Shown here piece by piece: positions 1 to 64,000 of a stretch of 64,000 bases of DNA. The position numbers and the translations under genes are program-made. Within the stretch, counting starts at the first letter, position 1, and every line of letters begins with the position of its first letter. Source of the stretch: an uncultured Pseudomonadota bacterium (GTDB taxonomy: Bacteria; Pseudomonadota; Gammaproteobacteria; Xanthomonadales; Wenzhouxiangellaceae); the NCBI GenBank assembly GCA_937138395.1, contig CAKZPB010000136.1, positions 1 to 64,000 on the forward strand. Reading direction: 5' to 3'. Below the pieces are notes generated by a model. The model saw only the letters and a list, made by a program, of their open reading frames with translations. It was not told where the DNA came from and did no database searches.

Positions 1-1265
1 CCGCGGTTCTGCAGGATAAAGCCCAGGCCCGGCGGCGTCATGCCGGAACCCATGCCACGGTAGTTGGACTGGATCAATGAGACCATGTTGCCGTCCTTAT
101 CGGCTGTGGTCAGGTAGATGGTATCGGCATCGTTCAATCGCGCATCGCCAGCCGGCACTTCGCGTGCAGCGCGATCCATATCGATCAACTTGCGACGCTC
201 CTCCGCGTACTCCTTGCTGATCAGGTAGTCGACATCGATGTCGGCAAACTCCGGGTCGGCATAAAACTTTGCCCGGTCCTCGAAGGCCAGCTTCTTGGCC
301 TCGGTGAACAGGTGAATATGCTCCGGCGAGCCGAATCCGTAGCCGGCGATGTCAAAGCCTTCGAGGATGTTCAGGATCTGCAGCGCGGCAATGCCCTGCC
401 CGTTCGGGGGCAATTCCCAGACGTCATACCCGCGATAATTACTGGATACCGGCTCGACCCAGTTACCGGTGTGCGCGGCCATGTCTTCATAGCTCAGGAA
501 GCCGTCGTTTTCGGCAAAATAGTCGCCGATGACGCGCGCGATATCGCCCTTGTAGAACGCATCACGACCGCCTTCAGCGACGGCTTCAAGCGTATTGGCC
601 AAGCCGGGGTTTTTCCAGATCTCGCCCTCTTTCGGCGCGCGACCGTCGATCGTGAACTGCTCGACAAAACCCGGATACTCACTCAGCACCGGCACCGTCA
701 ATTCCCAATAGTAGGCAATCAACTCGGCCACTGGATGGCCGCCTCTGGCGTAGTCGATGGTCGGCTTCAGAATGGACGGCATATCGAGCTGGCCGAAGCG
801 TTCGTGCAGGGCAAACCAGCCGTCAATGGTGCCAGGCACCGAGACCGGCAGCGGCCCACGACGCGGAATTTCGTCGTAGCCATTCTCGATGAACCACTCG
901 AGCGACAGCGACTGTGGCGATCGGCCGGAGCCGTTGTAGCCGTAGAGTTGCCCGGTTTCGGCATCCCATATGATGGCGAAAAAATCACCGCCGATGCCGT
1001 TGCCGGTCGGCTCCATCAAACCCAGGGCCGCGTTGGTGGCAATGGCCGCATCGATCGCGTTACCGCCGCTTTTCAGAATATCCAGACCAATTTGCGTTGC
1101 CAGCGGATGGGAACTGGCAACCATGCCGTGTTCTGCAATCACGTCCGGTCGCGAGGCATGCAGCGCGCCGGTGACGCGGTCGAAGCCGCTCAAGGTCGTG
1201 CTCCAGCCAAGAGCTACAGTAAACAGAAACACAGAAAAGAAAGAGAATAAACGTGAATGATGCAT
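1..1265 (-). CDS. ggt: gamma-glutamyltransferase (partial, runs off the left edge)
   Basis: Reverse translation from ATG at 1265: MHHSRLFSFFSVFLFTVALGWS...ASRPDVIAEHGMVASSHPLATQIGLDILKSGGNAIDAAIATNAALGLMEPTGNGIGGDFFAIIWD. Signal peptide plus the typical GGT N-terminus; near position 1 GMGSGMTPPGLGFILQN. Confidence 0.93.
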   Translation of the reverse strand, partial: MHHSRLFSFFSVFLFTVALGWSTTLSGFDRVTGALHASRPDVIAEHGMVASSHPLATQIGLDILKSGGNAIDAAIATNAALGLMEPTGNGIGGDFFAIIWDAETGQLYGYNGSGRSPQSLSLEWFIENGYDEIPRRGPLPVSVPGTIDGWFALHERFGQLDMPSILKPTIDYARGGHPVAELIAYYWELTVPVLSEYPGFVEQFTIDGRAPKEGEIWKNPGLANTLEAVAEGGRDAFYKGDIARVIGDYFAENDGFLSYEDMAAHTGNWVEPVSSNYRGYDVWELPPNGQGIAALQILNILEGFDIAGYGFGSPEHIHLFTEAKKLAFEDRAKFYADPEFADIDVDYLISKEYAEERRKLIDMDRAAREVPAGDARLNDADTIYLTTADKDGNMVSLIQSNYRGMGSGMTPPGLGFILQNR

Positions 1266-1404
1266 GTCGGGTTCCTCATGGCGCTACGTTCATCAATGAA
1301 TCGTCTGCACTTGGCACAAAGCTTGATGCGGCCGTTGCAAGCGAAAGTGTGATGTCGATCCGTTAAAATACAGCATTCCCTAACGTCTATTCGAGGTATT
1401 CCGC

Positions 1405-2379
1405 ATGACTCATCCTGTTCGCGTGGCCATTACCGGCGCTGCCGGTCAGATTGGCTATCAACTGTGCTTCCGTATTGCCGCAGGCGACATGCTGGGGCCG
1501 AATCAAACCGTGATTCTGCAGTTGATTGAAATCCCACCCGCACTGGACGCGCTCAAGGGCGTCGCGATGGAACTGGAAGATTCAGCACTACCGCGATTGG
1601 CCGGCGTTGAAATCACGACCGACATCAACGAAGGCTTCAAGGACACCGACTACGCGCTGCTGGTCGGTGCCAAGCCACGCGGACCCGGCATGGAACGTTC
1701 AGACCTGTTGAGCGAAAACGGCAAGATTTTTGGCCCGCAGGGCAAGGCGTTGAACGATCATGCGAGCCGTGACGTCAAAGTGTTGGTCGTCGGCAATCCG
1801 GCCAATACCAATGCGCTGATCGCCCAGGCCAATGCCCCGGACCTGCCGCCGGAGAACTTTACCGCCATGATGCGTCTGGATCACAACCGTGCGATTGCCC
1901 AGCTAGCCAATCAAACCGGCGTGCATCATACGAACATTCGACAGATGACGATCTGGGGAAATCATTCGGCAACCCAGTACCCGGACCTGCATCACGCGAT
2001 CGTCAACGGTGCGCCTGCGACCGACAAGATCGACCGCGAATGGTACGAGAACGAATTCATCCCGACCGTGCAACAACGCGGCGCAGCCATCATCAAGGCG
2101 CGCGGTGCATCGAGCGCGGCATCCGCGGCCTCGAGCGCAATTGACCATATCCGAAACTGGGCATTGGGTACCACTGACGACTGGGTTTCAATGGCAGTGC
2201 CCTCTGACGGCAGCTACGGCATCAAAGAAGGTGTGATCTATGGCTTCCCCTGCACCTGTGAAAACGGTCGCTGGACCATCGTTCAGAATCTTGAAGTGAA
2301 CGATTTCAGCCGTCAGCGCATGGATGCAAGCGACGCCGAGCTGCGCGAGGAGCGCAAGGCTGTCGAACATCTGCTGTAA
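1405..2379 (+). CDS. mdh: malate dehydrogenase
   Basis: [61 protein letters not shown]; full-length NAD-dependent MDH. Confidence 0.97.
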
Positions 2380-2406
2380 TTGAACTGAGTTGCTCCTGTG
2401 ATCTTG

Positions 2407-2434
2407 AAAAAAGCCGGCGTATTGCCGGCTTTTT
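2407..2434 (+). terminator. intrinsic terminator after mdh
   Basis: AAAAAAGCCGGC-GTATT-GCCGGCTTTTT hairpin with T-tract. Confidence 0.9.
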
Positions 2435-2481
2435 GATTGATGCAGCTTGCTGCAATGATGGAGCATCCGGTTGGGCCCCGC

Positions 2482-3138
2482 TCAACCTCGGCGGTTTTTC
2501 AATCGACTCTGCTGATCCTGACTGTAGGCCCGGGCGGCGGCCAAAAGCACCTCGGGCGACAGTCGAACGCTGTAATCCGGATTGACGTAGCTGAACTGGA
2601 CAACACCTTTCGATCCAATCACAAACGTGGCCGGCGCCGGCAACACAGCCCGCTGGCTATCGGTTCGATCCTTCAGATCAATCCCGAATCCGATGTATTG
2701 TTCCAGCGTAGCCGCATCGACATCAAATGCGATGCCCAGCGCTTCGGCGGCACTCGACTGTGGATCGGAAAACAGGGCGTAGTCGAATTCCGATTGTTCA
2801 CCTTCCTTGAGCAGTTCCGGCTTGTCCGGACTGATGAACCAGACGTCGAAACCCAGTGCCTTCAGCTCGGATTCCGCGTTTCTGAGCTCTGCCAGGTGCA
2901 GATTGCAGTACGGGCACCAACCACCACGATAAAACGTCAGAACGACCGGCCGGTCAAGTTTGTCCGGATCGATTTCCATGAATTCACCGTCCAGATCCAG
3001 CACTCTCAGCGCTGGAATGGTCTGGCCCGGCAATAGCGGCGATACCTGATCGGCCGTGCGATAGATTTCTGCGTTGGCCACAGCCAGGATCAAAGCGATC
3101 AATAGCGTAATGGCAATTTTTTGAAGAGAAGGCGTCAT
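2482..3138 (-). CDS. AhpC/TSA-type peroxiredoxin-like (redoxin) family protein with N-terminal membrane/signal segment
   Basis: VVLTFYRGGWCPYCNLHLAELRNAESELKALGFDVWFISPDKPELL; thioredoxin-fold WCPYC. Confidence 0.85.
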   Translation of the reverse strand: MTPSLQKIAITLLIALILAVANAEIYRTADQVSPLLPGQTIPALRVLDLDGEFMEIDPDKLDRPVVLTFYRGGWCPYCNLHLAELRNAESELKALGFDVWFISPDKPELLKEGEQSEFDYALFSDPQSSAAEALGIAFDVDAATLEQYIGFGIDLKDRTDSQRAVLPAPATFVIGSKGVVQFSYVNPDYSVRLSPEVLLAAARAYSQDQQSRLKNRRG

Positions 3139-3292
3139 GTTGATTCCAGTCGTTGTTTGAGATCGAGCTTGCTGACTGGACCGCGCTACTCGTTGTTTTC
3201 TTTCAACGTTGTTTTGTTTCAGCGTTTTTCTTTCCGGTATCTTCGTTTCAGCGCGGTCTGTTATTGAACTTCAGCCTCCCAAGAAAAACAGG

Positions 3293-3321
3293 CAAAAAAA
3301 AGGCCGCCAGTAAAGGCGGCC
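3293..3321 (-). terminator. intrinsic terminator of the DAHP synthase transcript
   Basis: On the minus strand GGGCCGCC-TTTACT-GGCGGCCTTTTTTTT. Confidence 0.85.
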
Positions 3322-3345
3322 CGTGTGTGCTGAAATTCACTCGGC

Positions 3346-4719
3346 TTATTGCTTCAGACTGCGATGTTTCTCAGCGATCAGCATCGACAGTTCAAGCGCC
3401 TGTTCGTAATTCAGGCGAGGATCAACCGTGGTCTTGTAGGCACGCTGCAAATCATGCTCATTCAATTCACGAGCACCACCGATGCATTCAGTGACATTCT
3501 CGCCGGTCAGCTCCAGATGGACACCGCCGAGCCGCGAACCGCAGGCCGCATGGATGTCGATCGCTTGCTCCAGCTCGGACTGGATATTGGAGAAGCGGCG
3601 CGTCTTGTAGCCATTGGCCGTTTTCTCGGTATTGCCGTGCATCGGATCGCAGATCCAAAGCACCGGTGAGCCGGTCGCTCGAGTCGCTTCGATCAACGGC
3701 GGCAGCTTGTCTTCGATCTGGTCCGCACTCAGACGATGGATCAGCACCAGTCGACCGGGCTCATCATCCGGGTTCAGCGTTCGGATCAGGGATTTCAACC
3801 AATCCGACGACATACCCGGCCCGACCTTGACGCCGATCGGATTGCGGATGCCACGGAACATTTCCAGATGGGCACCCTCGGCGCCGGCCGTTCGCATACC
3901 GATCCACGGAAAATGCGTTGACAGATTGAACCAGCCCCACTGATGGGGTACCTGGCGCGTCAGGGCCTGTTCGTAGTGGAGATGCAGCGCTTCATGCGAG
4001 GTAAAGAAATCGACTCGTCGGGTGCTGCCCGGCATCTGTCCGGTAATGGTTTCCATGAACGACACCGAATCGCCTATGGCCTCGGCGATGCGATGGAACT
4101 TGTCGGCCTGCGGCGAATGTTCAACCCAGCCCAAATCCCAGTATTCCGGATGATGCAGATCGGCAAAACCGCCGTCGATCAGCGCACGCACGAAGTTCAT
4201 CGTCATGGCCGAACGCGCGTAGGCACGAATCAAGCGATAGGGATCGGGCCTGCGGGCTTCCGGAGTAAAGGCCGGATCATTGACCAGGTCACCGCGATAG
4301 CTCGGCAGTGATACGTCGTCACGGGTTTCCAGATCGGCCGAGCGTGGTTTGGCGTACTGACCGGCAAAGCGCCCGATGCGTACCACCGGCATCTGCATGC
4401 CATGCAACAGCACCAGCGACATCTGCAGCAATACTTTCAGCCGGTTGGCGATGATGCTCGACTCACATTCGTCAAACACCTCGGCGCAATCACCACCCTG
4501 CAGCAGGAACCGTTTGCCGGCCTGGGCTTCAGCCAGCTGCTTCTTCAGGCTCAGGATTTCCAGCGACGAGACCAGCGGCGGCAGTTTGGCCAGCCGCTCG
4601 AGCGCATCGGTCAATGCAGCCGGATCGTCGTATTTGGCCTGCTGCAGCGCTGTTTTTTGCTGCCATGAATCCAGCGTCCAGTCTTTGGGCGTGCTAATTG
4701 TTTTTAGTGGTTTACTCAT
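3346..4719 (-). CDS. class II 3-deoxy-7-phosphoheptulonate (DAHP) synthase
   Basis: MSKPLKTISTPKDWTLDSWQQKTALQQAKYDD...LLQGGDCAEVFDEC...VVRIGRFAGQYAKPRSADLE...WICDPMHGNT; plant-type/class II DAHPS motifs. Start moved to 4719. Confidence 0.95.
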   Translation of the reverse strand: MSKPLKTISTPKDWTLDSWQQKTALQQAKYDDPAALTDALERLAKLPPLVSSLEILSLKKQLAEAQAGKRFLLQGGDCAEVFDECESSIIANRLKVLLQMSLVLLHGMQMPVVRIGRFAGQYAKPRSADLETRDDVSLPSYRGDLVNDPAFTPEARRPDPYRLIRAYARSAMTMNFVRALIDGGFADLHHPEYWDLGWVEHSPQADKFHRIAEAIGDSVSFMETITGQMPGSTRRVDFFTSHEALHLHYEQALTRQVPHQWGWFNLSTHFPWIGMRTAGAEGAHLEMFRGIRNPIGVKVGPGMSSDWLKSLIRTLNPDDEPGRLVLIHRLSADQIEDKLPPLIEATRATGSPVLWICDPMHGNTEKTANGYKTRRFSNIQSELEQAIDIHAACGSRLGGVHLELTGENVTECIGGARELNEHDLQRAYKTTVDPRLNYEQALELSMLIAEKHRSLKQ

Positions 4720-5227
4720 AATTTGACATTCTGCGTAATACAAGCAAGGAAAGCAACATCAGTACAGCGTACCAAATCAGCGTCCACCAGGGCATCGACA
4801 GGCCCAGAAATTGCCAGCTGACCAAAGCACAGTCGCCTGAGCCTGCAAATGCGGCGCGAATGGCTTCACCCCAGCCGAACAGTTCGACGTTATAGGCAAA
4901 GCCGGCACCACAGTCCGGCACCTGGTCGGGCGGCAGGTTCTGGATCCAGACATGGCGTGCTGCCGTGATCATGCCCCAGATGCCGCCGAGCCAGATGATC
5001 AGCACATACAGCCATCGTGCCCGGCCGCGACTACCGTGCAGAAGTCCGAGCAACGATCCGAAGGCCATGATCATGAACGCGAAGCGCTGCAGGATGCACA
5101 TCGGACAAGGGTCCAGGTACATCACGTATTGGGCGTAATATGCAAACGCCAACAGGCTGATGCAGACGAGAAAAATCAGGCCGAAAATCGCTCTGGGCGA
5201 TTGAATGAAGTTTGATTTGAAATTCAT
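4712..5227 (-). CDS. dsbB: disulfide bond formation protein B
   Basis: Four-TM protein with LDPCPMCILQRFAFM; overlaps the downstream gene start. Confidence 0.93.
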   Translation of the reverse strand: MNFKSNFIQSPRAIFGLIFLVCISLLAFAYYAQYVMYLDPCPMCILQRFAFMIMAFGSLLGLLHGSRGRARWLYVLIIWLGGIWGMITAARHVWIQNLPPDQVPDCGAGFAYNVELFGWGEAIRAAFAGSGDCALVSWQFLGLSMPWWTLIWYAVLMLLSLLVLRRMSNYE

Positions 5228-5346
5228 AGCGCTATTTTGCCATGCCTGTGTCGGTCCTGAGCCGGACTGCGAGAATCATTTGCGAGTGCGATGCTGAATA
5301 CCAATTCGCCAAAGTCAACGCGACCAGCCCACTGCGGTTGAACGAC

Positions 5347-6288
5347 TTACTGAACCGGGCTCGGGCAGGATATACCGGCAATCTGACCGGCGGCACCCTC
5401 ACTGGTCAGTAGGTGAGTCCATTCGCTGTCGACCGGCAACCATGCCACGGCCTCACCCTGAAGCAGATCGAGGGGCTGCAAGGCGCAGCGTGTTGGGGCG
5501 ATCTCGATCAGTGGCAGACCCGTCGCCGGATCTGTCGCAAACACGAACAGGTTTGCGTAGGACAAGACGGCCAGCGCGCGACCATCAGGCGACAAGGCGG
5601 CACCAGTCACCCACTCCCCGGTTTGTTGAGTGACGCTTTCAAACAGTGTCAGCACGCGACGTGATGTGGTCGGAGACGAAGCCGCTGCACCCAGGTTGAG
5701 GGTATGCAGGTGAACGGAACCCTGGCGACCCTTGCTGACCAGACCCAGGTGGCCGTTCGGCATCAGGAACATGCCCTCGACATCCTGTGCACCCTGGTCG
5801 TGGCGAAAGTCGATGCGTTCTGCTGTCAGCCGTTGGACCGGGGCTGAATCACCGGCCTGGATTTCAGGCTCAGATACGATATAGATCGTGACATACTCGC
5901 GCTGTTCCGGATTATCCCCGGTATCCCCAATGAAGATACAGTCACCCTGCTGAGCCTGCGGACAAGCGCCCTGCGTCATGGCCTCCCAGTCGATGTTGCT
6001 GGCAGACGCAATCGGCCAGCTACCCAGATCGCGACCGGCCAGGTCAAACGCGTAGAGTTTCGCCTGGCCGCCGGAATCGTTCATGGTCCAGAATACGCCG
6101 GCCTGCTTGCGGCTCGCGGCAAGACCAGAGCTCTCGGTAATCTCGGGGTTGGCGAACCGGCCCAGCATTCGTTCGCTGACCCTGGCTTCCTGCGGTTGAA
6201 TTTCAGGCTGAACGCTGCAGGCGGTCAATAGACCAAGACCGCACAGCAGCAGTGCCGTGCATAACCTGGTGTTGTTGCTGCTGTCAGC
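5347..6288 (-). CDS. putative lipoprotein, beta-propeller-like, unknown function
   Basis: LLLCGLGLLTACSVQP lipobox; ITESSGLAASRKQAGVFWTMNDSGGQAKLYAFDLAGRDLGSW repeat-like segments. Start uncertain (6330 or 6288). Confidence 0.65.
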   Translation of the reverse strand, partial: ADSSNNTRLCTALLLCGLGLLTACSVQPEIQPQEARVSERMLGRFANPEITESSGLAASRKQAGVFWTMNDSGGQAKLYAFDLAGRDLGSWPIASASNIDWEAMTQGACPQAQQGDCIFIGDTGDNPEQREYVTIYIVSEPEIQAGDSAPVQRLTAERIDFRHDQGAQDVEGMFLMPNGHLGLVSKGRQGSVHLHTLNLGAAASSPTTSRRVLTLFESVTQQTGEWVTGAALSPDGRALAVLSYANLFVFATDPATGLPLIEIAPTRCALQPLDLLQGEAVAWLPVDSEWTHLLTSEGAAGQIAGISCPSPVQ

Positions 6289-6370
6289 ATTCATCAGCCG
6301 AACCACAGGCTTCAATAAAACCCAAGCCAAACAGTATTGACGCAGTATTTCATGCTTGAACTCTAATCAA

Positions 6371-7327
6371 TTACTCATTGGCCGACGACAGGGCCTGCTC
6401 GAGCAATTCGAGTAATTCGTCATTGCTGTACCGATAAGGACCCCACGCGTTCAACTGAATCAACTGCTGAATCTTGGCACCGATGGTCATGGCCTGTTCG
6501 TCGGCATTGGGTACAACCATGTAGCGCCGTAGAGGCTGTTCATCAAACAATGCGTGGACAAAGGCTGCGGTCACCTCATCGGGGCGCTTGTAGGACAGCT
6601 CACGTGCTGTTGTCGCTTCAACCGCCTGCTGCATTTCCGGCGTAATTTCACCGCCTTCATCGACGATACGCTGATGGCGTCGTTGCACCGCACTGCGCCG
6701 GATGTTGGTCTGATAGTTGCCGGGCTGGATGACGCTGACCGAAACGCCATGCGGAGCCATTTCTCCGGCCAGCGCATCAGTAAAGGCTTCGATCCAGTGC
6801 TTACTCCCGCTGTAGGCACTGCCGCCGGGCCAGGACAGCGTGCCGGCAATGGATCCGGTCGTTGCAATGCGACCCTGTGACTGCATGACCAGCGGCGCAA
6901 ATGCCCGCGTTACACGGTAGACACCCTCGACATTCACGTCATACACGAACGTCTGCTCGTCGATCGGCGTATCTACTACCGGCCCACCATCGCCAATGCC
7001 GGCATTGTTAACCAGTGCATACAACCCTGTGCCTCGTTCCTGCACTTTCTGAAGTGCAGCGTCGATGTCCTGCTGAACGGTGACGTCCAGCCGGAGCGCA
7101 GTGATGTTGTCAATCGCATTCAACGCTGCCAGGTCCTCTTCGCTTCGGGCCCCGGCGTATACATGGTGGCCTTGCTCGGCCAATGCCTCGGCCAAGTTAC
7201 GACCGATACCGGAACTGGCGCCGGTGATCAGAATGGATTTCTGCTCATCGCTGGCATGGCTGGTGTTCGCATGCAGGACGGGTGAAAGCACAACACAAAT
7301 GAATAGAATCTGGATGAATCGAATCAT
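6371..7327 (-). CDS. SDR-family NAD(P)-dependent oxidoreductase with N-terminal signal sequence
   Basis: MIRFIQILFICVVLSPVLHANTSHASDEQKSILITGASSGIGRNLAEALAEQGHHVYAGAR; TGxxxGIG and YSGSK active site. Confidence 0.88.
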   Translation of the reverse strand: MIRFIQILFICVVLSPVLHANTSHASDEQKSILITGASSGIGRNLAEALAEQGHHVYAGARSEEDLAALNAIDNITALRLDVTVQQDIDAALQKVQERGTGLYALVNNAGIGDGGPVVDTPIDEQTFVYDVNVEGVYRVTRAFAPLVMQSQGRIATTGSIAGTLSWPGGSAYSGSKHWIEAFTDALAGEMAPHGVSVSVIQPGNYQTNIRRSAVQRRHQRIVDEGGEITPEMQQAVEATTARELSYKRPDEVTAAFVHALFDEQPLRRYMVVPNADEQAMTIGAKIQQLIQLNAWGPYRYSNDELLELLEQALSSANE

Positions 7328-7487
7328 GATGGCATCTTCTTTTTCAGGATTGATGGTTCAACAACGTAGTATTCCTGCAGTATGGCAACGCTGATCTGGT
7401 TCAGACAGCTGAATTGTAATCGGATTGATGACTGGCAGTACATTTTTCCGACTGTGCATGTGGTCTTTCCGGCCCTCAGCCGCGGTG

Positions 7488-7829
7488 CTAAAGCAGCTGC
7501 TGCAAGTAGAACGCGGCTGGAACGGAAACGGCCAGATACACCAGTATCAGTGTCCAGAAGCCAACGGGCGATTGGCTGCGCTGGTAATGATAGACCTGGC
7601 CGATGTGTCCGACGCAGGCAATCCAACCCAGACGAAGCCCGGTCAGCGTATAGGCCAGAAGCAGCAACATGCAGGCGAACGGCATCAACCGAATCGCCAG
7701 GTAGGAAAACCATTCACGGTCCATCAGCGTGGACAGCCAGATCAAGAGCAGCGTGAGAAATCCGGCAATCGCCAGTGGCCACGAAAACGGGTTGGATGGT
7801 ATGCGTTTTGAAATCCGTTGATTGATCAT
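7488..7829 (-). CDS. small multi-TM membrane protein, unknown function
   Basis: 113 aa, about three hydrophobic segments. Confidence 0.55.
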   Translation of the reverse strand: MINQRISKRIPSNPFSWPLAIAGFLTLLLIWLSTLMDREWFSYLAIRLMPFACMLLLLAYTLTGLRLGWIACVGHIGQVYHYQRSQSPVGFWTLILVYLAVSVPAAFYLQQLL

Positions 7830-7906
7830 TCGTGATTCAATTCACGGCGGCTGTTTGGATAGCTCATAGCACCTCGGCCTGATGCCGCAGGCATGGTGAG
7901 CTCAAA

Positions 7907-8998
7907 TTACAGCCCGGCAAATTCAAACGCCTGTGCAGGCTCGAAACCGTCCAGCGCATGCCCGGCATAGACCGCACCATCGTCGAGCGTCAACTTCATT
8001 ACAGCCTGCCTTGGGCTGAAATCGATCTGCTTCAGATCAATCCAGAAGGTATTCGGTGTCAGTGCCGTTTCAAAAAAATAACGCAGGTTTTTATGATCCG
8101 AAACGGTGCGCCAGCGGGTGGATGAGATATTGGGTTCTTCTTGCGAAGAAATCCCGTACGGAACGGATGCATTGCGCATGACGCTGAACACACCGGCCAC
8201 GCCGATTCGAGGGTCGCTGGTTTTTGGAATGGCGTTGATATAGAACGAGGCGCGAACGAATCGGTCAGCGGCACGATTTGTGCCCGGCAACATGGTCAGG
8301 CCGCCAATCTGCTGCCAATAGGCGTTCAATGCAAGCTGTTGATCAAACACCGGTGAATTGGTCATGACATTGAATTCCCGACTGTGATGAATGACCAGAT
8401 CGCCATCAATGTATTCAAAAATAGCGCTGTCGCCGGTCGCATCGGAAATGGACAGATGCAGCGTTGCGAACCGTTCAGTCCCGGGAATATTGGCCGAGAC
8501 AATCACAAAAGGCTCCGCGCGCAGGGCTTCGACAGCCTCTTCAACAGTCGCGAAGTTATCCAGCACATATTGCACCCAGGCCGCGACCGACAACCCTTGT
8601 TTTTCAGTAGAGAACTCCGGATATCGGGATTCGGCCAGCCAGAGCAGATTTGCCACCAGGCCCTGCTCGTTCATGCCATCGGTGCTGCTGATATCGAACG
8701 CGCTGGTCACGATGCTGCCGTATTTCGACGTCCAGCTGACAGAATTCTCTCCGACTGCACCATGTCGCTGCATGCCGCGGGGAAACAGCCAGATATTGGG
8801 GTCGATTTCATCCTTCCAGTCCATCGATCGGCCGGTGATCATCAAGCCCTCTTCGCCCTGATACACCGCACGCGTACAGCCCCAGACCGACAGGGAAACG
8901 ATTGCCAATAACCCGACAACGAACCGTTGGATCCAGACGGACTTTTTGACTTCTCTTTTCAATTCAAACATCTGCAAACGCCTCAAATATTGATGCAA
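7907..8998 (-). CDS. linear amide C-N hydrolase / choloylglycine hydrolase family (Ntn hydrolase)
   Basis: SLSVWGCTRAVYQGEEGLMITGRSMDWKDEIDPNIWLFPRGMQRHG...SSTDGMNEQGLVANLLWL; typical penicillin V acylase/BSH family N-terminus. Confidence 0.9.
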   Translation of the reverse strand: MHQYLRRLQMFELKREVKKSVWIQRFVVGLLAIVSLSVWGCTRAVYQGEEGLMITGRSMDWKDEIDPNIWLFPRGMQRHGAVGENSVSWTSKYGSIVTSAFDISSTDGMNEQGLVANLLWLAESRYPEFSTEKQGLSVAAWVQYVLDNFATVEEAVEALRAEPFVIVSANIPGTERFATLHLSISDATGDSAIFEYIDGDLVIHHSREFNVMTNSPVFDQQLALNAYWQQIGGLTMLPGTNRAADRFVRASFYINAIPKTSDPRIGVAGVFSVMRNASVPYGISSQEEPNISSTRWRTVSDHKNLRYFFETALTPNTFWIDLKQIDFSPRQAVMKLTLDDGAVYAGHALDGFEPAQAFEFAGL

Positions 8999-9432
8999 GC
9001 CGCTCTTGCATTCAGGAACAAGCTAACTGCAAACCTGCGCATATGCAAGTGCTTGTCAGCCCACTCGACCGGCGATGAACCCGGCACGCATGCATGAAGC
9101 TCAACCCCCTTTTACAAACAACACCTGCAGGCAGACTGATTGAAAAAAATAGCAACAATTCTCACTTTGCAAAAAAAATCAGCGCTTGTATGAGCGAACA
9201 AATTTGTTTAACATAGGTTAAGTGTTTGATTACGTTGGGGGTATCACGTGGCCCATTCAATTGTGTGTCATTGGCTTCATGAGCCTCACGGACCGAAATG
9301 GTATGAATTAGCCGCGCAATTGAATCGTGTGTTTCAGAACCGTCTCAGCCGACCATCCTGTACGCACGTGAAATCCACTTTGTCTGCTGCCGTTCCAATC
9401 CATGCGGCGTTCAACGCTGCCGGGTCGGCCTG

Positions 9433-12069
9433 TTGAAACTGAGAACCGTCACCTGGCTGATCGTCACGGCGTCTGCCGTTGCGCTGCTGGGCGGGCTGTT
9501 CATCGGCTATACCTCATGGGCCGACATTCAGCGGGGTACAGTGCGCGCTGACGAAGTCGGGCAACTGCACAACGAGTACCAGCGAATTCGGCTGGCCCTG
9601 GAAGATGCGGTGCTGGTTGAGCGAACGCCGGATGCGATTACTCCGGTCCTTGCCAAACTGCGGTCATTGGTTGATCCTTCAAGATCCGGTTTCCATTTCA
9701 ATACCGATATTGAAGACCTGATGCAGTCATTGATCTCGGCGGTCGAGGGTATTCAGCAGGACCTGCAAAACAATCCTGCGGCAACCATGCAAACCTCACT
9801 CGAACTGCTCGTTGACGAACGTGTCATTCGTCGCTTGGACGCAGAACTGCAGTCCAATCTTCTCGCCAGTGAGCAGGCAGCGATGCAAACCTTCCAGGAC
9901 AACTTTCGACAGGATTTGAGCAGGCTGGTCCTCGCGGTGATCGCGCTTGGGCTGCTGATGCTGATCAACGCGGTGGTGATATTCAAACGAACCCGCGGTC
10001 CGTTGGACACCCTGATGAGCGGTATCCATCAGATTGGCAAAACAGACAGCCCGAGCCCGGAGCTCATCGAGCTGAGCACGCGCGATGAATTCGGCCTATT
10101 GGCGCAGGCGATCAATTCGATGAATGGTCGATTGTTCGAACAACGTAACGAACTGCTCGAATCTCAAACCCGCTTTGATGAGCTGGCAGAAACCATTGAC
10201 GACCTGTTCTGGATTTTTGATGTTGAAAACAATCAGGCCCTGTACCTGAGCCCGGCCTTTGAACAACTGTATGGATTCAATCCCGACCCGGCCGATCTCA
10301 ATCCAGCGTACTGGGAGGCGCATATACCGGAAAAAGATATTCCAGCCTATCGGGATTACATCCAGGGCTGGAGCAAGGGCAATAGCGAGGGCAAGTATCG
10401 ATTTACGCGACCGGATGGTGAAACCATCTGGGTGCAGGATAAAGCCTATGGTGTACATGACGCCGACGGCACATTGGTCCGAATGGTGGGTATTGCACGA
10501 AACATCACTGCCCAGGTCGAAGCCATCGAGGCGCTTGAACAACGCGATCGCCAGCAGGCCATTGTGTATGAGCTGGCTCATGAAATCAGCAATTCGCGAG
10601 AGGATCTGGTCGCTATTTGCGAACGCCTTGTTCATCGTTTACCCGAATTGCTGGATAAACATAGCGATGGTGCCGCTCGAATCACACTAATGAATGACCG
10701 GTTCCAGACTGACAACTGGGAACACGTTGAACAATCCATCGAATTCCCGATTGTGATTCAGGGTGCCGAAGAAGGTGTCGTTGAACTGGGGCTTCAGGAA
10801 ATGGATACAGAGCACGACACTGCGTTCTTTTCAAGCGAAGTCGAATCACTTGAGCTCGTTGCGACTCAATTGACCACCCTGCTGCACAACCGCCGAATCG
10901 AGTCCAGGCTATGGCAGGACGAAAAACTCAAAGCAGTAGGCGAACTGACCGGTGGCGTTGCGCATGATTTCAACAATCTCCTGACCGTGATACTGGGTAA
11001 TGCTGAAATGATTCGGGATGACATGGGAGAGCAGGACCCGAATCTTGATCTGATCGAGATGATCCTCCAAGCCTCTTCACATGCAGCCGATTTGACGGCC
11101 CGCTTGCTGGCCTTTGCGCGTCGCCAGCCGCTCAATCCCGAGACCGTCGAACTGAACGCATTGATCGAGGAAATGGCGCCAATCATACGGCGAACGCTGG
11201 GTGAAACCATCGACGTCAACATCAAACTCGAACCCAATCTCTGGGCCAGCCGGATCGATCGAACGCAGCTGAGCGCCGCCTTATTGAATCTGTGCATCAA
11301 CGGTCGCGATGCCATGACCGATGGCGGGTCCTTGTTTATCGAAACAGTCAATCAGACGGTTTCCGAAGAGGAAGCCGATGAGTTCCTGGATCTCGCATCC
11401 GGCGACTACGCAGTAATTTCCGTAACCGACGATGGCGAGGGTATCCCTGACGATGTTCTGCAGCATGTGTTCGAGCCCTTCTACACCACCAAACCGAAAG
11501 CGGCTGGAACGGGACTGGGGCTGTCGATGGTCTACGGGTTTACCAAGCAGTCCGGCGGCAATGTCACGATTTATTCCGAGCCGGAAAAGGGCACAACCCT
11601 GCGGCTGTATCTTCCGCGGACCGAGCAAAGCGGAGACGTGCAAACGGCTGGCGACCCCGGCGAATTCATTGCCGAAGGCATGAGATGCCTGCTGGTCGAG
11701 GATGATGCGCTGGTCCGCTCTTACACCGAACGACTGCTCAAACGGATGGGCTTCGAAGTAATCAGCGCGAAAGATGCCGACCAGGCACTTGAAATTTATT
11801 CTCGCGAATCGGAGTTCGATCTGTTGTTGACCGACGTGGTCATGCCCGGTTCCATGGACGGTATTGCACTCGGCGATTGCGTGCGCCAACAAAATAAACG
11901 TATACTGATACTGTATATGTCAGGCTACACGCGTGACCGGTTCTCCAAGAAAAAAGAGCTGGAACCGGATGCCATCTTGTTGAACAAGCCGTTTCGGCGT
12001 GGCGAGCTTGTAAGTGCCTTGCAGCAAGTCTGGAGCAACCAAAGACCCACCTTATCTGCAGACCGATAG
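9433..12069 (+). CDS. PAS-containing hybrid sensor histidine kinase with C-terminal receiver domain
   Basis: TTG start; two TM segments; PAS (FDELAETIDDLFWIFDVENNQALYLSPAFEQLYGF); H-box GGVAHDFNNLLTVILGN; ATPase DDGEGIPDDVLQHVFEPFYTTKPKAAGTGLGLSMVYGF; REC LLVEDDALVRSYTERLL...LLLTDVVMPG. Confidence 0.95.
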   Translation: MKLRTVTWLIVTASAVALLGGLFIGYTSWADIQRGTVRADEVGQLHNEYQRIRLALEDAVLVERTPDAITPVLAKLRSLVDPSRSGFHFNTDIEDLMQSLISAVEGIQQDLQNNPAATMQTSLELLVDERVIRRLDAELQSNLLASEQAAMQTFQDNFRQDLSRLVLAVIALGLLMLINAVVIFKRTRGPLDTLMSGIHQIGKTDSPSPELIELSTRDEFGLLAQAINSMNGRLFEQRNELLESQTRFDELAETIDDLFWIFDVENNQALYLSPAFEQLYGFNPDPADLNPAYWEAHIPEKDIPAYRDYIQGWSKGNSEGKYRFTRPDGETIWVQDKAYGVHDADGTLVRMVGIARNITAQVEAIEALEQRDRQQAIVYELAHEISNSREDLVAICERLVHRLPELLDKHSDGAARITLMNDRFQTDNWEHVEQSIEFPIVIQGAEEGVVELGLQEMDTEHDTAFFSSEVESLELVATQLTTLLHNRRIESRLWQDEKLKAVGELTGGVAHDFNNLLTVILGNAEMIRDDMGEQDPNLDLIEMILQASSHAADLTARLLAFARRQPLNPETVELNALIEEMAPIIRRTLGETIDVNIKLEPNLWASRIDRTQLSAALLNLCINGRDAMTDGGSLFIETVNQTVSEEEADEFLDLASGDYAVISVTDDGEGIPDDVLQHVFEPFYTTKPKAAGTGLGLSMVYGFTKQSGGNVTIYSEPEKGTTLRLYLPRTEQSGDVQTAGDPGEFIAEGMRCLLVEDDALVRSYTERLLKRMGFEVISAKDADQALEIYSRESEFDLLLTDVVMPGSMDGIALGDCVRQQNKRILILYMSGYTRDRFSKKKELEPDAILLNKPFRRGELVSALQQVWSNQRPTLSADR

Positions 12070-12094
12070 CAGCAATCAATTCTGGAGGGGCGGA

Positions 12095-13312
12095 ATGAGT
12101 GATGAACTGAATGCCCTGATTATCGACGACGAAGAGCTGGTGGGCTTGACCATTCGCGGGATGTTGCGACGTGCCGACATCAAGGCCGAATGGACGCCCG
12201 ACCCGGATTACTTCCTCGAATTGCTCAACGAACACAATCCATCGATCGTGTTCGTTGACTTGAGCATGCCGGGCACCGACGGCGTTTCGCTGCTGATCAA
12301 GATCAGTGAAGTGGCACCTGATATCCCGATTGCACTGATCAGCGGCAAGGGACGTCGCATTCTCGAAGCTGCGCGGCAGTCAGCGACCGAACACGGACTG
12401 TGGGTCAAGGCTGTTCTGGAAAAACCATTTCATGCCGAACAGGTCGTTGCAGCCGTGATCAATTGCACTGAACACGGCTGCTGTAATGAAAATGCCGTTA
12501 AACAGCGCCGCGCGCACGATCAGGGACCGAGCTGGCTGCTGTCGATGGAGCAGGTCCACAATGCAATCGAAACCGAACTGATTGTCCCATTCTTTCAACC
12601 CAAGATCGACTGTGAAACCAACCAGTTGGTCGGCATTGAAGTGCTGGCCCGGTGGCCGGCAGAAGATGGACGATTCATTTTCCCGAATGAATTCATCCGC
12701 GTCGTCGAGGAAGCCGGTCTGATCACCGAAATGACGCTGTCGCTGGCGCGCCAGACGTTTGATTGGATGACAACCACCGGCTTTGAACACCTGATCGTCT
12801 CGTTGAACCTGTCTGCACACTCACTGGATGATGAAGATTTTCCCAGGCAGCTGCAGTACCTGGTCGAGGAATATGAGCTCGATACTGAACAAATCATGCT
12901 TGAGCTGACCGAAACCAGTGCGCAGAACCTGTCCGTCAGCACCCTGGATTCATTGACCAGACTGAGCCTGCGGGGTTTCCAGCTATCGATGGACGATTTC
13001 GGCACCGGGTACTCGTCAGTAGCGGCCTTGACCCGCATGCCATTCAACGAGTTGAAAGTGGATCAGGAGTTCGTTGCCAAAATGATTGAATCCGAACGGG
13101 CTCGCGCCGTGGTGGATATGGTGGTGGCGCTGGGGAAGCGGCTGCAAATGAAAGTGACCGCTGAAGGCGTGGAAGATCAGGAAACGCTGGAGGCGCTGCA
13201 TCAAATTGGCTGTGACCTTGTGCAGGGGTACCATCTCGGCCGTCCGATCAGTGGAAACGATTTTGTCGAACAGTGGGGTAACGCAGAAAAAAACGTCAAT
13301 ACAACAGCCTGA
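12095..13312 (+). CDS. response regulator with C-terminal EAL (c-di-GMP phosphodiesterase) domain
   Basis: MSDELNALIIDDEELVGLTIRGML (REC) followed by EVLARWP, ELTET, DDFGTGYSSVAALTRMPFNELKVDQEF, TAEGVEDQ (EAL motifs). RBS GGAGGGG before ATG 12095. Confidence 0.93.
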   Translation: MSDELNALIIDDEELVGLTIRGMLRRADIKAEWTPDPDYFLELLNEHNPSIVFVDLSMPGTDGVSLLIKISEVAPDIPIALISGKGRRILEAARQSATEHGLWVKAVLEKPFHAEQVVAAVINCTEHGCCNENAVKQRRAHDQGPSWLLSMEQVHNAIETELIVPFFQPKIDCETNQLVGIEVLARWPAEDGRFIFPNEFIRVVEEAGLITEMTLSLARQTFDWMTTTGFEHLIVSLNLSAHSLDDEDFPRQLQYLVEEYELDTEQIMLELTETSAQNLSVSTLDSLTRLSLRGFQLSMDDFGTGYSSVAALTRMPFNELKVDQEFVAKMIESERARAVVDMVVALGKRLQMKVTAEGVEDQETLEALHQIGCDLVQGYHLGRPISGNDFVEQWGNAEKNVNTTA

Positions 13313-13516
13313 AGACCTTGGTTGACGCTGCATTTTTTTTGCTGCTCGGATCGCCACCCACATCGTGTGGCCGCGCAACACCGACTAAAAACAGATTTTT
13401 ATCAAGCATTTGAACTACCTGCGAAATTTTTCTAACCAGTTAGTTCATAAAACTGAAATAAATACCTAATTTATTGATATTTAATCATTTTTATCAAGAT
13501 TTTTGCCCCTGAACGC

Positions 13517-13545
13517 TTGACAATACACTTCGTTGGGCGTACAAC
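13517..13545 (+). promoter_or_regulatory. predicted sigma70 promoter
   Basis: TTGACA (13517-13522), 17-bp spacer, TACAAC (13540-13545); strongly A/T-rich sequence upstream. Confidence 0.65.
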
Positions 13546-13551
13546 TATAAC

Positions 13552-13729
13552 TAACGCGGAAGCCTCACAAGGGTGAAGCGGCGCTAGAAAGCTCGAACCA
13601 ATGAGATCTGGCGGCAAGTTTGAACACTGTCTCAGTTTTCGGATTTGCTGATTTATCAGGTGACCAGCGCTAGTGCTTCAATCTCAAATTATCCGCGGAC
13701 AAGGCCCGGCTCCAGAAGCCCGGGCTTTT
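13552..13729 (+). ncRNA. candidate structured small RNA, family unknown
   Basis: Promoter immediately upstream, no convincing ORF; CGCGGA (13555-13560) pairs with TCCGCG (13692-13697); GGCGCT (13580-13585) with AGCGCT (13666-13671); local hairpins; ends in GC-rich hairpin plus TTTT. Confidence 0.6.
13703..13729 (+). terminator. intrinsic terminator of candidate sRNA
   Basis: GCCCGG-loop-CCGGGC followed by TTTT. Confidence 0.75.
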
Positions 13730-13766
13730 GTTATTGGGGATTTCAAACACAGCCAGCATTGAGCGT

Positions 13767-14255
13767 TCACTCGGCCGGAGTCGGGCGAACGGTTACTTCG
13801 ACAAACAACTCGGCATTCTCCGGCGTAGCCGTTTCAATATCCTGACCGACAACCGACACCGTCCCTGTTTGCCCCGGCGGCAGGCCCAGCATGGTGTCAG
13901 CCAGGAACTGCCATGTACCGTCAATTTCTTCTTCTATGGCCAGGTCCAGCCAGATAGCACCATCCATGGCCTTTTCTGAAGCATGTGCAGGCTGAATATT
14001 CACGCTCATGGCCCAGGCAGTCTGACCGCTGCGGTTTTCAATGCGTGCATCGCTGCCGGCCTGAACCTGAAGCGAGGGCTCGCCTTGCAGTTCACCATCC
14101 ATCCATACGCGCGTTTCGACCAGATATTCCTGAAGGCCGTCATCAGCCAATAATTGAGCTGAACAGCTCAACATCACAACGAGCAAGAAAGGCCACAAGA
14201 GAGGCCAAGAAAAAAACCCGGAACAGGATACTGTTTGACGTCGGTTCAGCTTCAT
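13767..14255 (-). CDS. hypothetical exported protein
   Basis: MKLNRRQTVSCSGFFSWPLLWPFLLVVMLSCSAQLLADDG signal peptide; no family recognised. Confidence 0.6.
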   Translation of the reverse strand: MKLNRRQTVSCSGFFSWPLLWPFLLVVMLSCSAQLLADDGLQEYLVETRVWMDGELQGEPSLQVQAGSDARIENRSGQTAWAMSVNIQPAHASEKAMDGAIWLDLAIEEEIDGTWQFLADTMLGLPPGQTGTVSVVGQDIETATPENAELFVEVTVRPTPAE

Positions 14256-14339
14256 ATCATTCTCAACATATCGAGCCTGTCTGGATGGTAGGCCTGGTCG
14301 GCGATCAGAGCCCGCCATCCAGCTGGATTGAACGTATCA

Positions 14340-15305
14340 CTATGAGCTGCGGAAACGTTCAGGGATGACCTCGACATCAGGCTGGTCAGCACCTTCCTTC
14401 TCGACTGGCATCAGATCCTGCTTGGACACACCCAGCGCAATGGCCGCAGTGCTGGCGATAAAGATTGACGAGTAGGTACCAACAACAACGCCCATGATCA
14501 GCGTGTAGGCGAACGAGTGAATGATCTCACCACCGAAATAAAACAGCGCGATCAGAACAAGCATGGTGGTGACCGAGGTCATCAACGTTCTTGACAGCAT
14601 TTGATTGACCGACAGGTTGGCCAGTTCAACCGGCGTGCCTTTGCGCTTGACGCGAAAGTTTTCGCGCAGGCGGTCATAAACAACAATCGTGTCATTCAAT
14701 GAGTAACCGATCACGGCGAGGATAGCAGCCACGACGGTCAGGTCGAATTCCATCTGAAACAGCGATATCAACCCAACGACAATCAATACGTCATGCACCA
14801 ATGCCGCGACTGCGCCGACGGCAAAACGCCACTGAAAACGGAACGACACGTACAGCAGAATGCCAAACAAGACATACAACAGTGCCAAACCGCCTTGTTC
14901 GGCCAACTCCTCGCCAATCTGCGGGCCGACGAACTCGACCCGACGCATGTCCATGCCCTGGTCGACAGTGGCCATGGCCGCCAGCACGTCCGTGCTGATA
15001 TCCGCGCCCTCTTCAGCGGCCGCATCGGCTGGAATGCGCGCGACGATATCTCGCGCGGTGCCGAAGGTCTGTACGGTGAAGCCAACGTAGCCGGCATCGG
15101 TCAGCGCACTGCGCACGTTGCCCAGATCCGGAGCCGTCGGGTAGGAAACTTCGATCAGCGTACCGCCGGTAAAGTCCAGTCCGAAATTGAGGCCGCGCGT
15201 TGTCAGCGAGAACACGCTCAGCACAATCAAGATGGCCGACAATATCAAGGCGATTTTACGCCGGGCCATGAAATCGATCGTGGTGTTGGTTTTGATGATG
15301 TCCAT
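14340..15305 (-). CDS. secF: protein translocase subunit SecF
   Basis: TTRGLNFGLDFTGGTLIEV...IGYSLNDTIVVYDRLREN. Confidence 0.97.
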   Translation of the reverse strand: MDIIKTNTTIDFMARRKIALILSAILIVLSVFSLTTRGLNFGLDFTGGTLIEVSYPTAPDLGNVRSALTDAGYVGFTVQTFGTARDIVARIPADAAAEEGADISTDVLAAMATVDQGMDMRRVEFVGPQIGEELAEQGGLALLYVLFGILLYVSFRFQWRFAVGAVAALVHDVLIVVGLISLFQMEFDLTVVAAILAVIGYSLNDTIVVYDRLRENFRVKRKGTPVELANLSVNQMLSRTLMTSVTTMLVLIALFYFGGEIIHSFAYTLIMGVVVGTYSSIFIASTAAIALGVSKQDLMPVEKEGADQPDVEVIPERFRSS

Positions 15306-15335
15306 AAATAATTCCGTTTACGGCTCAGATCGCCA

Positions 15336-17195
15336 TCAGATGGCCAGCTTCTGAACGCGCTTGCGGCCTCCGTAAATCAGATTGATCAATGCCCGCGTGC
15401 CAAGGATGGCGGTAAACATCGACGTGACAATACCAAGCGAGAGCGTGACGGCAAAGCCCTTGACCGGCCCGGTACCAAACATGAACAGCACCATGGCTGC
15501 AATCAGCGTCGTCACGTTGGCATCGGCAATGGTCGAAAACGCCTTGCCGTAGCCTGACTTGATCGCAGCCTGCGGTGTATTGCCGAGCCTCAGCTCTTCG
15601 CGGATGCGTTCGAAAATCAATACGTTGGCATCGACGGCCATACCAACCGTCAAGACAATTCCGGCTATGCCCGGCAGGGTCAGCGTCGCGCCAAGCATCG
15701 ACAGCAGCGCGACGACCAGAATCAGGTTGACGGTCAGCGCCACGTTGGCGACCAGGCCAAACACCTTGTAGTACACCGCCATCAATACCAGCACCAGAAC
15801 AAAGCCGATGATGACCGAGCGGAAACCCTGGTCGATATTGTCCTGACCCAGGCTGGGGCCAACGGTGCGTTCTTCGATGATTTCAACCGGCGCGGCCAGT
15901 GCACCTGCGCGCAGTAGCAGCGCGAGCTGGCTGGCTTCACGGGATGAATCCAGGCCCGTGGTCTGGAAGGTGCGACCGAATGGCTCGCGCACCACGGCCA
16001 CCGAGATCACCTCTTCAACCCGGCGCGATTCGCGCACCTCTTCACCATCCACCATTCGGGTTTCCGGACGCTGTTCAATAAATACCACCGCCATCCGGTT
16101 GCCGACGTTTTCATTGGTAAAGTCCAGCATCGAGCGGGCGCCCTGGGGGTCCAGATTCACAACCACGCTGGGCGAACCATCGTTCTGATCGAAGCTGGCC
16201 GTCGCGTTGGTCAACTGATCGCCCGATGCAATCAATTGGCGCGAAAGCAGGATCGGATTACCATCACGATCCGAATACAGTTTGGAGGTTGGCGGTATCC
16301 GGCCCGTGCGTTGGGCCTCGAAGGGATCGTTCTGTTCGTCCACGGCACGGTATTCCAGCGTTGCGGTCTTGCCGAGAATATTCTTGGCCTCGGCCGTATC
16401 CTGCACGCCGGGCAACTGCACCACGATGCGATCAGCGCCCTGCTGTTGAATGATTGGCTCGGCAACACCCAGTTCGTTGACGCGGCTGCGCAGGGTTGTG
16501 ATGTTCTGTTGCAGTGCCGTCTGCTGAAGTTCCAACAACACTTCCGGCAGGACCGTACCGATCACATTGAAAGTTTCATTGGCTTCGGTCGTTTCCAGCT
16601 CCAACTCTGGCAGTTCGCGCGTGAAAATGGTCAGTGCCTGTTCACGATCTTCTGCCGTTCGAAGTTCTGCAAGCAGCGTTTCGCCATCGGTGCGGACCGA
16701 GCGGTAGCGGATACGCTCATCTCGCAGGATATTGCGCATATCATCGACGAAGCGTTCGAGCTGGCCCCGACGTGCTGCGTCCATATCCACTTCCATCAGA
16801 AAGTGGACCCCGCCCTGCAGATCAAGCCCAAGCACCATTGGCTCGGCGCCCAACATCGACAACCAGTTCGGCGTGGCCGGCGCCAGATTCAGCGCAACGA
16901 CGTAGCCGTCGCCCAGCGTTTCACGAATCAGGTCGGCCGCACGCAGCTGCTGATCGGAATTCTCGAAGCGAACCAGCATGCGCTCCGGCAGCTTGTCGAC
17001 GCCCTGATGGGCCATGTCGGCCTGATCCAGCGCATCGCTGACCACATCCTCCAACGCAGGATCCAGCTCAAAACCACGCGCCGACGAAATCTGTACGGCT
17101 GGATTTTCACCAAACAGATTGGGCATCGCATAGATAGCACCCATCGCCAGCACAATGACCAGCAACACATATTTCCAGGCGGGATAACGATTCAT
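15336..17195 (-). CDS. secD: protein translocase subunit SecD
   Basis: MNRYPAWKYVLLVIVLAMGAIYAMPNLFGE...LGLDLQGGVHFLMEVD...VGMAVDANVLIFERIREEL. Confidence 0.98.
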   Translation of the reverse strand: MNRYPAWKYVLLVIVLAMGAIYAMPNLFGENPAVQISSARGFELDPALEDVVSDALDQADMAHQGVDKLPERMLVRFENSDQQLRAADLIRETLGDGYVVALNLAPATPNWLSMLGAEPMVLGLDLQGGVHFLMEVDMDAARRGQLERFVDDMRNILRDERIRYRSVRTDGETLLAELRTAEDREQALTIFTRELPELELETTEANETFNVIGTVLPEVLLELQQTALQQNITTLRSRVNELGVAEPIIQQQGADRIVVQLPGVQDTAEAKNILGKTATLEYRAVDEQNDPFEAQRTGRIPPTSKLYSDRDGNPILLSRQLIASGDQLTNATASFDQNDGSPSVVVNLDPQGARSMLDFTNENVGNRMAVVFIEQRPETRMVDGEEVRESRRVEEVISVAVVREPFGRTFQTTGLDSSREASQLALLLRAGALAAPVEIIEERTVGPSLGQDNIDQGFRSVIIGFVLVLVLMAVYYKVFGLVANVALTVNLILVVALLSMLGATLTLPGIAGIVLTVGMAVDANVLIFERIREELRLGNTPQAAIKSGYGKAFSTIADANVTTLIAAMVLFMFGTGPVKGFAVTLSLGIVTSMFTAILGTRALINLIYGGRKRVQKLAI

Positions 17196-17245
17196 GTTGA
17201 CAACCTATTTCTACAAGCCGGACTGCCGGCAATTGTGGTGAAAGC

Positions 17246-17596
17246 TTAGCCGGCCGAGTCTAGCGTGCCTTTCGGCACAACCTGGGAAACGGATTGCTTT
17301 TGAAGCTGAACCGTCACCTGATCGGCCAATTGCACGCTGATGAAACTGTCGCCGACCTGAGTCACCTTGCCCAGCAAACCGCCGGCGGTTACCACTTCAT
17401 CGCCGACACCGATTTCCGCAATCAGTTCTCGATGCTGCTTGTTGCGTTTCATCTGCGGCCGGATAATCAGCAGCCAGAAAATCAGAATGATGATCAGCAA
17501 AGGAATGATCGAGCTCAGCAGACTGGGCTGCGGCTGTGCAGCCGCCTGGGCCATGGCCGATGGAATAATCCAATTCATCAGGGATTCGAGCATCAT
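17246..17596 (-). CDS. yajC: preprotein translocase subunit YajC
   Basis: MMLESLMNWIIPSAMAQ...LLIIILIFWLLIIRPQMKRNKQHRELIAEIGVGDEVVTAGGLLGKVTQVGD. Start estimated. Confidence 0.93.
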   Translation of the reverse strand: MMLESLMNWIIPSAMAQAAAQPQPSLLSSIIPLLIIILIFWLLIIRPQMKRNKQHRELIAEIGVGDEVVTAGGLLGKVTQVGDSFISVQLADQVTVQLQKQSVSQVVPKGTLDSAG

Positions 17597-17834
17597 ACAT
17601 CTCCGTAACATCGTGCAATCGACTGGAATGCAGCCGATGATCAATAATCTTTCCAGGTAATTTTTTCCAGGACACTTGCTTGCAGCAGGTTCCGTTCAGC
17701 CGCTCATTATCCCATATCACGCGCCATGCATGTCCTGGTCTACACCATGTGATGGGGGTTGACTGACCCGTTTCAAAGGGCGCCTGAAATCCACCCTGCT
17801 CAGGAGCAAGCTCAAAACGTGCTGAAAAATCAGC

Positions 17835-18479
17835 TTAGGCGGCGCCTGCTGCAAGCTGCAAATAGCGCTGGTGTAGTGTCTGCACAGCCTCGCGCAATGC
17901 CTCTCGCGTGCCGGTGTTGGATAGAACGTCATCGGCCCGTTCCAGCCGCTGTTGTCGGGGGATCTGGGCATTCAGTGCAGCGCCCGCCTGATCCTCACTT
18001 ACCTGATCCCGCTCCATCAGACGCTCGCGCTGAACCCGTTCCGGCACATCAATGACCAATACCCGATCCGCTTCTGTGAACAGCCCGCTCTCGACCAACA
18101 ACGGCACGACCAGCAACGCGTAAGGTGCCTCCACCTCGCTGAGCTGCCGCATGGCCGACTGTGCAATCAGCGGATGCAAAATACCCTCAAGCCTGAGTCG
18201 AGCCGGAGGGTCAGCAAAGATGATGCTGCGAAGCGTGCGACGATCCAGTGAGCCATCCGGATTCAGAACGTCCGGACCAAACGCATCGACCACCTGCCTG
18301 AGCCCCTCCGATTCGGGCGCTACGACCTGACGCGCAATGACGTCCGTATCAATGATCGGCACGCCAAGTGCGGCAAACGCATCAGATGCTGCAGTTTTGC
18401 CGCTTGCAATTCCGCCGGTAAGGGCTATGACAAACGGTCGCGATTGACGGTTGGTTGGTTTTGATGGTGTTTTATTCAC
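17835..18479 (-). CDS. coaE: dephospho-CoA kinase
   Basis: FVIALTGGIASGKTAASDAFAALGVPIIDTDVIARQVV; GTG start estimated at 18479. Confidence 0.94.
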   Translation of the reverse strand: MNKTPSKPTNRQSRPFVIALTGGIASGKTAASDAFAALGVPIIDTDVIARQVVAPESEGLRQVVDAFGPDVLNPDGSLDRRTLRSIIFADPPARLRLEGILHPLIAQSAMRQLSEVEAPYALLVVPLLVESGLFTEADRVLVIDVPERVQRERLMERDQVSEDQAGAALNAQIPRQQRLERADDVLSNTGTREALREAVQTLHQRYLQLAAGAA

Positions 18480-18621
18480 ACCTCGATCATAGCGATTCTG
18501 AAAAACCCAAATCAAAACCATTTCGCAGCCGTGCGGCGAAACGCTGCTGACTTTGAGGCCACACACTCCTGGTCAAACCTTCCAAGCAACCCAACAAGTA
18601 CCGGCACCAATACAGACGTGA

Positions 18622-19155
18622 TCAATCCAGTGGTCTTGCGGCCACTTCCAAGCGGATCGCATCCCCCGGATGATTACGCATGCGCGTTTCGAACAACTCG
18701 CCGTTGAACTCGTACTGAACCCAATAGCCCTGGGCCTGACGACGCGTTTCATAGGTGGTCTGAAGTTCGCAGCGCTCGTGATAGACCGGGCGAGGTCGTG
18801 GATGGCCGTGTTGGCTCGCATTGTGGCCAACCGATGCGCCCAGTGCAGCTCCGGCGACGGTCAGCGCGCGTTTGCCGTTTCCGCCGCCAAATTGATTGCC
18901 AATGACGCCACCAATGATGGCACCGGCGATGGTGCTGGTTGCTGAATCTGGCCGCTGACCATGCCTGTGATAGCCCGGTTCCTGCCAGCACACTTCACGC
19001 TCGACGGGCACTTGTTGATCAACCAGAATCGGACGTACATCGACGACTGGGGCGTATTCGAAAAACACAGGGTGCTGCTGCGCCTGTGCCGCAGCGGCTG
19101 TCATTCCAAGCGTCAGCAAGGATGCTTTCAGCAATCGGGTGAATCCAGTCATGTC
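18622..19155 (-). CDS. glycine-zipper 2TM domain-containing exported protein
   Basis: IAGAIIGGVIGNQFGGGNGKRALTVAGAALGASVGH glycine zipper after a signal peptide. Confidence 0.78.
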   Translation of the reverse strand, partial: DMTGFTRLLKASLLTLGMTAAAAQAQQHPVFFEYAPVVDVRPILVDQQVPVEREVCWQEPGYHRHGQRPDSATSTIAGAIIGGVIGNQFGGGNGKRALTVAGAALGASVGHNASQHGHPRPRPVYHERCELQTTYETRRQAQGYWVQYEFNGELFETRMRNHPGDAIRLEVAARPLD

Positions 19156-19496
19156 GCGTGCTCCTGGCCTGATGACCATCTCATTGAATGAAGCTCATCG
19201 TACTGCTCGATGACTGAATCGATTCTGAACCGACCGGCTTCAGGCGAGAAATCTTTGTATAAGTAGCCGCTGAGCATTGTTCTGGGCAACGCACTGGGGT
19301 CGCGACGGCTACACTCCGGGCAAGTAAGGATGGTTTTCACAATGCCATTTCAAACCAGCGAGTCCGCTTGGCATGAGAATCGAGGCATGACCTCGCAGAC
19401 AGTCGGCCCCGGACCTGATCCGGGGCCGTCCTGCAAGTCGATTGTGATGGTCAGCGGACGGAAATGCCGCGTCTCGTTCGATGATCGGAATCCTGA

Positions 19497-20429
19497 TTAA
19501 CCGGCCCGGGCGATATCGAGCACGTTGTAGTTCGGATAATCATTGCCACGAACGCGAGCCAGTTCCACGCGATTGCGGCCTTGCTGTTTTGCCGAATACA
19601 GTCCGCGGTCGGCTGCTTCGATCAGATCAGCAGGTCGCACGCCCTGCTGCGGCACTGCAGCTGCGACTCCAAGACATGCAGTGACAAATCCACGACGGGG
19701 GCCGGGTTTGGCGAATTCAAGTGAAATCATCGCCCGCCGCAGTCGGGTCGCCAGCTCGCAGCCTTCATCACCGGACAACCCCGGCACGAAAGCGATGAAC
19801 TCTTCACCACCATACCGCGCCATCATGCCGCCGTTCGAAGCAATCAGCAGGGATAATGATCGTGCAGCAGCACACAACAGGTGATCACCAGCAGCGCGGC
19901 CGTTCTGTTGGTTATAACTTCTGAAATCATCAACATCGAACGTAATGATGCAGGTCGATTCTCTGGAATTCTGAGCATCGAACCAACGATTGTCCAGCGC
20001 TCGCCTGAACGCGTTAATGGTGTAGAGGCCAGTCAGTTCGTCGAAGTCATCCGCGCGCTTGGCCGACGTACGCTGCAGGCTCGGCTTCAGGTCGTAGACG
20101 TTGGATGACATGGAGCCGGACGATGCCTCGGACATAGCCGGCGTTCGCTCAACCAGGGCCGTCAGCAGCAGCATCATCGTGAATCCACTCACCAGGAATG
20201 CTGCAAGTACCGCCATGCCGACCGAAGCACCGATGACAGTTTCCAGCCAGGAGAGACTTTGAACCGGCAACAGCGTCGCAGAAGTCGCCAGGCTGGACAG
20301 CATCAACAGAATCAGCGAAAGCACCATAAGACTGATCCCCAGATACAACTTCCACGAGTCAACTCGTACAGTCAACAGGGATTGCAGGTCGGAGTCTGTG
20401 GTCGTCTTGATCGGTTTGCTATAGTCCAT
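19497..20429 (-). CDS. membrane-anchored diguanylate cyclase (GGDEF domain)
   Basis: Two TM segments, then FDELTGLYTINAFRRALDNR...FDVDDFRSYNQQNGRAAGDHLL...ARYGGEEFIAFVPG. Confidence 0.92.
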   Translation of the reverse strand: MDYSKPIKTTTDSDLQSLLTVRVDSWKLYLGISLMVLSLILLMLSSLATSATLLPVQSLSWLETVIGASVGMAVLAAFLVSGFTMMLLLTALVERTPAMSEASSGSMSSNVYDLKPSLQRTSAKRADDFDELTGLYTINAFRRALDNRWFDAQNSRESTCIITFDVDDFRSYNQQNGRAAGDHLLCAAARSLSLLIASNGGMMARYGGEEFIAFVPGLSGDEGCELATRLRRAMISLEFAKPGPRRGFVTACLGVAAAVPQQGVRPADLIEAADRGLYSAKQQGRNRVELARVRGNDYPNYNVLDIARAG

Positions 20430-20515
20430 TTTTGCCTCGGTCCACACGGGTGGCGTCTGTATTACCCTACCCATGCAACTATCAAGCCAAAACTGATAAA
20501 AATGCGTAATAAACC

Positions 20516-20959
20516 ATGAAAACAGACGCTCAAAAAGCGCTCGATCAACTCAATGCCTGGTCTGAAAACACGCTGATGGAAACCCTTGGTATTCAATACA
20601 GCGATGTCGGTGAGGACTATCTGGAAGCCACCATGCCGGTTCGAAAAATGCACTATCAACCGATGGGTATCCTGCACGGTGGCGCAAGTGCTGCTTTAGC
20701 TGAAAGCGTTGGTAGCGCTGCTTCCGGGCTCTATCTGGCTTCTCAGGAAGGGGATCAAACCGCCGTCGGCCTGGAGCTTGCCATCAACCATGTACGGAGC
20801 GTTCATGAAGGCACGGTCACGGCGCGTGCTGAAGCCATCCACCGGGGTCGTTCGACCCACCTCTGGCAAATCGTGATTCGCGATGAAGAAAAACGCATGG
20901 TTGCACTGGCCAAGCTGACCATGATGGTGCTGAGCAGGCAAAAATTGTCAGATCAGTGA
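20516..20959 (+). CDS. hotdog-fold thioesterase (PaaI/YdiI-like)
   Basis: MPVRKMHYQPMGILHGGASAALAESVGSAAS...GLELAINHVRSVHEGTVTARAEAIHRGRSTHLWQI. Confidence 0.9.
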   Translation: MKTDAQKALDQLNAWSENTLMETLGIQYSDVGEDYLEATMPVRKMHYQPMGILHGGASAALAESVGSAASGLYLASQEGDQTAVGLELAINHVRSVHEGTVTARAEAIHRGRSTHLWQIVIRDEEKRMVALAKLTMMVLSRQKLSDQ

Positions 20960-21020
20960 GTTTTCAGGCAAATTCGGGCCCTCGGTGCCCGGTGAAAACA
21001 ACCTGACTACGCACATGAAT

Positions 21021-22088
21021 CTAACGGCTGCGCAGCAGCACCCATAGCGAAAAACCGGTCAGCAGTGCCGGCGGCAACACCGCAATCGGTGGTGCGGACA
21101 TATTTGCGACCAGGCCAAAGTACCCCAGCATGCTGGTCAGCAGATAATAGCCAAGGCCGATCCCGACTGCCAACACAACCTTCAAGCTGACCGCCCGGCT
21201 CTTCGTTGGCGTGGCACTCAGCGCTGTTGCAATCAAGACCATGCCCAGGCATGCCAGCGGAAGAGCAATCCGCTGCCACAGCACCAGTTCGAATTCACTG
21301 GCATCCCGGTCGCGCGCCTTCAAGGTTCCGACATAGGTCCACAAGTCCGTAAGCGGAAGGCTGACTGGAGGCTGTCTGAACAACTGCAGCTGTTGTGAAG
21401 TCAGAAATGACGCCCAGACCAGCTGCTCGATCGATTGAATCCGATCTTCGGTGCCCATGCCGTTCAGCTGCTTTACAACCACATCCTCGAGCAGCCATTC
21501 ATTTTCATTCGGTACCGCGCGATCGGCCTGGATGTGTCGAACAAGCTCCCCACGCTGATCGAACTGATAAATGTTGATCTGACCCGGCAGTTGGCCGGGC
21601 TCCATCAGCCCGACATTCATGAATTGGGTGTCCGATCGCACCCACAAACCATGCCAGGGATGCCAAAGACTGCTGTCACTCAAGGCTTCGCCGGCAAGCC
21701 GCTCAGGCGTTTGGTAGAGCACCGGAGCCAGGTATTGCAGTGCCACCAGTGCAATCAGTGCCACACCCAGACCGGGCAGCAGCGCCACCCGGGTGATTCG
21801 CATCAGCGATACGCCAGACGAACGCATGACCGTCAACTCTCGCTGAGCCTGCATCGACGACAACACCGTTGCAGTAGCGAGCACGGCGACAACCGGCAGG
21901 AGATCAATCAGGTCTACCGGTACCTGCATCAGCGCCTGCCAACCCGAAACGACCATCGAACCCTGAATATTGGACTGTCCGAGCCGTTCCAGCAACGCGA
22001 TCAGCCACAGTAGTGCGCCGATTGCCAGCAACATGACAGCATAGCCACGTGCCAGGCGAATCAGCAGATGCCGGGTCAGGATATTCAT
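21021..22088 (-). CDS. lptG: LPS export ABC transporter permease LptG
   Basis: MNILTRHLLIRLARGYAVMLLAIGALLWLIALLERLGQ... YjgP/YjgQ family; paired with LptF. Confidence 0.93.
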   Translation of the reverse strand: MNILTRHLLIRLARGYAVMLLAIGALLWLIALLERLGQSNIQGSMVVSGWQALMQVPVDLIDLLPVVAVLATATVLSSMQAQRELTVMRSSGVSLMRITRVALLPGLGVALIALVALQYLAPVLYQTPERLAGEALSDSSLWHPWHGLWVRSDTQFMNVGLMEPGQLPGQINIYQFDQRGELVRHIQADRAVPNENEWLLEDVVVKQLNGMGTEDRIQSIEQLVWASFLTSQQLQLFRQPPVSLPLTDLWTYVGTLKARDRDASEFELVLWQRIALPLACLGMVLIATALSATPTKSRAVSLKVVLAVGIGLGYYLLTSMLGYFGLVANMSAPPIAVLPPALLTGFSLWVLLRSR

Positions 22089-22091
22089 GAA

Positions 22092-23159
22092 TCAGATTGG
22101 CGCACCAGGCCCCCTCCAGCGCTGCCACAAGACACAGCCGAGTAGCGGAACGATTGCGATCGGCAGCCAGAACAAGCCCGGCCAGATCGGCATCGTGCCT
22201 GCATCCACACGATTGGCCAGCATACCGACCAGCGCAAAGTACACTGCAGCCAGCAGACTGGCGGAGACCACTTTGGCAGCCTGTCCGCGACGCGGATTGA
22301 TTCTACCGATTGCCAGTGCCGTCAAAGCCAGCAACAGCACTGAAATCGGACTCAGAGTCCGCCACTGCAGTTCGCCCCATTCCAGCGCACCGGGGTCGGT
22401 CATCAGATCGGACAGCGTCAAGGCGCGGCGAATACGATTCCGCTGGACTGGCGGCGGTGGGTCGAAGGTGACCAGCAGTTGTTCGGAATGGCTGATCAAA
22501 TCGGCATCGCCGCCAGTCTGTAAACGATAGGACCGTACGTTGCCGCTGAAAACCAGGCCAATGGAGCCATCGCCCTGGTCGTCCTGTTCGAGTCGTTCAG
22601 CCCTCAGCATGTTGCGGTAGTTTGGTAGCCGCTGATGGACCAGAACGTTTTCCAGTACCCGGCCGTTACGCTGCTCTGCAAAGATGACCCACTGCTCGTC
22701 GCCGATTTCAAACCGACCTGGCTCGACCCGGGACAAATCGACTTGGGCGACCAGTTCCCCTTCCATTGCATACAGTTTCTGGTACGCCCAGGGTCGAAAA
22801 ACATTCGATAACAACAGCACTGCAATCAAGCCGATCAATCCGACGATGACTACCGCTCGGACAATCGTGCTTCTGCCGAGCCCGGCTGCAGCGATCGCGG
22901 TCATTTCATAACCGCTCTGCAAACGCCCGAGCGCAATGACCAGGCCCAGCAAAATGGATGCCGGGATCAACACATCCAGAAACAAACCCAATCTCAGGCC
23001 GGTCAAGGCGGCCACCGCACCGACCGAGAGCCGATCGACGACCGCATCGGCAAGATAGCTGCTCATAAAAAATGCCAGCACAATCGCCAGAATCACGAAA
23101 AACACACCGAGGATCGGTCGCACAAGCTGGAACAGCAGGTAACGCTCGATTCGTTTCAT
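22092..23159 (-). CDS. lptF: LPS export ABC transporter permease LptF
   Basis: MKRIERYLLFQLVRPILGVFFVILAIVLAFFMSSYLADAV; YjgP/YjgQ family. Confidence 0.93.
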   Translation of the reverse strand: MKRIERYLLFQLVRPILGVFFVILAIVLAFFMSSYLADAVVDRLSVGAVAALTGLRLGLFLDVLIPASILLGLVIALGRLQSGYEMTAIAAAGLGRSTIVRAVVIVGLIGLIAVLLLSNVFRPWAYQKLYAMEGELVAQVDLSRVEPGRFEIGDEQWVIFAEQRNGRVLENVLVHQRLPNYRNMLRAERLEQDDQGDGSIGLVFSGNVRSYRLQTGGDADLISHSEQLLVTFDPPPPVQRNRIRRALTLSDLMTDPGALEWGELQWRTLSPISVLLLALTALAIGRINPRRGQAAKVVSASLLAAVYFALVGMLANRVDAGTMPIWPGLFWLPIAIVPLLGCVLWQRWRGPGAPI

Positions 23160-23953
23160 CTGCGATTGCGCTCAGCGAAGATGGTCTTGACCAGCGCCAG
23201 GTCTGCCGGCGAATCCACATCGACTGCAGCCTCCGGCCAGGCCAGCAATACCGGCCGTGCATACACACCGATCTGGCGCGAAAGTGCAGCAAAGGCCTGC
23301 TCCAGGCTGAGTCGTCCAGTCAGATAACGGAGCAGATTTCCAATCCCGATTCGCGCGACGATTTTCCAGGGCTGTTTGCGATTCTGCTCAAATGACTGCC
23401 AGGTTTCGGCAATGCTACGACCCCGCGCCGAGGTCACCAGAAACAGGTTGGTGCCGCAGACGCTGCGGTCGGAAAATCGATACCGGGTCCGACGATTGCC
23501 GGGAAAGCGATGCATGACCTCGTGATAGTCCACGACACCGACCCAAAGATCGACGTCCGGCTCGGCACTGGCTCGTTCAATCAACGGTTGGAACCAGTCC
23601 GCTTGGATCAACGGGTGATCGCCGGTCAGCACCAGCACCGCACGATTCGGATCATCGGACAGGTCATGAAAAGCAGCCGCCAGGCTGGCCGCCGGCCCTG
23701 CGGCTGGATCAACCCGTTGATACACCAGGCCGACATCGGCTGCCGTTTCATAGGCCGGCAGTGGATTGCAAACCAGACGCACCTGGTCAAGGCCGTCCAA
23801 TGCAGCCAGGCTATGCATGACATGCGTCAACATCGGTTTGCCGCCAATCGGCACCAGCACTTTTCCCTGGACCTGCGCTGTGACAGCCAGTGGATCTTCC
23901 GGTCCGCGATCTCCTGCCAGAACAACCGCGTCGACCCTGTCTGTGCACGTCAT
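23156..23953 (-). CDS. MobA-like NTP transferase family protein (atypical signature)
   Basis: DAVVLAGDRGPEDPLAVTAQVQGKVLVPIGGKPMLTHVMHSL...AVLVLTGDHPLI; its stop overlaps the lptF start (ATGA). Confidence 0.82.
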   Translation of the reverse strand: MTCTDRVDAVVLAGDRGPEDPLAVTAQVQGKVLVPIGGKPMLTHVMHSLAALDGLDQVRLVCNPLPAYETAADVGLVYQRVDPAAGPAASLAAAFHDLSDDPNRAVLVLTGDHPLIQADWFQPLIERASAEPDVDLWVGVVDYHEVMHRFPGNRRTRYRFSDRSVCGTNLFLVTSARGRSIAETWQSFEQNRKQPWKIVARIGIGNLLRYLTGRLSLEQAFAALSRQIGVYARPVLLAWPEAAVDVDSPADLALVKTIFAERNRR

Positions 23954-24512
23954 CGTGCCCTATGCTCCAAGCACAGCGGCAAGCACCCTGCCGCAACGAC
24001 CGATGGGCCGTGGCATCGGTGGAGCAAGCAGTTGAATCCATGAATGGGTACTTTCATTCAGTTGCATTGCCCAATGCTGTTCAAAGCAGTCAGGGTTAAC
24101 TGCGAGCAAATGGCGCCCGGTCATTGCTAAGACGTCATCTGCCAGCGCTGCATCAGGCAGGCTTTGACGATCATCGCAACGCAGCCCCTTCAACACGATA
24201 TGCACCCTCTGGTCATGCTGTTGACCGCGCCATCCCGATAGCGCTTGCAGTCATGCAGGCACATCGCAGCGCAGTTCATTGAGTCGAACCCTACCCGGCG
24301 GATCTGGGAGGGCCACCCCACCGGTTGGGTCTTTACCGATTGGACATGAACGATACTTGGAATAGGAATGTGCATTCAAGTGGCCAAAATGTGGTAAAAA
24401 AACGACGAGATGTGGTAAAAACACGTCGACAGGCACATTATGTAGGCAAATGCGGGTATATTGTTGTGATCTAAAAATTCAAATTAGTATTTTCTTTGTC
24501 ACGCCAGCCACT

Positions 24513-24518
24513 TATAAT
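24513..24518 (+). promoter_or_regulatory. consensus -10 element upstream of the sphingolipid-type operon
   Basis: TATAAT at 24513-24518 in an AT-rich leader; -35 weak (TTTTCT at 17-bp spacing). Confidence 0.5.
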
Positions 24519-24591
24519 GGTCGATTAAGCTTTTTTGACAGCTCGCGAGACCACCTGAGCGAGACACCAAAATAACGAAGGGACTCCCGGT

Positions 24592-26379
24592 TTGAGTATC
24601 TTACCAACCCCTACAAATAATTCGCTTCCGCTCAAAACTTCTGGCTATCAAAGTCTGGCTGAAGCCCTGGATTATGCAGCGCGTGGCACAACGGGCTGCA
24701 ATTTCTATAATGGCCGAGGTCACCTGGTCGAAGCACTGAGCTATGCCGAGCTTCGATCCAGCGCACTGCAACTGGCCAAGCGCTTGACCGGCCTGGGCCT
24801 GAAGCGCGGCAGCCGGATTGCGCTGGTTGCAGATACCCACCCCGGTTTTCACAAGATGTTCTTCGCCTGCCAATATGCAGGATTGGTCCCGGTACCGCTT
24901 CCGGCAGCCGTGCATCTCGGCGGCAAGAAAGCCTTTATCGAGCATCTTCGCGCACTACTGATTGATTGCGAAGCGCAGGCAGCCTATGCCTCGGAAGAAT
25001 TTGTTTCATTCCTGGATGAAGCTGTAACCGGTATGAACCTCGCGGCAAGTGGCACCCTGTCCACCTTCGATGCATTGCCGGCCACGGATCATCTACCTGA
25101 ACCACCTCAAGCTCACGAACTGGCGTATCTGCAATACACTTCTGGCAGCACGCGCTTCCCGCGCGGCACGATGATTACGCAGCGGGCCGTGCTGACCAAT
25201 CTGGCCGGAATACTTCAGTATGGTGTCCAGATCAGACGTGGCGATCGCTACATGTCCTGGCTGCCGTTCTACCATGACATGGGCCTGGTAGGCCTGATCC
25301 TGGGGCCCGTGGTGTCCCAGTTGTCTGTGGATTATCTTGGCACTCGTGAATTTGCCATGCGGCCCCGCTTGTGGCTCGAACTGATGTCACGCAACGAAGC
25401 CACCATTTCCTATGCGCCGCCGTTCGGTTTTGCGCTGGTCGCTCGACGCCTGCGCGATTCCGATCTTGAGCGATACGACCTATCAGCCTGGCGGGTTGCC
25501 GGTGTCGGCGCCGAAATGATTCGTCCGGGCTGGCTGAAACAGTTTGCAGCAAAACTTGACGGGGCCGGTTTTTCCGACAAGGCATTCCTGCCTTGCTACG
25601 GCATGGCCGAATGCTCATTGGCGATCAGCTTCGCCCCCCTGGCTCAGGGCTTGGACATTGATCGTCTCGACGCCGACATCCTGGCGAATGATCGCCATGC
25701 ACTCCCTGCGAACAGTGATTCAAATCGAGTCACTGAGTTTGTCAACTGCGGCCGGCCTCTACCCGATTATGAAGTCGAGATCCGCGGGCCTGACGGTTCG
25801 GTCATGCCGGAACGTCACTGCGGCACTATTTTTCTGCGTGGGCCCAGCGTCATGTCCGGATACTCCAACAATCCGGAAGCGACGCGCGAAGCACTGACCG
25901 AGGATGGCTGGCTGAATACCGGCGATGTGGGCTATCGTGCCGGTGATTCCCTGTTTATCACGGGCCGTTCCAAAGATCTCTTGATCATCAATGGTCGCAA
26001 TATCTGGCCACAGGATCTGGAAAACCTGGCCGAGCAGCAGGAAGAAGTCCGGCCTGAGGATTCATCCGCCTTCGCAATCGAAGCCGAAGATGGCACCGAA
26101 GTGGCCGTACTGGTCGTCCAGTGCCGCGAGCAGGATCCATTCCGCCAGGCCGACCTGGTTGAGCGCTTGAAACAGGGTATTCAGTCTGAATTCGGCATTG
26201 CCTGTCTGATTGAACTGGTGCCGCTGCACACACTGCCACGCACTTCATCGGGCAAGTTGTCGCGTAGCGGAACCCGGCTTGATTTCCTCAAGCGCAATCA
26301 GCTTGAGGATTCACAGGTACTCCCGCGTGAGCTGGTCAACCGAACGCCGCATACCCAGGCCCTGAATACCGTCGACTGA
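24592..26379 (+). CDS. fatty acyl-AMP ligase / acyl-ACP synthetase
   Basis: TTG start; LQYTSGSTRFPRGTMITQRAV, SWLPFYHDMGLVG, YGMAECSLAISFAPL, LNTGDVGYRAGDSLFITGRSKDLLIINGRNIWPQDLE: FAAL motifs. Confidence 0.93.
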   Translation: MSILPTPTNNSLPLKTSGYQSLAEALDYAARGTTGCNFYNGRGHLVEALSYAELRSSALQLAKRLTGLGLKRGSRIALVADTHPGFHKMFFACQYAGLVPVPLPAAVHLGGKKAFIEHLRALLIDCEAQAAYASEEFVSFLDEAVTGMNLAASGTLSTFDALPATDHLPEPPQAHELAYLQYTSGSTRFPRGTMITQRAVLTNLAGILQYGVQIRRGDRYMSWLPFYHDMGLVGLILGPVVSQLSVDYLGTREFAMRPRLWLELMSRNEATISYAPPFGFALVARRLRDSDLERYDLSAWRVAGVGAEMIRPGWLKQFAAKLDGAGFSDKAFLPCYGMAECSLAISFAPLAQGLDIDRLDADILANDRHALPANSDSNRVTEFVNCGRPLPDYEVEIRGPDGSVMPERHCGTIFLRGPSVMSGYSNNPEATREALTEDGWLNTGDVGYRAGDSLFITGRSKDLLIINGRNIWPQDLENLAEQQEEVRPEDSSAFAIEAEDGTEVAVLVVQCREQDPFRQADLVERLKQGIQSEFGIACLIELVPLHTLPRTSSGKLSRSGTRLDFLKRNQLEDSQVLPRELVNRTPHTQALNTVD

Positions 26380-27329
26380 TGAACCGCATAGCAGTGACCG
26401 GCGCGACCGGCTTTGTCGGCCGCGCAACGCTGCTTGCATTGCGCAACGCGTACCCCGATTGCCAAATTCGGGCGCTGGTCCGGAAACCCGATGAACGTTC
26501 GTTACCGTCGGTATTCGACTCGATTGATGTGATCGGAGGCGACCTGAGTCGGCAACCGGCACTCCAACTGCTGGCTGAAGACACGGATGTTGTGGTCCAC
26601 ATCGCAGCAGCCATTGCCGGCAATAATAAAGCGGACTTCGCGACAGCCAATATCGACGGCACCCAGCAACTGATCGCCGCGATCGGCCGCTGTGCACCAC
26701 AGGCTCATCTGGTTCATCTTTCATCGCTGGCTGCCCGCGAGCCGCATCTCTCCTGGTATGCAATGTCAAAATTGATGGCCGAGCAGGTCATCAGGGCCAG
26801 CGGAATTTCACACACCATTCTGCGCCCACCTGCAGTTTATGGGGCTGAAGACCCAGCGCTGGCCGATTTCTGGCGACTCTTGGCTCGAGGCTGGATGATC
26901 CGGCTGGGCCCAAAACAGGCCCGGTTTTCCCTGTTGCACGTGGACGACCTGGTTGAAACCATCCTGCGCGTGATTCAGATTCGGCCAGACGGTGCATTGA
27001 TGACCCTGCACGATGGCCACAGGGAAAGCGAGTCCGAATCGGGTTGGAGCTGGCCTGAACTGGCCTCGGTGGCTTCGGAACAGCGTGGGCGTCGGATACG
27101 CGCCGTTGGCATGCCGGCGCTATTGCTGAAAGGAATTGCCCAACTCAATCTGCAGCGGGCTCGCATGATGCGCTCAACGGCCATGCTCAGCCCGGGTAAA
27201 GTGCGCGAATTGATCCATCCGGATTGGGTCTGCGATAATGCTGATATTCAGGAAATGCTGAATTGGAGCCCTGCGACAACACTCGCACAACGTCTTGCTA
27301 CGCTACCAGGATGGAACACGGCACAATGA
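26379..27329 (+). CDS. NAD-dependent epimerase/dehydratase family protein, CerR-like candidate
   Basis: MNRIAVTGATGFVGRATLLAL; YAMSK catalytic motif; start overlaps the upstream stop (TGATG). Confidence 0.88.
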   Translation: MNRIAVTGATGFVGRATLLALRNAYPDCQIRALVRKPDERSLPSVFDSIDVIGGDLSRQPALQLLAEDTDVVVHIAAAIAGNNKADFATANIDGTQQLIAAIGRCAPQAHLVHLSSLAAREPHLSWYAMSKLMAEQVIRASGISHTILRPPAVYGAEDPALADFWRLLARGWMIRLGPKQARFSLLHVDDLVETILRVIQIRPDGALMTLHDGHRESESESGWSWPELASVASEQRGRRIRAVGMPALLLKGIAQLNLQRARMMRSTAMLSPGKVRELIHPDWVCDNADIQEMLNWSPATTLAQRLATLPGWNTAQ

Positions 27330-27577
27330 ATACTACTCAACAGAAGATTCGAGCTGCAATTGACGAAGCGGTACACGCATCGTTACCTGAATTGGGCGAG
27401 GTGGACTACAACGCCGCGCTGACCAGCGACATTGGACTGGATTCGGTGCAGGTCATGGATCTGGTCATGGAAATCGAAGATCGACTCGACCTGTCCATAC
27501 CAATCGAATTGCTTGCTGAGACGCAAACACTGGCTGACCTGGCTACACGGCTCGAACCGTTGCTGGAATCGAACTGA
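27326..27577 (+). CDS. acyl carrier protein
   Basis: 83 aa; DIGLDSVQVMDLVMEIEDRLDLSIPIELLAE with phosphopantetheine serine; ATGA overlap with the upstream gene. Confidence 0.94.
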   Translation: MNTTQQKIRAAIDEAVHASLPELGEVDYNAALTSDIGLDSVQVMDLVMEIEDRLDLSIPIELLAETQTLADLATRLEPLLESN

Positions 27578-27611
27578 GCCGTAAAGGCCGGACCATTATC
27601 GAGGGACTACC

Positions 27612-28796
27612 ATGAGCCTGTTTGAAAAGTTCAATGATCTTGCGCAGTCACGTGCCGGCCTTGGTGATCAGCACGTCGCGCCCGTCGCAACGCCGATTGA
27701 AAAGGTGTTTTCAGCGACTGAGGGCCAGATCAACGGGCAAAGAACGATCCTGGCGGGTACGAATAACTACCTGGGGCTGACGTTCAATCAGGAGGTGCTG
27801 AGCGCTGCGCATGCCGCGCTCGATGAATATGGCAGTGGAACTACCGGCTCACGCATGGCCAACGGCAGTTATCACGCGCACCAAAAGCTTGAACAAGAAT
27901 TGGCCGATGCATGGGGCTGGCCCGCAGCCATGGTCTTTTCCACCGGCTATCAGGCCAATCTGGCGACTATCTCCACGCTGGCCGGCAAGCAGGATTACCT
28001 GCTGCTCGACAGCGATTCCCATGCCAGCATCTATGACGGTGCCAAGCTCGGTCAGGCTCAGACCATCGTATTCAGACACAATGATCCGGCAAACCTGGAC
28101 CGTCGTCTGACGCGGCTCGGGGATGATGCCAAACGGGCGTTAATCGTGGTCGAAGGGCTCTATTCCATGCTGGGTGACCAACCGCCGCTCGAGGCTTTTA
28201 TCGAGATCAAGCGCAAGCACGGGGCCTGGCTGTTGCTGGATGAAGCGCATTCGTTCGGCGTCTTCGGCGAGCATGGGCTGGGTCTGGCCGAGGCACGACA
28301 TTGCATGGACGGCATTGATTTCGTGGTCGGCACATTCTCCAAGAGCCTTGCGGGCATTGGCGGATTCTGCGTCAGCCCACACGCTGAACTCGACCTGCTG
28401 CGACTGGCCGCACGCCCGTATATCTTTACCGCATCACCTTCGCCTGCCGTGATTGCGTCAACCCGAGCCGCTTTGAACCAGGTCATTCACGGGCAAGCGT
28501 TACGCGATTCCCTATGGCGCAACATCGAGCAACTGTATTCTGCCTTGAACCAGATGGGTTACAAGCTGGGTAGCGAACAGCCGGGCCCGGTGGCCGCAAT
28601 CATCCTGCCCGACCGGGAGTCCGCACTGGCCCACTGGTATGGTCTGCTCGAAGCCGGTGTCTATGCCAACCTGATGATTCCTCCGGCAACGCCAAAGGGG
28701 CTGAATCTGCTTCGGATCAGTCTGAGCGCAGCGCATTCGCCAGCGCAGGTTGACCAAATGATCGATGCCTTTGGCCGGCTCCAGGCAGCGGCTTGA
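27612..28796 (+). CDS. spt: serine palmitoyltransferase-like alpha-oxoamine synthase (PLP)
   Basis: GTNNYLGLTFNQEV...STGYQANLATISTLAGKQDYLLLDSDSHASIYDGAKLG...EGLYSMLGDQPPLEAF...LLDEAHSFGVFGEHG...VGTFSKSLAGIGGFCVSPHAELDLLRLAARPYIFTASPSP: closer to Sphingomonas SPT than to BioF/Kbl by motif. Confidence 0.9.
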   Translation: MSLFEKFNDLAQSRAGLGDQHVAPVATPIEKVFSATEGQINGQRTILAGTNNYLGLTFNQEVLSAAHAALDEYGSGTTGSRMANGSYHAHQKLEQELADAWGWPAAMVFSTGYQANLATISTLAGKQDYLLLDSDSHASIYDGAKLGQAQTIVFRHNDPANLDRRLTRLGDDAKRALIVVEGLYSMLGDQPPLEAFIEIKRKHGAWLLLDEAHSFGVFGEHGLGLAEARHCMDGIDFVVGTFSKSLAGIGGFCVSPHAELDLLRLAARPYIFTASPSPAVIASTRAALNQVIHGQALRDSLWRNIEQLYSALNQMGYKLGSEQPGPVAAIILPDRESALAHWYGLLEAGVYANLMIPPATPKGLNLLRISLSAAHSPAQVDQMIDAFGRLQAAA

Positions 28797-28991
28797 TCGG
28801 CGGACTCGGACGCATAACTGAAGGTTGTCTCCAGCCGGCAAGCTGAGATCGCCCGCTGCAGCAATTGTGCGAAACCGCTTTGAATCAGGCATGCAGCGCA
28901 TGGCCGTATCAAGGCAAACAACGAATTGCCCACATTTTGACTGGGCATGGGCGCTATCCTAGACGCTCATCCAAACCCTGATTCAATACAC

Positions 28992-29693
28992 ATGAATGTC
29001 CTTATTACCGGCAACTCCAGCGGCCTCGGCCTCGGTCTGACAGAAGCACTGCTCGATCGCGATGCGATCGTCTGGGGCCTGAGCCGCCGCGGCTGCCCGA
29101 TCAACAGCGACGGCCTGCGCGATCGACAGCATGACCTGGCCAATCTGAATACGCTGCCGGATGCACTGGAAGGCTTGCTTTCCGATTGTCTGCGGCTTGA
29201 CCTGGTCGTGTTGAATGCGGGCATCCTGGGTCGCATCCAGCCTTTTTCCGAGACTCACCTTGCCGATCTGGAACACCTGATCCGGATCAATGTGTGGGCC
29301 AATAAGCTGATCCTGGATTGGCTGATCGAACACCAGCTGCCAACGACTCAGGTCATCGCCATTTCATCCGGTGCCGGTCATAATCTGAGCTATGGTTGGG
29401 GTGCCTATGCATTATCCAAGTCCATGCTGAATGACATGATCCAGCTCTATGCACATGAAATGCCGGACACCCACCTGACCTCATTTGCGCCAGGCCTGGT
29501 GGATACCGACATGCAGGAGTATCTGTGCAACGAAGTCGATACCGATGAGTATCCTTCGGTCCAGAAATTGAAGGACGCGCGGGGCAGCAATGCGATGCCT
29601 GATGCCAAGACGGCCGCTTCGAACATACTGGATCTCATGGACGAGCTCAGGAAGGGCGACAGCGGGCAGTTTGTAGACATTCGAACGCTCTGA
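28992..29693 (+). CDS. SDR-family oxidoreductase
   Basis: MNVLITGNSSGLGLGLTEALLDRD...LNAGILG...YALSK. Confidence 0.9.
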   Translation: MNVLITGNSSGLGLGLTEALLDRDAIVWGLSRRGCPINSDGLRDRQHDLANLNTLPDALEGLLSDCLRLDLVVLNAGILGRIQPFSETHLADLEHLIRINVWANKLILDWLIEHQLPTTQVIAISSGAGHNLSYGWGAYALSKSMLNDMIQLYAHEMPDTHLTSFAPGLVDTDMQEYLCNEVDTDEYPSVQKLKDARGSNAMPDAKTAASNILDLMDELRKGDSGQFVDIRTL

Positions 29694-29822
29694 ATTCGAC
29701 ATTACGTCGAATTCGCTGCAATCGTTGGCTGATGACAGGTCATTTACGACACGACATGGCGCATATCGGCATCAATTCCCGTTGAAAGTACCAGTACCGC
29801 CCAATCTGAAAGGACTTCGAGC

Positions 29823-30797
29823 ATGATGGATTTCAAAATCGGCGAGATCATCTCGCTACTGCTGAAAACGACCCCTTTTCTGGTCTTTCGTTTTCTTATT
29901 TATTTCGGTATCACGCTAGCCTACGTACTGATCACCGGCGTCGGCGCAGGCATCGGCTTTGGCGTCGGTTCGATTGGCGGCAGCTCCGAGGCCGGCGGGC
30001 TTTGGGGCGGTTTGCTCGGCTTCGGTATTGCCAGCGTTGGCGTCTACCTGATTCGCGAATATCTGCTGTATATGGTCAAAGCCGGGCATATTGCCGTTCT
30101 GGTTGAACTGATGCAAGGCAAAGAGCTGCCTGGCGGCAAGGGCCAGATCGACTATGCACAGGGCATCGTGCGAGAACGCTTTGCCCAGTCCTCAATCCTG
30201 TTTGGTCTGGACCAGTTGATCAAGGGCATTCTCAAAGCCTTTAACCGCGCGTTTTTCTCGATTGCCAACTTCCTGCCGATCCCCGGTATCCAGGGCATTG
30301 CCGGTTTTATCAATACGATTGTCAACCTGTCGCTGACCTATCTTGATGAAGTGATCCTGGCCTACAACCTGAAGACGCAGGCCGACAACCCCTGGGCCGC
30401 GAGCCGCACCGCCCTGGTGCTGTATGCCCAGAACTACAAGGCATTCTTGAAAAATGCATTCTGGCTTGCATTCGTGATCTGGGGCCTGACCTTCCTCGTA
30501 TTCCTGATTGTGCTTGCACCGGTTGCCGGCCTGGTCTCGCTGTTCCCGGGTGCAGCCGGCCCACTCGCGCTGATCATCGCGCTGGTGTTTGCCTGGGGCA
30601 TCAAGCAGGCCGTCATCGAGCCCGTTGGCATGACCGCATTGATGCAGGTCTTCTTTACCGTAACCGAGGGCCAGGAAGCCAATCCGGAATGGGAGGGCAA
30701 ACTGGACAAGGTCTCGAAGAAATTCTCGACCCTGAAGGAGAAGGCTGCAGACTGGCAACCGGATCAGACGCCCAGCGAAGAACCAAAGCCCGGCTGA
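29823..30797 (+). CDS. multi-TM membrane protein, unknown function
   Basis: 324 aa with several Gly-rich TM helices and a charged C-terminus. Confidence 0.75.
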   Translation: MMDFKIGEIISLLLKTTPFLVFRFLIYFGITLAYVLITGVGAGIGFGVGSIGGSSEAGGLWGGLLGFGIASVGVYLIREYLLYMVKAGHIAVLVELMQGKELPGGKGQIDYAQGIVRERFAQSSILFGLDQLIKGILKAFNRAFFSIANFLPIPGIQGIAGFINTIVNLSLTYLDEVILAYNLKTQADNPWAASRTALVLYAQNYKAFLKNAFWLAFVIWGLTFLVFLIVLAPVAGLVSLFPGAAGPLALIIALVFAWGIKQAVIEPVGMTALMQVFFTVTEGQEANPEWEGKLDKVSKKFSTLKEKAADWQPDQTPSEEPKPG

Positions 30798-30910
30798 GTC
30801 AATCACCAGTCAATCGGATCCCGGTCGGCCTGCGGCCGGGAACCATTCATCATCGAACCCCTGGCTCAAGAAGATTTCGGGCGCTGCCGGCCTGCAGATT
30901 CAACGATTGG

Positions 30911-31372
30911 CTAGCGCAATACGCCTTTTTTGCTCATGTTGCGTGAGTAGCGCAGCAGCACGACACCGACCACAACGATCACCGCACTGAAAATCCAGCC
31001 GGATTGACCCATGGCTTCCTGTGCCTGCTCGGACCAGAAGTAGGTCGCAAAGCTGGCCAGCATGCCCACCAGCGATACGGCAAACATCAACACCGCCCAG
31101 CGTTTGGCCAGAATCAATCCAATGGATCCGAGGAGTGCACCCCACACGCCGAATGCCCATGCCGATACCTGCCAGGCAGGCAGTCCATAGAAGTACTCCA
31201 GCTGACTCTCGGTGAAATTCGACATGTAGGCTTGCCACTGAAACTGCGTTGCACTGTAGTCAAACGCGCCGAAACCGTTCCAGATCAGGCTGAGTATGCC
31301 AACGACCCATAGATGCCAGGGTCGCGGTCGAAGCACTGGTGCTTGAGAAATGGCGGCTTTGTGATCGCTCAT
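30911..31372 (-). CDS. four-TM membrane protein, unknown function
   Basis: MSDHKAAISQAPVLRPRPWHLWVVGILSLIWNGFGAFDYSATQFQWQAYMSNFT; several TM helices. Confidence 0.75.
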   Translation of the reverse strand: MSDHKAAISQAPVLRPRPWHLWVVGILSLIWNGFGAFDYSATQFQWQAYMSNFTESQLEYFYGLPAWQVSAWAFGVWGALLGSIGLILAKRWAVLMFAVSLVGMLASFATYFWSEQAQEAMGQSGWIFSAVIVVVGVVLLRYSRNMSKKGVLR

Positions 31373-31666
31373 TGAAAACTCCTGATGTTGCAAGCCGGCT
31401 TCATGGTTACACAGCGTCAAGCCACAGGCAAGTGCGGCCGGAGCGGCGCTTATGAACAGAAGTACAGCGACGAGGTGTCTTGAACAGGCGCGGAATGGAT
31501 CTTTACCACCAGGCTACAGATCTGGATTTACGTACAAAATGAAGACATGATGCACTGCCGCGCATCGGCCCTTTCTTGGCGTTCGAATGGCAATGGACAA
31601 CCGTTGATTTCTATCGCCTTACACGTCCGATTTTCACCTTTGCCCGCGGTTGGCGACCAGACGCGT

Positions 31667-32074
31667 TCAGCTGTCAGCTTGATTGCGGATAACAGACGGC
31701 AATGGAACCGGTTCGCCACTTGATTTGTCAATCCATACGATGGTGATGGTGCCGTCAGCAAACAGGGTCGGCTGGACATCTTGATCATCAACCACGCTCA
31801 GAATCTCGTTGTTCAGTTTCAAACTCGAACGGCCGGGCGATTCGGGCTTCAACGTGATTCGGATCCGCTGAGGCCAGTTCATGACCTGTCGATAATTCAG
31901 GTTGACATTGGCAACGACCGGCCCACTGTCATCATCACCCAGGCCGCAGCCGACCGACTCCATCCAAAGCGTACGAACCTGCTCCAGATAGGTGAGATAC
32001 ACCGCATTGTTGACGTGACCAAATCCATCCAGGTCACCCCAGCGCACGTCCAGTTCCGTTGAAAATTCAGCCAT
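31667..32074 (-). CDS. acyl-CoA thioesterase, 4HBT family
   Basis: MAEFSTELDVRWGDLDGFGHVNNAVYLTYLEQVRTLWM. Confidence 0.92.
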   Translation of the reverse strand: MAEFSTELDVRWGDLDGFGHVNNAVYLTYLEQVRTLWMESVGCGLGDDDSGPVVANVNLNYRQVMNWPQRIRITLKPESPGRSSLKLNNEILSVVDDQDVQPTLFADGTITIVWIDKSSGEPVPLPSVIRNQADS

Positions 32075-32104
32075 CGGATTCTCGATCAGGTTCAAAAAAT
32101 TACA

Positions 32105-34963
32105 TCAGGCCGACTTGCGCTGTTTCTTCAACAAGCCGGGCATGTCGGCCAAATATCGACCGGTCCAGGATTTCTTGTTGCGCGCGACCTGCTCCGGACT
32201 GCCAACGGCAATGATTTCACCGCCGCGATGACCGCCTTCTGGCCCAAGATCAATGATCCAGTCGGCCGTCTTGATGACATCCAGATTGTGCTCGATCACC
32301 AGCACGGTATTGCCGTGATCGCGCAGTGTATGCAGCACCTTCAACAATTGCTTGATGTCATGAAAATGCAGCCCCGTGGTCGGCTCATCCAGAATATACA
32401 GCGTATTGCCGGTATCGCGCTTGGATAATTCGCGCGCCAGTTTAATCCGCTGTGCTTCGCCACCGGACAGCGTGACCGCGCTCTGTCCCAAGGTGATATA
32501 GCTCAGGCCCACATCCATCAGCGTCTGCAGTTTACGCGCGATGGCGGGAACGGCCTCGAAGAAAGGCAATGCGTCTTCGACCGTCATTGCAAGAACTTCG
32601 TGGATGTTCTTGCCCTTGTAGGTCACGCTCAGGGTTTCACGGTTGTAGCGTTTGCCGTGGCATACGTCGCAGGGTACAAAGATATCCGGCAGGAAGTGCA
32701 TCTCGACGCGAACGACGCCATCGCCCTGACAGGCTTCGCATCGGCCACCCTTGACGTTGAATGAAAATCGACCGGGCTTGTAGCCGCGTGAACGCGCTTC
32801 CTTGGTGCCCGCAAACAGCTCACGTATCGGCGTGAACAGTCCGGTATAGGTGGCCGGATTGGAGCGCGGGGTCCGACCAATAGGACTCTGGTCGATATCA
32901 ACAACCTTGTCGAATAACTCAAGCCCCTTGTGCATCGAATACGGCGCCGGGTTGGTCGAAGCGCCGTTCAATTCTCGCGCCATCAGGCGATATACGGTAT
33001 CGTTGATCAGCGTCGACTTACCCGAACCCGACACGCCGGTCACACACACCATCAGCCCGGCCGGCACCTCGACATCGACGTTTTTCAGATTGTTGCCGCT
33101 CGCGCCGTTCAACTTGAACATGCGTTTGCGATCTGGCTTGTGCCGTTCGGCCGGAATCTCGATCGCACGCCGGCCCGACAAGTAATCGGCGGTCAGTGAT
33201 TCCTCGCATTCAATCAGTTGATCGGGATGCCCGGAAAACACGATTTTGCCGCCGTGCACGCCTGGGCCCGGACCGATATCGACGATGTGATCAGCTGAGC
33301 GGATTGCATCTTCATCATGTTCGACGACAATGACGGTGTTGCCGAGATCGCGCAGGCGGGTCAGTGTCTCCAGCAGCCGGGTGTTGTCGCGCTGATGCAG
33401 GCCGATCGAGGGTTCATCCAGCACATACATGACGCCAACCAGCCCGGCACCGATCTGACTGGCCAGTCGAATACGCTGGGCCTCACCGCCCGACAGGGTG
33501 TCGGCCTGACGGTCCAGCGTCAGGTAATCGAGCCCGACGTTGACCAGAAAATGCAGGCGCTCGCGAACCTCTTTCAGTATTCTGCCTGCAATCTCACCAC
33601 GCCAACCCTGCAGCGCCAGGTTGCTGAAAAACTCAAGGCACTGCTCGACCGACCACGAGGAGATCTCCGGCAGCGAGCGCTCATCGATGAATACGTTGCG
33701 CGCTTCACGATTCAGCCGGTGGCCCTCACAGTCCGGACAGGGCTGCATTGAAATATAGCGCGACAGTTCCTCACGCACGATGCGCGAGTCCGTTTCACGA
33801 TAGCGCCGTTCCAGGTTGGGAATAATGCCGACAAACGGATGCTTCCGGGTCTGGCTGCCGCCATCTGAGAAATAGCGGAAGCTGATTTTTTCATCGCCGC
33901 TGCCATGCAATATGATCTGTCGAATGGACTCAGACAGGTCCTGGAAAGCCGTTTCCGGGTCAAAGTCGTAGTGACGGCCAAGGGACTGAATCAGCTGATA
34001 ATAATAGGCATTGCGTCGATCCCAACCACGGATGGCTCCGCCTGCCAGGCTGAGCTCGGGATTCGCGACCACGCGGCCAGGATCGAAATATTCTTTATGG
34101 CCCAGGCCATCACAGGTCGGGCAGGCCCCATGCGGGTTATTGAACGAAAACATTCTGGGCTCGAGCTCAGGCAGACTGTAGTCGCAGACCGGACAGGCAA
34201 AGCGGGCTGAAAACAGGGTTTCCTTCAGGTCACTATCCTGGTCAGGATCCATCGGCGCAACGATGACGACACCATCGGCCATGGCAAGCGCGGTTTCCAT
34301 ACTTTCCGCCAGCCGCTGAGCGATATCCGGACGCACTTTGAAGCGGTCAACTACGGCTTCGATGGTGTGTTTTTTGCGCAGCTCCAACGCCGGCAGCCCG
34401 TCGTCAAGATCGATCACCTGGCCGTTGACTCGGGCCCGAATGAATCCCTGCGCACGCAAATCCTGCAGCAAATTCTGGTGCTCGCCCTTCCGATTGCGAA
34501 CCACCGGCGCCAACACCATCATGCGACTGCCTTCTGGCAGGTTCAGCACGGTGTCCACCATTTCGCTGACGGTTTTTGCATCCAGTTCAACCTGGTGATC
34601 CGGGCATTGCGGAATGCCCACCCGCGCATACATCAATCGCAGGTAATCATGGATTTCGGTCACCGTGCCCACGGTTGAACGCGGATTATGGCTGGCCGCC
34701 TTCTGCTCGATGGAAATTGCAGGCGAAAGACCTTCAATATGATCCAGGTCGGGCTTCTGCATCATCGATAGAAACTGCCTTGCATAGGCCGACAACGATT
34801 CGACATAGCGACGCTGGCCTTCGGCATAAATCGTGTCGAACGCCAACGACGACTTGCCGGAGCCGGACAGGCCTGTGAATACAATCAGCTGATCGCGTGG
34901 CAGCTCGAGATCCACGTTGTCCAGGTTGTGCGTACGCGCACCGCGTAGTGAAATTTTGTCCAC
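32105..34963 (-). CDS. uvrA: excinuclease ABC subunit UvrA
   Basis: [68 protein letters not shown] start estimated at 34963. Confidence 0.98.
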
Positions 34964-35500
34964 GAAATTCCGTTTCAGCCAAACAGTAGGTAACGTTGCA
35001 GTATACCGGTGCCAGTGAATTTTGAGCAAATACAGTTGGGTCAGAACCAACAACGCCCTGCCCGCTGATGAGAGCCAGGCAATCGTTCAGGAAACCGGCC
35101 GGGAATCGCCCAGGCATTCGCTGAACAGCCATGCAAGCGGTTGGGAAGCAGGCTGTAAAACCACTGCTTGTGCGTGCCAAGGGGTGTCATCACTGGTCGT
35201 CAGGACAGGGTAACGATGCTCAGCACAAGATGCGGTCTTTGCGCCTGCGTGCCACCACGCTCGGCTGCGAGGACGAAGCCCGTGTAAAGTCCGGGTCAGG
35301 CGGTTTGCCTTCTCTCTGCCCGATGCAGACCACCGATTGACATAGGATCGTGAGAAGCGATTGAAAACCGCAATACTTTTCGCTCTTCGGGTTCGCTTGT
35401 TTGAAATGACGGATGGATATGCCCATCGGTACTGACCCAAGTCCTGCCGATGCTTCCCGCATCAGCCGGGCACACGCAAGCGTCGTGATTCAGAGGTGCG

Positions 35501-36121
35501 CTAGTTCGATTTTCGCCACTGATACACATGCATCGGCGGGATATTCAACAGCTCCGACTCGACGCGAGCCGGTGCGCCAAATACCGGATCCGTACGTTTC
35601 ACTACGTCGGATCGGAACTGATAGGCCAGGAACACGCCGCCCGGATTGAGAATGGAATGAATCGCCGACACAATGGCCAGCCCCGTAGTCTCGGGAATCG
35701 TCGAAAAAGGAATCCCGGAGATCACGGCATCGACGCCATCCATATGATGCGTTTGCACGGCTGAAGTGATGTCTTCGGCACTGCCGGTATGGCTGATCAG
35801 ACGATCGTCATTGAACTGCCGAATGATTTCTGAAAACGCCGGATCCAGATCGACCGCCATCAGCCGTGCGTCAGACGCCAGCGCCTTGAGCAAGGCGCAA
35901 GTTGTGCCACCGGTGCCAGGGCCCAGTTCAATCACGTGCCGGGCGTGGTCCAATTCCGACAGGGCCACAATCCGACGCATCAGGAATCTCGAGCTCGGAA
36001 TGACCGAACCAACCTGTGCCGGATTGCGCAAAAATCCTCGGAGAAATGCCAGGGGACGGGGCTTGACGGGCTTGGTTGAGGGCTCGCCGCTTGGGCTGTA
36101 TCGAATACGATCGTTGGACAC
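35501..36121 (-). CDS. SAM-dependent methyltransferase, PmtA-like (phospholipid N-methyltransferase type)
   Basis: FLRGFLRNPAQVGSVIPSSRFLMRRIV...VIELGPGTGGTTCALL...VISGIPFSTIP. Confidence 0.8.
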   Translation of the reverse strand: MSNDRIRYSPSGEPSTKPVKPRPLAFLRGFLRNPAQVGSVIPSSRFLMRRIVALSELDHARHVIELGPGTGGTTCALLKALASDARLMAVDLDPAFSEIIRQFNDDRLISHTGSAEDITSAVQTHHMDGVDAVISGIPFSTIPETTGLAIVSAIHSILNPGGVFLAYQFRSDVVKRTDPVFGAPARVESELLNIPPMHVYQWRKSN

Positions 36122-36188
36122 GTTGCTGCCACTCGAAATGGTCAGCCGGTGAGTCTAGCAGTCCCTTGAGTCCAACACCCGGCCCGAT

Positions 36189-36713
36189 TCAGTCCCTGAC
36201 GGGCTCAAGCAGTGCATTCTGGAGCTGCCGTGGGTGCTCAGGGCTCAGCAGCAGCGCGCCGTTTCTATGCTTGAGCGGAATCAGCAAAACGCTGGGATTG
36301 GTGACCAGACAGAACAGTTTCTGCCACTGCTTGCTGCGAAAGTGACCGGCATGAAAGCCGGGCAGTGAATAGCCATTGGTCTTGATCATGGGCCGAAGAT
36401 GGGTGTGTTCATCCAGGCTCAGCACTCTGGAATGCTCCAGATCCAAATCAGCGATGGCATGCTTCCAGGTATAAAAGGTTGCAGCCACGCGCAGCTGACC
36501 ACCGTCAATCTGAATCCTGCGCCGACGAGTAAACAAGGCGATGCCGACTGTAGTCAGGACCAGCGTTAGCCCAAGCGGTATCGACAACCGCAGGTCCGAC
36601 CTGAATTCAGGAACCATCAACAAGCCGACCAGGATGACGGGAGGAATGGCCAGAATCAATAGCTGCCAGATCAAGGTTGATTTGCTGACCGGTGCGAGCG
36701 TAAACGATTGCAT
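36189..36713 (-). CDS. membrane protein, bacterial PH-domain-like
   Basis: Two N-terminal TM helices, then RRRRIQIDGGQLRVAATFYTWKHAIADLDL and FCLVTNPSVLLIPLKHRNGALLLSPEHPRQLQNAL. Confidence 0.6.
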   Translation of the reverse strand: MQSFTLAPVSKSTLIWQLLILAIPPVILVGLLMVPEFRSDLRLSIPLGLTLVLTTVGIALFTRRRRIQIDGGQLRVAATFYTWKHAIADLDLEHSRVLSLDEHTHLRPMIKTNGYSLPGFHAGHFRSKQWQKLFCLVTNPSVLLIPLKHRNGALLLSPEHPRQLQNALLEPVRD

Positions 36714-36728
36714 CCTGTTTCTCCTGGA

Positions 36729-38057
36729 TTAGTTAAAAGACGCGTGGATCCATTTGGCCATGTCCGAAATAACCTCAGGATCCACATGACCCACATCATT
36801 GATATATTCAGCCGGGGTGGCCATACCCTTTCCGGAAATGAACACGTGATTCAGTCTGTCATAGCGTTTCAGCGTCACGCGACCAACCTCCGCGAACGCC
36901 CGTTGCCACATCGCAAAATCATCTTCAACGGTGACCTGATAATCCCGCCCCCCTTGCAGTATCAGCATCGGCAGGTCCAGCGACCTGGCTGTTGCGATCG
37001 GATCGTAGTTCCTCAAGTCCAACAGGTAACTTTCCGGCACACCCAGTAATCCGGGGGCTGCAGACTGCGGATCGGACAGTTCGGCAACGGCCGCAGCCTG
37101 AGCATCAATTTGAGCCAGTTGCGCTGCCTCAGCCTGGTCAATCTGGCCGTCCAGGCTGAAGATATAGCGTAATTGCTGTGGCACCATGGCTTCCAACCCA
37201 CGAGCCGGAGCAGCCATCAGAATCAATCCGGCCAATTCCGGGTTGGCCAGACCGATTCTCGGCGCCAGCAACCCCCCGAGGCTCAGCCCCGCAACAACCA
37301 CCCGCTGTGGATTGATCTCGTTGACCTCCTGCACTTGCTCAACTGCGGCGCGCACATCGGACAGGACCTCCTGCTCAACCGTGTAGGCCCCGGTCAAATC
37401 AGCCGGCTTCACCAGGCTGCGCTTGTCGTAACGCAGACTGGCGATGCCCTGCTCGGCAAGCCCATGGGCCAGATCACGAAACGGCGTATTCGGCCCGATG
37501 GTCTGGTCGCGATCGCCCGGCCCCGAACCATGGACGAGAACCACAGCCGGAAACGGTCCGGTACCTTCGGGAAGCGTCAGAATTCCGGGCAATTCGTCAG
37601 CAACTACAAATTCGCTTTCAACCCAGCGATCGCTGCTGGCCAATGCTTTTTCAGCTGGAGCCCCGGGTGCAGCCGGCACCAGAAAAAAGCCGTCCACCTG
37701 CCCGTTCTGGTTCACGTTGATGCGTGCATCCAGGGCCGCATTGGCGAAATTCAGTCGAAATAAAAACAGATCGCCGGTTTCGCTACTGCTGATCTGCGGT
37801 GCCTCGTGCCCCTGGTACGCTCCGACCTGCCCGGGCAGGCTGAGCCAGATCTGCTCGAGCTGTGCCCTGCTGATCTGATCACTGACCTCGCTCGAAAGCA
37901 TGGCATGGGCCTGGTCGAAGCGAGCCTCTTCAAGTGATTCCAGAAACTGCTGCGCAATGCCTGCTGTTTGTGCCTGGATCACGTTGATCAACAGACAGGC
38001 AGACAGGGCCAGGAGCACTGGCGCCGACCGAACAGTACTTTGCTTTATCCATGTCAT
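36729..38057 (-). CDS. exported alpha/beta hydrolase with DUF3887-like N-terminal domain
   Basis: VVLVHGSGPGDRDQTIGPNTPFRDLAHGLAEQGIASLRYDKRS; VVAGLSLGGLLAPR nucleophile elbow. Confidence 0.88.
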   Translation of the reverse strand: MTWIKQSTVRSAPVLLALSACLLINVIQAQTAGIAQQFLESLEEARFDQAHAMLSSEVSDQISRAQLEQIWLSLPGQVGAYQGHEAPQISSSETGDLFLFRLNFANAALDARINVNQNGQVDGFFLVPAAPGAPAEKALASSDRWVESEFVVADELPGILTLPEGTGPFPAVVLVHGSGPGDRDQTIGPNTPFRDLAHGLAEQGIASLRYDKRSLVKPADLTGAYTVEQEVLSDVRAAVEQVQEVNEINPQRVVVAGLSLGGLLAPRIGLANPELAGLILMAAPARGLEAMVPQQLRYIFSLDGQIDQAEAAQLAQIDAQAAAVAELSDPQSAAPGLLGVPESYLLDLRNYDPIATARSLDLPMLILQGGRDYQVTVEDDFAMWQRAFAEVGRVTLKRYDRLNHVFISGKGMATPAEYINDVGHVDPEVISDMAKWIHASFN

Positions 38058-38131
38058 TTTGCTGCAACTCCTTGAATCAACAAGGCACCGGATGTTTGAT
38101 CAAGCCGGTGCGTCTTGATCGTTATTCGTCT

Positions 38132-38347
38132 TCATCGCTGACCGTCTTCATCGCTTTTCAAGGCGGGATCATCATCTTCAACCGGCTCGGCCTGAGTGCG
38201 CTTCAACCGGCCCGCTTTGCGCAGGCCTTCGCGCAACACCCATTCGATCTGGGCATTCAACGAGCGAATGTCGTCATCGGCCCAGCGCTGCATAGCGGTC
38301 ATGACCTGGGGGCTGATGCGAAGTGCGAACGGTTTTTTGTTGGCCAC
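38132..38347 (-). CDS. Arc-like ribbon-helix-helix DNA-binding protein
   Basis: MANKKPFALRISPQVMTAMQRWADDDIRSLNAQIEWVLREGLRKAGRLK. Confidence 0.8.
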   Translation of the reverse strand: MANKKPFALRISPQVMTAMQRWADDDIRSLNAQIEWVLREGLRKAGRLKRTQAEPVEDDDPALKSDEDGQR

Positions 38348-38384
38348 TGGAATCCGGTGTATTGCCTGTGATCCGTTCTATAGT

Positions 38385-39251
38385 TTATTGATGAATGCTG
38401 CCGGTATTGACCACTGGCTGAGTGGCGCGATCCGAACACAACACCACCAGCAGGTTGGACACCATCTGCGCCTGTCGTTCCTCATCGAGCTCGACAATAC
38501 CCTGGCTTTTCAAATCCGATAGGGCCATGTCGACCATGCCCACAGCACCGTCGACGATCCGCCGTCGCGCGGCCACTACCGCGTTGGCCTGCTGGCGCTG
38601 GAGCATGGCATGGGCAATTTCGGGCGCATAGGCCAGGTGACTGATGCGGGTTTCGATGACATGCACGCCAGCCGTTTGCAAGCGATCATCGAGCTGGGAT
38701 TTCAGATCATCGCTGATCTCAAGCGCGTGGCTGCGAAGAGAAATCTGGCCTTCTTCCTGCTGGTCATACGGATACTGCGTGGCCATCGAACGCAGCGCGG
38801 CCTCCGATTGAATCTGGACAAAGCTTTCATAATCGTCCACGTTGAATACGGCTTCGGCGGAATCGACCACCTTCCAGACCACAACGGCGGCAATTTCAAT
38901 CGGGCTGCCGTCCAATTCATTGACCTTGAGCCGACCGGATTCGAAGTTCCGGACCCGCAAGCTGACTTTTCGGTTTGAGTAGAACGGATTGCTGAACCGA
39001 AGCCCCTGCTCCCGCACCGTGCCGACATACTTCCCGAACAGCGTCAATACCGCAGCCTGGTTGGGTTCGACCATGTAATAGCCGAACATCAACACGGTGG
39101 CAACGATGAATAACAAGATCGCGCCGATCAGCCCGATCATCTGGGTAGGGTTGATTGAATCGAAGAACCACCAGGCCGCACCGGCCACGAGCACGATGTT
39201 CAAGGCCAGCACCGGAATACCATTGGTTGAACGCACTTGTATTTCCTGCAT
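38385..39251 (-). CDS. SPFH/band-7 domain membrane protein
   Basis: [11 protein letters not shown]...[48 protein letters not shown]; start at 39251 preceded by AGGAG. Confidence 0.9.
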
Positions 39252-39285
39252 GGGGGGATACTCCTGTTCGTTCGAGTTATGCAAA

Positions 39286-39314
39286 ATAATATCACGATGA
39301 TATCACTTTGTAAA
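39286..39314 (-). promoter_or_regulatory. promoter with repeated operator-like elements for the SPFH/RHH pair
   Basis: Minus strand TTTACA-17-TATTAT; spacer contains the repeated GTGATAT element (plus strand ATATCAC at 39289 and 39300). Confidence 0.55.
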
Positions 39315-39470
39315 GTGCGCTGATTCCCCTCATGCCGGACTGCTGAATCACGCAGCGCTTCAACTACCCTGCAGACCACTCAGGGGATATAGCAATCTGT
39401 ATTGACCTGTCAGGCCAAAGTCGGTAGAATTCCCGCTCTTTAGTCACGCGTAGTGCTCGAGGAAATTTCT

Positions 39471-39782
39471 ATGTACGCGGTATTCAAAACCGGAGGCAAG
39501 CAGTACAAGGCCTCAACCGGCGATGTCTTGCGGGTCGAAAAATTACCTGCCGGCAGCGGCGATTCTATTGAACTGAACGAAGTGTTGATGGTAGCTGACG
39601 GCGAAGATATTCGCGTTGGCGCTCCCACGCTGGATGGCGGCAAAGTCACGGCCGAGGTCGTCAGCCACGGCCGCGGCGAAAAAGTTCGCATCATCAAATT
39701 CAAGCGGCGCAAGCACCACATGAAGCAGATGGGGCATCGTCAGCACTACACCGAAATCAAAATAACCGGCATCGAGGGCTGA
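39471..39782 (+). CDS. rplU: 50S ribosomal protein L21
   Basis: [25 protein letters not shown]. Confidence 0.98.
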
Positions 39783-39785
39783 ATC

Positions 39786-40046
39786 ATGGCTCATAAGAAA
39801 GCAGGCGGCTCTACACGTAACGGCCGCGATTCAAATCCAAAATATCTGGGCGTAAAACGCTACGGTGGAGAACAGGTCGACGCAGGCAATATCCTGGTCC
39901 GCCAGCGCGGCACGCGTTTTCATGCTGGCGACAACGTCGGCGTTGGTCGCGACCACACGTTGTTTGCCCTTGTTGATGGCAAGGTTGTGTTCAACAGCCG
40001 TGGCAAACCGCTGCGCAAGTTCGTGTCTGTTGAACCTGCTGAATAA
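39786..40046 (+). CDS. rpmA: 50S ribosomal protein L27
   Basis: [29 protein letters not shown]. Confidence 0.98.
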
Positions 40047-40073
40047 GCCTTCAGCAGATTCACATAACTCCTG

Positions 40074-40099
40074 AAAGCCGGCCCAGTGCCGGCTTTTTT
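40074..40099 (+). terminator. intrinsic terminator/attenuator between rpmA and obgE
   Basis: AAAGCCGGC-CCAGT-GCCGGCTTTTTT. Confidence 0.88.
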
Positions 40100-40149
40100 G
40101 ATTGCCAACCAGTGATTGGCTCCGCTCAAACTGCTGATGATGGTCATGA

Positions 40150-41193
<1,044 letters not shown>

Positions 41194-41271
41194 TTCACTC
41201 GGGTTTGAACTGAACCGCAGCTCGATTCCAACGTCCAAGCACACAGTCTTTTGTTGTCCTGGAGTTTGCCA

Positions 41272-42879
41272 ATGCGTTATTTCCAATGGGTTTGTGCACT
41301 GGGTGTTGTTTGCTGGGCCTTGCTGGTGCCCGTGCCTGCAGTCGCAGAACTGCAGTCGGTGGTCGTCTATCCTGACCGGGCCAGCATCACGCGGGTCATC
41401 TCAATCGAGTTCGAGCCCGGACCAGGGCAGATTGAAATCGAGGATCTGCCGGCCGGGATCCTGCGCGACAGCCTGCGCATTTCAGCCGGCCCGAATCAGG
41501 GCCTGCAGTTGGGTTCATTCGAGTTTTCCACGCGACGGGGCATTGACCGGGTCAATCCGCAGGCACGCAGACTCAGCGAACAGATTCAGCAACTCGAGGA
41601 CGATCAGGCCGCAGTTGATGATCGAATGCGCGCACGCGATATGCAGCTCGCGGTATTGAATTCGTTATCGAACCAGTCCGATCGCGATGGATCACTCAGT
41701 ATCGAACAACTGGAGCAGGCGCTTCGAGTCGTTGGTGACAGTGCCGATCAGATTCTGTCAGAACGGCGCCAACTGGACCAGCAGAAACGTGAGCTCTCCA
41801 GCCGGATTCAGCGGCTCGAACGCGAGCTGGCCGATCTTGGCCAACAGCAGCGGGATACCACCGGCCTGACGATCCAGTACGCTGCGAATACATCGGGCGA
41901 TGCCGAATTGCAGTTGGACTATATTGTCATGCAGGCATCCTGGCGCCCGACGTATGAATGGCGGCTCGATACAGACACACGCCAGCTGGAGATGATTCAA
42001 TCGGCCATCATCCGGCAGAATACTGGCGAGGACTGGTCCGACGTGAGCCTCTCGGTCTCGTTGGCCCAACCCAGCACAGGCGGCCGATTACCCGAACTTC
42101 GGACCTGGTGGATCGGAGTTGCAGAACCGCCAACCTCCAAGGCATCCCGTGCGATGGAGCAAGCCGAAATGGCTGCTGACTTCAGCGCCGTCCAGGTCAC
42201 CGGATCAGGCGTGAACCCGGCCGGCCAGTTTGCGGCGGAACTGGCCGGTACTGAATACACGCGCGAATACACCATCAACGGTCGCTCATCGGTTGCCGCG
42301 AATAATCAGGAACAACGTTTCCGGCTGGCCCAACAAGTCATGCAGGTTGATCTGAGTGCGCGCGCAGTGCCGAAACAGCAGCCCAGGGCCTGGTTGTACG
42401 TCGAAGGCGAATTCAGCGGCGAAGCGCCGATGCCACCCGGTCAATTGACCCTGTTCCAGGACAATCGCATCGTTGGGCAACGGTTTTTTGAAGGCATTCG
42501 CCCGGGTGCATCGCTGGCCGCCAGCTTTGGTGTCGATCAGCTGATCGAGATCGATGTTCAACTGATCGAAGAGCAGCGCGCCAGTGCTGGCGTGATTCGT
42601 CGTTCGACCGAGGAACTGCTGAAACATCAGATTCGCATCCACAATCGACATACACAACCGCTCTTGTTGACGGTGCTCGACCGTATGCCGGTATCAACCG
42701 ACGAACGCATCCAGGTCGAATTAACGCGCGACACGACGCGCCCTGACCAGCGCGATGTGGATGATCAGCCGGGTGTACTGGCCTGGTCGATGGAGCTGGA
42801 CGCGGACCAGCAGGAAACCCTGATCGTGGGCTACAGCGTCAGTTATCCGGAGGATATCCAGGGCTTGAGCGGCTGGTAG
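41272..42879 (+). CDS. DUF4139 / mucoidy-inhibitor MuiA-like exported protein
   Basis: Signal peptide, VVVYPDRASITRVISIEFEPG, long coiled coil, C-terminal Cys-poor beta-rich domain (YIVMQASWRPTYEWRLDTD). Confidence 0.8.
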   Translation: MRYFQWVCALGVVCWALLVPVPAVAELQSVVVYPDRASITRVISIEFEPGPGQIEIEDLPAGILRDSLRISAGPNQGLQLGSFEFSTRRGIDRVNPQARRLSEQIQQLEDDQAAVDDRMRARDMQLAVLNSLSNQSDRDGSLSIEQLEQALRVVGDSADQILSERRQLDQQKRELSSRIQRLERELADLGQQQRDTTGLTIQYAANTSGDAELQLDYIVMQASWRPTYEWRLDTDTRQLEMIQSAIIRQNTGEDWSDVSLSVSLAQPSTGGRLPELRTWWIGVAEPPTSKASRAMEQAEMAADFSAVQVTGSGVNPAGQFAAELAGTEYTREYTINGRSSVAANNQEQRFRLAQQVMQVDLSARAVPKQQPRAWLYVEGEFSGEAPMPPGQLTLFQDNRIVGQRFFEGIRPGASLAASFGVDQLIEIDVQLIEEQRASAGVIRRSTEELLKHQIRIHNRHTQPLLLTVLDRMPVSTDERIQVELTRDTTRPDQRDVDDQPGVLAWSMELDADQQETLIVGYSVSYPEDIQGLSGW

Positions 42880-42948
42880 CTCAGCATCTGAAGCGTTTTG
42901 CGCGGCGTTGCTATACTGCGGCGTGATTGACTACGCGCAGGACGTGGA

Positions 42949-45630
42949 ATGGATGACGCCAAGACAAGCCGACTGACCCCGGCGCGCAGGACGTTGCTGG
43001 ATCGCCTGCTGGACCAGGTGCTGGATCTGGAGTCAGATCAGCGACAGGAGGCATTGACAGCCATGGCCCGGACGCACCCGCGCGTGCATGCCCACCTGGC
43101 CCGTCTGGTTGATGCGTCAACTGAACCGACCCAGTATCTCGAAACGCTGTTCAATCGCGTTGGCAGCGCTGCACTCGAGGCTGTTGAACCGGAAACCCCG
43201 AAATTACCGGCCGGCACACGAATCGGCGACTGGCGAATTGTTGACGCCGTAGGTGCCGGCGGGATGGGTCAGGTCTATCGCGCTGAACGAGCCGATGGCT
43301 CGTTCGAGATGACCGCAGCCATCAAGTTCATCCGCACGCCGAATCATGCCCAGTTAAACGATCGCCTGGCGCTGGAACGCCAGCTGCTTGCCCGGCTCGA
43401 TCATCCGAATATTGCGCGCATCATGGATGGCGGCACGCTCGACGACGGCCAAACCTATCTGGTCATGGAATGGGTCGATGGTCAGGACTGGAGTGATTGC
43501 CATGACCGCCTGAGAACCGCTCAGCACGGTGGGCTGCAGCATTTGATCGAAGTCGCCTCGGCAGTTCAGCATGCGCACCAGCGTCGAGTCGTCCACGGCG
43601 ATATCAAACCGGCCAACATCCGCATCATGGATAACGATCGGGTCCGCCTGCTGGACTTCGGTGTTGCACGCCTGCTCAGCAACGACGGCGACGCACACGA
43701 CCGCAAAGCCCTTGCACTGACACCGGCCTATGCGGCGCCAGAGCAGCTGGCAGGTGAACCGGCGTCAACACAAAGCGATATTTTTTCGCTCGGCAAGCTG
43801 ATGACCTGGTTGTTGACCGGCACGACTGAGCCCGATCAGCGCACGGTCGAATCTGCAATCAATCGCCGGCCCCGTACAAAAGCCATCAAAGCGATTATTC
43901 AAAAAGCAACCGCAGCTGACCCTGGTCAGCGTTATGGCGCAGTGTCGGAATTGATCAATGATCTTCAGGCGCTGATTGAACAACGCCCGGTCTCGGTACA
44001 GCGCAACTCGACCATCCAGCGGCTGTTTTTGTGGGCGCGCCGCCATCGCCTGGCGGCCGCGACCGCCAGTTTGGCTGCACTGAGTATTGTTGTTGGCACG
44101 GCAGGACTGGCCTGGCAGGAGCGCATTGTTCGGGCTGAACGCGACCTCGCCCGATTCGAGGCAGAACGTGCAACGCTGATTCGAGAGCAGCTGACGCTAC
44201 TGTTTCGCGAAGCCGGTGAGGAAATTCAGCAGGAGAATGTCACCGCTCGCGACCTGCTGGCCGAAAGTGTACGCGTCGCCGAGCAACTGCACGCAGACGA
44301 TCCGGAAGTCCTGGCTGCGGTTCGCGCATTTCTGGGTGAACTGTACATTGCAATGGATGACTTTGCCGCAGCCGACCCGCTGTTGACCGCGTTTGTCAAC
44401 GATGCCGACGCCCGGGGTTCGCCTGATTTACTGCGTGCGGTGGTGTTGGCAGATCTGTCCCAGATTCGTCTGCGCCAGGGCGAATCTGAAGCCGCACTTG
44501 CATTGGTCGACGAGTCGCTGTCGATCCTGGCGGACCATCCGGCCGATAACCGGGCGCGGCTTGGCGATATTCTGACCATTCGCGGGCAGGCGTTGCGGGG
44601 GCTTGGTCGATGGGACGAGGCCATTAACAGCGCCGAACGTGGCCTGGCCATGGCACAACAGGTGGTGTCTGCACCGTCCCGTCTGCTGGCCACGATCGAG
44701 AACAATCTGGCGACCACCATGATTTACTCCGGACGAACCATGGAAGCTTTGCCACATTTGCGCAAAGCCCTGGACAACTGGCGCGGCCTGGGGCTGGAAG
44801 ACAGCTCGTCGGCCCTGACCGTGATGACCAATCTGGCCAGCCTGTTACATCAGCAGGGCAATCTGGAGCAGGCTGAGCAGTTGTATCGTGAATCCATCGA
44901 GCGTCGCCGTCAGCGGTTTGGCGAGTCAGGCGCACTGGGTGCAGCCTACTTGAACCTGGGTACGCTGCTTACCCAGCGCTACGAATTGGAGCTGGCCGGT
45001 CAGCACGTGCAACAGGGTATCGAGCTGATCGAGCGTTTCGAAGGGGAGCAGACCATCAATCAGGCCCGCGGCTTACTGGTTCGCAGCCGTTGGCGCCTGG
45101 CTGTAGGTGATTTCATCGATGCCCACGACGATGTCAGCGAAGCCTTGCGATTGTTCGATCAGACGCTGGGCAGCGATCATCTGTTCAGTCGCGTAGCGCA
45201 GGCCCAGCAGGCCATGATTGTTGCGCAGGCGGCGCGCGATGAATTCGCCAACTTGAATCAGTTGACCAGCGCACCGGTACGCAACCAGATCGAAGACGTC
45301 ATCGGGAATCTTGAGAACCTGAAACCCCAATCCAATCGGTTTCTGGCGCAGGCTCTGTGCGAACTCGCGCGCTATGACCTGGCAGAACGTTCGCCAGAAC
45401 GTGCACTGGAGGCTGCCAGTCAATGTCTTGACCTGCGGCTGGAATTGACCAGCGAGCGCAATTGGGAAGTTGCCGAAGCGCAGACGATTGTGGCTGCGGC
45501 AGAACTGGTTATGGGATCACAACAGGCTGAAAATGAACTGCAACAAGCACGCAGTCATCTGGTCCAGGTGCTGGGCGATCAGCATCCAAAAGTGCAATGG
45601 TGTGAACGCTGGCTTGATTTAACCAGCTGA
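42949..45630 (+). CDS. transmembrane serine/threonine protein kinase with C-terminal TPR repeats
   Basis: VGAGGMGQVYRAERADGSFEMTAAIKFI; RRVVHGDIKPANIRIM; LLDFGVARLL; TM helix around residue 370; TPR-like repeats. Confidence 0.93.
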   Translation: MDDAKTSRLTPARRTLLDRLLDQVLDLESDQRQEALTAMARTHPRVHAHLARLVDASTEPTQYLETLFNRVGSAALEAVEPETPKLPAGTRIGDWRIVDAVGAGGMGQVYRAERADGSFEMTAAIKFIRTPNHAQLNDRLALERQLLARLDHPNIARIMDGGTLDDGQTYLVMEWVDGQDWSDCHDRLRTAQHGGLQHLIEVASAVQHAHQRRVVHGDIKPANIRIMDNDRVRLLDFGVARLLSNDGDAHDRKALALTPAYAAPEQLAGEPASTQSDIFSLGKLMTWLLTGTTEPDQRTVESAINRRPRTKAIKAIIQKATAADPGQRYGAVSELINDLQALIEQRPVSVQRNSTIQRLFLWARRHRLAAATASLAALSIVVGTAGLAWQERIVRAERDLARFEAERATLIREQLTLLFREAGEEIQQENVTARDLLAESVRVAEQLHADDPEVLAAVRAFLGELYIAMDDFAAADPLLTAFVNDADARGSPDLLRAVVLADLSQIRLRQGESEAALALVDESLSILADHPADNRARLGDILTIRGQALRGLGRWDEAINSAERGLAMAQQVVSAPSRLLATIENNLATTMIYSGRTMEALPHLRKALDNWRGLGLEDSSSALTVMTNLASLLHQQGNLEQAEQLYRESIERRRQRFGESGALGAAYLNLGTLLTQRYELELAGQHVQQGIELIERFEGEQTINQARGLLVRSRWRLAVGDFIDAHDDVSEALRLFDQTLGSDHLFSRVAQAQQAMIVAQAARDEFANLNQLTSAPVRNQIEDVIGNLENLKPQSNRFLAQALCELARYDLAERSPERALEAASQCLDLRLELTSERNWEVAEAQTIVAAAELVMGSQQAENELQQARSHLVQVLGDQHPKVQWCERWLDLTS

Positions 45631-45688
45631 ATTGTCTGGAACCAGGCTCGCCGACCGCCAATACGGTCGGCGGGTCAAGCGAAGTCAA

Positions 45689-45949
45689 TCAGAGATTTCG
45701 GACGTGTTGACCCAGTCGCGTCTTGTGGCGCGCTGCCTTGTTGCGATGCATGATGCCTTTGCTGACAGACCGGTCAATAGCGGGGACGGCTTCGCGATAG
45801 GCTTGTTCGGCCGCGGTCTTGTCTCCAGCCTCAATTGCGCTGAGTACTTTTTTGATCATGGTGCGCACATACGAACGCTGCGCAGCGTTATGCTGACGAT
45901 TCTGCTCGGATTGACGTGCGCGCTTGCGGGCTGATGCACTATTCGCCAC
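45689..45949 (-). CDS. rpsT: 30S ribosomal protein S20
   Basis: MANSASARKRARQSEQNRQHNAAQRSYVRTMIKKVLSAIEAGDK. Confidence 0.97.
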   Translation of the reverse strand: MANSASARKRARQSEQNRQHNAAQRSYVRTMIKKVLSAIEAGDKTAAEQAYREAVPAIDRSVSKGIMHRNKAARHKTRLGQHVRNL

Positions 45950-46099
45950 GGGTAGCTCCTGTAAACAATTAATTTTGGAAAATCAGCCAGCTAGTATGCC
46001 GTTTCAAACGCCTATCGTCAAGATCAAGAACGCATTTCGTGCAGGTCTATTCTTGGGTCATCCGCAAAGGCAACCAGACGCTGCAGGCTCCTTAAACCA

Positions 46100-47686
46100 A
46101 TGAAATTATTGAAGTCCAGCGCCGCGTTTGGCGCAATGACCCTGATCTCGAGAATACTGGGCTTTGCACGCGACGTCGTGCTGGCGCGTTTTTTCGGGGC
46201 AGGCATGATCATGGACGCCTTCGCCGCTGCATTCCGACTGCCCAATCTGCTGCGCAGAATTTTCGCCGAAGGCTCGTTTTCGCTGGCCTTTGTACCCGTG
46301 TTCTCCGAAGCGCGCGAACAAGATGATCCGAAAGCGCTGCGTGAATTGATTGATGCTGTCGCTGGCAGCCTGCTGGCCATTCTGCTGGTGGTCACAGCCA
46401 TTGGTGTTCTGATGGCGCCGCTGATCATGCGCATTGTAGTGCCCGGGTTTGCCGACAACCCGGAGCAGATGCAGCTGGCCGGCGATTTATTGCGCGTGAT
46501 GTTCCCGTATTTGATGCTGGTGTCGCTGACCGCGATGGCTGCAGGCATTCTGAACACGATCGGGCGATTTGCGCTGCCCGCACTGACGCCAGTCATGCTG
46601 AATGTCAGCATCATTGTGGCGGCCGTTGCGTTCAGCCACTATTTTGAACGGCCGATCATGGCGGTCGCCTGGGGCGTTCTGATTGCCGGTTTTCTACAGC
46701 TGATGATGCTGATGCCGGCGCTGATGCGCCATGGTCTGCTGCCGCGACCGCGCACTCAGTTTCAACATGCCGGCGTGCGCAAGATCGGCAAGCTGATGCT
46801 GCCGACCTTGTTCGGCTCATCCGTTGCTCAGATCAACCTGCTGTTCGACACGTTTCTGGCCTCTTTGCTGATTGCCGGAAGTGTCAGCTGGCTTTACTAT
46901 TCGGAGCGGCTGATGGACTTTCCGCTCGGGATTTTCGGTGTTGCATTGGCCACAGTGATTCTGCCGACCCTGTCCCGCATGCACGCGCACAGCGATCATC
47001 AGCAGTTCCGACAGACGCTGGAATGGGCACTGACGCTGGGCATGGTCATTGGCGTACCGGCTGCTGTCGGCCTGATGCTGCTGGCCGAACCACTGATGCT
47101 GACGCTGTTCCAGCGCGGTGAATTTTCGCTGCAGGATGCGCAATGGGCGGGCTTCGCACTATCGACCTATTGCCTGGGCCTGCCTGCCTTCATCGCCGTA
47201 AAAATACTTGCGCCTGCCTATTATTCGCGCCAGGACACCGTGACGCCGGTCAAGATTGCCGTGGTCGCTCTACTCAGCAACATGCTCTTGAATGTCGTGT
47301 TTGTCGGCCTGTTGGTGCTCTACTGGACCGAACCCGGCGGCGGTTGGTGGCAGCGGATGCAGCAGTCGCCCGGTATTCACGCCGGGCTGGCGCTGGCATC
47401 ATCGGCGTCTGGCTGGTTGAACGCAGGTCTGCTTTGGTATTTCCTTAAGCGCAGTGGTTCACAGCCGGATCTGCAGTGGAAACAGGCGCTGCGCATTATT
47501 TTTGCCGCCATCGGTATGGGCCTGATGGTCGTCTGGCTATCGCCGCCGATCGAGCAGTGGCAAGCCGCTTCAGGCACGCAGCGCGTGTTGTGGGCGGGTT
47601 CAACGATCACCAGTGGTGCGGCGGCATTTGGCCTTTTATTGATGGTGTTCGGCATGCGCAAGCACCATCTGATTCGTTCAGATTGA
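46100..47686 (+). CDS. murJ: lipid II flippase MurJ
   Basis: MKLLKSSAAFGAMTLISRILGFARDVVLARFFGAGMIMDAFAAAFRLPNLLRRIFAEGSFSLAFVPVFSE. Confidence 0.97.
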   Translation: MKLLKSSAAFGAMTLISRILGFARDVVLARFFGAGMIMDAFAAAFRLPNLLRRIFAEGSFSLAFVPVFSEAREQDDPKALRELIDAVAGSLLAILLVVTAIGVLMAPLIMRIVVPGFADNPEQMQLAGDLLRVMFPYLMLVSLTAMAAGILNTIGRFALPALTPVMLNVSIIVAAVAFSHYFERPIMAVAWGVLIAGFLQLMMLMPALMRHGLLPRPRTQFQHAGVRKIGKLMLPTLFGSSVAQINLLFDTFLASLLIAGSVSWLYYSERLMDFPLGIFGVALATVILPTLSRMHAHSDHQQFRQTLEWALTLGMVIGVPAAVGLMLLAEPLMLTLFQRGEFSLQDAQWAGFALSTYCLGLPAFIAVKILAPAYYSRQDTVTPVKIAVVALLSNMLLNVVFVGLLVLYWTEPGGGWWQRMQQSPGIHAGLALASSASGWLNAGLLWYFLKRSGSQPDLQWKQALRIIFAAIGMGLMVVWLSPPIEQWQAASGTQRVLWAGSTITSGAAAFGLLLMVFGMRKHHLIRSD

Positions 47687-47758
47687 GTCCCCGCATCCAG
47701 GCTTGAAACCATGCATTCACTGGTTTCCGCTTGTCGCCCAACAGGTACAATCGCGCCC

Positions 47759-48739
47759 ATGCAGCTGATTCGAAGACTCCCCTGCCGATTGACCGATGCA
47801 CGACCCAGCGCTCTGGCAATCGGCAATTTCGACGGCCTCCACCGCGGTCACCAGGCCTTAATCGAATGTGCCGTGAGCCTGACACCCGACAATGCACCTT
47901 CGCTGATGTGCTTCGAACCGCTGCCGCAAACCCTGTTCGCGCCAGACCAGCCCGTACCGAGGCTGATGGGTTTGCGCGATCGCTTGCGAGTGAGCGAATC
48001 GATGGGCATTCAGCGTTTGTTTCAACTGCCGTTTGATCTTGATTTTGCGGGCTTGTCGCCGCAGCAGTTTATCGACCGGGCCATCATTGACGGTGCCCGG
48101 GCGCAGCATGTGATTGTCGGTCAGGATTTCCGTTTTGGTCACCGTGCAGCCGGTGATGTCGATCTGCTGCGTCGCCTGGGTGGCAGCCTCGGCTTTGACG
48201 TTCACGTGATTGAGCCGATCATGGCAAGCGATGATGAAAAGGTATCGTCCACGGGGCTACGTACGGCGCTGAACGATGGCAATCTTGACCGCGCCGAAGC
48301 CATGCTCGGACGCCGCTATGCCCTGTCCGGCCGGGTCCTTCGGGGCCAGCAACTCGGCCGTACGCTCGGCTTCCCAACCCTGAATCTGAGCGTACCCGTA
48401 CCGCCGGCGCTGGCGGGCATCTTTGCGGTTTGCGTCAATGGGCTCGACGACGCTTCTGCCCTTGCACGCTGGCCCGGTGTCGCCAGCCTCGGCAAACGCC
48501 CCACCGTCAACGGTAAAGAATGGCTGCTCGAGGTGCACCTGATTGATTTTGACGGCGATCTATACGGCCACCACGTGTCTGTGGAGTTTATCGCCAAGCG
48601 TCGGGACGAGGCCCATTTCGACAACCTGAATGATATGACGGCAGTCATGCAGCAGGATTTTCGCTGGGCCCGCGAACAATTGCAGCCGATTGTGACAAGC
48701 GAGACACCCTCTGAACAACGCTGTGCGGACGTTCCCTAA
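47759..48739 (+). CDS. ribF: bifunctional riboflavin kinase/FAD synthetase
   Basis: ALAIGNFDGLHRGHQALI; GRTLGFPTLNL; start estimated at 47759. Confidence 0.95.
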   Translation: MQLIRRLPCRLTDARPSALAIGNFDGLHRGHQALIECAVSLTPDNAPSLMCFEPLPQTLFAPDQPVPRLMGLRDRLRVSESMGIQRLFQLPFDLDFAGLSPQQFIDRAIIDGARAQHVIVGQDFRFGHRAAGDVDLLRRLGGSLGFDVHVIEPIMASDDEKVSSTGLRTALNDGNLDRAEAMLGRRYALSGRVLRGQQLGRTLGFPTLNLSVPVPPALAGIFAVCVNGLDDASALARWPGVASLGKRPTVNGKEWLLEVHLIDFDGDLYGHHVSVEFIAKRRDEAHFDNLNDMTAVMQQDFRWAREQLQPIVTSETPSEQRCADVP

Positions 48740-48859
48740 CCCAATCCCCAGCCGATCAAGTCACCCATTTCGGCAGCAATGGAGTGCCAGACGCTGAAAT
48801 CGCAGGGACGCGTCCGCGTACAATGTAGGATTGAATCTGCCGCACGCACATAGACCCGA

Positions 48860-49372
48860 ATGGAAACTGTTCTACCGCGCATGACCCTGCCACGCTATGG
48901 CGCCTGGTTGCTGTTGGCGCTGTTCGTGGTCATTCTTGACCTCTGGACCAAACACCTGGCCAGTTCCAATCTGGAGCTGTATCGGCCCGTTGCACTGACC
49001 AGCTGGTTCAATCTGACGCTGGCGCACAACGACGGGGCCGCGTTCAGCCTGTTGGCGGATGCCGGCGGCTGGCAACGCTGGTTTTTTGTCACCGTCGCCA
49101 TCGGCATCAGTGTTTTCCTGCTGGTCTGGCTGTCGCAGCTTCCGCATCAGGCGCGCGCACTGCCAGTCGCGCTGATGCTATTGCTGGGCGGCGCCGTCGG
49201 CAATCTGGTTGATCGACTCCGCTTTGGCTATGTCGTGGATTTTATCGATCTGCATGCGCGCGGCTGGCACTGGCCTGCGTTCAATATTGCCGACAGCGCC
49301 ATCGTGATCGGCGTTACCGTCCTGCTGATCGAAAGTCTGCTTCCTCCACGCCAGCCGGCCCAGCCGGACTAG
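48860..49372 (+). CDS. lspA: lipoprotein signal peptidase
   Basis: LFVVILDLWTKHLA; FNLTLAHNDGAAFSLLAD; GGAVGNLVDRLRFGYVVDFIDL; FNIADSAIVIGV. Confidence 0.97.
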   Translation: METVLPRMTLPRYGAWLLLALFVVILDLWTKHLASSNLELYRPVALTSWFNLTLAHNDGAAFSLLADAGGWQRWFFVTVAIGISVFLLVWLSQLPHQARALPVALMLLLGGAVGNLVDRLRFGYVVDFIDLHARGWHWPAFNIADSAIVIGVTVLLIESLLPPRQPAQPD

Positions 49373-49405
49373 CCTTGCATCTCAACTGATCGCCTTCATC
49401 AACCG

Positions 49406-50458
49406 GTGACCGGACAGAAACGCATCATCATTGTCGGGGCTGGAATTGCCGGCCTGACCACGGCTTTTTGGCTGCATCAGTCGGGCCACCAACTGCTGTT
49501 GATCGACGCCGGCGAAGTCGGTCAGGAATCCACCTGGGCTGGCGGCGGCATTATTTCGGCCGTGCCGCCCTGGAACTATCCAGATCTGGTCAATCGATGG
49601 GTCTCGCGCAGTAGAGCGCTCTACCCATCGATGATTGAAGTGCTTGAACAGCGCACCGGCATCGACTGCGAATACCGTACCAGTGGTCTGGTTTTGACTG
49701 GATGGCCCATGACAGCAGCAACCGCCTGGCTCGCTGCCAACGCAGTGACAGCCATGACCGGGCCACTGAAAAACTTCCAACCCAACCTGTCGAGTCCGGA
49801 ACAGGATGCAATCCTGCTGCCGGACGTCACCCAGGTCCGCAACCCCCGATTGGCCAGTGCGTTTCGCGCATGGCTCGACCATCAGCCGATCGACCTGCTT
49901 GAACACACAGCCGTCGAGCGTGTGCTGCTCAGCCACAAACGAGTGCAAGGTGTACGCACCGTCCGGGGTGATACGATTCCGGCACGCCACGTCGTGCTTG
50001 CTTGCGGCGCGTGGACCGATCGGATTCTGCTACGTTCCGGGCTCGATCGATTGGGTATCGAGGCCATTCGCGGCCAGATGCTGCTGTACAGGCCCCAACC
50101 GGCGTTGCTGAACCATATCATCAACACGCCGGCAGGCTACTTGATTCCCAGACAGGATGGGCGCATCCTGGCCGGAGCCACCGTCGAATCGGTCGGCATT
50201 GATCGCCGTCCGAGCCACACCGGCTTTCAGCAGCTGGCCGAAATGGCGCAACAATTGCTTCCCGCGCTCGAGCCAGACTGCATTGAGTTGCATTGGTCCG
50301 GTTTGCGCCCCGGCATCCGCGGCGACGAGCCAGTCTGCGGCCCGCATGATCTGAACCACGGCCTTTGGTTACAATCGGGAGGGTTCAGAAATGGCCTTGG
50401 CATTGCACCTGCAGCCGCAGAGCACTTGACCCAACAGATGAATCAGGCCGTGTCTTGA
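49406..50458 (+). CDS. thiO: FAD-dependent glycine oxidase ThiO-like
   Basis: GTG start; IIIVGAGIAGLTTAFWLHQSGHQLLLIDAGEVGQESTWAGGGIIS...GLRPGIRGDEPVCGP. Confidence 0.85.
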   Translation: MTGQKRIIIVGAGIAGLTTAFWLHQSGHQLLLIDAGEVGQESTWAGGGIISAVPPWNYPDLVNRWVSRSRALYPSMIEVLEQRTGIDCEYRTSGLVLTGWPMTAATAWLAANAVTAMTGPLKNFQPNLSSPEQDAILLPDVTQVRNPRLASAFRAWLDHQPIDLLEHTAVERVLLSHKRVQGVRTVRGDTIPARHVVLACGAWTDRILLRSGLDRLGIEAIRGQMLLYRPQPALLNHIINTPAGYLIPRQDGRILAGATVESVGIDRRPSHTGFQQLAEMAQQLLPALEPDCIELHWSGLRPGIRGDEPVCGPHDLNHGLWLQSGGFRNGLGIAPAAAEHLTQQMNQAVS

Positions 50459-50586
50459 GCGCGAAACTGTGAATTCGCTGCAGAAACAGGCTTCAAATCA
50501 AGCGCTCGGGGGCGTTGTAATCTCGGCCCGATTGCGTGAAAATACATCAGGTAGTTAGGGCACTGACCTGAAAACAGGAGAACAGT

Positions 50587-51807
50587 ATGGCGACGACCCG
50601 CGATGAGTTGGAAGTCTTTTTATGGGAAGGTAAAGACAAGCGCGGTAAAGTCCTGAAGGGCGAGCGCTCGGCCAAGAGCCAGCAGTTGATCAAGGCTGAG
50701 CTGAGGATGCAGGGCATCACCCCTTCCCGCATCCGGAAAAAACCGAAAGCGCTGTTCGGTAGCGCCGGTAAGCGCATCTCGCCAAAAGACATTGCCGTCT
50801 TTACGCGCCAGCTGGCAACCATGTTGAATGCGGGTATCCCACTGGTCCAGGCCTTCACGATTATTGGGGCGGCGGCCGAAAACCCGCGCCTGCAAAAGCT
50901 GATCAATACGATTCGAGTCGATGTCGAGTCGGGTGCCACGCTGGCCGAAGCGCTCAGCAAGCATCCTGTCTATTTTGACGAACTCTACGTGAACCTGGTT
51001 GCATCAGGCGAAAGCGCCGGTGTGCTGGACCAGGTCCTGGAGAACATTGCGACCTACAAGGAGCGCATCGAATCGATCAAGGGAAAAATCAAGAAAGCAT
51101 TGTTCTATCCTGCAACAGTCGTGGCGGTAGCCATTATCGTGACTGCAATCCTGCTGATTTTCGTTATTCCTCAGTTCGACTCGATCTTCGAAAGTTTCGG
51201 TGCCGATCTGCCGGCATTTACTCAATTGATTGTCAACCTGTCCAACACGCTGCAACAATATGGGTTTCTTGTGCTGGTGGCCGTGATTGGCAGCATTGTT
51301 GGATTGATTGCGCTGAAAAAGCGAAGCAAATCCTTTGCTCATTTCCTCGATCGAATCAGTCTGAAAATCCCGGTGATCGGCGATGTATTGGAGAAAGCCG
51401 CGCTTTCTCGATTTGCGCGTACATTAGCCACAACCTTTGCGGCTGGCGTGCCACTGGTTGACGCGCTGAAAACCGTGGCAGGCGCTACCGGCAATATCGT
51501 CTATTCCAACGCAACGGATCAGATTCGCGAAGATGTGGCAACCGGTCATCAGATGCAGTTGGCCATGCAGCAAACCGGCTTGTTTCCTCCGATGGTGGTT
51601 CAGATGACGGCCATCGGTGAGGAAGCCGGCTCACTCGACGCCATGCTGCTGAAGGTGGCTGATTTCTACGAGGAAGAGGTCAATAATACGGTCGATGCGC
51701 TATCCAGTCTGCTCGAGCCGTTCATTATCGTTCTGGTCGGAACCATCATCGGTACCATTGTGATTGCCATGTATCTTCCGATCTTCCAGATCGCTTCTGT
51801 TGTGTAA
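50587..51807 (+). CDS. pilC: type IV pilus inner-membrane assembly protein PilC (type II secretion F family)
   Basis: FLWEGKDKRGKVLKGERSAKSQQLIKAELRMQGITPSRIRKKPK...FTRQLATMLNAGIPLVQAF. Confidence 0.95.
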   Translation: MATTRDELEVFLWEGKDKRGKVLKGERSAKSQQLIKAELRMQGITPSRIRKKPKALFGSAGKRISPKDIAVFTRQLATMLNAGIPLVQAFTIIGAAAENPRLQKLINTIRVDVESGATLAEALSKHPVYFDELYVNLVASGESAGVLDQVLENIATYKERIESIKGKIKKALFYPATVVAVAIIVTAILLIFVIPQFDSIFESFGADLPAFTQLIVNLSNTLQQYGFLVLVAVIGSIVGLIALKKRSKSFAHFLDRISLKIPVIGDVLEKAALSRFARTLATTFAAGVPLVDALKTVAGATGNIVYSNATDQIREDVATGHQMQLAMQQTGLFPPMVVQMTAIGEEAGSLDAMLLKVADFYEEEVNNTVDALSSLLEPFIIVLVGTIIGTIVIAMYLPIFQIASVV

Positions 51808-51810
51808 ACA

Positions 51811-52671
51811 ATGGATTCACTCGAATCGCTGAACCCTGCCGTACTCTACGGCGGGGTCCTCGTGCTGAGTTTGCTGGTCGGGAGTTTTCTCAACGTCGTC
51901 ATTCTCCGTTTACCGAACCGGATGATGCACGATTGGAAGTGTCAGTGTCGGGAATTGCTGGGCCTGGATGAAGGTAATGCCACCGAACAGCCGCCTGGCG
52001 TGGCAACCGGCCGTTCGCATTGCCCCAAGTGCAACGTCAAGATCGCCTGGTACGACAACATCCCGGTCATCAGCTGGCTGATGCTACGCGGACAGTGCCG
52101 AAACTGTGGTACGTCCATTTCGATTCGTTATCCAGCCGTCGAACTGCTGACCGCCATTCTTTCCCTGGTGGTTGTGGTGCAACTCGGCCCCACGCCTGCA
52201 GGCATGGCGGGGCTGTTGTTGACCTGGACCCTGATCGCAGGCGCTGGTATCGATCTGGACCACAAGCTCCTGCCTGATCAATTGACGCTGCCCCTGGTCT
52301 GGATTGGCTTGCTGCTGAACCTGTCGATGGGCCTTTTTACCGATCTGGAGTCTGCCGTTATTGGCGCCGTGGCCGGCTATCTGGTTCTGTGGCTGGTGTT
52401 TCATCTGTTCCGGCTTGCAACCGGCAAGGAAGGCATGGGCTACGGCGATTTCAAATTGCTATCGGCCATCGGCGCCTGGTTTGGCTGGCAGGTACTGCCC
52501 AGCGTGATCCTGCTTGCATCACTGGTCGGTGCCGGCATCGGAATTGGCTTGATCGTAGCCAAGCGACTGGGCCGCGAAGTACCGATCGCCTTCGGGCCAT
52601 TTCTGGCGGCGGCCGGTTGGTTGGTGTTAGTCAGCGATGGCGCAATCGTGGACCTGTTTTTCTTCTATTGA
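51811..52671 (+). CDS. pilD: type IV prepilin peptidase/methyltransferase PilD
   Basis: VGSFLNVVILRLP; HCPKCNVKIAWYDNIPVISWLMLRGQCRNCGTSISIRYPAVE; GMGYGDFKLLSAIGAWFG. Confidence 0.96.
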   Translation: MDSLESLNPAVLYGGVLVLSLLVGSFLNVVILRLPNRMMHDWKCQCRELLGLDEGNATEQPPGVATGRSHCPKCNVKIAWYDNIPVISWLMLRGQCRNCGTSISIRYPAVELLTAILSLVVVVQLGPTPAGMAGLLLTWTLIAGAGIDLDHKLLPDQLTLPLVWIGLLLNLSMGLFTDLESAVIGAVAGYLVLWLVFHLFRLATGKEGMGYGDFKLLSAIGAWFGWQVLPSVILLASLVGAGIGIGLIVAKRLGREVPIAFGPFLAAAGWLVLVSDGAIVDLFFFY

Positions 52672-52813
52672 TCGCCTCCAGCAGCGATCGCTATAGCCGG
52701 ATCTGACAGGCGGGGCTGAAACCCAAGCCCAGAATTAAACCGAGGTGTTTCTGCAGCCCCAGCCCAGCGGACTACGAAGGCTGAAACACCGGCCGGAGAA
52801 CAAAACCCGATCG

Positions 52814-55543
52814 TTAATCCGGCTTGCCATGGCATTGCTTGTACTTCTTGCCTGAACCACACGGGCACGGCTCATTGCGACCAATCTTGCGGCCTTCTCG
52901 GACGAAGGTTTCAACCGACTCGGCCGGGTTGCCCTGGCCGCTGGCACCTTGTGCGGGTCCGCCAGCCTGCGGATTGCTCATGCCTGCAGCTTCGCGGTGC
53001 TGGAACTCCATCGGCGCTTCGCGACGACGCTGCTCGTCGACCGCCTGGACGTCCTGCTCGGACTTGACCTGCACCCGCGCCAGAATCTTGATGACTTCGT
53101 GACGCATCCGAGCCAGCATGTCGGTAAACATTTCGAACCCTTCACGCTTGTACTCCTGCTGCGGTTTTTTCTGAGCAAAACCGCGCAGGTGTATACCCTT
53201 TCTCAGGTAGTCCATGTTGGCCAAGTGGTCTTTCCACTGCTGGTCGAGCACGTTCAGCATGACGGCTTTTTCGAACTGCAACATGACCTCGCGACCGGTC
53301 TGTTCCATTTTCGTATCGAAATGGGCATCGACCTTTTCCATAATGCGCTTGCGCAGTGCTTCTTCAGCCAGATCATCGTCTTCATCCAGCCACTGCCGAA
53401 TCGGAATTTCGATGCCGAACTCAGCCTCCAGCGCTTTCTCGAGCCCGTCCGGATCCCACATTTCGTCGATGGAATCGGGCGGAATGTAGCGATCAATCAG
53501 GTCGACAAAGGCTTCATCGCGCAGATCCTCAACCAACTCATGCACGTCATCGGACTGCATCAGCTCATTGCGCTGTGCATAAATGACGCGACGTTGATCG
53601 TTCGCCACGTCATCGAAATCAAGCAGGTTCTTGCGCATGTCGAAGTTATGTGCCTCAACCTTGCGCTGTGCGTTCTCGATGGCCTTTGTGACCCAGGGAT
53701 GTTCGATGGCTTCACCCTCGCCGACCAGCTTCTGCATCATGCCGCCCATGCGATCCGGCGCAAAGATGCGCATCAGGTTATCTTCCAGCGACAGGTAGAA
53801 CCGGCTGGAACCCGGGTCACCCTGACGACCGGATCGCCCGCGCAGCTGGTTGTCGATACGGCGCGATTCATGTCGCTCGGTGCCGATAATGTGAAGACCG
53901 CCCGCTTCGATGACTTGATCGTGACGCTGCTGCCAGTCCGCCTTGATTTTTTTCCTGTTTGCTTCGTCGGGCGAATCGCCAGCCTCGGCCAGTTCGACTT
54001 CCAGGCTGCCGCCCAGAACAATATCGGTGCCTCGACCGGCCATATTGGTGGCAATGGTGACCGCACCCGGCCTGCCGGCCTGGGCAATGATGTGGGCTTC
54101 GCGCTCATGCTGCTTTGCGTTCAGCACTTCATGCTTGATACCGGCTTTCTTCAGCGCCTTTGCCAGTAGTTCCGAGGTTTCGATGGACGTTGTACCCACC
54201 AACGTCGGCTGGCCTGCCGCGCTGCACTGCTTGATGTCATCGATGACGGCATCGAATTTTTCCATCGTGCTCTTGAACACCAGGTCGGGGTTGTCGATAC
54301 GCTGCATCGGCTTGTTGGTCGGTATGACCACGACCTCGAGACCGTAGATGGTCTGGAACTCATAGGCTTCGGTATCAGCAGTACCGGTCATGCCGGACAA
54401 CTTTTCGTACAGGCGGAAATAATTCTGGAAGGTAATCGAGGCCAGCGTCTGGTTCTCGCGCTGAATCGGTACGCCTTCCTTGGCCTCGACGGCCTGATGC
54501 AAACCATCCGACCAGCGCCGACCCGGCATCGTGCGGCCAGTAAATTCATCGACAATCACCACTTCACCATCGTTCACGATGTAATCGACATCGCGATTGA
54601 ACAGATGATGCGCCCGCAGACAGGCGTTCAGGGTATGGGTCAGATTCAGATTCTGCGCATCGTACAGACTGTCTTCAGGCTTCAGCAGGTCCACCTCAGT
54701 CAGCAGTTGCTCGACGTGCGCCATGCCCTCTTCACTCAAGTGTACCTGCTTGGATTTTTCGTCAATTGAAAAATCACCCGGACCGTCCTCCTCTTCCTGG
54801 GGCGTCATCTTCGGAACGATGCGGTTGATCTTGACGTACAGCTCTGGACCCTCGTCGGCAGGGCCCGAAATGATCAAGGGCGTTCGCGCCTCGTCAATCA
54901 GGATCGAGTCGACCTCATCGACGATGGCGAAATGCTGGCCGCGCTGGACTTTCTGATCCTTCGAGAAGGCCATGTTGTCGCGCAGGTAATCGAAACCGAA
55001 TTCGTTGTTGGTGCCGTAAGTAATGTCGCAGGCATATGCGGCTCGCTTGGCGGCGGCCGACATGCCCGGTACCGAAACACCGACGCTCAGATCCAGGGCA
55101 TGATAAATCGGCCCCATCCAATCCGCGTCTCGCCGGGCCAGGTAGTCGTTGACGGTAATGACATGCACGCCCTGATCAGCAATGGCGTTCAGATATACCG
55201 CAAGCGTCGCGACCAGCGTTTTACCCTCACCGGTTTTCATTTCAGCAATCTTGCCCTGGTGAAGCACCATGCCGCCGATTAACTGGGCGTCGAAATGACG
55301 CATTCCCAATGTTCGTACCGAGGCCTCACGACAGACGGCAAAAGCCTCTGGCAACAGGTCATCGAGTGTTTCTCCAGCTTCGAAACGCTGCCGAAACTCG
55401 ACTGTTTTCCCGCGCAGCGCCTCATCACTGAGCTCCTTGGTATCGGCCTCGAGCTCATTGATTTGGTCAACGTGTTTTTGCAGTTGCTTCAGCAGTCGCT
55501 CATTACGACTGCCGATAACGCGGGTGATCAGACTTTTTAGCAT
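52814..55543 (-). CDS. secA: preprotein translocase ATPase SecA
   Basis: [32 protein letters not shown]...[20 protein letters not shown]-terminal zinc-binding [18 protein letters not shown]. Confidence 0.98.
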
Positions 55544-55761
55544 CGTGAATTCACTTGATTTTTCAGGACTGTGCTGTACTACCAGCTTGGGGCTGACTGG
55601 CACGGTATCAAGCAGCTGGGCCTGATTGCCAGAATGTGTTGTGGCTCAAGCCAAGCGGCTCAATGCTCTATTTTATCGGAACGCAGCGTTCAGTATCATG
55701 CTTGTACCAGGTCGCAGAATCACGTAAATTCGAGTATCCAGGATTCAACCCACGTTCGCAA

Positions 55762-56103
55762 ATGACTGAGCAAAAACCAGCCGACAAGTCTCGCACCGTT
55801 TCTCAGGTCGCCGCCACGAGCCAAGGCCTTGGCGGCGCTGTCCGACAAGCCCAGGCTTTCCAGGCGCTGAATGAACGCGTGGTGCAATCGCTGCCGGACA
55901 GCGTACGACCGCATGTCCGCATTGCCTGTATTGAAGGAGACTGCCTGATGATCGGTGCTGAATCGCCCGCTTGGGCAACACAGGCGCGGCTGTGGGCCGA
56001 CACGATGGTCAACGAGGCTGCAGCCTTGTGGCCCGTACCGATCCGTCGAAGCGAGATTTTTGTATCAAATGATTCGTTCCGACTGATTCGTGGCGATCTG
56101 TAA
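55762..56103 (+). CDS. dciA: DciA-like (DUF721) protein
   Basis: FQALNERVVQSLPDSVRPHVRIACIEGDCLMIGAESPAWATQARLWADTMVNEA; located between secA and lpxC. Confidence 0.8.
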   Translation: MTEQKPADKSRTVSQVAATSQGLGGAVRQAQAFQALNERVVQSLPDSVRPHVRIACIEGDCLMIGAESPAWATQARLWADTMVNEAAALWPVPIRRSEIFVSNDSFRLIRGDL

Positions 56104-56399
56104 AACACTTCATCGCTACCACCGTGGCCACACTGTGCCCACAGCCCCGGTTCCGAAATTCGGCTACTGGTCAACCGAAAATACCCGGTCGATTCAGTTC
56201 TTTCTTTCGGCGATGCCGATGCAGGAATAACGAGCCAGGTGACAAAGAACGAATAGATAGAGCAGACAAAAGCGCTGGATCACACCGTCGCTAGTTCAAG
56301 CTACGAAATAGTGCGGTCACTGCGTCGCCGGGAGACCCGGTCAAATTGTCAGCTATCGTGCGTCTGAACGGGTCGCCAGCTGGACTGGTTGCGCAGTCG

Positions 56400-57314
56400 T
56401 CAAACTGCCTGAGCCGGCTGCAAGAAAGAAATGGGTGCGTTGGCATTTTCTTCGAGCGTCACGTCCTCCCAGGCAGATTCATCGGCCAATACCTTTCGTA
56501 GCAGCTGATTATTCAATTCATGGCCGGATTTGTGACCACTGAACCAACCGATCGGGCTGGCGCCCAGCAAATACAGATCGCCAATGGCATCCAGCATCTT
56601 GTGCTTGACGAATTCGTCTTCATAGCGCAATCCATCGCTGTTGAGCACGCGGTAATCGTCGACGACGACCGCATTGTCGAGGCTGCCGCCCAGAACCAGA
56701 TTACGTTGGCGCAGATATTCAATATCGCGCATGAAGCCGAACGTACGGGCGCGCGCGACTTCTTTTAAATACGAGGTCGTGGAAAAATCCAGATCGGCAC
56801 GACATGTACGGTCCTTGAACACCGGATGGTCAAATTCAATCTGAAACGATACACGGAAGCCATCGAACGGCTCAAACCGAACCCAGCGGTCGCCATCGAC
56901 CAATTCAACTGGTTTCTTGATTCGGACGAAACGCTTGGCCTTGTTCTGCTCGGCAATGCCTGCAGACTGAATCAGAAATACGAATGGGCCGGCACTGCCG
57001 TCCATGATCGGCACTTCTGAGGCCGTCAGATCAACAAACACGTTGTCGATGCCGAGTCCTGCCAAAGCCGATACCAGATGCTCGATCGTTGCAACGCGCG
57101 TACCATCCGTGCCGACCAGGGTGGTTGACAGTGCAGTGTCGCCCACGTGATGGGGCTCCGCCTTGATTTCGAACACGGGATCCAGATCGATCCGTCGAAA
57201 GACAATACCTGTGTCGACCGGTGCAGGGCGAAGGGTCATCACGACCTTTTCCCCGTTGTGCATACCGACACCGGTCGCGCGGATGACGTTTTTGAGTGTA
57301 CGTTGTTTAATCAC
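56400..57314 (-). CDS. lpxC: UDP-3-O-acyl-N-acetylglucosamine deacetylase
   Basis: [44 protein letters not shown]. Confidence 0.98.
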
Positions 57315-57384
57315 GGCAATATTTACTGATCAATAACCTTTCAATACTAGCACATTCTTCAAAAACCAGCCCTTTATGTCAATT

Positions 57385-57408
57385 TTATTACGCTGGTTAT
57401 TACGCTGG
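57385..57408. repeat. perfect 12-bp tandem duplication
   Basis: TTATTACGCTGG repeated twice. Confidence 0.9.
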
Positions 57409-57414
57409 AATGTC

Positions 57415-57458
57415 GCTCATCCCGCGATGACGCGGCGAGTCATCAAAGCGGGATGAGC
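57415..57458. repeat. large perfect palindromic (REP-like) element between lpxC and ftsZ
   Basis: GCTCATCCCGC GATGAC GCGGCGA GTCATC AAA GCGGGATGAGC: 17 bp of stem interrupted by an AAA bulge. Confidence 0.8.
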
Positions 57459-57475
57459 AACACGAATTGATACGA

Positions 57476-58636
57476 TCAATCAGCCTGATTGCGTAGAAAA
57501 GCCGGAATGTCCAGATATTGAAACTCAGTCTGCTCGACATCGGTCGCGCGCTCGGACCGACGCCCTGGCCGACGATTAGGCTCATTCGACTCAGGCTCAT
57601 CATCTTCGGCAAATACCGGACGATCGTCCGTGCCGGTCCTGATCAACTGCATCGGCTTTTCCTTTTCAATGTTCCTTTTATGGCCGAGTCCGGTCGCAAC
57701 GACGGTTACGCGGATTTCGTCATTCATATCCGGCTCGATCACCGTGCCCATCACGACCGTGGCATCTTCGCTGGCCAAGTCAGCGATGGTCGTACCGACC
57801 TCTTCGAATTCGCGCATCGACAGATTCATCCCGGCCGTCACGTTGACCAGAATGCCGCAGGCACCGGCCAGATTCACGTCTTCCAGCAGCGGTGAGCCAA
57901 TGGCCGACTGGGCCGCCATCAGGGCGCGATCCTGGCCCGTTGCGCAGCCGGATCCCATCATGGCCATGCCCATTTCAGACATCACGGTGCGCACATCGGC
58001 AAAGTCGACGTTGATCAAGCCAGGTCGTGTAATCAACTCGGCAATACCCTGGACTGCACCTGACAGCACCTGGTTGGCTGCCTTGAAGGCATTCAGCAGC
58101 GTAATGTCGGGACCAAGCACGCTGAGCAGTTTTGAATTCGGAATCGTGATCAACGAATCGACGTGATGACCCAGTTCGTCAATGCCCTGCTGAGCAACGC
58201 CAGAGCGACGCTGGCCCTCGAACGGAAACGGACGGGTCACGACAGCGACCGTCAGCACGCCCATTTCCTTGGCCGTTTGTGCAACTACGGGTGCCGCCCC
58301 GGTACCGGTCCCGCCACCCATACCGGCAGTCACGAAAACCATGTCGCAGCCTTCCAGCATTTCGCAGATTCGATCACGATCTTCGAGCGCTGCTTGACGA
58401 CCCACTTCGGGATTGGCGCCGGCACCCAGGCCCTTGGTGACGCTCGATCCGATCTGCAGCGTGGTCTTGCCCTTGAAGCTCTTCAACGCCTGGGCATCGG
58501 TATTGACTGAGACAAACTCGACCCCGTCGATGTTGGCTTCGACCATCTGGTTGACGGCATTACCGCCGCCCCCGCCGATGCCAAGCACCTTGATGGTCGC
58601 ACTCGGTGTGTAATTCTCGATTAATTCAAAAGCCAT
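57476..58636 (-). CDS. ftsZ: cell division protein FtsZ
   Basis: [50 protein letters not shown]. Confidence 0.98.
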
Positions 58637-58773
58637 GATGTAGTTCTCCTGTTACTCGCCGTTAGAGAAAAATTCAGAACAAAGGAATACGGCGCGCACC
58701 TTCTTGACGGATGCTTTGCGCCGCTTCCGGGCTGAACTGAAAATGAATTGTTGTTGAATTGAGCTCCAGCGCA

Positions 58774-60006
58774 TCAGAATTCACCCTGGAACCAGTTTTT
58801 GAAGCGGCTCAACAAGCCGCCGGAATGACCTCGGCCGAGGCCACCACCACGCGGACGATCCAGCTTGCTGCCGCGCAGCAGCAAACCAACGCCGGTGGCA
58901 TGAATCGGGTTATTGACGACTTCCGACAGGCCCTGCACGTGCTGCGGGGCACCGAGTCGAACCGGCATATGCATGATTTCTTCGGCCAGCTCGACCACGC
59001 CTTCCATCCGCGCACCGCCGCCAGTCAGCACCAGGCCAGCAGGGATCAGGTTTTCGCAGCCGGACTGGCGTAGTTGTTTCTGCACATGGTGGAACAATTC
59101 GCGATAGCGCGCTTCGACCACCTGGGCCAGCGTCTGGCGCTCCAGTCGTCGTGGTGGTCGATCGCCGACGCTTGGCACCTGGATGGTTTCTTCGCTGGTT
59201 GCCAGCTGCTCCAGTGCACAGGCGTACTTGATCTTGATTTCTTCAGCGTGCTGGGTCGGGGTGCGTAGCGCGACCGCAATATCACTGGTCACAAGGTCAC
59301 CGGCAATGGGAATGCAGGCGGTGTGCTGGATCGCACCCTCGGAGAATACGGCGATGTCCGTAGTGCCGGCACCGATGTCGATCAGGCCGATGCCGAGTTC
59401 TTTCTCATCGTCGGACAACACCGACTCACTGGACGCGAGTTGATGAAGAATCAGGTCGTCAACCTGCAATCCGCAGCGGGCCACACATTTGGTCACGTTC
59501 TGAACCGCACTGACCGCCGCGGTAACCAAGTGGACCTGAACCTCCAGCCGCACGCCGGACATGCCGATCGGCTGCCGGATGCCATCGGTTGAATCGATCA
59601 TGTAGCCCTTCGGCAGCACATGCAGAATTCGCTGGTCAGCCGGGATGGCCACGGCCCGGGCCGATTCCAGTACGCGTTCGACATCGGCATCGTCGACCTC
59701 GGTATCGCGGATCGCGACCGCGCCATGCGAGTCACGTGAGTTGACGTGCGTGCCGGAAATCCCGGCAAACACCGAGTGAATTTCGCAATCCGCCATCAAC
59801 TCGGCTTCCTCGACCGCGCGTTGGATCGATTGCTCGGTCGATTCGATGTCGACCACCATGCCGCGTTTCAGACCGCGCGAAGAATGGGAACCAAGCCCGA
59901 TCACTTCCACCGACCCGTCGGCCTGGATTTCACCCACGATCGCAACGATCTTGCTGGTACCGATGTCCAGCCCTACAACCAATGATTTATCCGGCTTTCT
60001 AGCCAT
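58774..60006 (-). CDS. ftsA: cell division protein FtsA
   Basis: MARKPDKSLVVGLDIGTSKIVAIVGEIQADGSVEVIGLGSHSSRGLKRGMVVDIE. Confidence 0.97.
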   Translation of the reverse strand: MARKPDKSLVVGLDIGTSKIVAIVGEIQADGSVEVIGLGSHSSRGLKRGMVVDIESTEQSIQRAVEEAELMADCEIHSVFAGISGTHVNSRDSHGAVAIRDTEVDDADVERVLESARAVAIPADQRILHVLPKGYMIDSTDGIRQPIGMSGVRLEVQVHLVTAAVSAVQNVTKCVARCGLQVDDLILHQLASSESVLSDDEKELGIGLIDIGAGTTDIAVFSEGAIQHTACIPIAGDLVTSDIAVALRTPTQHAEEIKIKYACALEQLATSEETIQVPSVGDRPPRRLERQTLAQVVEARYRELFHHVQKQLRQSGCENLIPAGLVLTGGGARMEGVVELAEEIMHMPVRLGAPQHVQGLSEVVNNPIHATGVGLLLRGSKLDRPRGGGLGRGHSGGLLSRFKNWFQGEF

Positions 60007-60820
60007 GTTCTTCCTCTTTTGCTGGATCACGATCCTGCGACTTGACAAGACGGCTCCCGAATTCCGATACATGCCCAGGCCATGGCGCCGACTGCAATGC
60101 GGTTTCGCCGGCATTCGCCGGCTGTTCTACCGGCGGTTTGACGGGCGTTATGGCGAGGCCGTTCGGGTAGCGCAGATCAATTCGTGCAATGCTGTTCATG
60201 TTGACCAACTGCCGATGAACGGCCAGGAACCGCTTCAGCCTGTGCTGAATCTGTTCGCGGCCCAGCAGCAGCAATTGCCCACTGTCCAGCCGCAACGACC
60301 AGGCACCGCGCGGGTCCAGCACCAATTGATTCAGGTCCAGACCGGACTGAACCAGTTCCATTCGAAGCTGCTGCCAGGTCTGAAACACATCCTGTTGACG
60401 ACTTTCCGGTCCCTTGAGATCCACCAGACCCTGCATGCCAGCAGTGCCGGCGACATCGAACACGGCACCGTTTGCACTCATCAGACCGGTCTGATTCCAG
60501 CGTGCGACTACACGATGCTCGACCACGGTAATTTCGAGCGCGTCCGGCCAATGTCGACTGATGTAGACCCGCTCGACCCAGGGCAGGCGCTCGATCGCGT
60601 TGCGCGCCCGTTCGATATCTACAGCGAAGAACCCAAGCGCGGCCTCTTGCGCAACCGCTGCGCGCACTTGCTCGGCCGTGGTTCGGTCCAGTTCACCAGC
60701 CACTTCAAGCCAGCGAATCGGCCACTGTTCTGCCTTGTTCAGGCCGCCGAAGGTCCAGATGGATAGACCGGCTGCGGTAATCAGCAATAGCCCGGCAATT
60801 GACCAGATCATGATCTTCAT
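59999..60820 (-). CDS. ftsQ: cell division protein FtsQ
   Basis: Single TM, then VAQEAALGFFAVDIERARNAIERLPWVERVYISRHWPDALEITVVEH (POTRA). Confidence 0.95.
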   Translation of the reverse strand: MKIMIWSIAGLLLITAAGLSIWTFGGLNKAEQWPIRWLEVAGELDRTTAEQVRAAVAQEAALGFFAVDIERARNAIERLPWVERVYISRHWPDALEITVVEHRVVARWNQTGLMSANGAVFDVAGTAGMQGLVDLKGPESRQQDVFQTWQQLRMELVQSGLDLNQLVLDPRGAWSLRLDSGQLLLLGREQIQHRLKRFLAVHRQLVNMNSIARIDLRYPNGLAITPVKPPVEQPANAGETALQSAPWPGHVSEFGSRLVKSQDRDPAKEEEHG

Positions 60821-61743
60821 GCTGCGATCTCCTCCGCGTTCATGCTGGTCAGCAGAATGCACTCGACCAGTTGCGGGAATGAGATGCCTGCCGCTTTTGC
60901 GGCCATCGGCACGAGCGAAGTATTGGTCATACCGGGCACTGTATTGGCTTCAAGCAGCCAGGGCTGATGTTGACCGTCGAGCATGAAGTCCACCCGACCC
61001 CAGCCTGAACAGCCGAGCATTTCAAAAGCCTGAACTGCCAGCGCCTGAAGCTGACTCTCCTGATCTTCCGGCAGACCGCAGGGGCAGTGATACTGGGTGT
61101 CATGTGCCTGATACTTGGCATCGTAATCGTAGAATTCCCGCGGTGTCTGGATCCGGATCAGCGGCAGAGCCTGCCCTTCAATCAATGCAGCCGTGTATTC
61201 ATGCCCCTCGATCATGCGCTCGACCAGTACCACTCGATCATGCTCGAGCCCGCGCTCGATGGCGCGCCTCAGCTGACCGCGTTCAAGCACGCGCGTCATG
61301 CCCACACTGGAGCCTTCGCGAGCTGGCTTGACGAATAAAGGGGGCTGCAAATCGTCCAGCACCTGCTCGGCCTGGTCACAGGAATCAACCGCACGCCAGT
61401 CCGGCGTTGGCAGGGCACAGACCCGCCACAGCCGCTTGCTCTGGAGCTTGTCCATCGCGAGGGCCGATCCGGTCTGGGCAGACCCTGTCATCGGAATATC
61501 AAGAATGCGCATGGCACCCTGCAAACAACCATCTTCACCGCCGCGCCCGTGCAGCATATTCAGCACGCGATCAATTTTTCCGTCCATTGCAGACTCGATG
61601 ACAGCCCGCGGCCCGTCCAGCCAGTCATACGACAGACCCAGGCTGTCCAGCGCTTCGGCCACAGCCCGACCACTGCGCAACGAAATCTCGCGCTCTGCGC
61701 TGTCGCCGCCGGCAGCCAATCCAATACGCCCGAATTCGCTCAT
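60817..61743 (-). CDS. ddl: D-alanine--D-alanine ligase
   Basis: GRIGLAAGGDSAEREISLRSGRAVAEAL; FVKPAREGSSVGMTRV; LEANTVPGMTNTSLVPMAAKAAG. Confidence 0.97.
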   Translation of the reverse strand: MSEFGRIGLAAGGDSAEREISLRSGRAVAEALDSLGLSYDWLDGPRAVIESAMDGKIDRVLNMLHGRGGEDGCLQGAMRILDIPMTGSAQTGSALAMDKLQSKRLWRVCALPTPDWRAVDSCDQAEQVLDDLQPPLFVKPAREGSSVGMTRVLERGQLRRAIERGLEHDRVVLVERMIEGHEYTAALIEGQALPLIRIQTPREFYDYDAKYQAHDTQYHCPCGLPEDQESQLQALAVQAFEMLGCSGWGRVDFMLDGQHQPWLLEANTVPGMTNTSLVPMAAKAAGISFPQLVECILLTSMNAEEIAA

Positions 61744-63203
61744 GATGCCGCTCCCACAATCGGGCTGCTGCTTTGTGCCAATTCAGCACCCAGCCGACCA
61801 ATATCACCAGCACCCATCACCAGCAGCAAATCCTGATCAATCAACTGCTGGTCCAAAGCCGTCAGCGCCGCGCGCCAGTCAGTAACCCGAACACTTGCAC
61901 GATCGGTTCGACGACTGACTGCGGCTGCCAGTGCGTCGGAGTCGATGCCTGCGATCGGGACTTCACCTGCACTGTAAACGTCGGCCAGGATCAGCACATC
62001 AACCTCGGCCAGCACCCTGGCAAAGGCATCGAACTGGTCGCGCGTGCGTGAATAGCGATGAGGCTGAAAAACCAGCACAAGGCGTCGTTCCGGCCAGCCA
62101 GATCGTGCCGCCTGGACAACAGCATCCAGCTCGGTCGGATGATGGCCATAGTCTTCGAATGCAAGCACCTGGCGTTGACCCAGCTGTAGCTGGCCCTGCA
62201 AAGTACCGATCGGCTCGAATCTGCGGCCAATGCCGGAGAACGAAGCCAGCCCGGTGACAATCTGTTCAGGCGCGAGACTCAGCTCCCAGGCTACTGCAGC
62301 CGCGCCCAGCGCATTCAAGACATTGTGCCGGCCCGGCTGCTGCAGGCAGACATCCAGTCCATGCTCGGCTTCAGGCAACCACAGCTTGAAGTGCATCGAT
62401 CGCCCGTCCTGGCGTACATCGGTGCCGCGCACATCGGCGCGTTGATCGAATCCATAGGTAATGACGGTGCGTCCTACCTGGGGCACCAGTTCGGTCACGT
62501 GCGGGTCTTCTATACACAGCACCGCAACGCCAAAAAACGGCAGGTGATGCAAAAACTGCAGGAACGCCGCTTGCAGTTGGTCAAAACTTCCCTGGTAGGC
62601 ATCCAGGTGATCCCGGTCAATATTGGTAATCAGTGAGATGACCGGCTGCAGGCGCAGGAACGATGCATCCGATTCGTCGGCTTCGGCAACCAGGTATTTG
62701 CCCTGCCCTACACGCGCATTCGAACCGAATGCATGCACCAGACCGCCAATCACGAACGTCGGATCCATGTCGGCATGATCCAGCACGCTGGCAATCAACG
62801 AGGTCGTCGTTGTCTTGCCGTGCGTGCCGGCCACCGCAATGCCCTGGCGAAAGCGCATCAGCTCACCCAGCATTTCGGCGCGACCGACCACCGGAATGCG
62901 CTGCTCGCGCGCAGCCAACAGCTCGACATTATCTTCGGCGATGGCGCTGGAACACACCACAACATCGGCCTTTGCGACGTACTCGATACGGTGTCCGATG
63001 TGTACATCGATACCCTGCTGCCTGAGCTGTTCGACACGGGTCGATTCGCTCAGGTCCGATCCGGACACCTTGAATTCCAGGTTGACCAGCACCTCGGCGA
63101 TGCCGCTCATTCCGGCACCGCCGATGCCGACCATATGGATATGCCGGATCCGATGCATCAGGCTCGGTGCCGGTCGCATGCTTGCATTCAGTGCATTGTT
63201 CAT
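61740..63203 (-). CDS. murC: UDP-N-acetylmuramate--L-alanine ligase
   Basis: IRHIHMVGIGGAGMSGIAEVLVNLEFKVSGSDLSES; VAGTHGKTTTTSLIASVL. Confidence 0.98.
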   Translation of the reverse strand: MNNALNASMRPAPSLMHRIRHIHMVGIGGAGMSGIAEVLVNLEFKVSGSDLSESTRVEQLRQQGIDVHIGHRIEYVAKADVVVCSSAIAEDNVELLAAREQRIPVVGRAEMLGELMRFRQGIAVAGTHGKTTTTSLIASVLDHADMDPTFVIGGLVHAFGSNARVGQGKYLVAEADESDASFLRLQPVISLITNIDRDHLDAYQGSFDQLQAAFLQFLHHLPFFGVAVLCIEDPHVTELVPQVGRTVITYGFDQRADVRGTDVRQDGRSMHFKLWLPEAEHGLDVCLQQPGRHNVLNALGAAAVAWELSLAPEQIVTGLASFSGIGRRFEPIGTLQGQLQLGQRQVLAFEDYGHHPTELDAVVQAARSGWPERRLVLVFQPHRYSRTRDQFDAFARVLAEVDVLILADVYSAGEVPIAGIDSDALAAAVSRRTDRASVRVTDWRAALTALDQQLIDQDLLLVMGAGDIGRLGAELAQSSSPIVGAAS

Positions 63204-64000
63204 CGCATGGCCTCCTGGCAAGCCGCTGCAACATCAGCCGCGGCTTCGGGCCGCGAAAGCGCGCGCGCTCGCAAGGCTTTTTCCAGAAGGTCGTCACGGG
63301 TCAGCTTGCTGATCAGGCTGGCCAGGCTGGCAGCTTCCAGATCATCCTGACGAATCAACCAGGCGGCATCGGCTTCGGACAGGTAGCGGGCGTTGGCTGC
63401 CTGATGGTCGTCGACTGCGGCCGGGAACGGGACCAGCACAGCCGGCACTCCGGCGGCTGCCAGCTCTGCCACGGTCAGCGCACCTGCACGGCAAATCGCC
63501 AGATCGGCCCAGCCCCATGCGGTGGGCATGTCATCGATGAATTCGACAACCTCGCCTTCGACGCCACGCGCTGCATATTGTGCTTTTGCTGTGTCCAAGG
63601 TACGGCCCGCCTGGTGGCGAACGATCGGGCGCTGATCCGGATCAATCAATGCAAGCGCGGCGGGTACAGCCTGATTCAGTGCCAGGGCGCCCTGGCTACC
63701 GCCGATGACCAGAATGCGGATCGGGCCGGTCCGGTCGACGTAGCGGGCGGTCGGTGCCGGCAATGCTGCAATAGCAGGCCGCACCGGGTTGCCGGTCACG
63801 CGCGCCTGCGTGAACACCCCGGGAAAGCCGCTGCAGCGGAATCTTGCGAGCGGCGCCAGCAGTCGATTGGTCCAGCCGGCAATGGCATTCTGCTCATGAA
63901 TGACCAGCGCAATGCCGCGCAGCCGTGCTGCAATTCCACCCGGACCGGCCGCATAGCCACCCATGCTCAGCACGCAGTCGGGCTGCTGCTGTTTCAGTAT
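63200..64000 (-). CDS. murG: UDP-N-acetylglucosamine--N-acetylmuramyl transferase MurG (partial, runs off the right edge)
   Basis: SMGGYAAGPGGIAARLRGIALVIHEQNAIAGWTNRLLAPLA; ILVIGGSQGALALNQAVP; ICRAGALTVAELAAAGVPAVLVPFP; ATGA overlap with murC. Confidence 0.96.
   Translation of the reverse strand: MLKQQQPDCVLSMGGYAAGPGGIAARLRGIALVIHEQNAIAGWTNRLLAPLARFRCSGFPGVFTQARVTGNPVRPAIAALPAPTARYVDRTGPIRILVIGGSQGALALNQAVPAALALIDPDQRPIVRHQAGRTLDTAKAQYAARGVEGEVVEFIDDMPTAWGWADLAICRAGALTVAELAAAGVPAVLVPFPAAVDDHQAANARYLSEADAAWLIRQDDLEAASLASLISKLTRDDLLEKALRARALSRPEAAADVAAACQEAMR

Follow-up and report, generated by a model that had tools for sequence, protein, structure and literature searches.

A putative free-standing structured RNA gene with a conserved three-way junction in the Wenzhouxiangellaceae

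Introduction

Trans-acting sRNAs of the Hfq/ProQ type, which are encoded in intergenic regions and end at intrinsic terminators, are a known kind of bacterial RNA. Here we describe a locus, found in a 64,000-nucleotide stretch of DNA (the window) from an uncultured bacterium of the family Wenzhouxiangellaceae, that resembles these sRNAs in having its own sigma-70-like promoter, an intrinsic terminator and a short, invariant, single-stranded AU-rich segment, but whose RNA is larger and more structured than most of them and has a short U tail. It is also unrelated to any of the sRNAs in Rfam. With 6S RNA it shares a free-standing gene, a length of ~180 nt and a layout of closing stem and long rod, whereas it differs in its side hairpin (H1) and invariant joining strand, 6S having a large central bubble. 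Candidate structured RNAs obtained by comparative genomics (for example, PMC2864571) are comparable in that they, too, are defined by conserved structure and covariation; the new RNA is set apart by its detection in one bacterial family only and by its lack of a fixed neighbor.

Promoter, Extent, and Terminator

Positions 13517-13733 (+) of the window almost certainly represent a free-standing ncRNA gene with a promoter, a transcript of ~180 nt and an intrinsic terminator. The first-pass annotation, made from the sequence of the window alone, had proposed a promoter of the form TTGACA-17-TACAAC, and these elements were confirmed, with the -35 hexamer TTGACA at 13517-13522 (+) and the -10 hexamer TACAAC at 13540-13545 (+), separated by a 17-nt spacer and with a conserved GGCG just before the latter. 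TTGAC is present in all nine homologues (TTGACA in eight) and in each of them lies 38-40 nt upstream of the second base of the closing stem, P1. At the -10 position most copies have GGCGTA followed by an AA-rich hexamer end, the weakest being that of G004 (GGCGCAATCT). Directly upstream of the -35 hexamer is a 40-nt AT-rich block (13477-13516, +; 70% AT vs. 44% in the 10-kb flanks), which is 60-80% AT in all nine copies (flanks 32-44% AT) and may function in the manner of an UP element. Transcription would be expected to start near 13552-13554.

The structured RNA, including its terminator, was matched by our covariance model R1 at 13553-13734 (+) with 189.9 bits. The GC-rich terminator hairpin, also proposed at the outset, lies at 13698-13733 (+), where the DNA ends in TTTTGTTA and the RNA tail is UUUUGUUA; its helix (helix 7) is 98% paired and three of its pairs have changed on both sides. 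A generic promoter/terminator scanner called neither a promoter nor a terminator on the plus strand, the former because TACAAC is without the final T that the scanner requires and the latter because the T run lies partly within the terminator stem. The evidence for the predicted promoter and terminator is their conservation, not scanner output. Across the nine homologues conservation spans promoter to terminator, and the flanks are unalignable. The earlier observation of ~175-180 nt without a convincing ORF extends to the homologues, as no open frame is common to all nine: we found no shared start codon with a frame of at least 12 codons and no frame with a conserved start that runs through the RNA. 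Its own promoter and terminator, the lack of an ORF and conservation as a unit are the genomic characteristics of a trans-acting sRNA.

Consensus Structure and Covariation

Folded as a single sequence, the RNA has a free energy of -69.7 kcal/mol, compared to a mean of -53.8 kcal/mol for dinucleotide shuffles (z = -3.9), and was more stable than all 200 of them. The consensus structure was produced from an alignment of the nine homologues (A3) with RNAalifold, and its 52 pairs were kept at 96% (96.3% of 465 cells paired). Compensatory changes, which the first-pass annotation had suggested seeking in relatives, proved abundant, with 18 pairs changed on both sides; the shuffle mean was 6.9, none of 500 shuffles reached 18, and slid controls gave at most five, a comparison that favors the structure somewhat since it was derived from the same sequences, the excess still being large. 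The predicted fold, which is well supported by these alignments, is a three-way junction in which the closing stem P1, the hairpin H1 and a long rod (P2-P4) are joined by the strand J2/1.

P1, H1, and P2 are paired in all nine sequences. P1 corresponds to the closing stem CGCGGA/TCCGCG of the initial reading and pairs CGCGGA at 13555-13560 (+) with UCCGCG (DNA TCCGCG) at 13692-13697 (+), with a change from GC to AU in two copies. H1, likewise recognized from the start, is the hairpin GCCUCAC-AAGG-GUGAAGC (DNA GCCTCACAAGGGTGAAGC) at 13562-13579 (+), in which 17 of 18 positions are invariant in the nine copies, the sole variation being a loop A to G in G022. P2 is formed by GGCGCUAG at 13580-13587 (+) and CUAGUGCU at 13670-13677 (+), with 100% of cells paired and three pairs changed on both sides; the internal stem had previously been drawn as GGCGCT/AGCGCT, and the actual stem is GGCGCTAG with CTAGTGCT at these positions. 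Two minor hairpins that had been suggested, TGAGA/TCTCA and CTGA-TTTA-TCAG, fall outside the conserved fold in the nine-homologue alignment. Above P2 the rod (13591-13668, +) comprises P3 and the apical P4 (13612-13650) and varies in length, with a short form in G001, G005, and G022. Seven of the nine P4 pairs have changed on both sides. In P3 (alignment columns 44-48/112-116), five copies have UCUCC/GGAGA and G013 has GAUCC/GGAUC, and the copies of the window, G003, and G004 have a G.A/A.G tandem in place of the two outer pairs. Other covarying columns include 33/125 (UA to CG in three copies), 34/124 (AU to GC), and 31/127 (GC to AU).

J2/1 (AAUCUCAAAUUAU; 13680-13692, +) is a 13-nt AU-rich strand that is invariant in all nine copies and unpaired in the consensus apart from the U at its end, which closes P1. 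There is hardly any variation in H1 or J2/1, and these two therefore would carry sequence rather than pairing information. The minimum-energy single-sequence folds of G003, G004, and G022 depart from the consensus inside P1. A local hairpin, GCUAGA/UCUGGC, was also considered and rejected; 95% of its cells are paired, but its covariation does not exceed that of shuffles (101 of 500 score as high), and the long-range P2 is clearly supported. It is feasible that the RNA may switch between this local pairing and P2.

Comparison with Known RNA Families

A scan with the 4227 families of Rfam found no match at the gathering threshold anywhere in the window, and the 401 bases around the element gave chance-level matches only at E <= 10. 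The scan, which the first-pass annotation had proposed, thus agrees with its failure to recognize the RNA as 6S, tmRNA, SRP, RNase P, or a known riboswitch. The RNA is a new family of a known kind, absent from Rfam 15 and found in one bacterial family. It adds to the families in that release, with covariation that is unusually clear for only nine sequences.

Specific candidates were also examined. The 6S model (RF00013) has no match at the element, and the genome of the window (G000) has its own, single 6S gene on another contig (G000:C34:6299-6487, 81.8 bits). A CsrB/RsmZ-type sponge needs multiple GGA motifs in hairpin loops and the window copy has none there, its GGA motifs, read by eye, being at 13558-13560 (P1), 13641-13643 (P4 arm), and 13697-13699 (the P1/terminator junction). 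H1 has what we take to be a superficial resemblance to a tmRNA pseudoknot segment. Its local alignment to Escherichia coli tmRNA is at shuffle level (20% of shuffles reach the score), and tmRNA (RF00023) was rejected, there being no Rfam match, no ARAGORN call in the window and no tRNA-like part. In G000, which is rated 99.45% complete, no tmRNA was identified above the Rfam cut-off, the best RF00023 matches being tRNAs; the reason may be a gap in the assembly, a permuted tmRNA or true absence.

Distribution, Genomic Sites, and History

A DNA search of 40 relatives identified seven further copies, and a pattern search of GTDB species genomes returned five records, titled Wenzhouxiangella, Wenzhouxiangellaceae, Lysobacterales, or Gammaproteobacteria. 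With model R1 we identified nine carriers among 43 genomes of the same family, the named matches being Wenzhouxiangella or Wenzhouxiangellaceae, with one copy per genome at E <= 0.01. A more permissive search of 20 non-carriers in the family found nothing convincing (weak matches, E 0.04-0.65). Among 299 genomes of the order, the RNA had no match beyond these carriers other than one in G196 that was rejected as a homologue as it covers the terminator only, and there was none in 368 other genomes of the class. These searches were of sampled genomes and mostly used strict filters, and distant forms may exist elsewhere. Short patterns in three viral contigs, considered as a sign of viral origin, were due to chance (model scores of at most 13.6 bits over 18 nt).

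The nine copies occupy seven unrelated sites with no common neighbor; G001 and G005 share one site, G003 and G004 another, and each of the remaining five copies has a site to itself. The G022 copy is flanked by tdh (a zinc alcohol dehydrogenase-type gene) and a gene for a Fis-type regulator, with a sir2-like gene fragment next to it. The tdh-regulator region of G022 (G022:C1 near 1566300-1566900, locus L035) is shortened relative to that of its relatives and the following gene is missing; G013, G018, and G054 have longer intervals with the genes kept and carry their RNA elsewhere.

In trees of SecDF and SecF the carriers fall in two clades. The first SecDF clade consists of five carriers and the non-carrier G002 (83% complete), and the second of four carriers and the non-carriers G010 (99% complete) and G056 (75% complete). 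That the RNA is confined to two clades and missing from close relatives, G010 for instance, argues against an essential role. In the RNA tree, G022, a member of the second clade, groups with G001 and G005 (support 100/98), and a single clade of the four second-clade copies was rejected (p-AU 0.004, on a short alignment of 181 columns). This conflict between the RNA and SecDF trees suggests transfer between lineages. Transfer and relocation within the family would best explain the history of the gene, ancient duplicates with subsequent loss being a less simple alternative, and the gene, which is not tied to any neighboring gene, appears to have passed from lineage to lineage and from site to site in the family. 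It offers a compact example of a gene of sRNA size that seems to relocate and to cross lineages with no mobile element detectable, and such mobility bears on the origin and spread of bacterial sRNAs.

Proposed Function and Alternatives

The RNA is most likely a trans-acting sRNA that would contact a target or partner through its invariant strand, H1 or both. It would be made at a high rate from the sigma-70 promoter with its UP-like element, end at the intrinsic terminator and act in trans, with P1 and the variable-length rod holding two nearly invariant surfaces, J2/1 and H1, in place. Target RNAs would most likely base-pair at J2/1, whether or not an Hfq-type chaperone assists, because a 13-nt AU-rich strand that is invariant and set in a conserved scaffold is most economically read as the place where another RNA makes contact; H1 may be a partner-binding or accessory hairpin. 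Among the nine copies these two blocks are invariant or nearly so, against a rod of varying sequence and length, and they are immediate targets for mutation. That regulation is of the pairing type seems to us evenly poised. With one mismatch allowed, other J2/1-like sites are scattered in G000 and G001 only and none is common to the nine genomes, and the short U tail (UUUUGUUA) is weak for an Hfq sRNA and counts against it.

The near invariance of H1 could equally mean that the RNA binds protein and that J2/1 is structural. A 6S- or CsrB-like RNA of this type would bind a protein at the P1-H1-J2/1 junction and titrate it through abundance, the main rival of the pairing model and one to which we give limited credence: two nearly invariant blocks meet at one junction, the closing stem, the long rod and the strong promoter are reminiscent of the overall 6S layout, and J2/1 has no conserved complementary site that we could find, whereas an Rfam search up to E <= 10 showed no likeness to the 6S or CsrB families, a 6S gene is present elsewhere in the genome and the GGA motifs of the window copy are outside hairpin loops. 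It is rather doubtful that we are dealing with a new class of structured ncRNA that is limited to a single bacterial family, travels between its lineages as an independent gene with no carrier detected and has an invariant three-way-junction core that would function unlike 6S, Csr, or pairing sRNAs.

The seven sites in nine genomes, the patchy presence in two clades, the conflict between trees and the state of the G022 site, where only a fragment of a sir2-like gene is left and the next gene is gone while relatives without the RNA there keep genes in the interval, would also be expected of an RNA that serves the maintenance or movement of a mobile or selfish element, or of a phage or plasmid remnant, and not host regulation. 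We consider this unlikely, since no transposase or integrase was identified among the flanking genes scanned, phage records gave no match and plasmid records only a 27-base piece in the terminator region, and neither end repeats nor target duplications were seen at the inexactly mapped boundaries. That the locus is no RNA gene at all, and instead a conserved DNA element or chance fold, is hardly credible given the compensatory changes and the conservation of the -35 spacing and terminator in one orientation.

Neighboring Genes and Elements

The window copy lies between a response-regulator/EAL gene (REC-EAL, ending at 13312) and a small opposite-strand gene adjoining secF. That the next gene is on the opposite strand had led the first-pass annotation to dismiss an mRNA leader, and the lack of a neighbor common to the seven sites leads us to reject a cis-regulatory leader or riboswitch as well. 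The adjacency to the REC-EAL gene that it had emphasized is true of the window but incidental, the other eight copies being beside unrelated genes. Neighbors at the various sites include MoaE and HlyIII; an amidohydrolase and an ATP-grasp protein; an S15-type hydrolase and DUF808; tdh and the Fis-type regulator; SDR and AbgT; and a methyltransferase.

Several features of these regions are of separate note. Window positions 9433-13312 comprise the gene for a HAMP/PAS hybrid histidine kinase that includes a receiver and, after it, the REC-EAL gene. Neither was found when the 7-10 kb around secF were checked in 15 relatives; the carriers among these relatives have their RNA elsewhere. The small gene between the RNA and secF (13767-14318, -) has no Pfam match and is kept beside secF in all 15 (31-49% identity), making it an uncharacterized secDF companion. 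At the G005 locus (L032) there are a SAM riboswitch (1336-1451) and a molybdenum cofactor riboswitch (12554-12701), the latter ~2.5 kb from the RNA copy. In G001 a 43-base tandem array of 2.6 copies (L029:9759-9867) lies directly downstream of the RNA terminator, and its unit repeats a portion of the terminator hairpin.

Follow-up and report, generated by a model that had tools for sequence, protein, structure and literature searches.

The window analysed here, i.e. the whole 64,000-nucleotide stretch of this Wenzhouxiangellaceae genome, carries a sphingolipid locus composed of two divergent arms. Its features are as follows:

21021-22088, minus strand: lptG2, the genome's second LptG permease (TIGR04408, 250.4 bits, cut-off 240)
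22092-23159, minus strand: lptF2, the genome's second LptF permease (TIGR04407, 219.8 bits, cut-off 230; PF03739, E 2.7e-50)
23156-23953, minus strand: MobA-like nucleotidyltransferase, CC_1153-like by family and position (PF12804, E 6.8e-17)
24026-24316, minus strand: cerS pseudogene remnant, C-terminal part, canonical bCerS/YghO (tblastn with a same-genus CerS query, 42 bits)
24313-24405, minus strand: possible frame-shifted extra piece of the cerS pseudogene (weak 19-bit segment, non-significant alone)
24513-24518, plus strand: TATAAT-like -10 element (genus alignment)
24592-26379, plus strand: aasR, specialized acyl-ACP synthetase of the FAAL family (NF006624, 767.8 bits, cut-off 600)
26379-27329, plus strand: cerR, SDR/epimerase-like ceramide reductase (PF01370, E 9.5e-22)
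27326-27577, plus strand: acpR, specialized acyl carrier protein (PF00550, E 2.7e-11)
27612-28796, plus strand: spt, serine palmitoyltransferase of the beta/gamma type (NF047599, 587.3 bits, cut-off 500)

The plus-strand genes (24592-28796) constitute the known operon aasR-cerR-acpR-spt, previously reported in alpha-, beta- and gammaproteobacteria (PMC9386255, PMC11324152). The first-pass annotation had described four co-directional ORFs, with two overlaps and a gap before the last, of Caulobacter-like composition and order; it named the genes correctly, but the operon type is not new. The same order is kept across dozens of loci, well beyond coincidence, and matches CC_1165-1162 as well as the E. 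coli BL21 genes. The aasR gene has a TTG start, encodes 595 aa and is orthologous in position to CC_1165 and ECD_02851. It overlaps cerR by TGATG at 26379, and cerR (148 bits against the E. coli BL21 epimerase gene, with intact GATGFVG and YxxxK (WYAMSK) motifs) overlaps acpR by ATGA. The phosphopantetheine site of AcpR is the DSV of GLDSVQVMD, and a 34-nt gap separates acpR from spt. An SDR gene at 28947-29693 was considered as a further member of the operon and excluded; in sister genomes it lies 2.7-4.6 kb from spt.

The PLP enzyme encoded at 27612-28796 had been taken for a serine palmitoyltransferase (SPT) on the basis of its motifs. These motifs were indeed found there, and a profile comparison agrees with the assignment: NF047599 was the sole NCBIfam model passed among those compared, whereas the rival models stayed below their cut-offs (score/cut-off: bioF 317/426, Kbl 273/460, HemA 227/339, CqsA-type 190/428). 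Kbl itself is encoded by a distinct gene of this genome, which clears the Kbl model. The enzyme scored 419 bits against the SPT of S. wittichii (2x8u), and its residues K244, H137, D210, H213 and R368, invariant in 84 aligned sequences, are the equivalents of K265, H159, D231, H234 and R390; catalytic roles of the PLP lysine and the other four have been described (PMC6148460). Arg378 of the Sphingomonas SPT binds the serine carboxylate (PMC3794620) and is present in both Sphingomonas enzymes aligned; its equivalent here is I356, and Arg occurs at this position in 0/82 beta/gamma-type sequences. Arg378 is a feature of the alpha (Sphingomonas) subtype, to which the SPT described here does not conform, and is not required by NF047599. 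The SPT assignment is thus supported, and catalysis with L-serine and acyl-ACP is predicted.

The span of the first-pass annotation leaves out the divergent arm (21021-23953) and what lies between the two arms. The nucleotidyltransferase of this arm is 37% identical to a Roseomonas nucleotidyltransferase located after cerS. CpgD was rejected as an identity for this protein (only 24 bits against the neighbouring phosphocholine-cytidylyltransferase) in favour of the CC_1153-like match. A further LptF/LptG pair of the same genome is encoded on contig C77.

In relatives, the locus is arranged as lptG-lptF-ntp-cerS and, divergently, aasR-cerR-acpR-spt, where cerS encodes the ceramide synthase (bCerS/YghO), which adds the second fatty chain and completes the pathway. 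As judged from its sequence, cerS in this native slot has decayed to a pseudogene remnant, which contains an in-frame stop and indels and lies on the strand and in the slot expected from the relatives. Its 42 bits were not reached by any of 1000 dinucleotide shuffles, none of which scored >29 bits. Detection relied on same-genus CerS queries in tblastn; a family-wide CerS HMM gave only 0.7 bits on the remnant, with several shuffles scoring higher. The extra piece at 24313-24405 matches the CerS residues immediately upstream of those in the main remnant. The gap between the arms measures 639 bp, compared with about 990-1460 bp in family loci with intact cerS. The remnant shares 26-33% identity with the sister CerS proteins, which are 55-77% identical to one another over the same stretch, and a single sequencing error is therefore ruled out as the cause of the decay. 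None of the neighbouring genes has diverged nearly as far as the remnant, and the loss is therefore old.

A scan of 43 Wenzhouxiangellaceae genomes, including this one, found SPT in 31, while in the remaining 12 it was absent at the threshold used. Canonical cerS accompanies SPT in 30 of the 31, the sole exception being this genome, and is kept in all five other genomes of the same genus. Canonical genes in the family score 460-660 bits or are cut by contig ends; the best score here is 179 bits, and no intact canonical cerS was found in this genome, only the slot remnant and this distant homolog elsewhere. With respect to the rhodobacterial ceramide set (aasR, cerR, acpR, spt, cerS), the four-gene operon is present. 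The first-pass annotation, which had proposed a ceramide gene set, was accordingly right about these four genes, but the canonical set is incomplete, as intact cerS is missing. The collection of papers searched contained none on sphingolipids in Wenzhouxiangella.

The genes that remain do not share the fate of cerS. Compared with sister genomes, the operon genes are under purifying selection wherever dS could be estimated (dN/dS about 0.1-0.4), and all seven remaining genes of the locus are intact, with dN/dS in the same range. The block containing the -10 element (TTATAATG-TCG-TT) is conserved in 6/6 genomes of the genus. It came from the alignment; a sigma-70 scan upstream of aasR returned no promoter, and RNA folding of the intergenic region revealed nothing notable (z 0.77). 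The low dN/dS together with the preserved promoter block indicates that the operon is still selected.

The distant homolog is a divergent YghO-family acyltransferase gene, located after trpC on another contig and unlinked to the sphingolipid locus:

G000:C119:17581-18705: divergent YghO-family acyltransferase gene (homology to canonical CerS, about 27-31% identity)

The contig belongs to the organism, since its trpE/G/D/C genes are 65-82% identical to those of the genus and match their order; in sister genomes, however, a different gene follows trpC, and a search of the other 42 family genomes found no C119-type acyltransferase. The homolog closest to the C119 protein (56%) belongs to a sphingolipid cluster of another gammaproteobacterium, G176, whose genome contains no further YghO-family gene. 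In the tree, the C119 protein falls into a clade separate from canonical gamma/beta/alpha CerS (support 1.0) and groups with Bacteroides/Prevotella YghO-family proteins, being 34-36% identical to their GNAT clade (L185, L198, L199). This clade is probably the Bacteroidota ceramide synthase, and its Bacteroides gene may correspond to the published Bacteroides CerS (BF9343_4218). The Prevotella record contains one SPT and one gene of the C119 clade, and the highest-scoring model for the SPTs of G152, G269 and Prevotella is the Bacteroidota-type one; the Bacteroides/Prevotella genes pair with a CFB-type SPT, whereas the C119 gene pairs with one of the beta/gamma type. Further homologs lie on plasmids of an Oscillospiraceae and a Chloroflexota member, in neither case close to sphingolipid genes. 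The C119 protein deviates from canonical CerS at near-invariant positions (e.g. Y150 for H, D302 for R), which, together with the low identity, suggests that its substrate may differ.

A close known counterpart is the Caulobacter crescentus region CC_1168-CC_1152, which comprises aasR-cerR-acpR-spt, cerS, lptF2/lptG2 and CPG genes (PMC9386255, PMC11324152). Our locus shares with it the operon gene set and order, the second lptF/lptG pair and a nearby nucleotidyltransferase, but differs in its remnant cerS, in the type of its SPT and in having no head-group kinase or CpgD-like gene beside it. The E. coli BL21 island yghO-aasR-cerR-acpR-spt-lptG-lptF (ECD_02850-02854) contains the same genes, with an SPT 53% identical and a second lptF/lptG adjoining the operon; there, however, yghO (cerS) is kept, divergent from aasR, and lptFG lie on the opposite side of the operon. 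The loci of Wenzhouxiangellaceae (L015-L026), among them that of Wenzhouxiangella sp. XN79A, have the same cluster (SPT 66-78% identical) and, within the genus, the same promoter block. Those in which the whole region is available carry an intact canonical cerS, and a C119-type acyltransferase is absent throughout these family genomes.

We favour, with some reservation, the view that the operon is functional and that the native cerS was displaced by the Bacteroidota-like ceramide synthase of C119. Both this replacement and the enzyme activities are inferred from sequence. AasR would load a fatty acid onto the dedicated carrier AcpR, and SPT would condense acyl-AcpR with an amino acid (serine is expected) to 3-oxo-sphinganine, which CerR would reduce at the keto group. 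N-acylation would most likely be performed by the C119 acyltransferase in place of the decayed cerS. LptF2/LptG2 are probable exporters of the mature lipid, and a part in head-group synthesis is probable for the nucleotidyltransferase. Whether the end product is ceramide thus hinges on the distant C119 homolog. If that protein served another function, the organism would be a natural ceramide-synthase null making single-chain sphingoid products (3-oxo-sphinganine, sphinganine or head-group derivatives) without N-acylation, exported by the dedicated LptF2/LptG2 pair. A cerS pseudogene beside an operon that remains under selection, and the changes at near-invariant CerS positions, speak for this possibility, which we nevertheless consider rather unlikely. 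It leaves unexplained why the C119 gene occurs in this genome alone within the family and why its closest relative, the sole YghO-family gene of its genome, resides in a sphingolipid cluster; moreover, CerR, LptF2 and LptG2 are retained, although in Caulobacter they act after or with ceramide.

It is improbable that the entire pathway is decaying, with cerS lost first, the rest to follow and no sphingolipid made. Loss does occur in the family, as the genomes with missing SPT indicate; however, the loss of cerS is old, yet the other seven genes are intact and constrained and the -10 block is conserved. A signalling alpha-aminoketone, made by the PLP enzyme in a BioF/Kbl/CqsA-like pathway instead of a sphingolipid, would fit the superfamily membership and the Ile at the position of R378, never Arg in the beta/gamma type. 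We regard it as very improbable given that the SPT equivalog model alone was passed, that the equivalents of H159, D231, H234, K265 and R390 are all retained, and that the neighbours are aasR-cerR-acpR, lptFG2 and, in relatives, cerS. Hardly any weight can be given to an assembly artefact, i.e. a cerS intact in the organism and lost or scrambled in the assembly, or a contaminating C119 contig. The genome is indeed a draft of 142 contigs, but its completeness is 99.45% and its contamination 0.25%, the window has no N, the remnant shows scattered changes rather than a clean break, and the trp genes of C119 fit the genus in sequence and order.

Across the family, SPT and canonical cerS are otherwise inherited together, and the single exception described here constitutes a natural experiment. 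It bears on the need for the second acylation, as well as on whether the divergent, Bacteroides-like YghO family is a true ceramide synthase. It is also a warning that SPT and CerR alone are insufficient to infer ceramide synthesis by the canonical route.

The four open reading frames of the aasR-cerR-acpR-spt operon (24592-28796, plus strand), their overlaps and the 34-nt gap lie exactly where the first-pass annotation, which had proposed a ceramide-type operon of FAAL, CerR-like, ACP and SPT genes, placed them. The operon is a further member of a known one, already described for alpha-, beta- and gammaproteobacteria (PMC9386255, PMC11324152); the E. coli BL21 record has the gene order yghO, FAAL, epimerase, ACP, spt, lptG, lptF. 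The source genome is a 2.84-Mb draft (completeness 99.45%, contamination 0.25%), and the closest named SPT locus, at 78% identity, is that of Wenzhouxiangella sp. XN79A, which makes the Wenzhouxiangellaceae (Gammaproteobacteria) its most likely family. What the enzymes do and make is inferred throughout.

The same annotation had named a grouping of the PLP enzyme with BioF or CqsA as one outcome that would speak against it. The family models favour SPT: the protein passes NCBIfam NF047599 (serine palmitoyltransferase, beta/gamma type) with 587.3 bits (cut-off 500), whereas BioF (317), Kbl (273), HemA (227) and CqsA-type (190 bits) models all remain under their own cut-offs. The genome's own Kbl is a distinct gene passing the Kbl model, and Sphingomonas SPTs are the top solved structures (419 and 393 bits). 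Across 84 aligned sequences there is no variation at the lysine, at either histidine, at the aspartate or at the position corresponding to Arg390. Arg378 of the S. paucimobilis SPT binds the serine carboxylate (PMC3794620, PMC6148460); its equivalent here is I356 (gene at 27612-28796). This position is hydrophobic throughout the beta/gamma type, with no Arg among 82 such SPTs, so the whole subtype may select its amino acid differently.

The divergent arm and the candidate ceramide synthase substitute are located as follows:
21021-23953, minus strand: LptG, LptF and MobA-like nucleotidyltransferase
Contig C119, 17581-18705: YghO-family acyltransferase, 374 aa, after trpC

The LptG/LptF pair is the second in the genome, the other being on contig C77. 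The Roseomonas order lptF-lptG-cerS-nucleotidyltransferase-phosphocholine cytidylyltransferase parallels CC_1156-CC_1152. Of these two Roseomonas proteins, the nucleotidyltransferase encoded in the window matches the first (132 bits) but not the phosphocholine cytidylyltransferase (24 bits) and is therefore CC_1153-like; Caulobacter requires CC_1153 for the second step in head-group synthesis.

Between the nucleotidyltransferase and aasR, those family relatives in which the region is complete carry a full-length YghO/cerS (ceramide synthase) gene, as do many other taxa; the 639-bp gap of the window holds no such ORF. Exceptions elsewhere include SPT loci L049 and L069, which lack cerS in that slot (gaps of 932 and 502 bp). 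SPT is present in 31 of the 43 family genomes, and canonical cerS accompanies it in all 30 others (460-660 bits, or contig-end pieces in G012 and G038), so that the window's genome alone breaks the pattern, with a single YghO-family gene that scores 179 bits. The SPT-less genomes have no canonical cerS, save G021 (84% complete).

All same-genus CerS proteins, used because a broader CerS HMM was too insensitive, match a single stretch (24026-24316, minus strand) in the expected place and direction, which carries an internal stop and indels. Its top score was 42 bits, and none of 1000 dinucleotide-preserving shuffles exceeded 29. This cerS remnant is 26-33% identical to sister CerS, which share 55-77% among themselves over that stretch; the remaining five members of the genus each keep cerS intact.

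The operon and arm genes all remain open reading frames. In comparisons with three sister genomes, dN/dS came to ~0.1-0.4 in every case where dS was estimable, a rough guide as dS is near saturation. The -10 block is kept in 6/6 genus members. Two adjacent 21-bp direct repeats upstream of aasR (24389-24430; ATGTGGTAAAAA-ACG-CGA) may be a regulator site that only this genome has; their core, TGTGGTAAAA, was found in none of 16 relative loci checked.

The trpE/G/D/C genes on C119 are 65-82% identical to those of four same-genus genomes, in the same order; the gene following trpC in these sisters differs from the acyltransferase and, read by eye, looks aldehyde dehydrogenase-like. No other genome of the 43-genome family set has a C119-type gene. 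About 6 kb from the acyltransferase, an ORF on C119 (L189, 11028-11825) shows a histidine pattern, HDTYFYWTHRLMHH, resembling by eye the fatty acid/sphingolipid hydroxylase superfamily.

The closest homolog found for the C119 acyltransferase (56% identical) is the only YghO-family gene of genome G176, where it adjoins the nucleotidyltransferase; the cluster also contains spt, lptF2, lptG2, acpR, cerR and aasR. This locus (L188, G176:C4:1-20000) is a mixed gammaproteobacterial sphingolipid cluster that holds, besides the divergent acyltransferase, one apparent lipid kinase-like ORF and several that look glycosyltransferase-like, as judged by eye. The C119 clade includes two gammaproteobacteria whose SPT scores highest with the Bacteroidota-type model, and further Bacteroides, Phocaeicola, Prevotella, Chloroflexota and Oscillospiraceae proteins. 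In the Prevotella record a single SPT is accompanied by a single YghO-family gene. The published Bacteroides CerS BF9343_4218 is >50% identical to Prevotella copri proteins (PMC10865984), and the 57% mutual identity of the Bacteroides and Prevotella clade members is consistent with, though no proof of, the former being that enzyme. In a plasmid of the actinomycete Streptomyces sp. NBC_01001 (L200, 4769-8051), an aminotransferase-fold enzyme, a YghO-family GNAT and an epimerase are encoded consecutively and may form a sphingolipid-like operon.

Against a substitute role count the departures of the C119 protein from canonical CerS at several near-invariant positions and the occurrence of some homologs in contexts without sphingolipid genes. 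The old loss of cerS, together with the maintained operon, argues for a substitute enzyme or an altered product rather than recent decay. The locus represents a variant in which the native ceramide synthase was lost and a Bacteroidota-like substitute probably acts in its stead.
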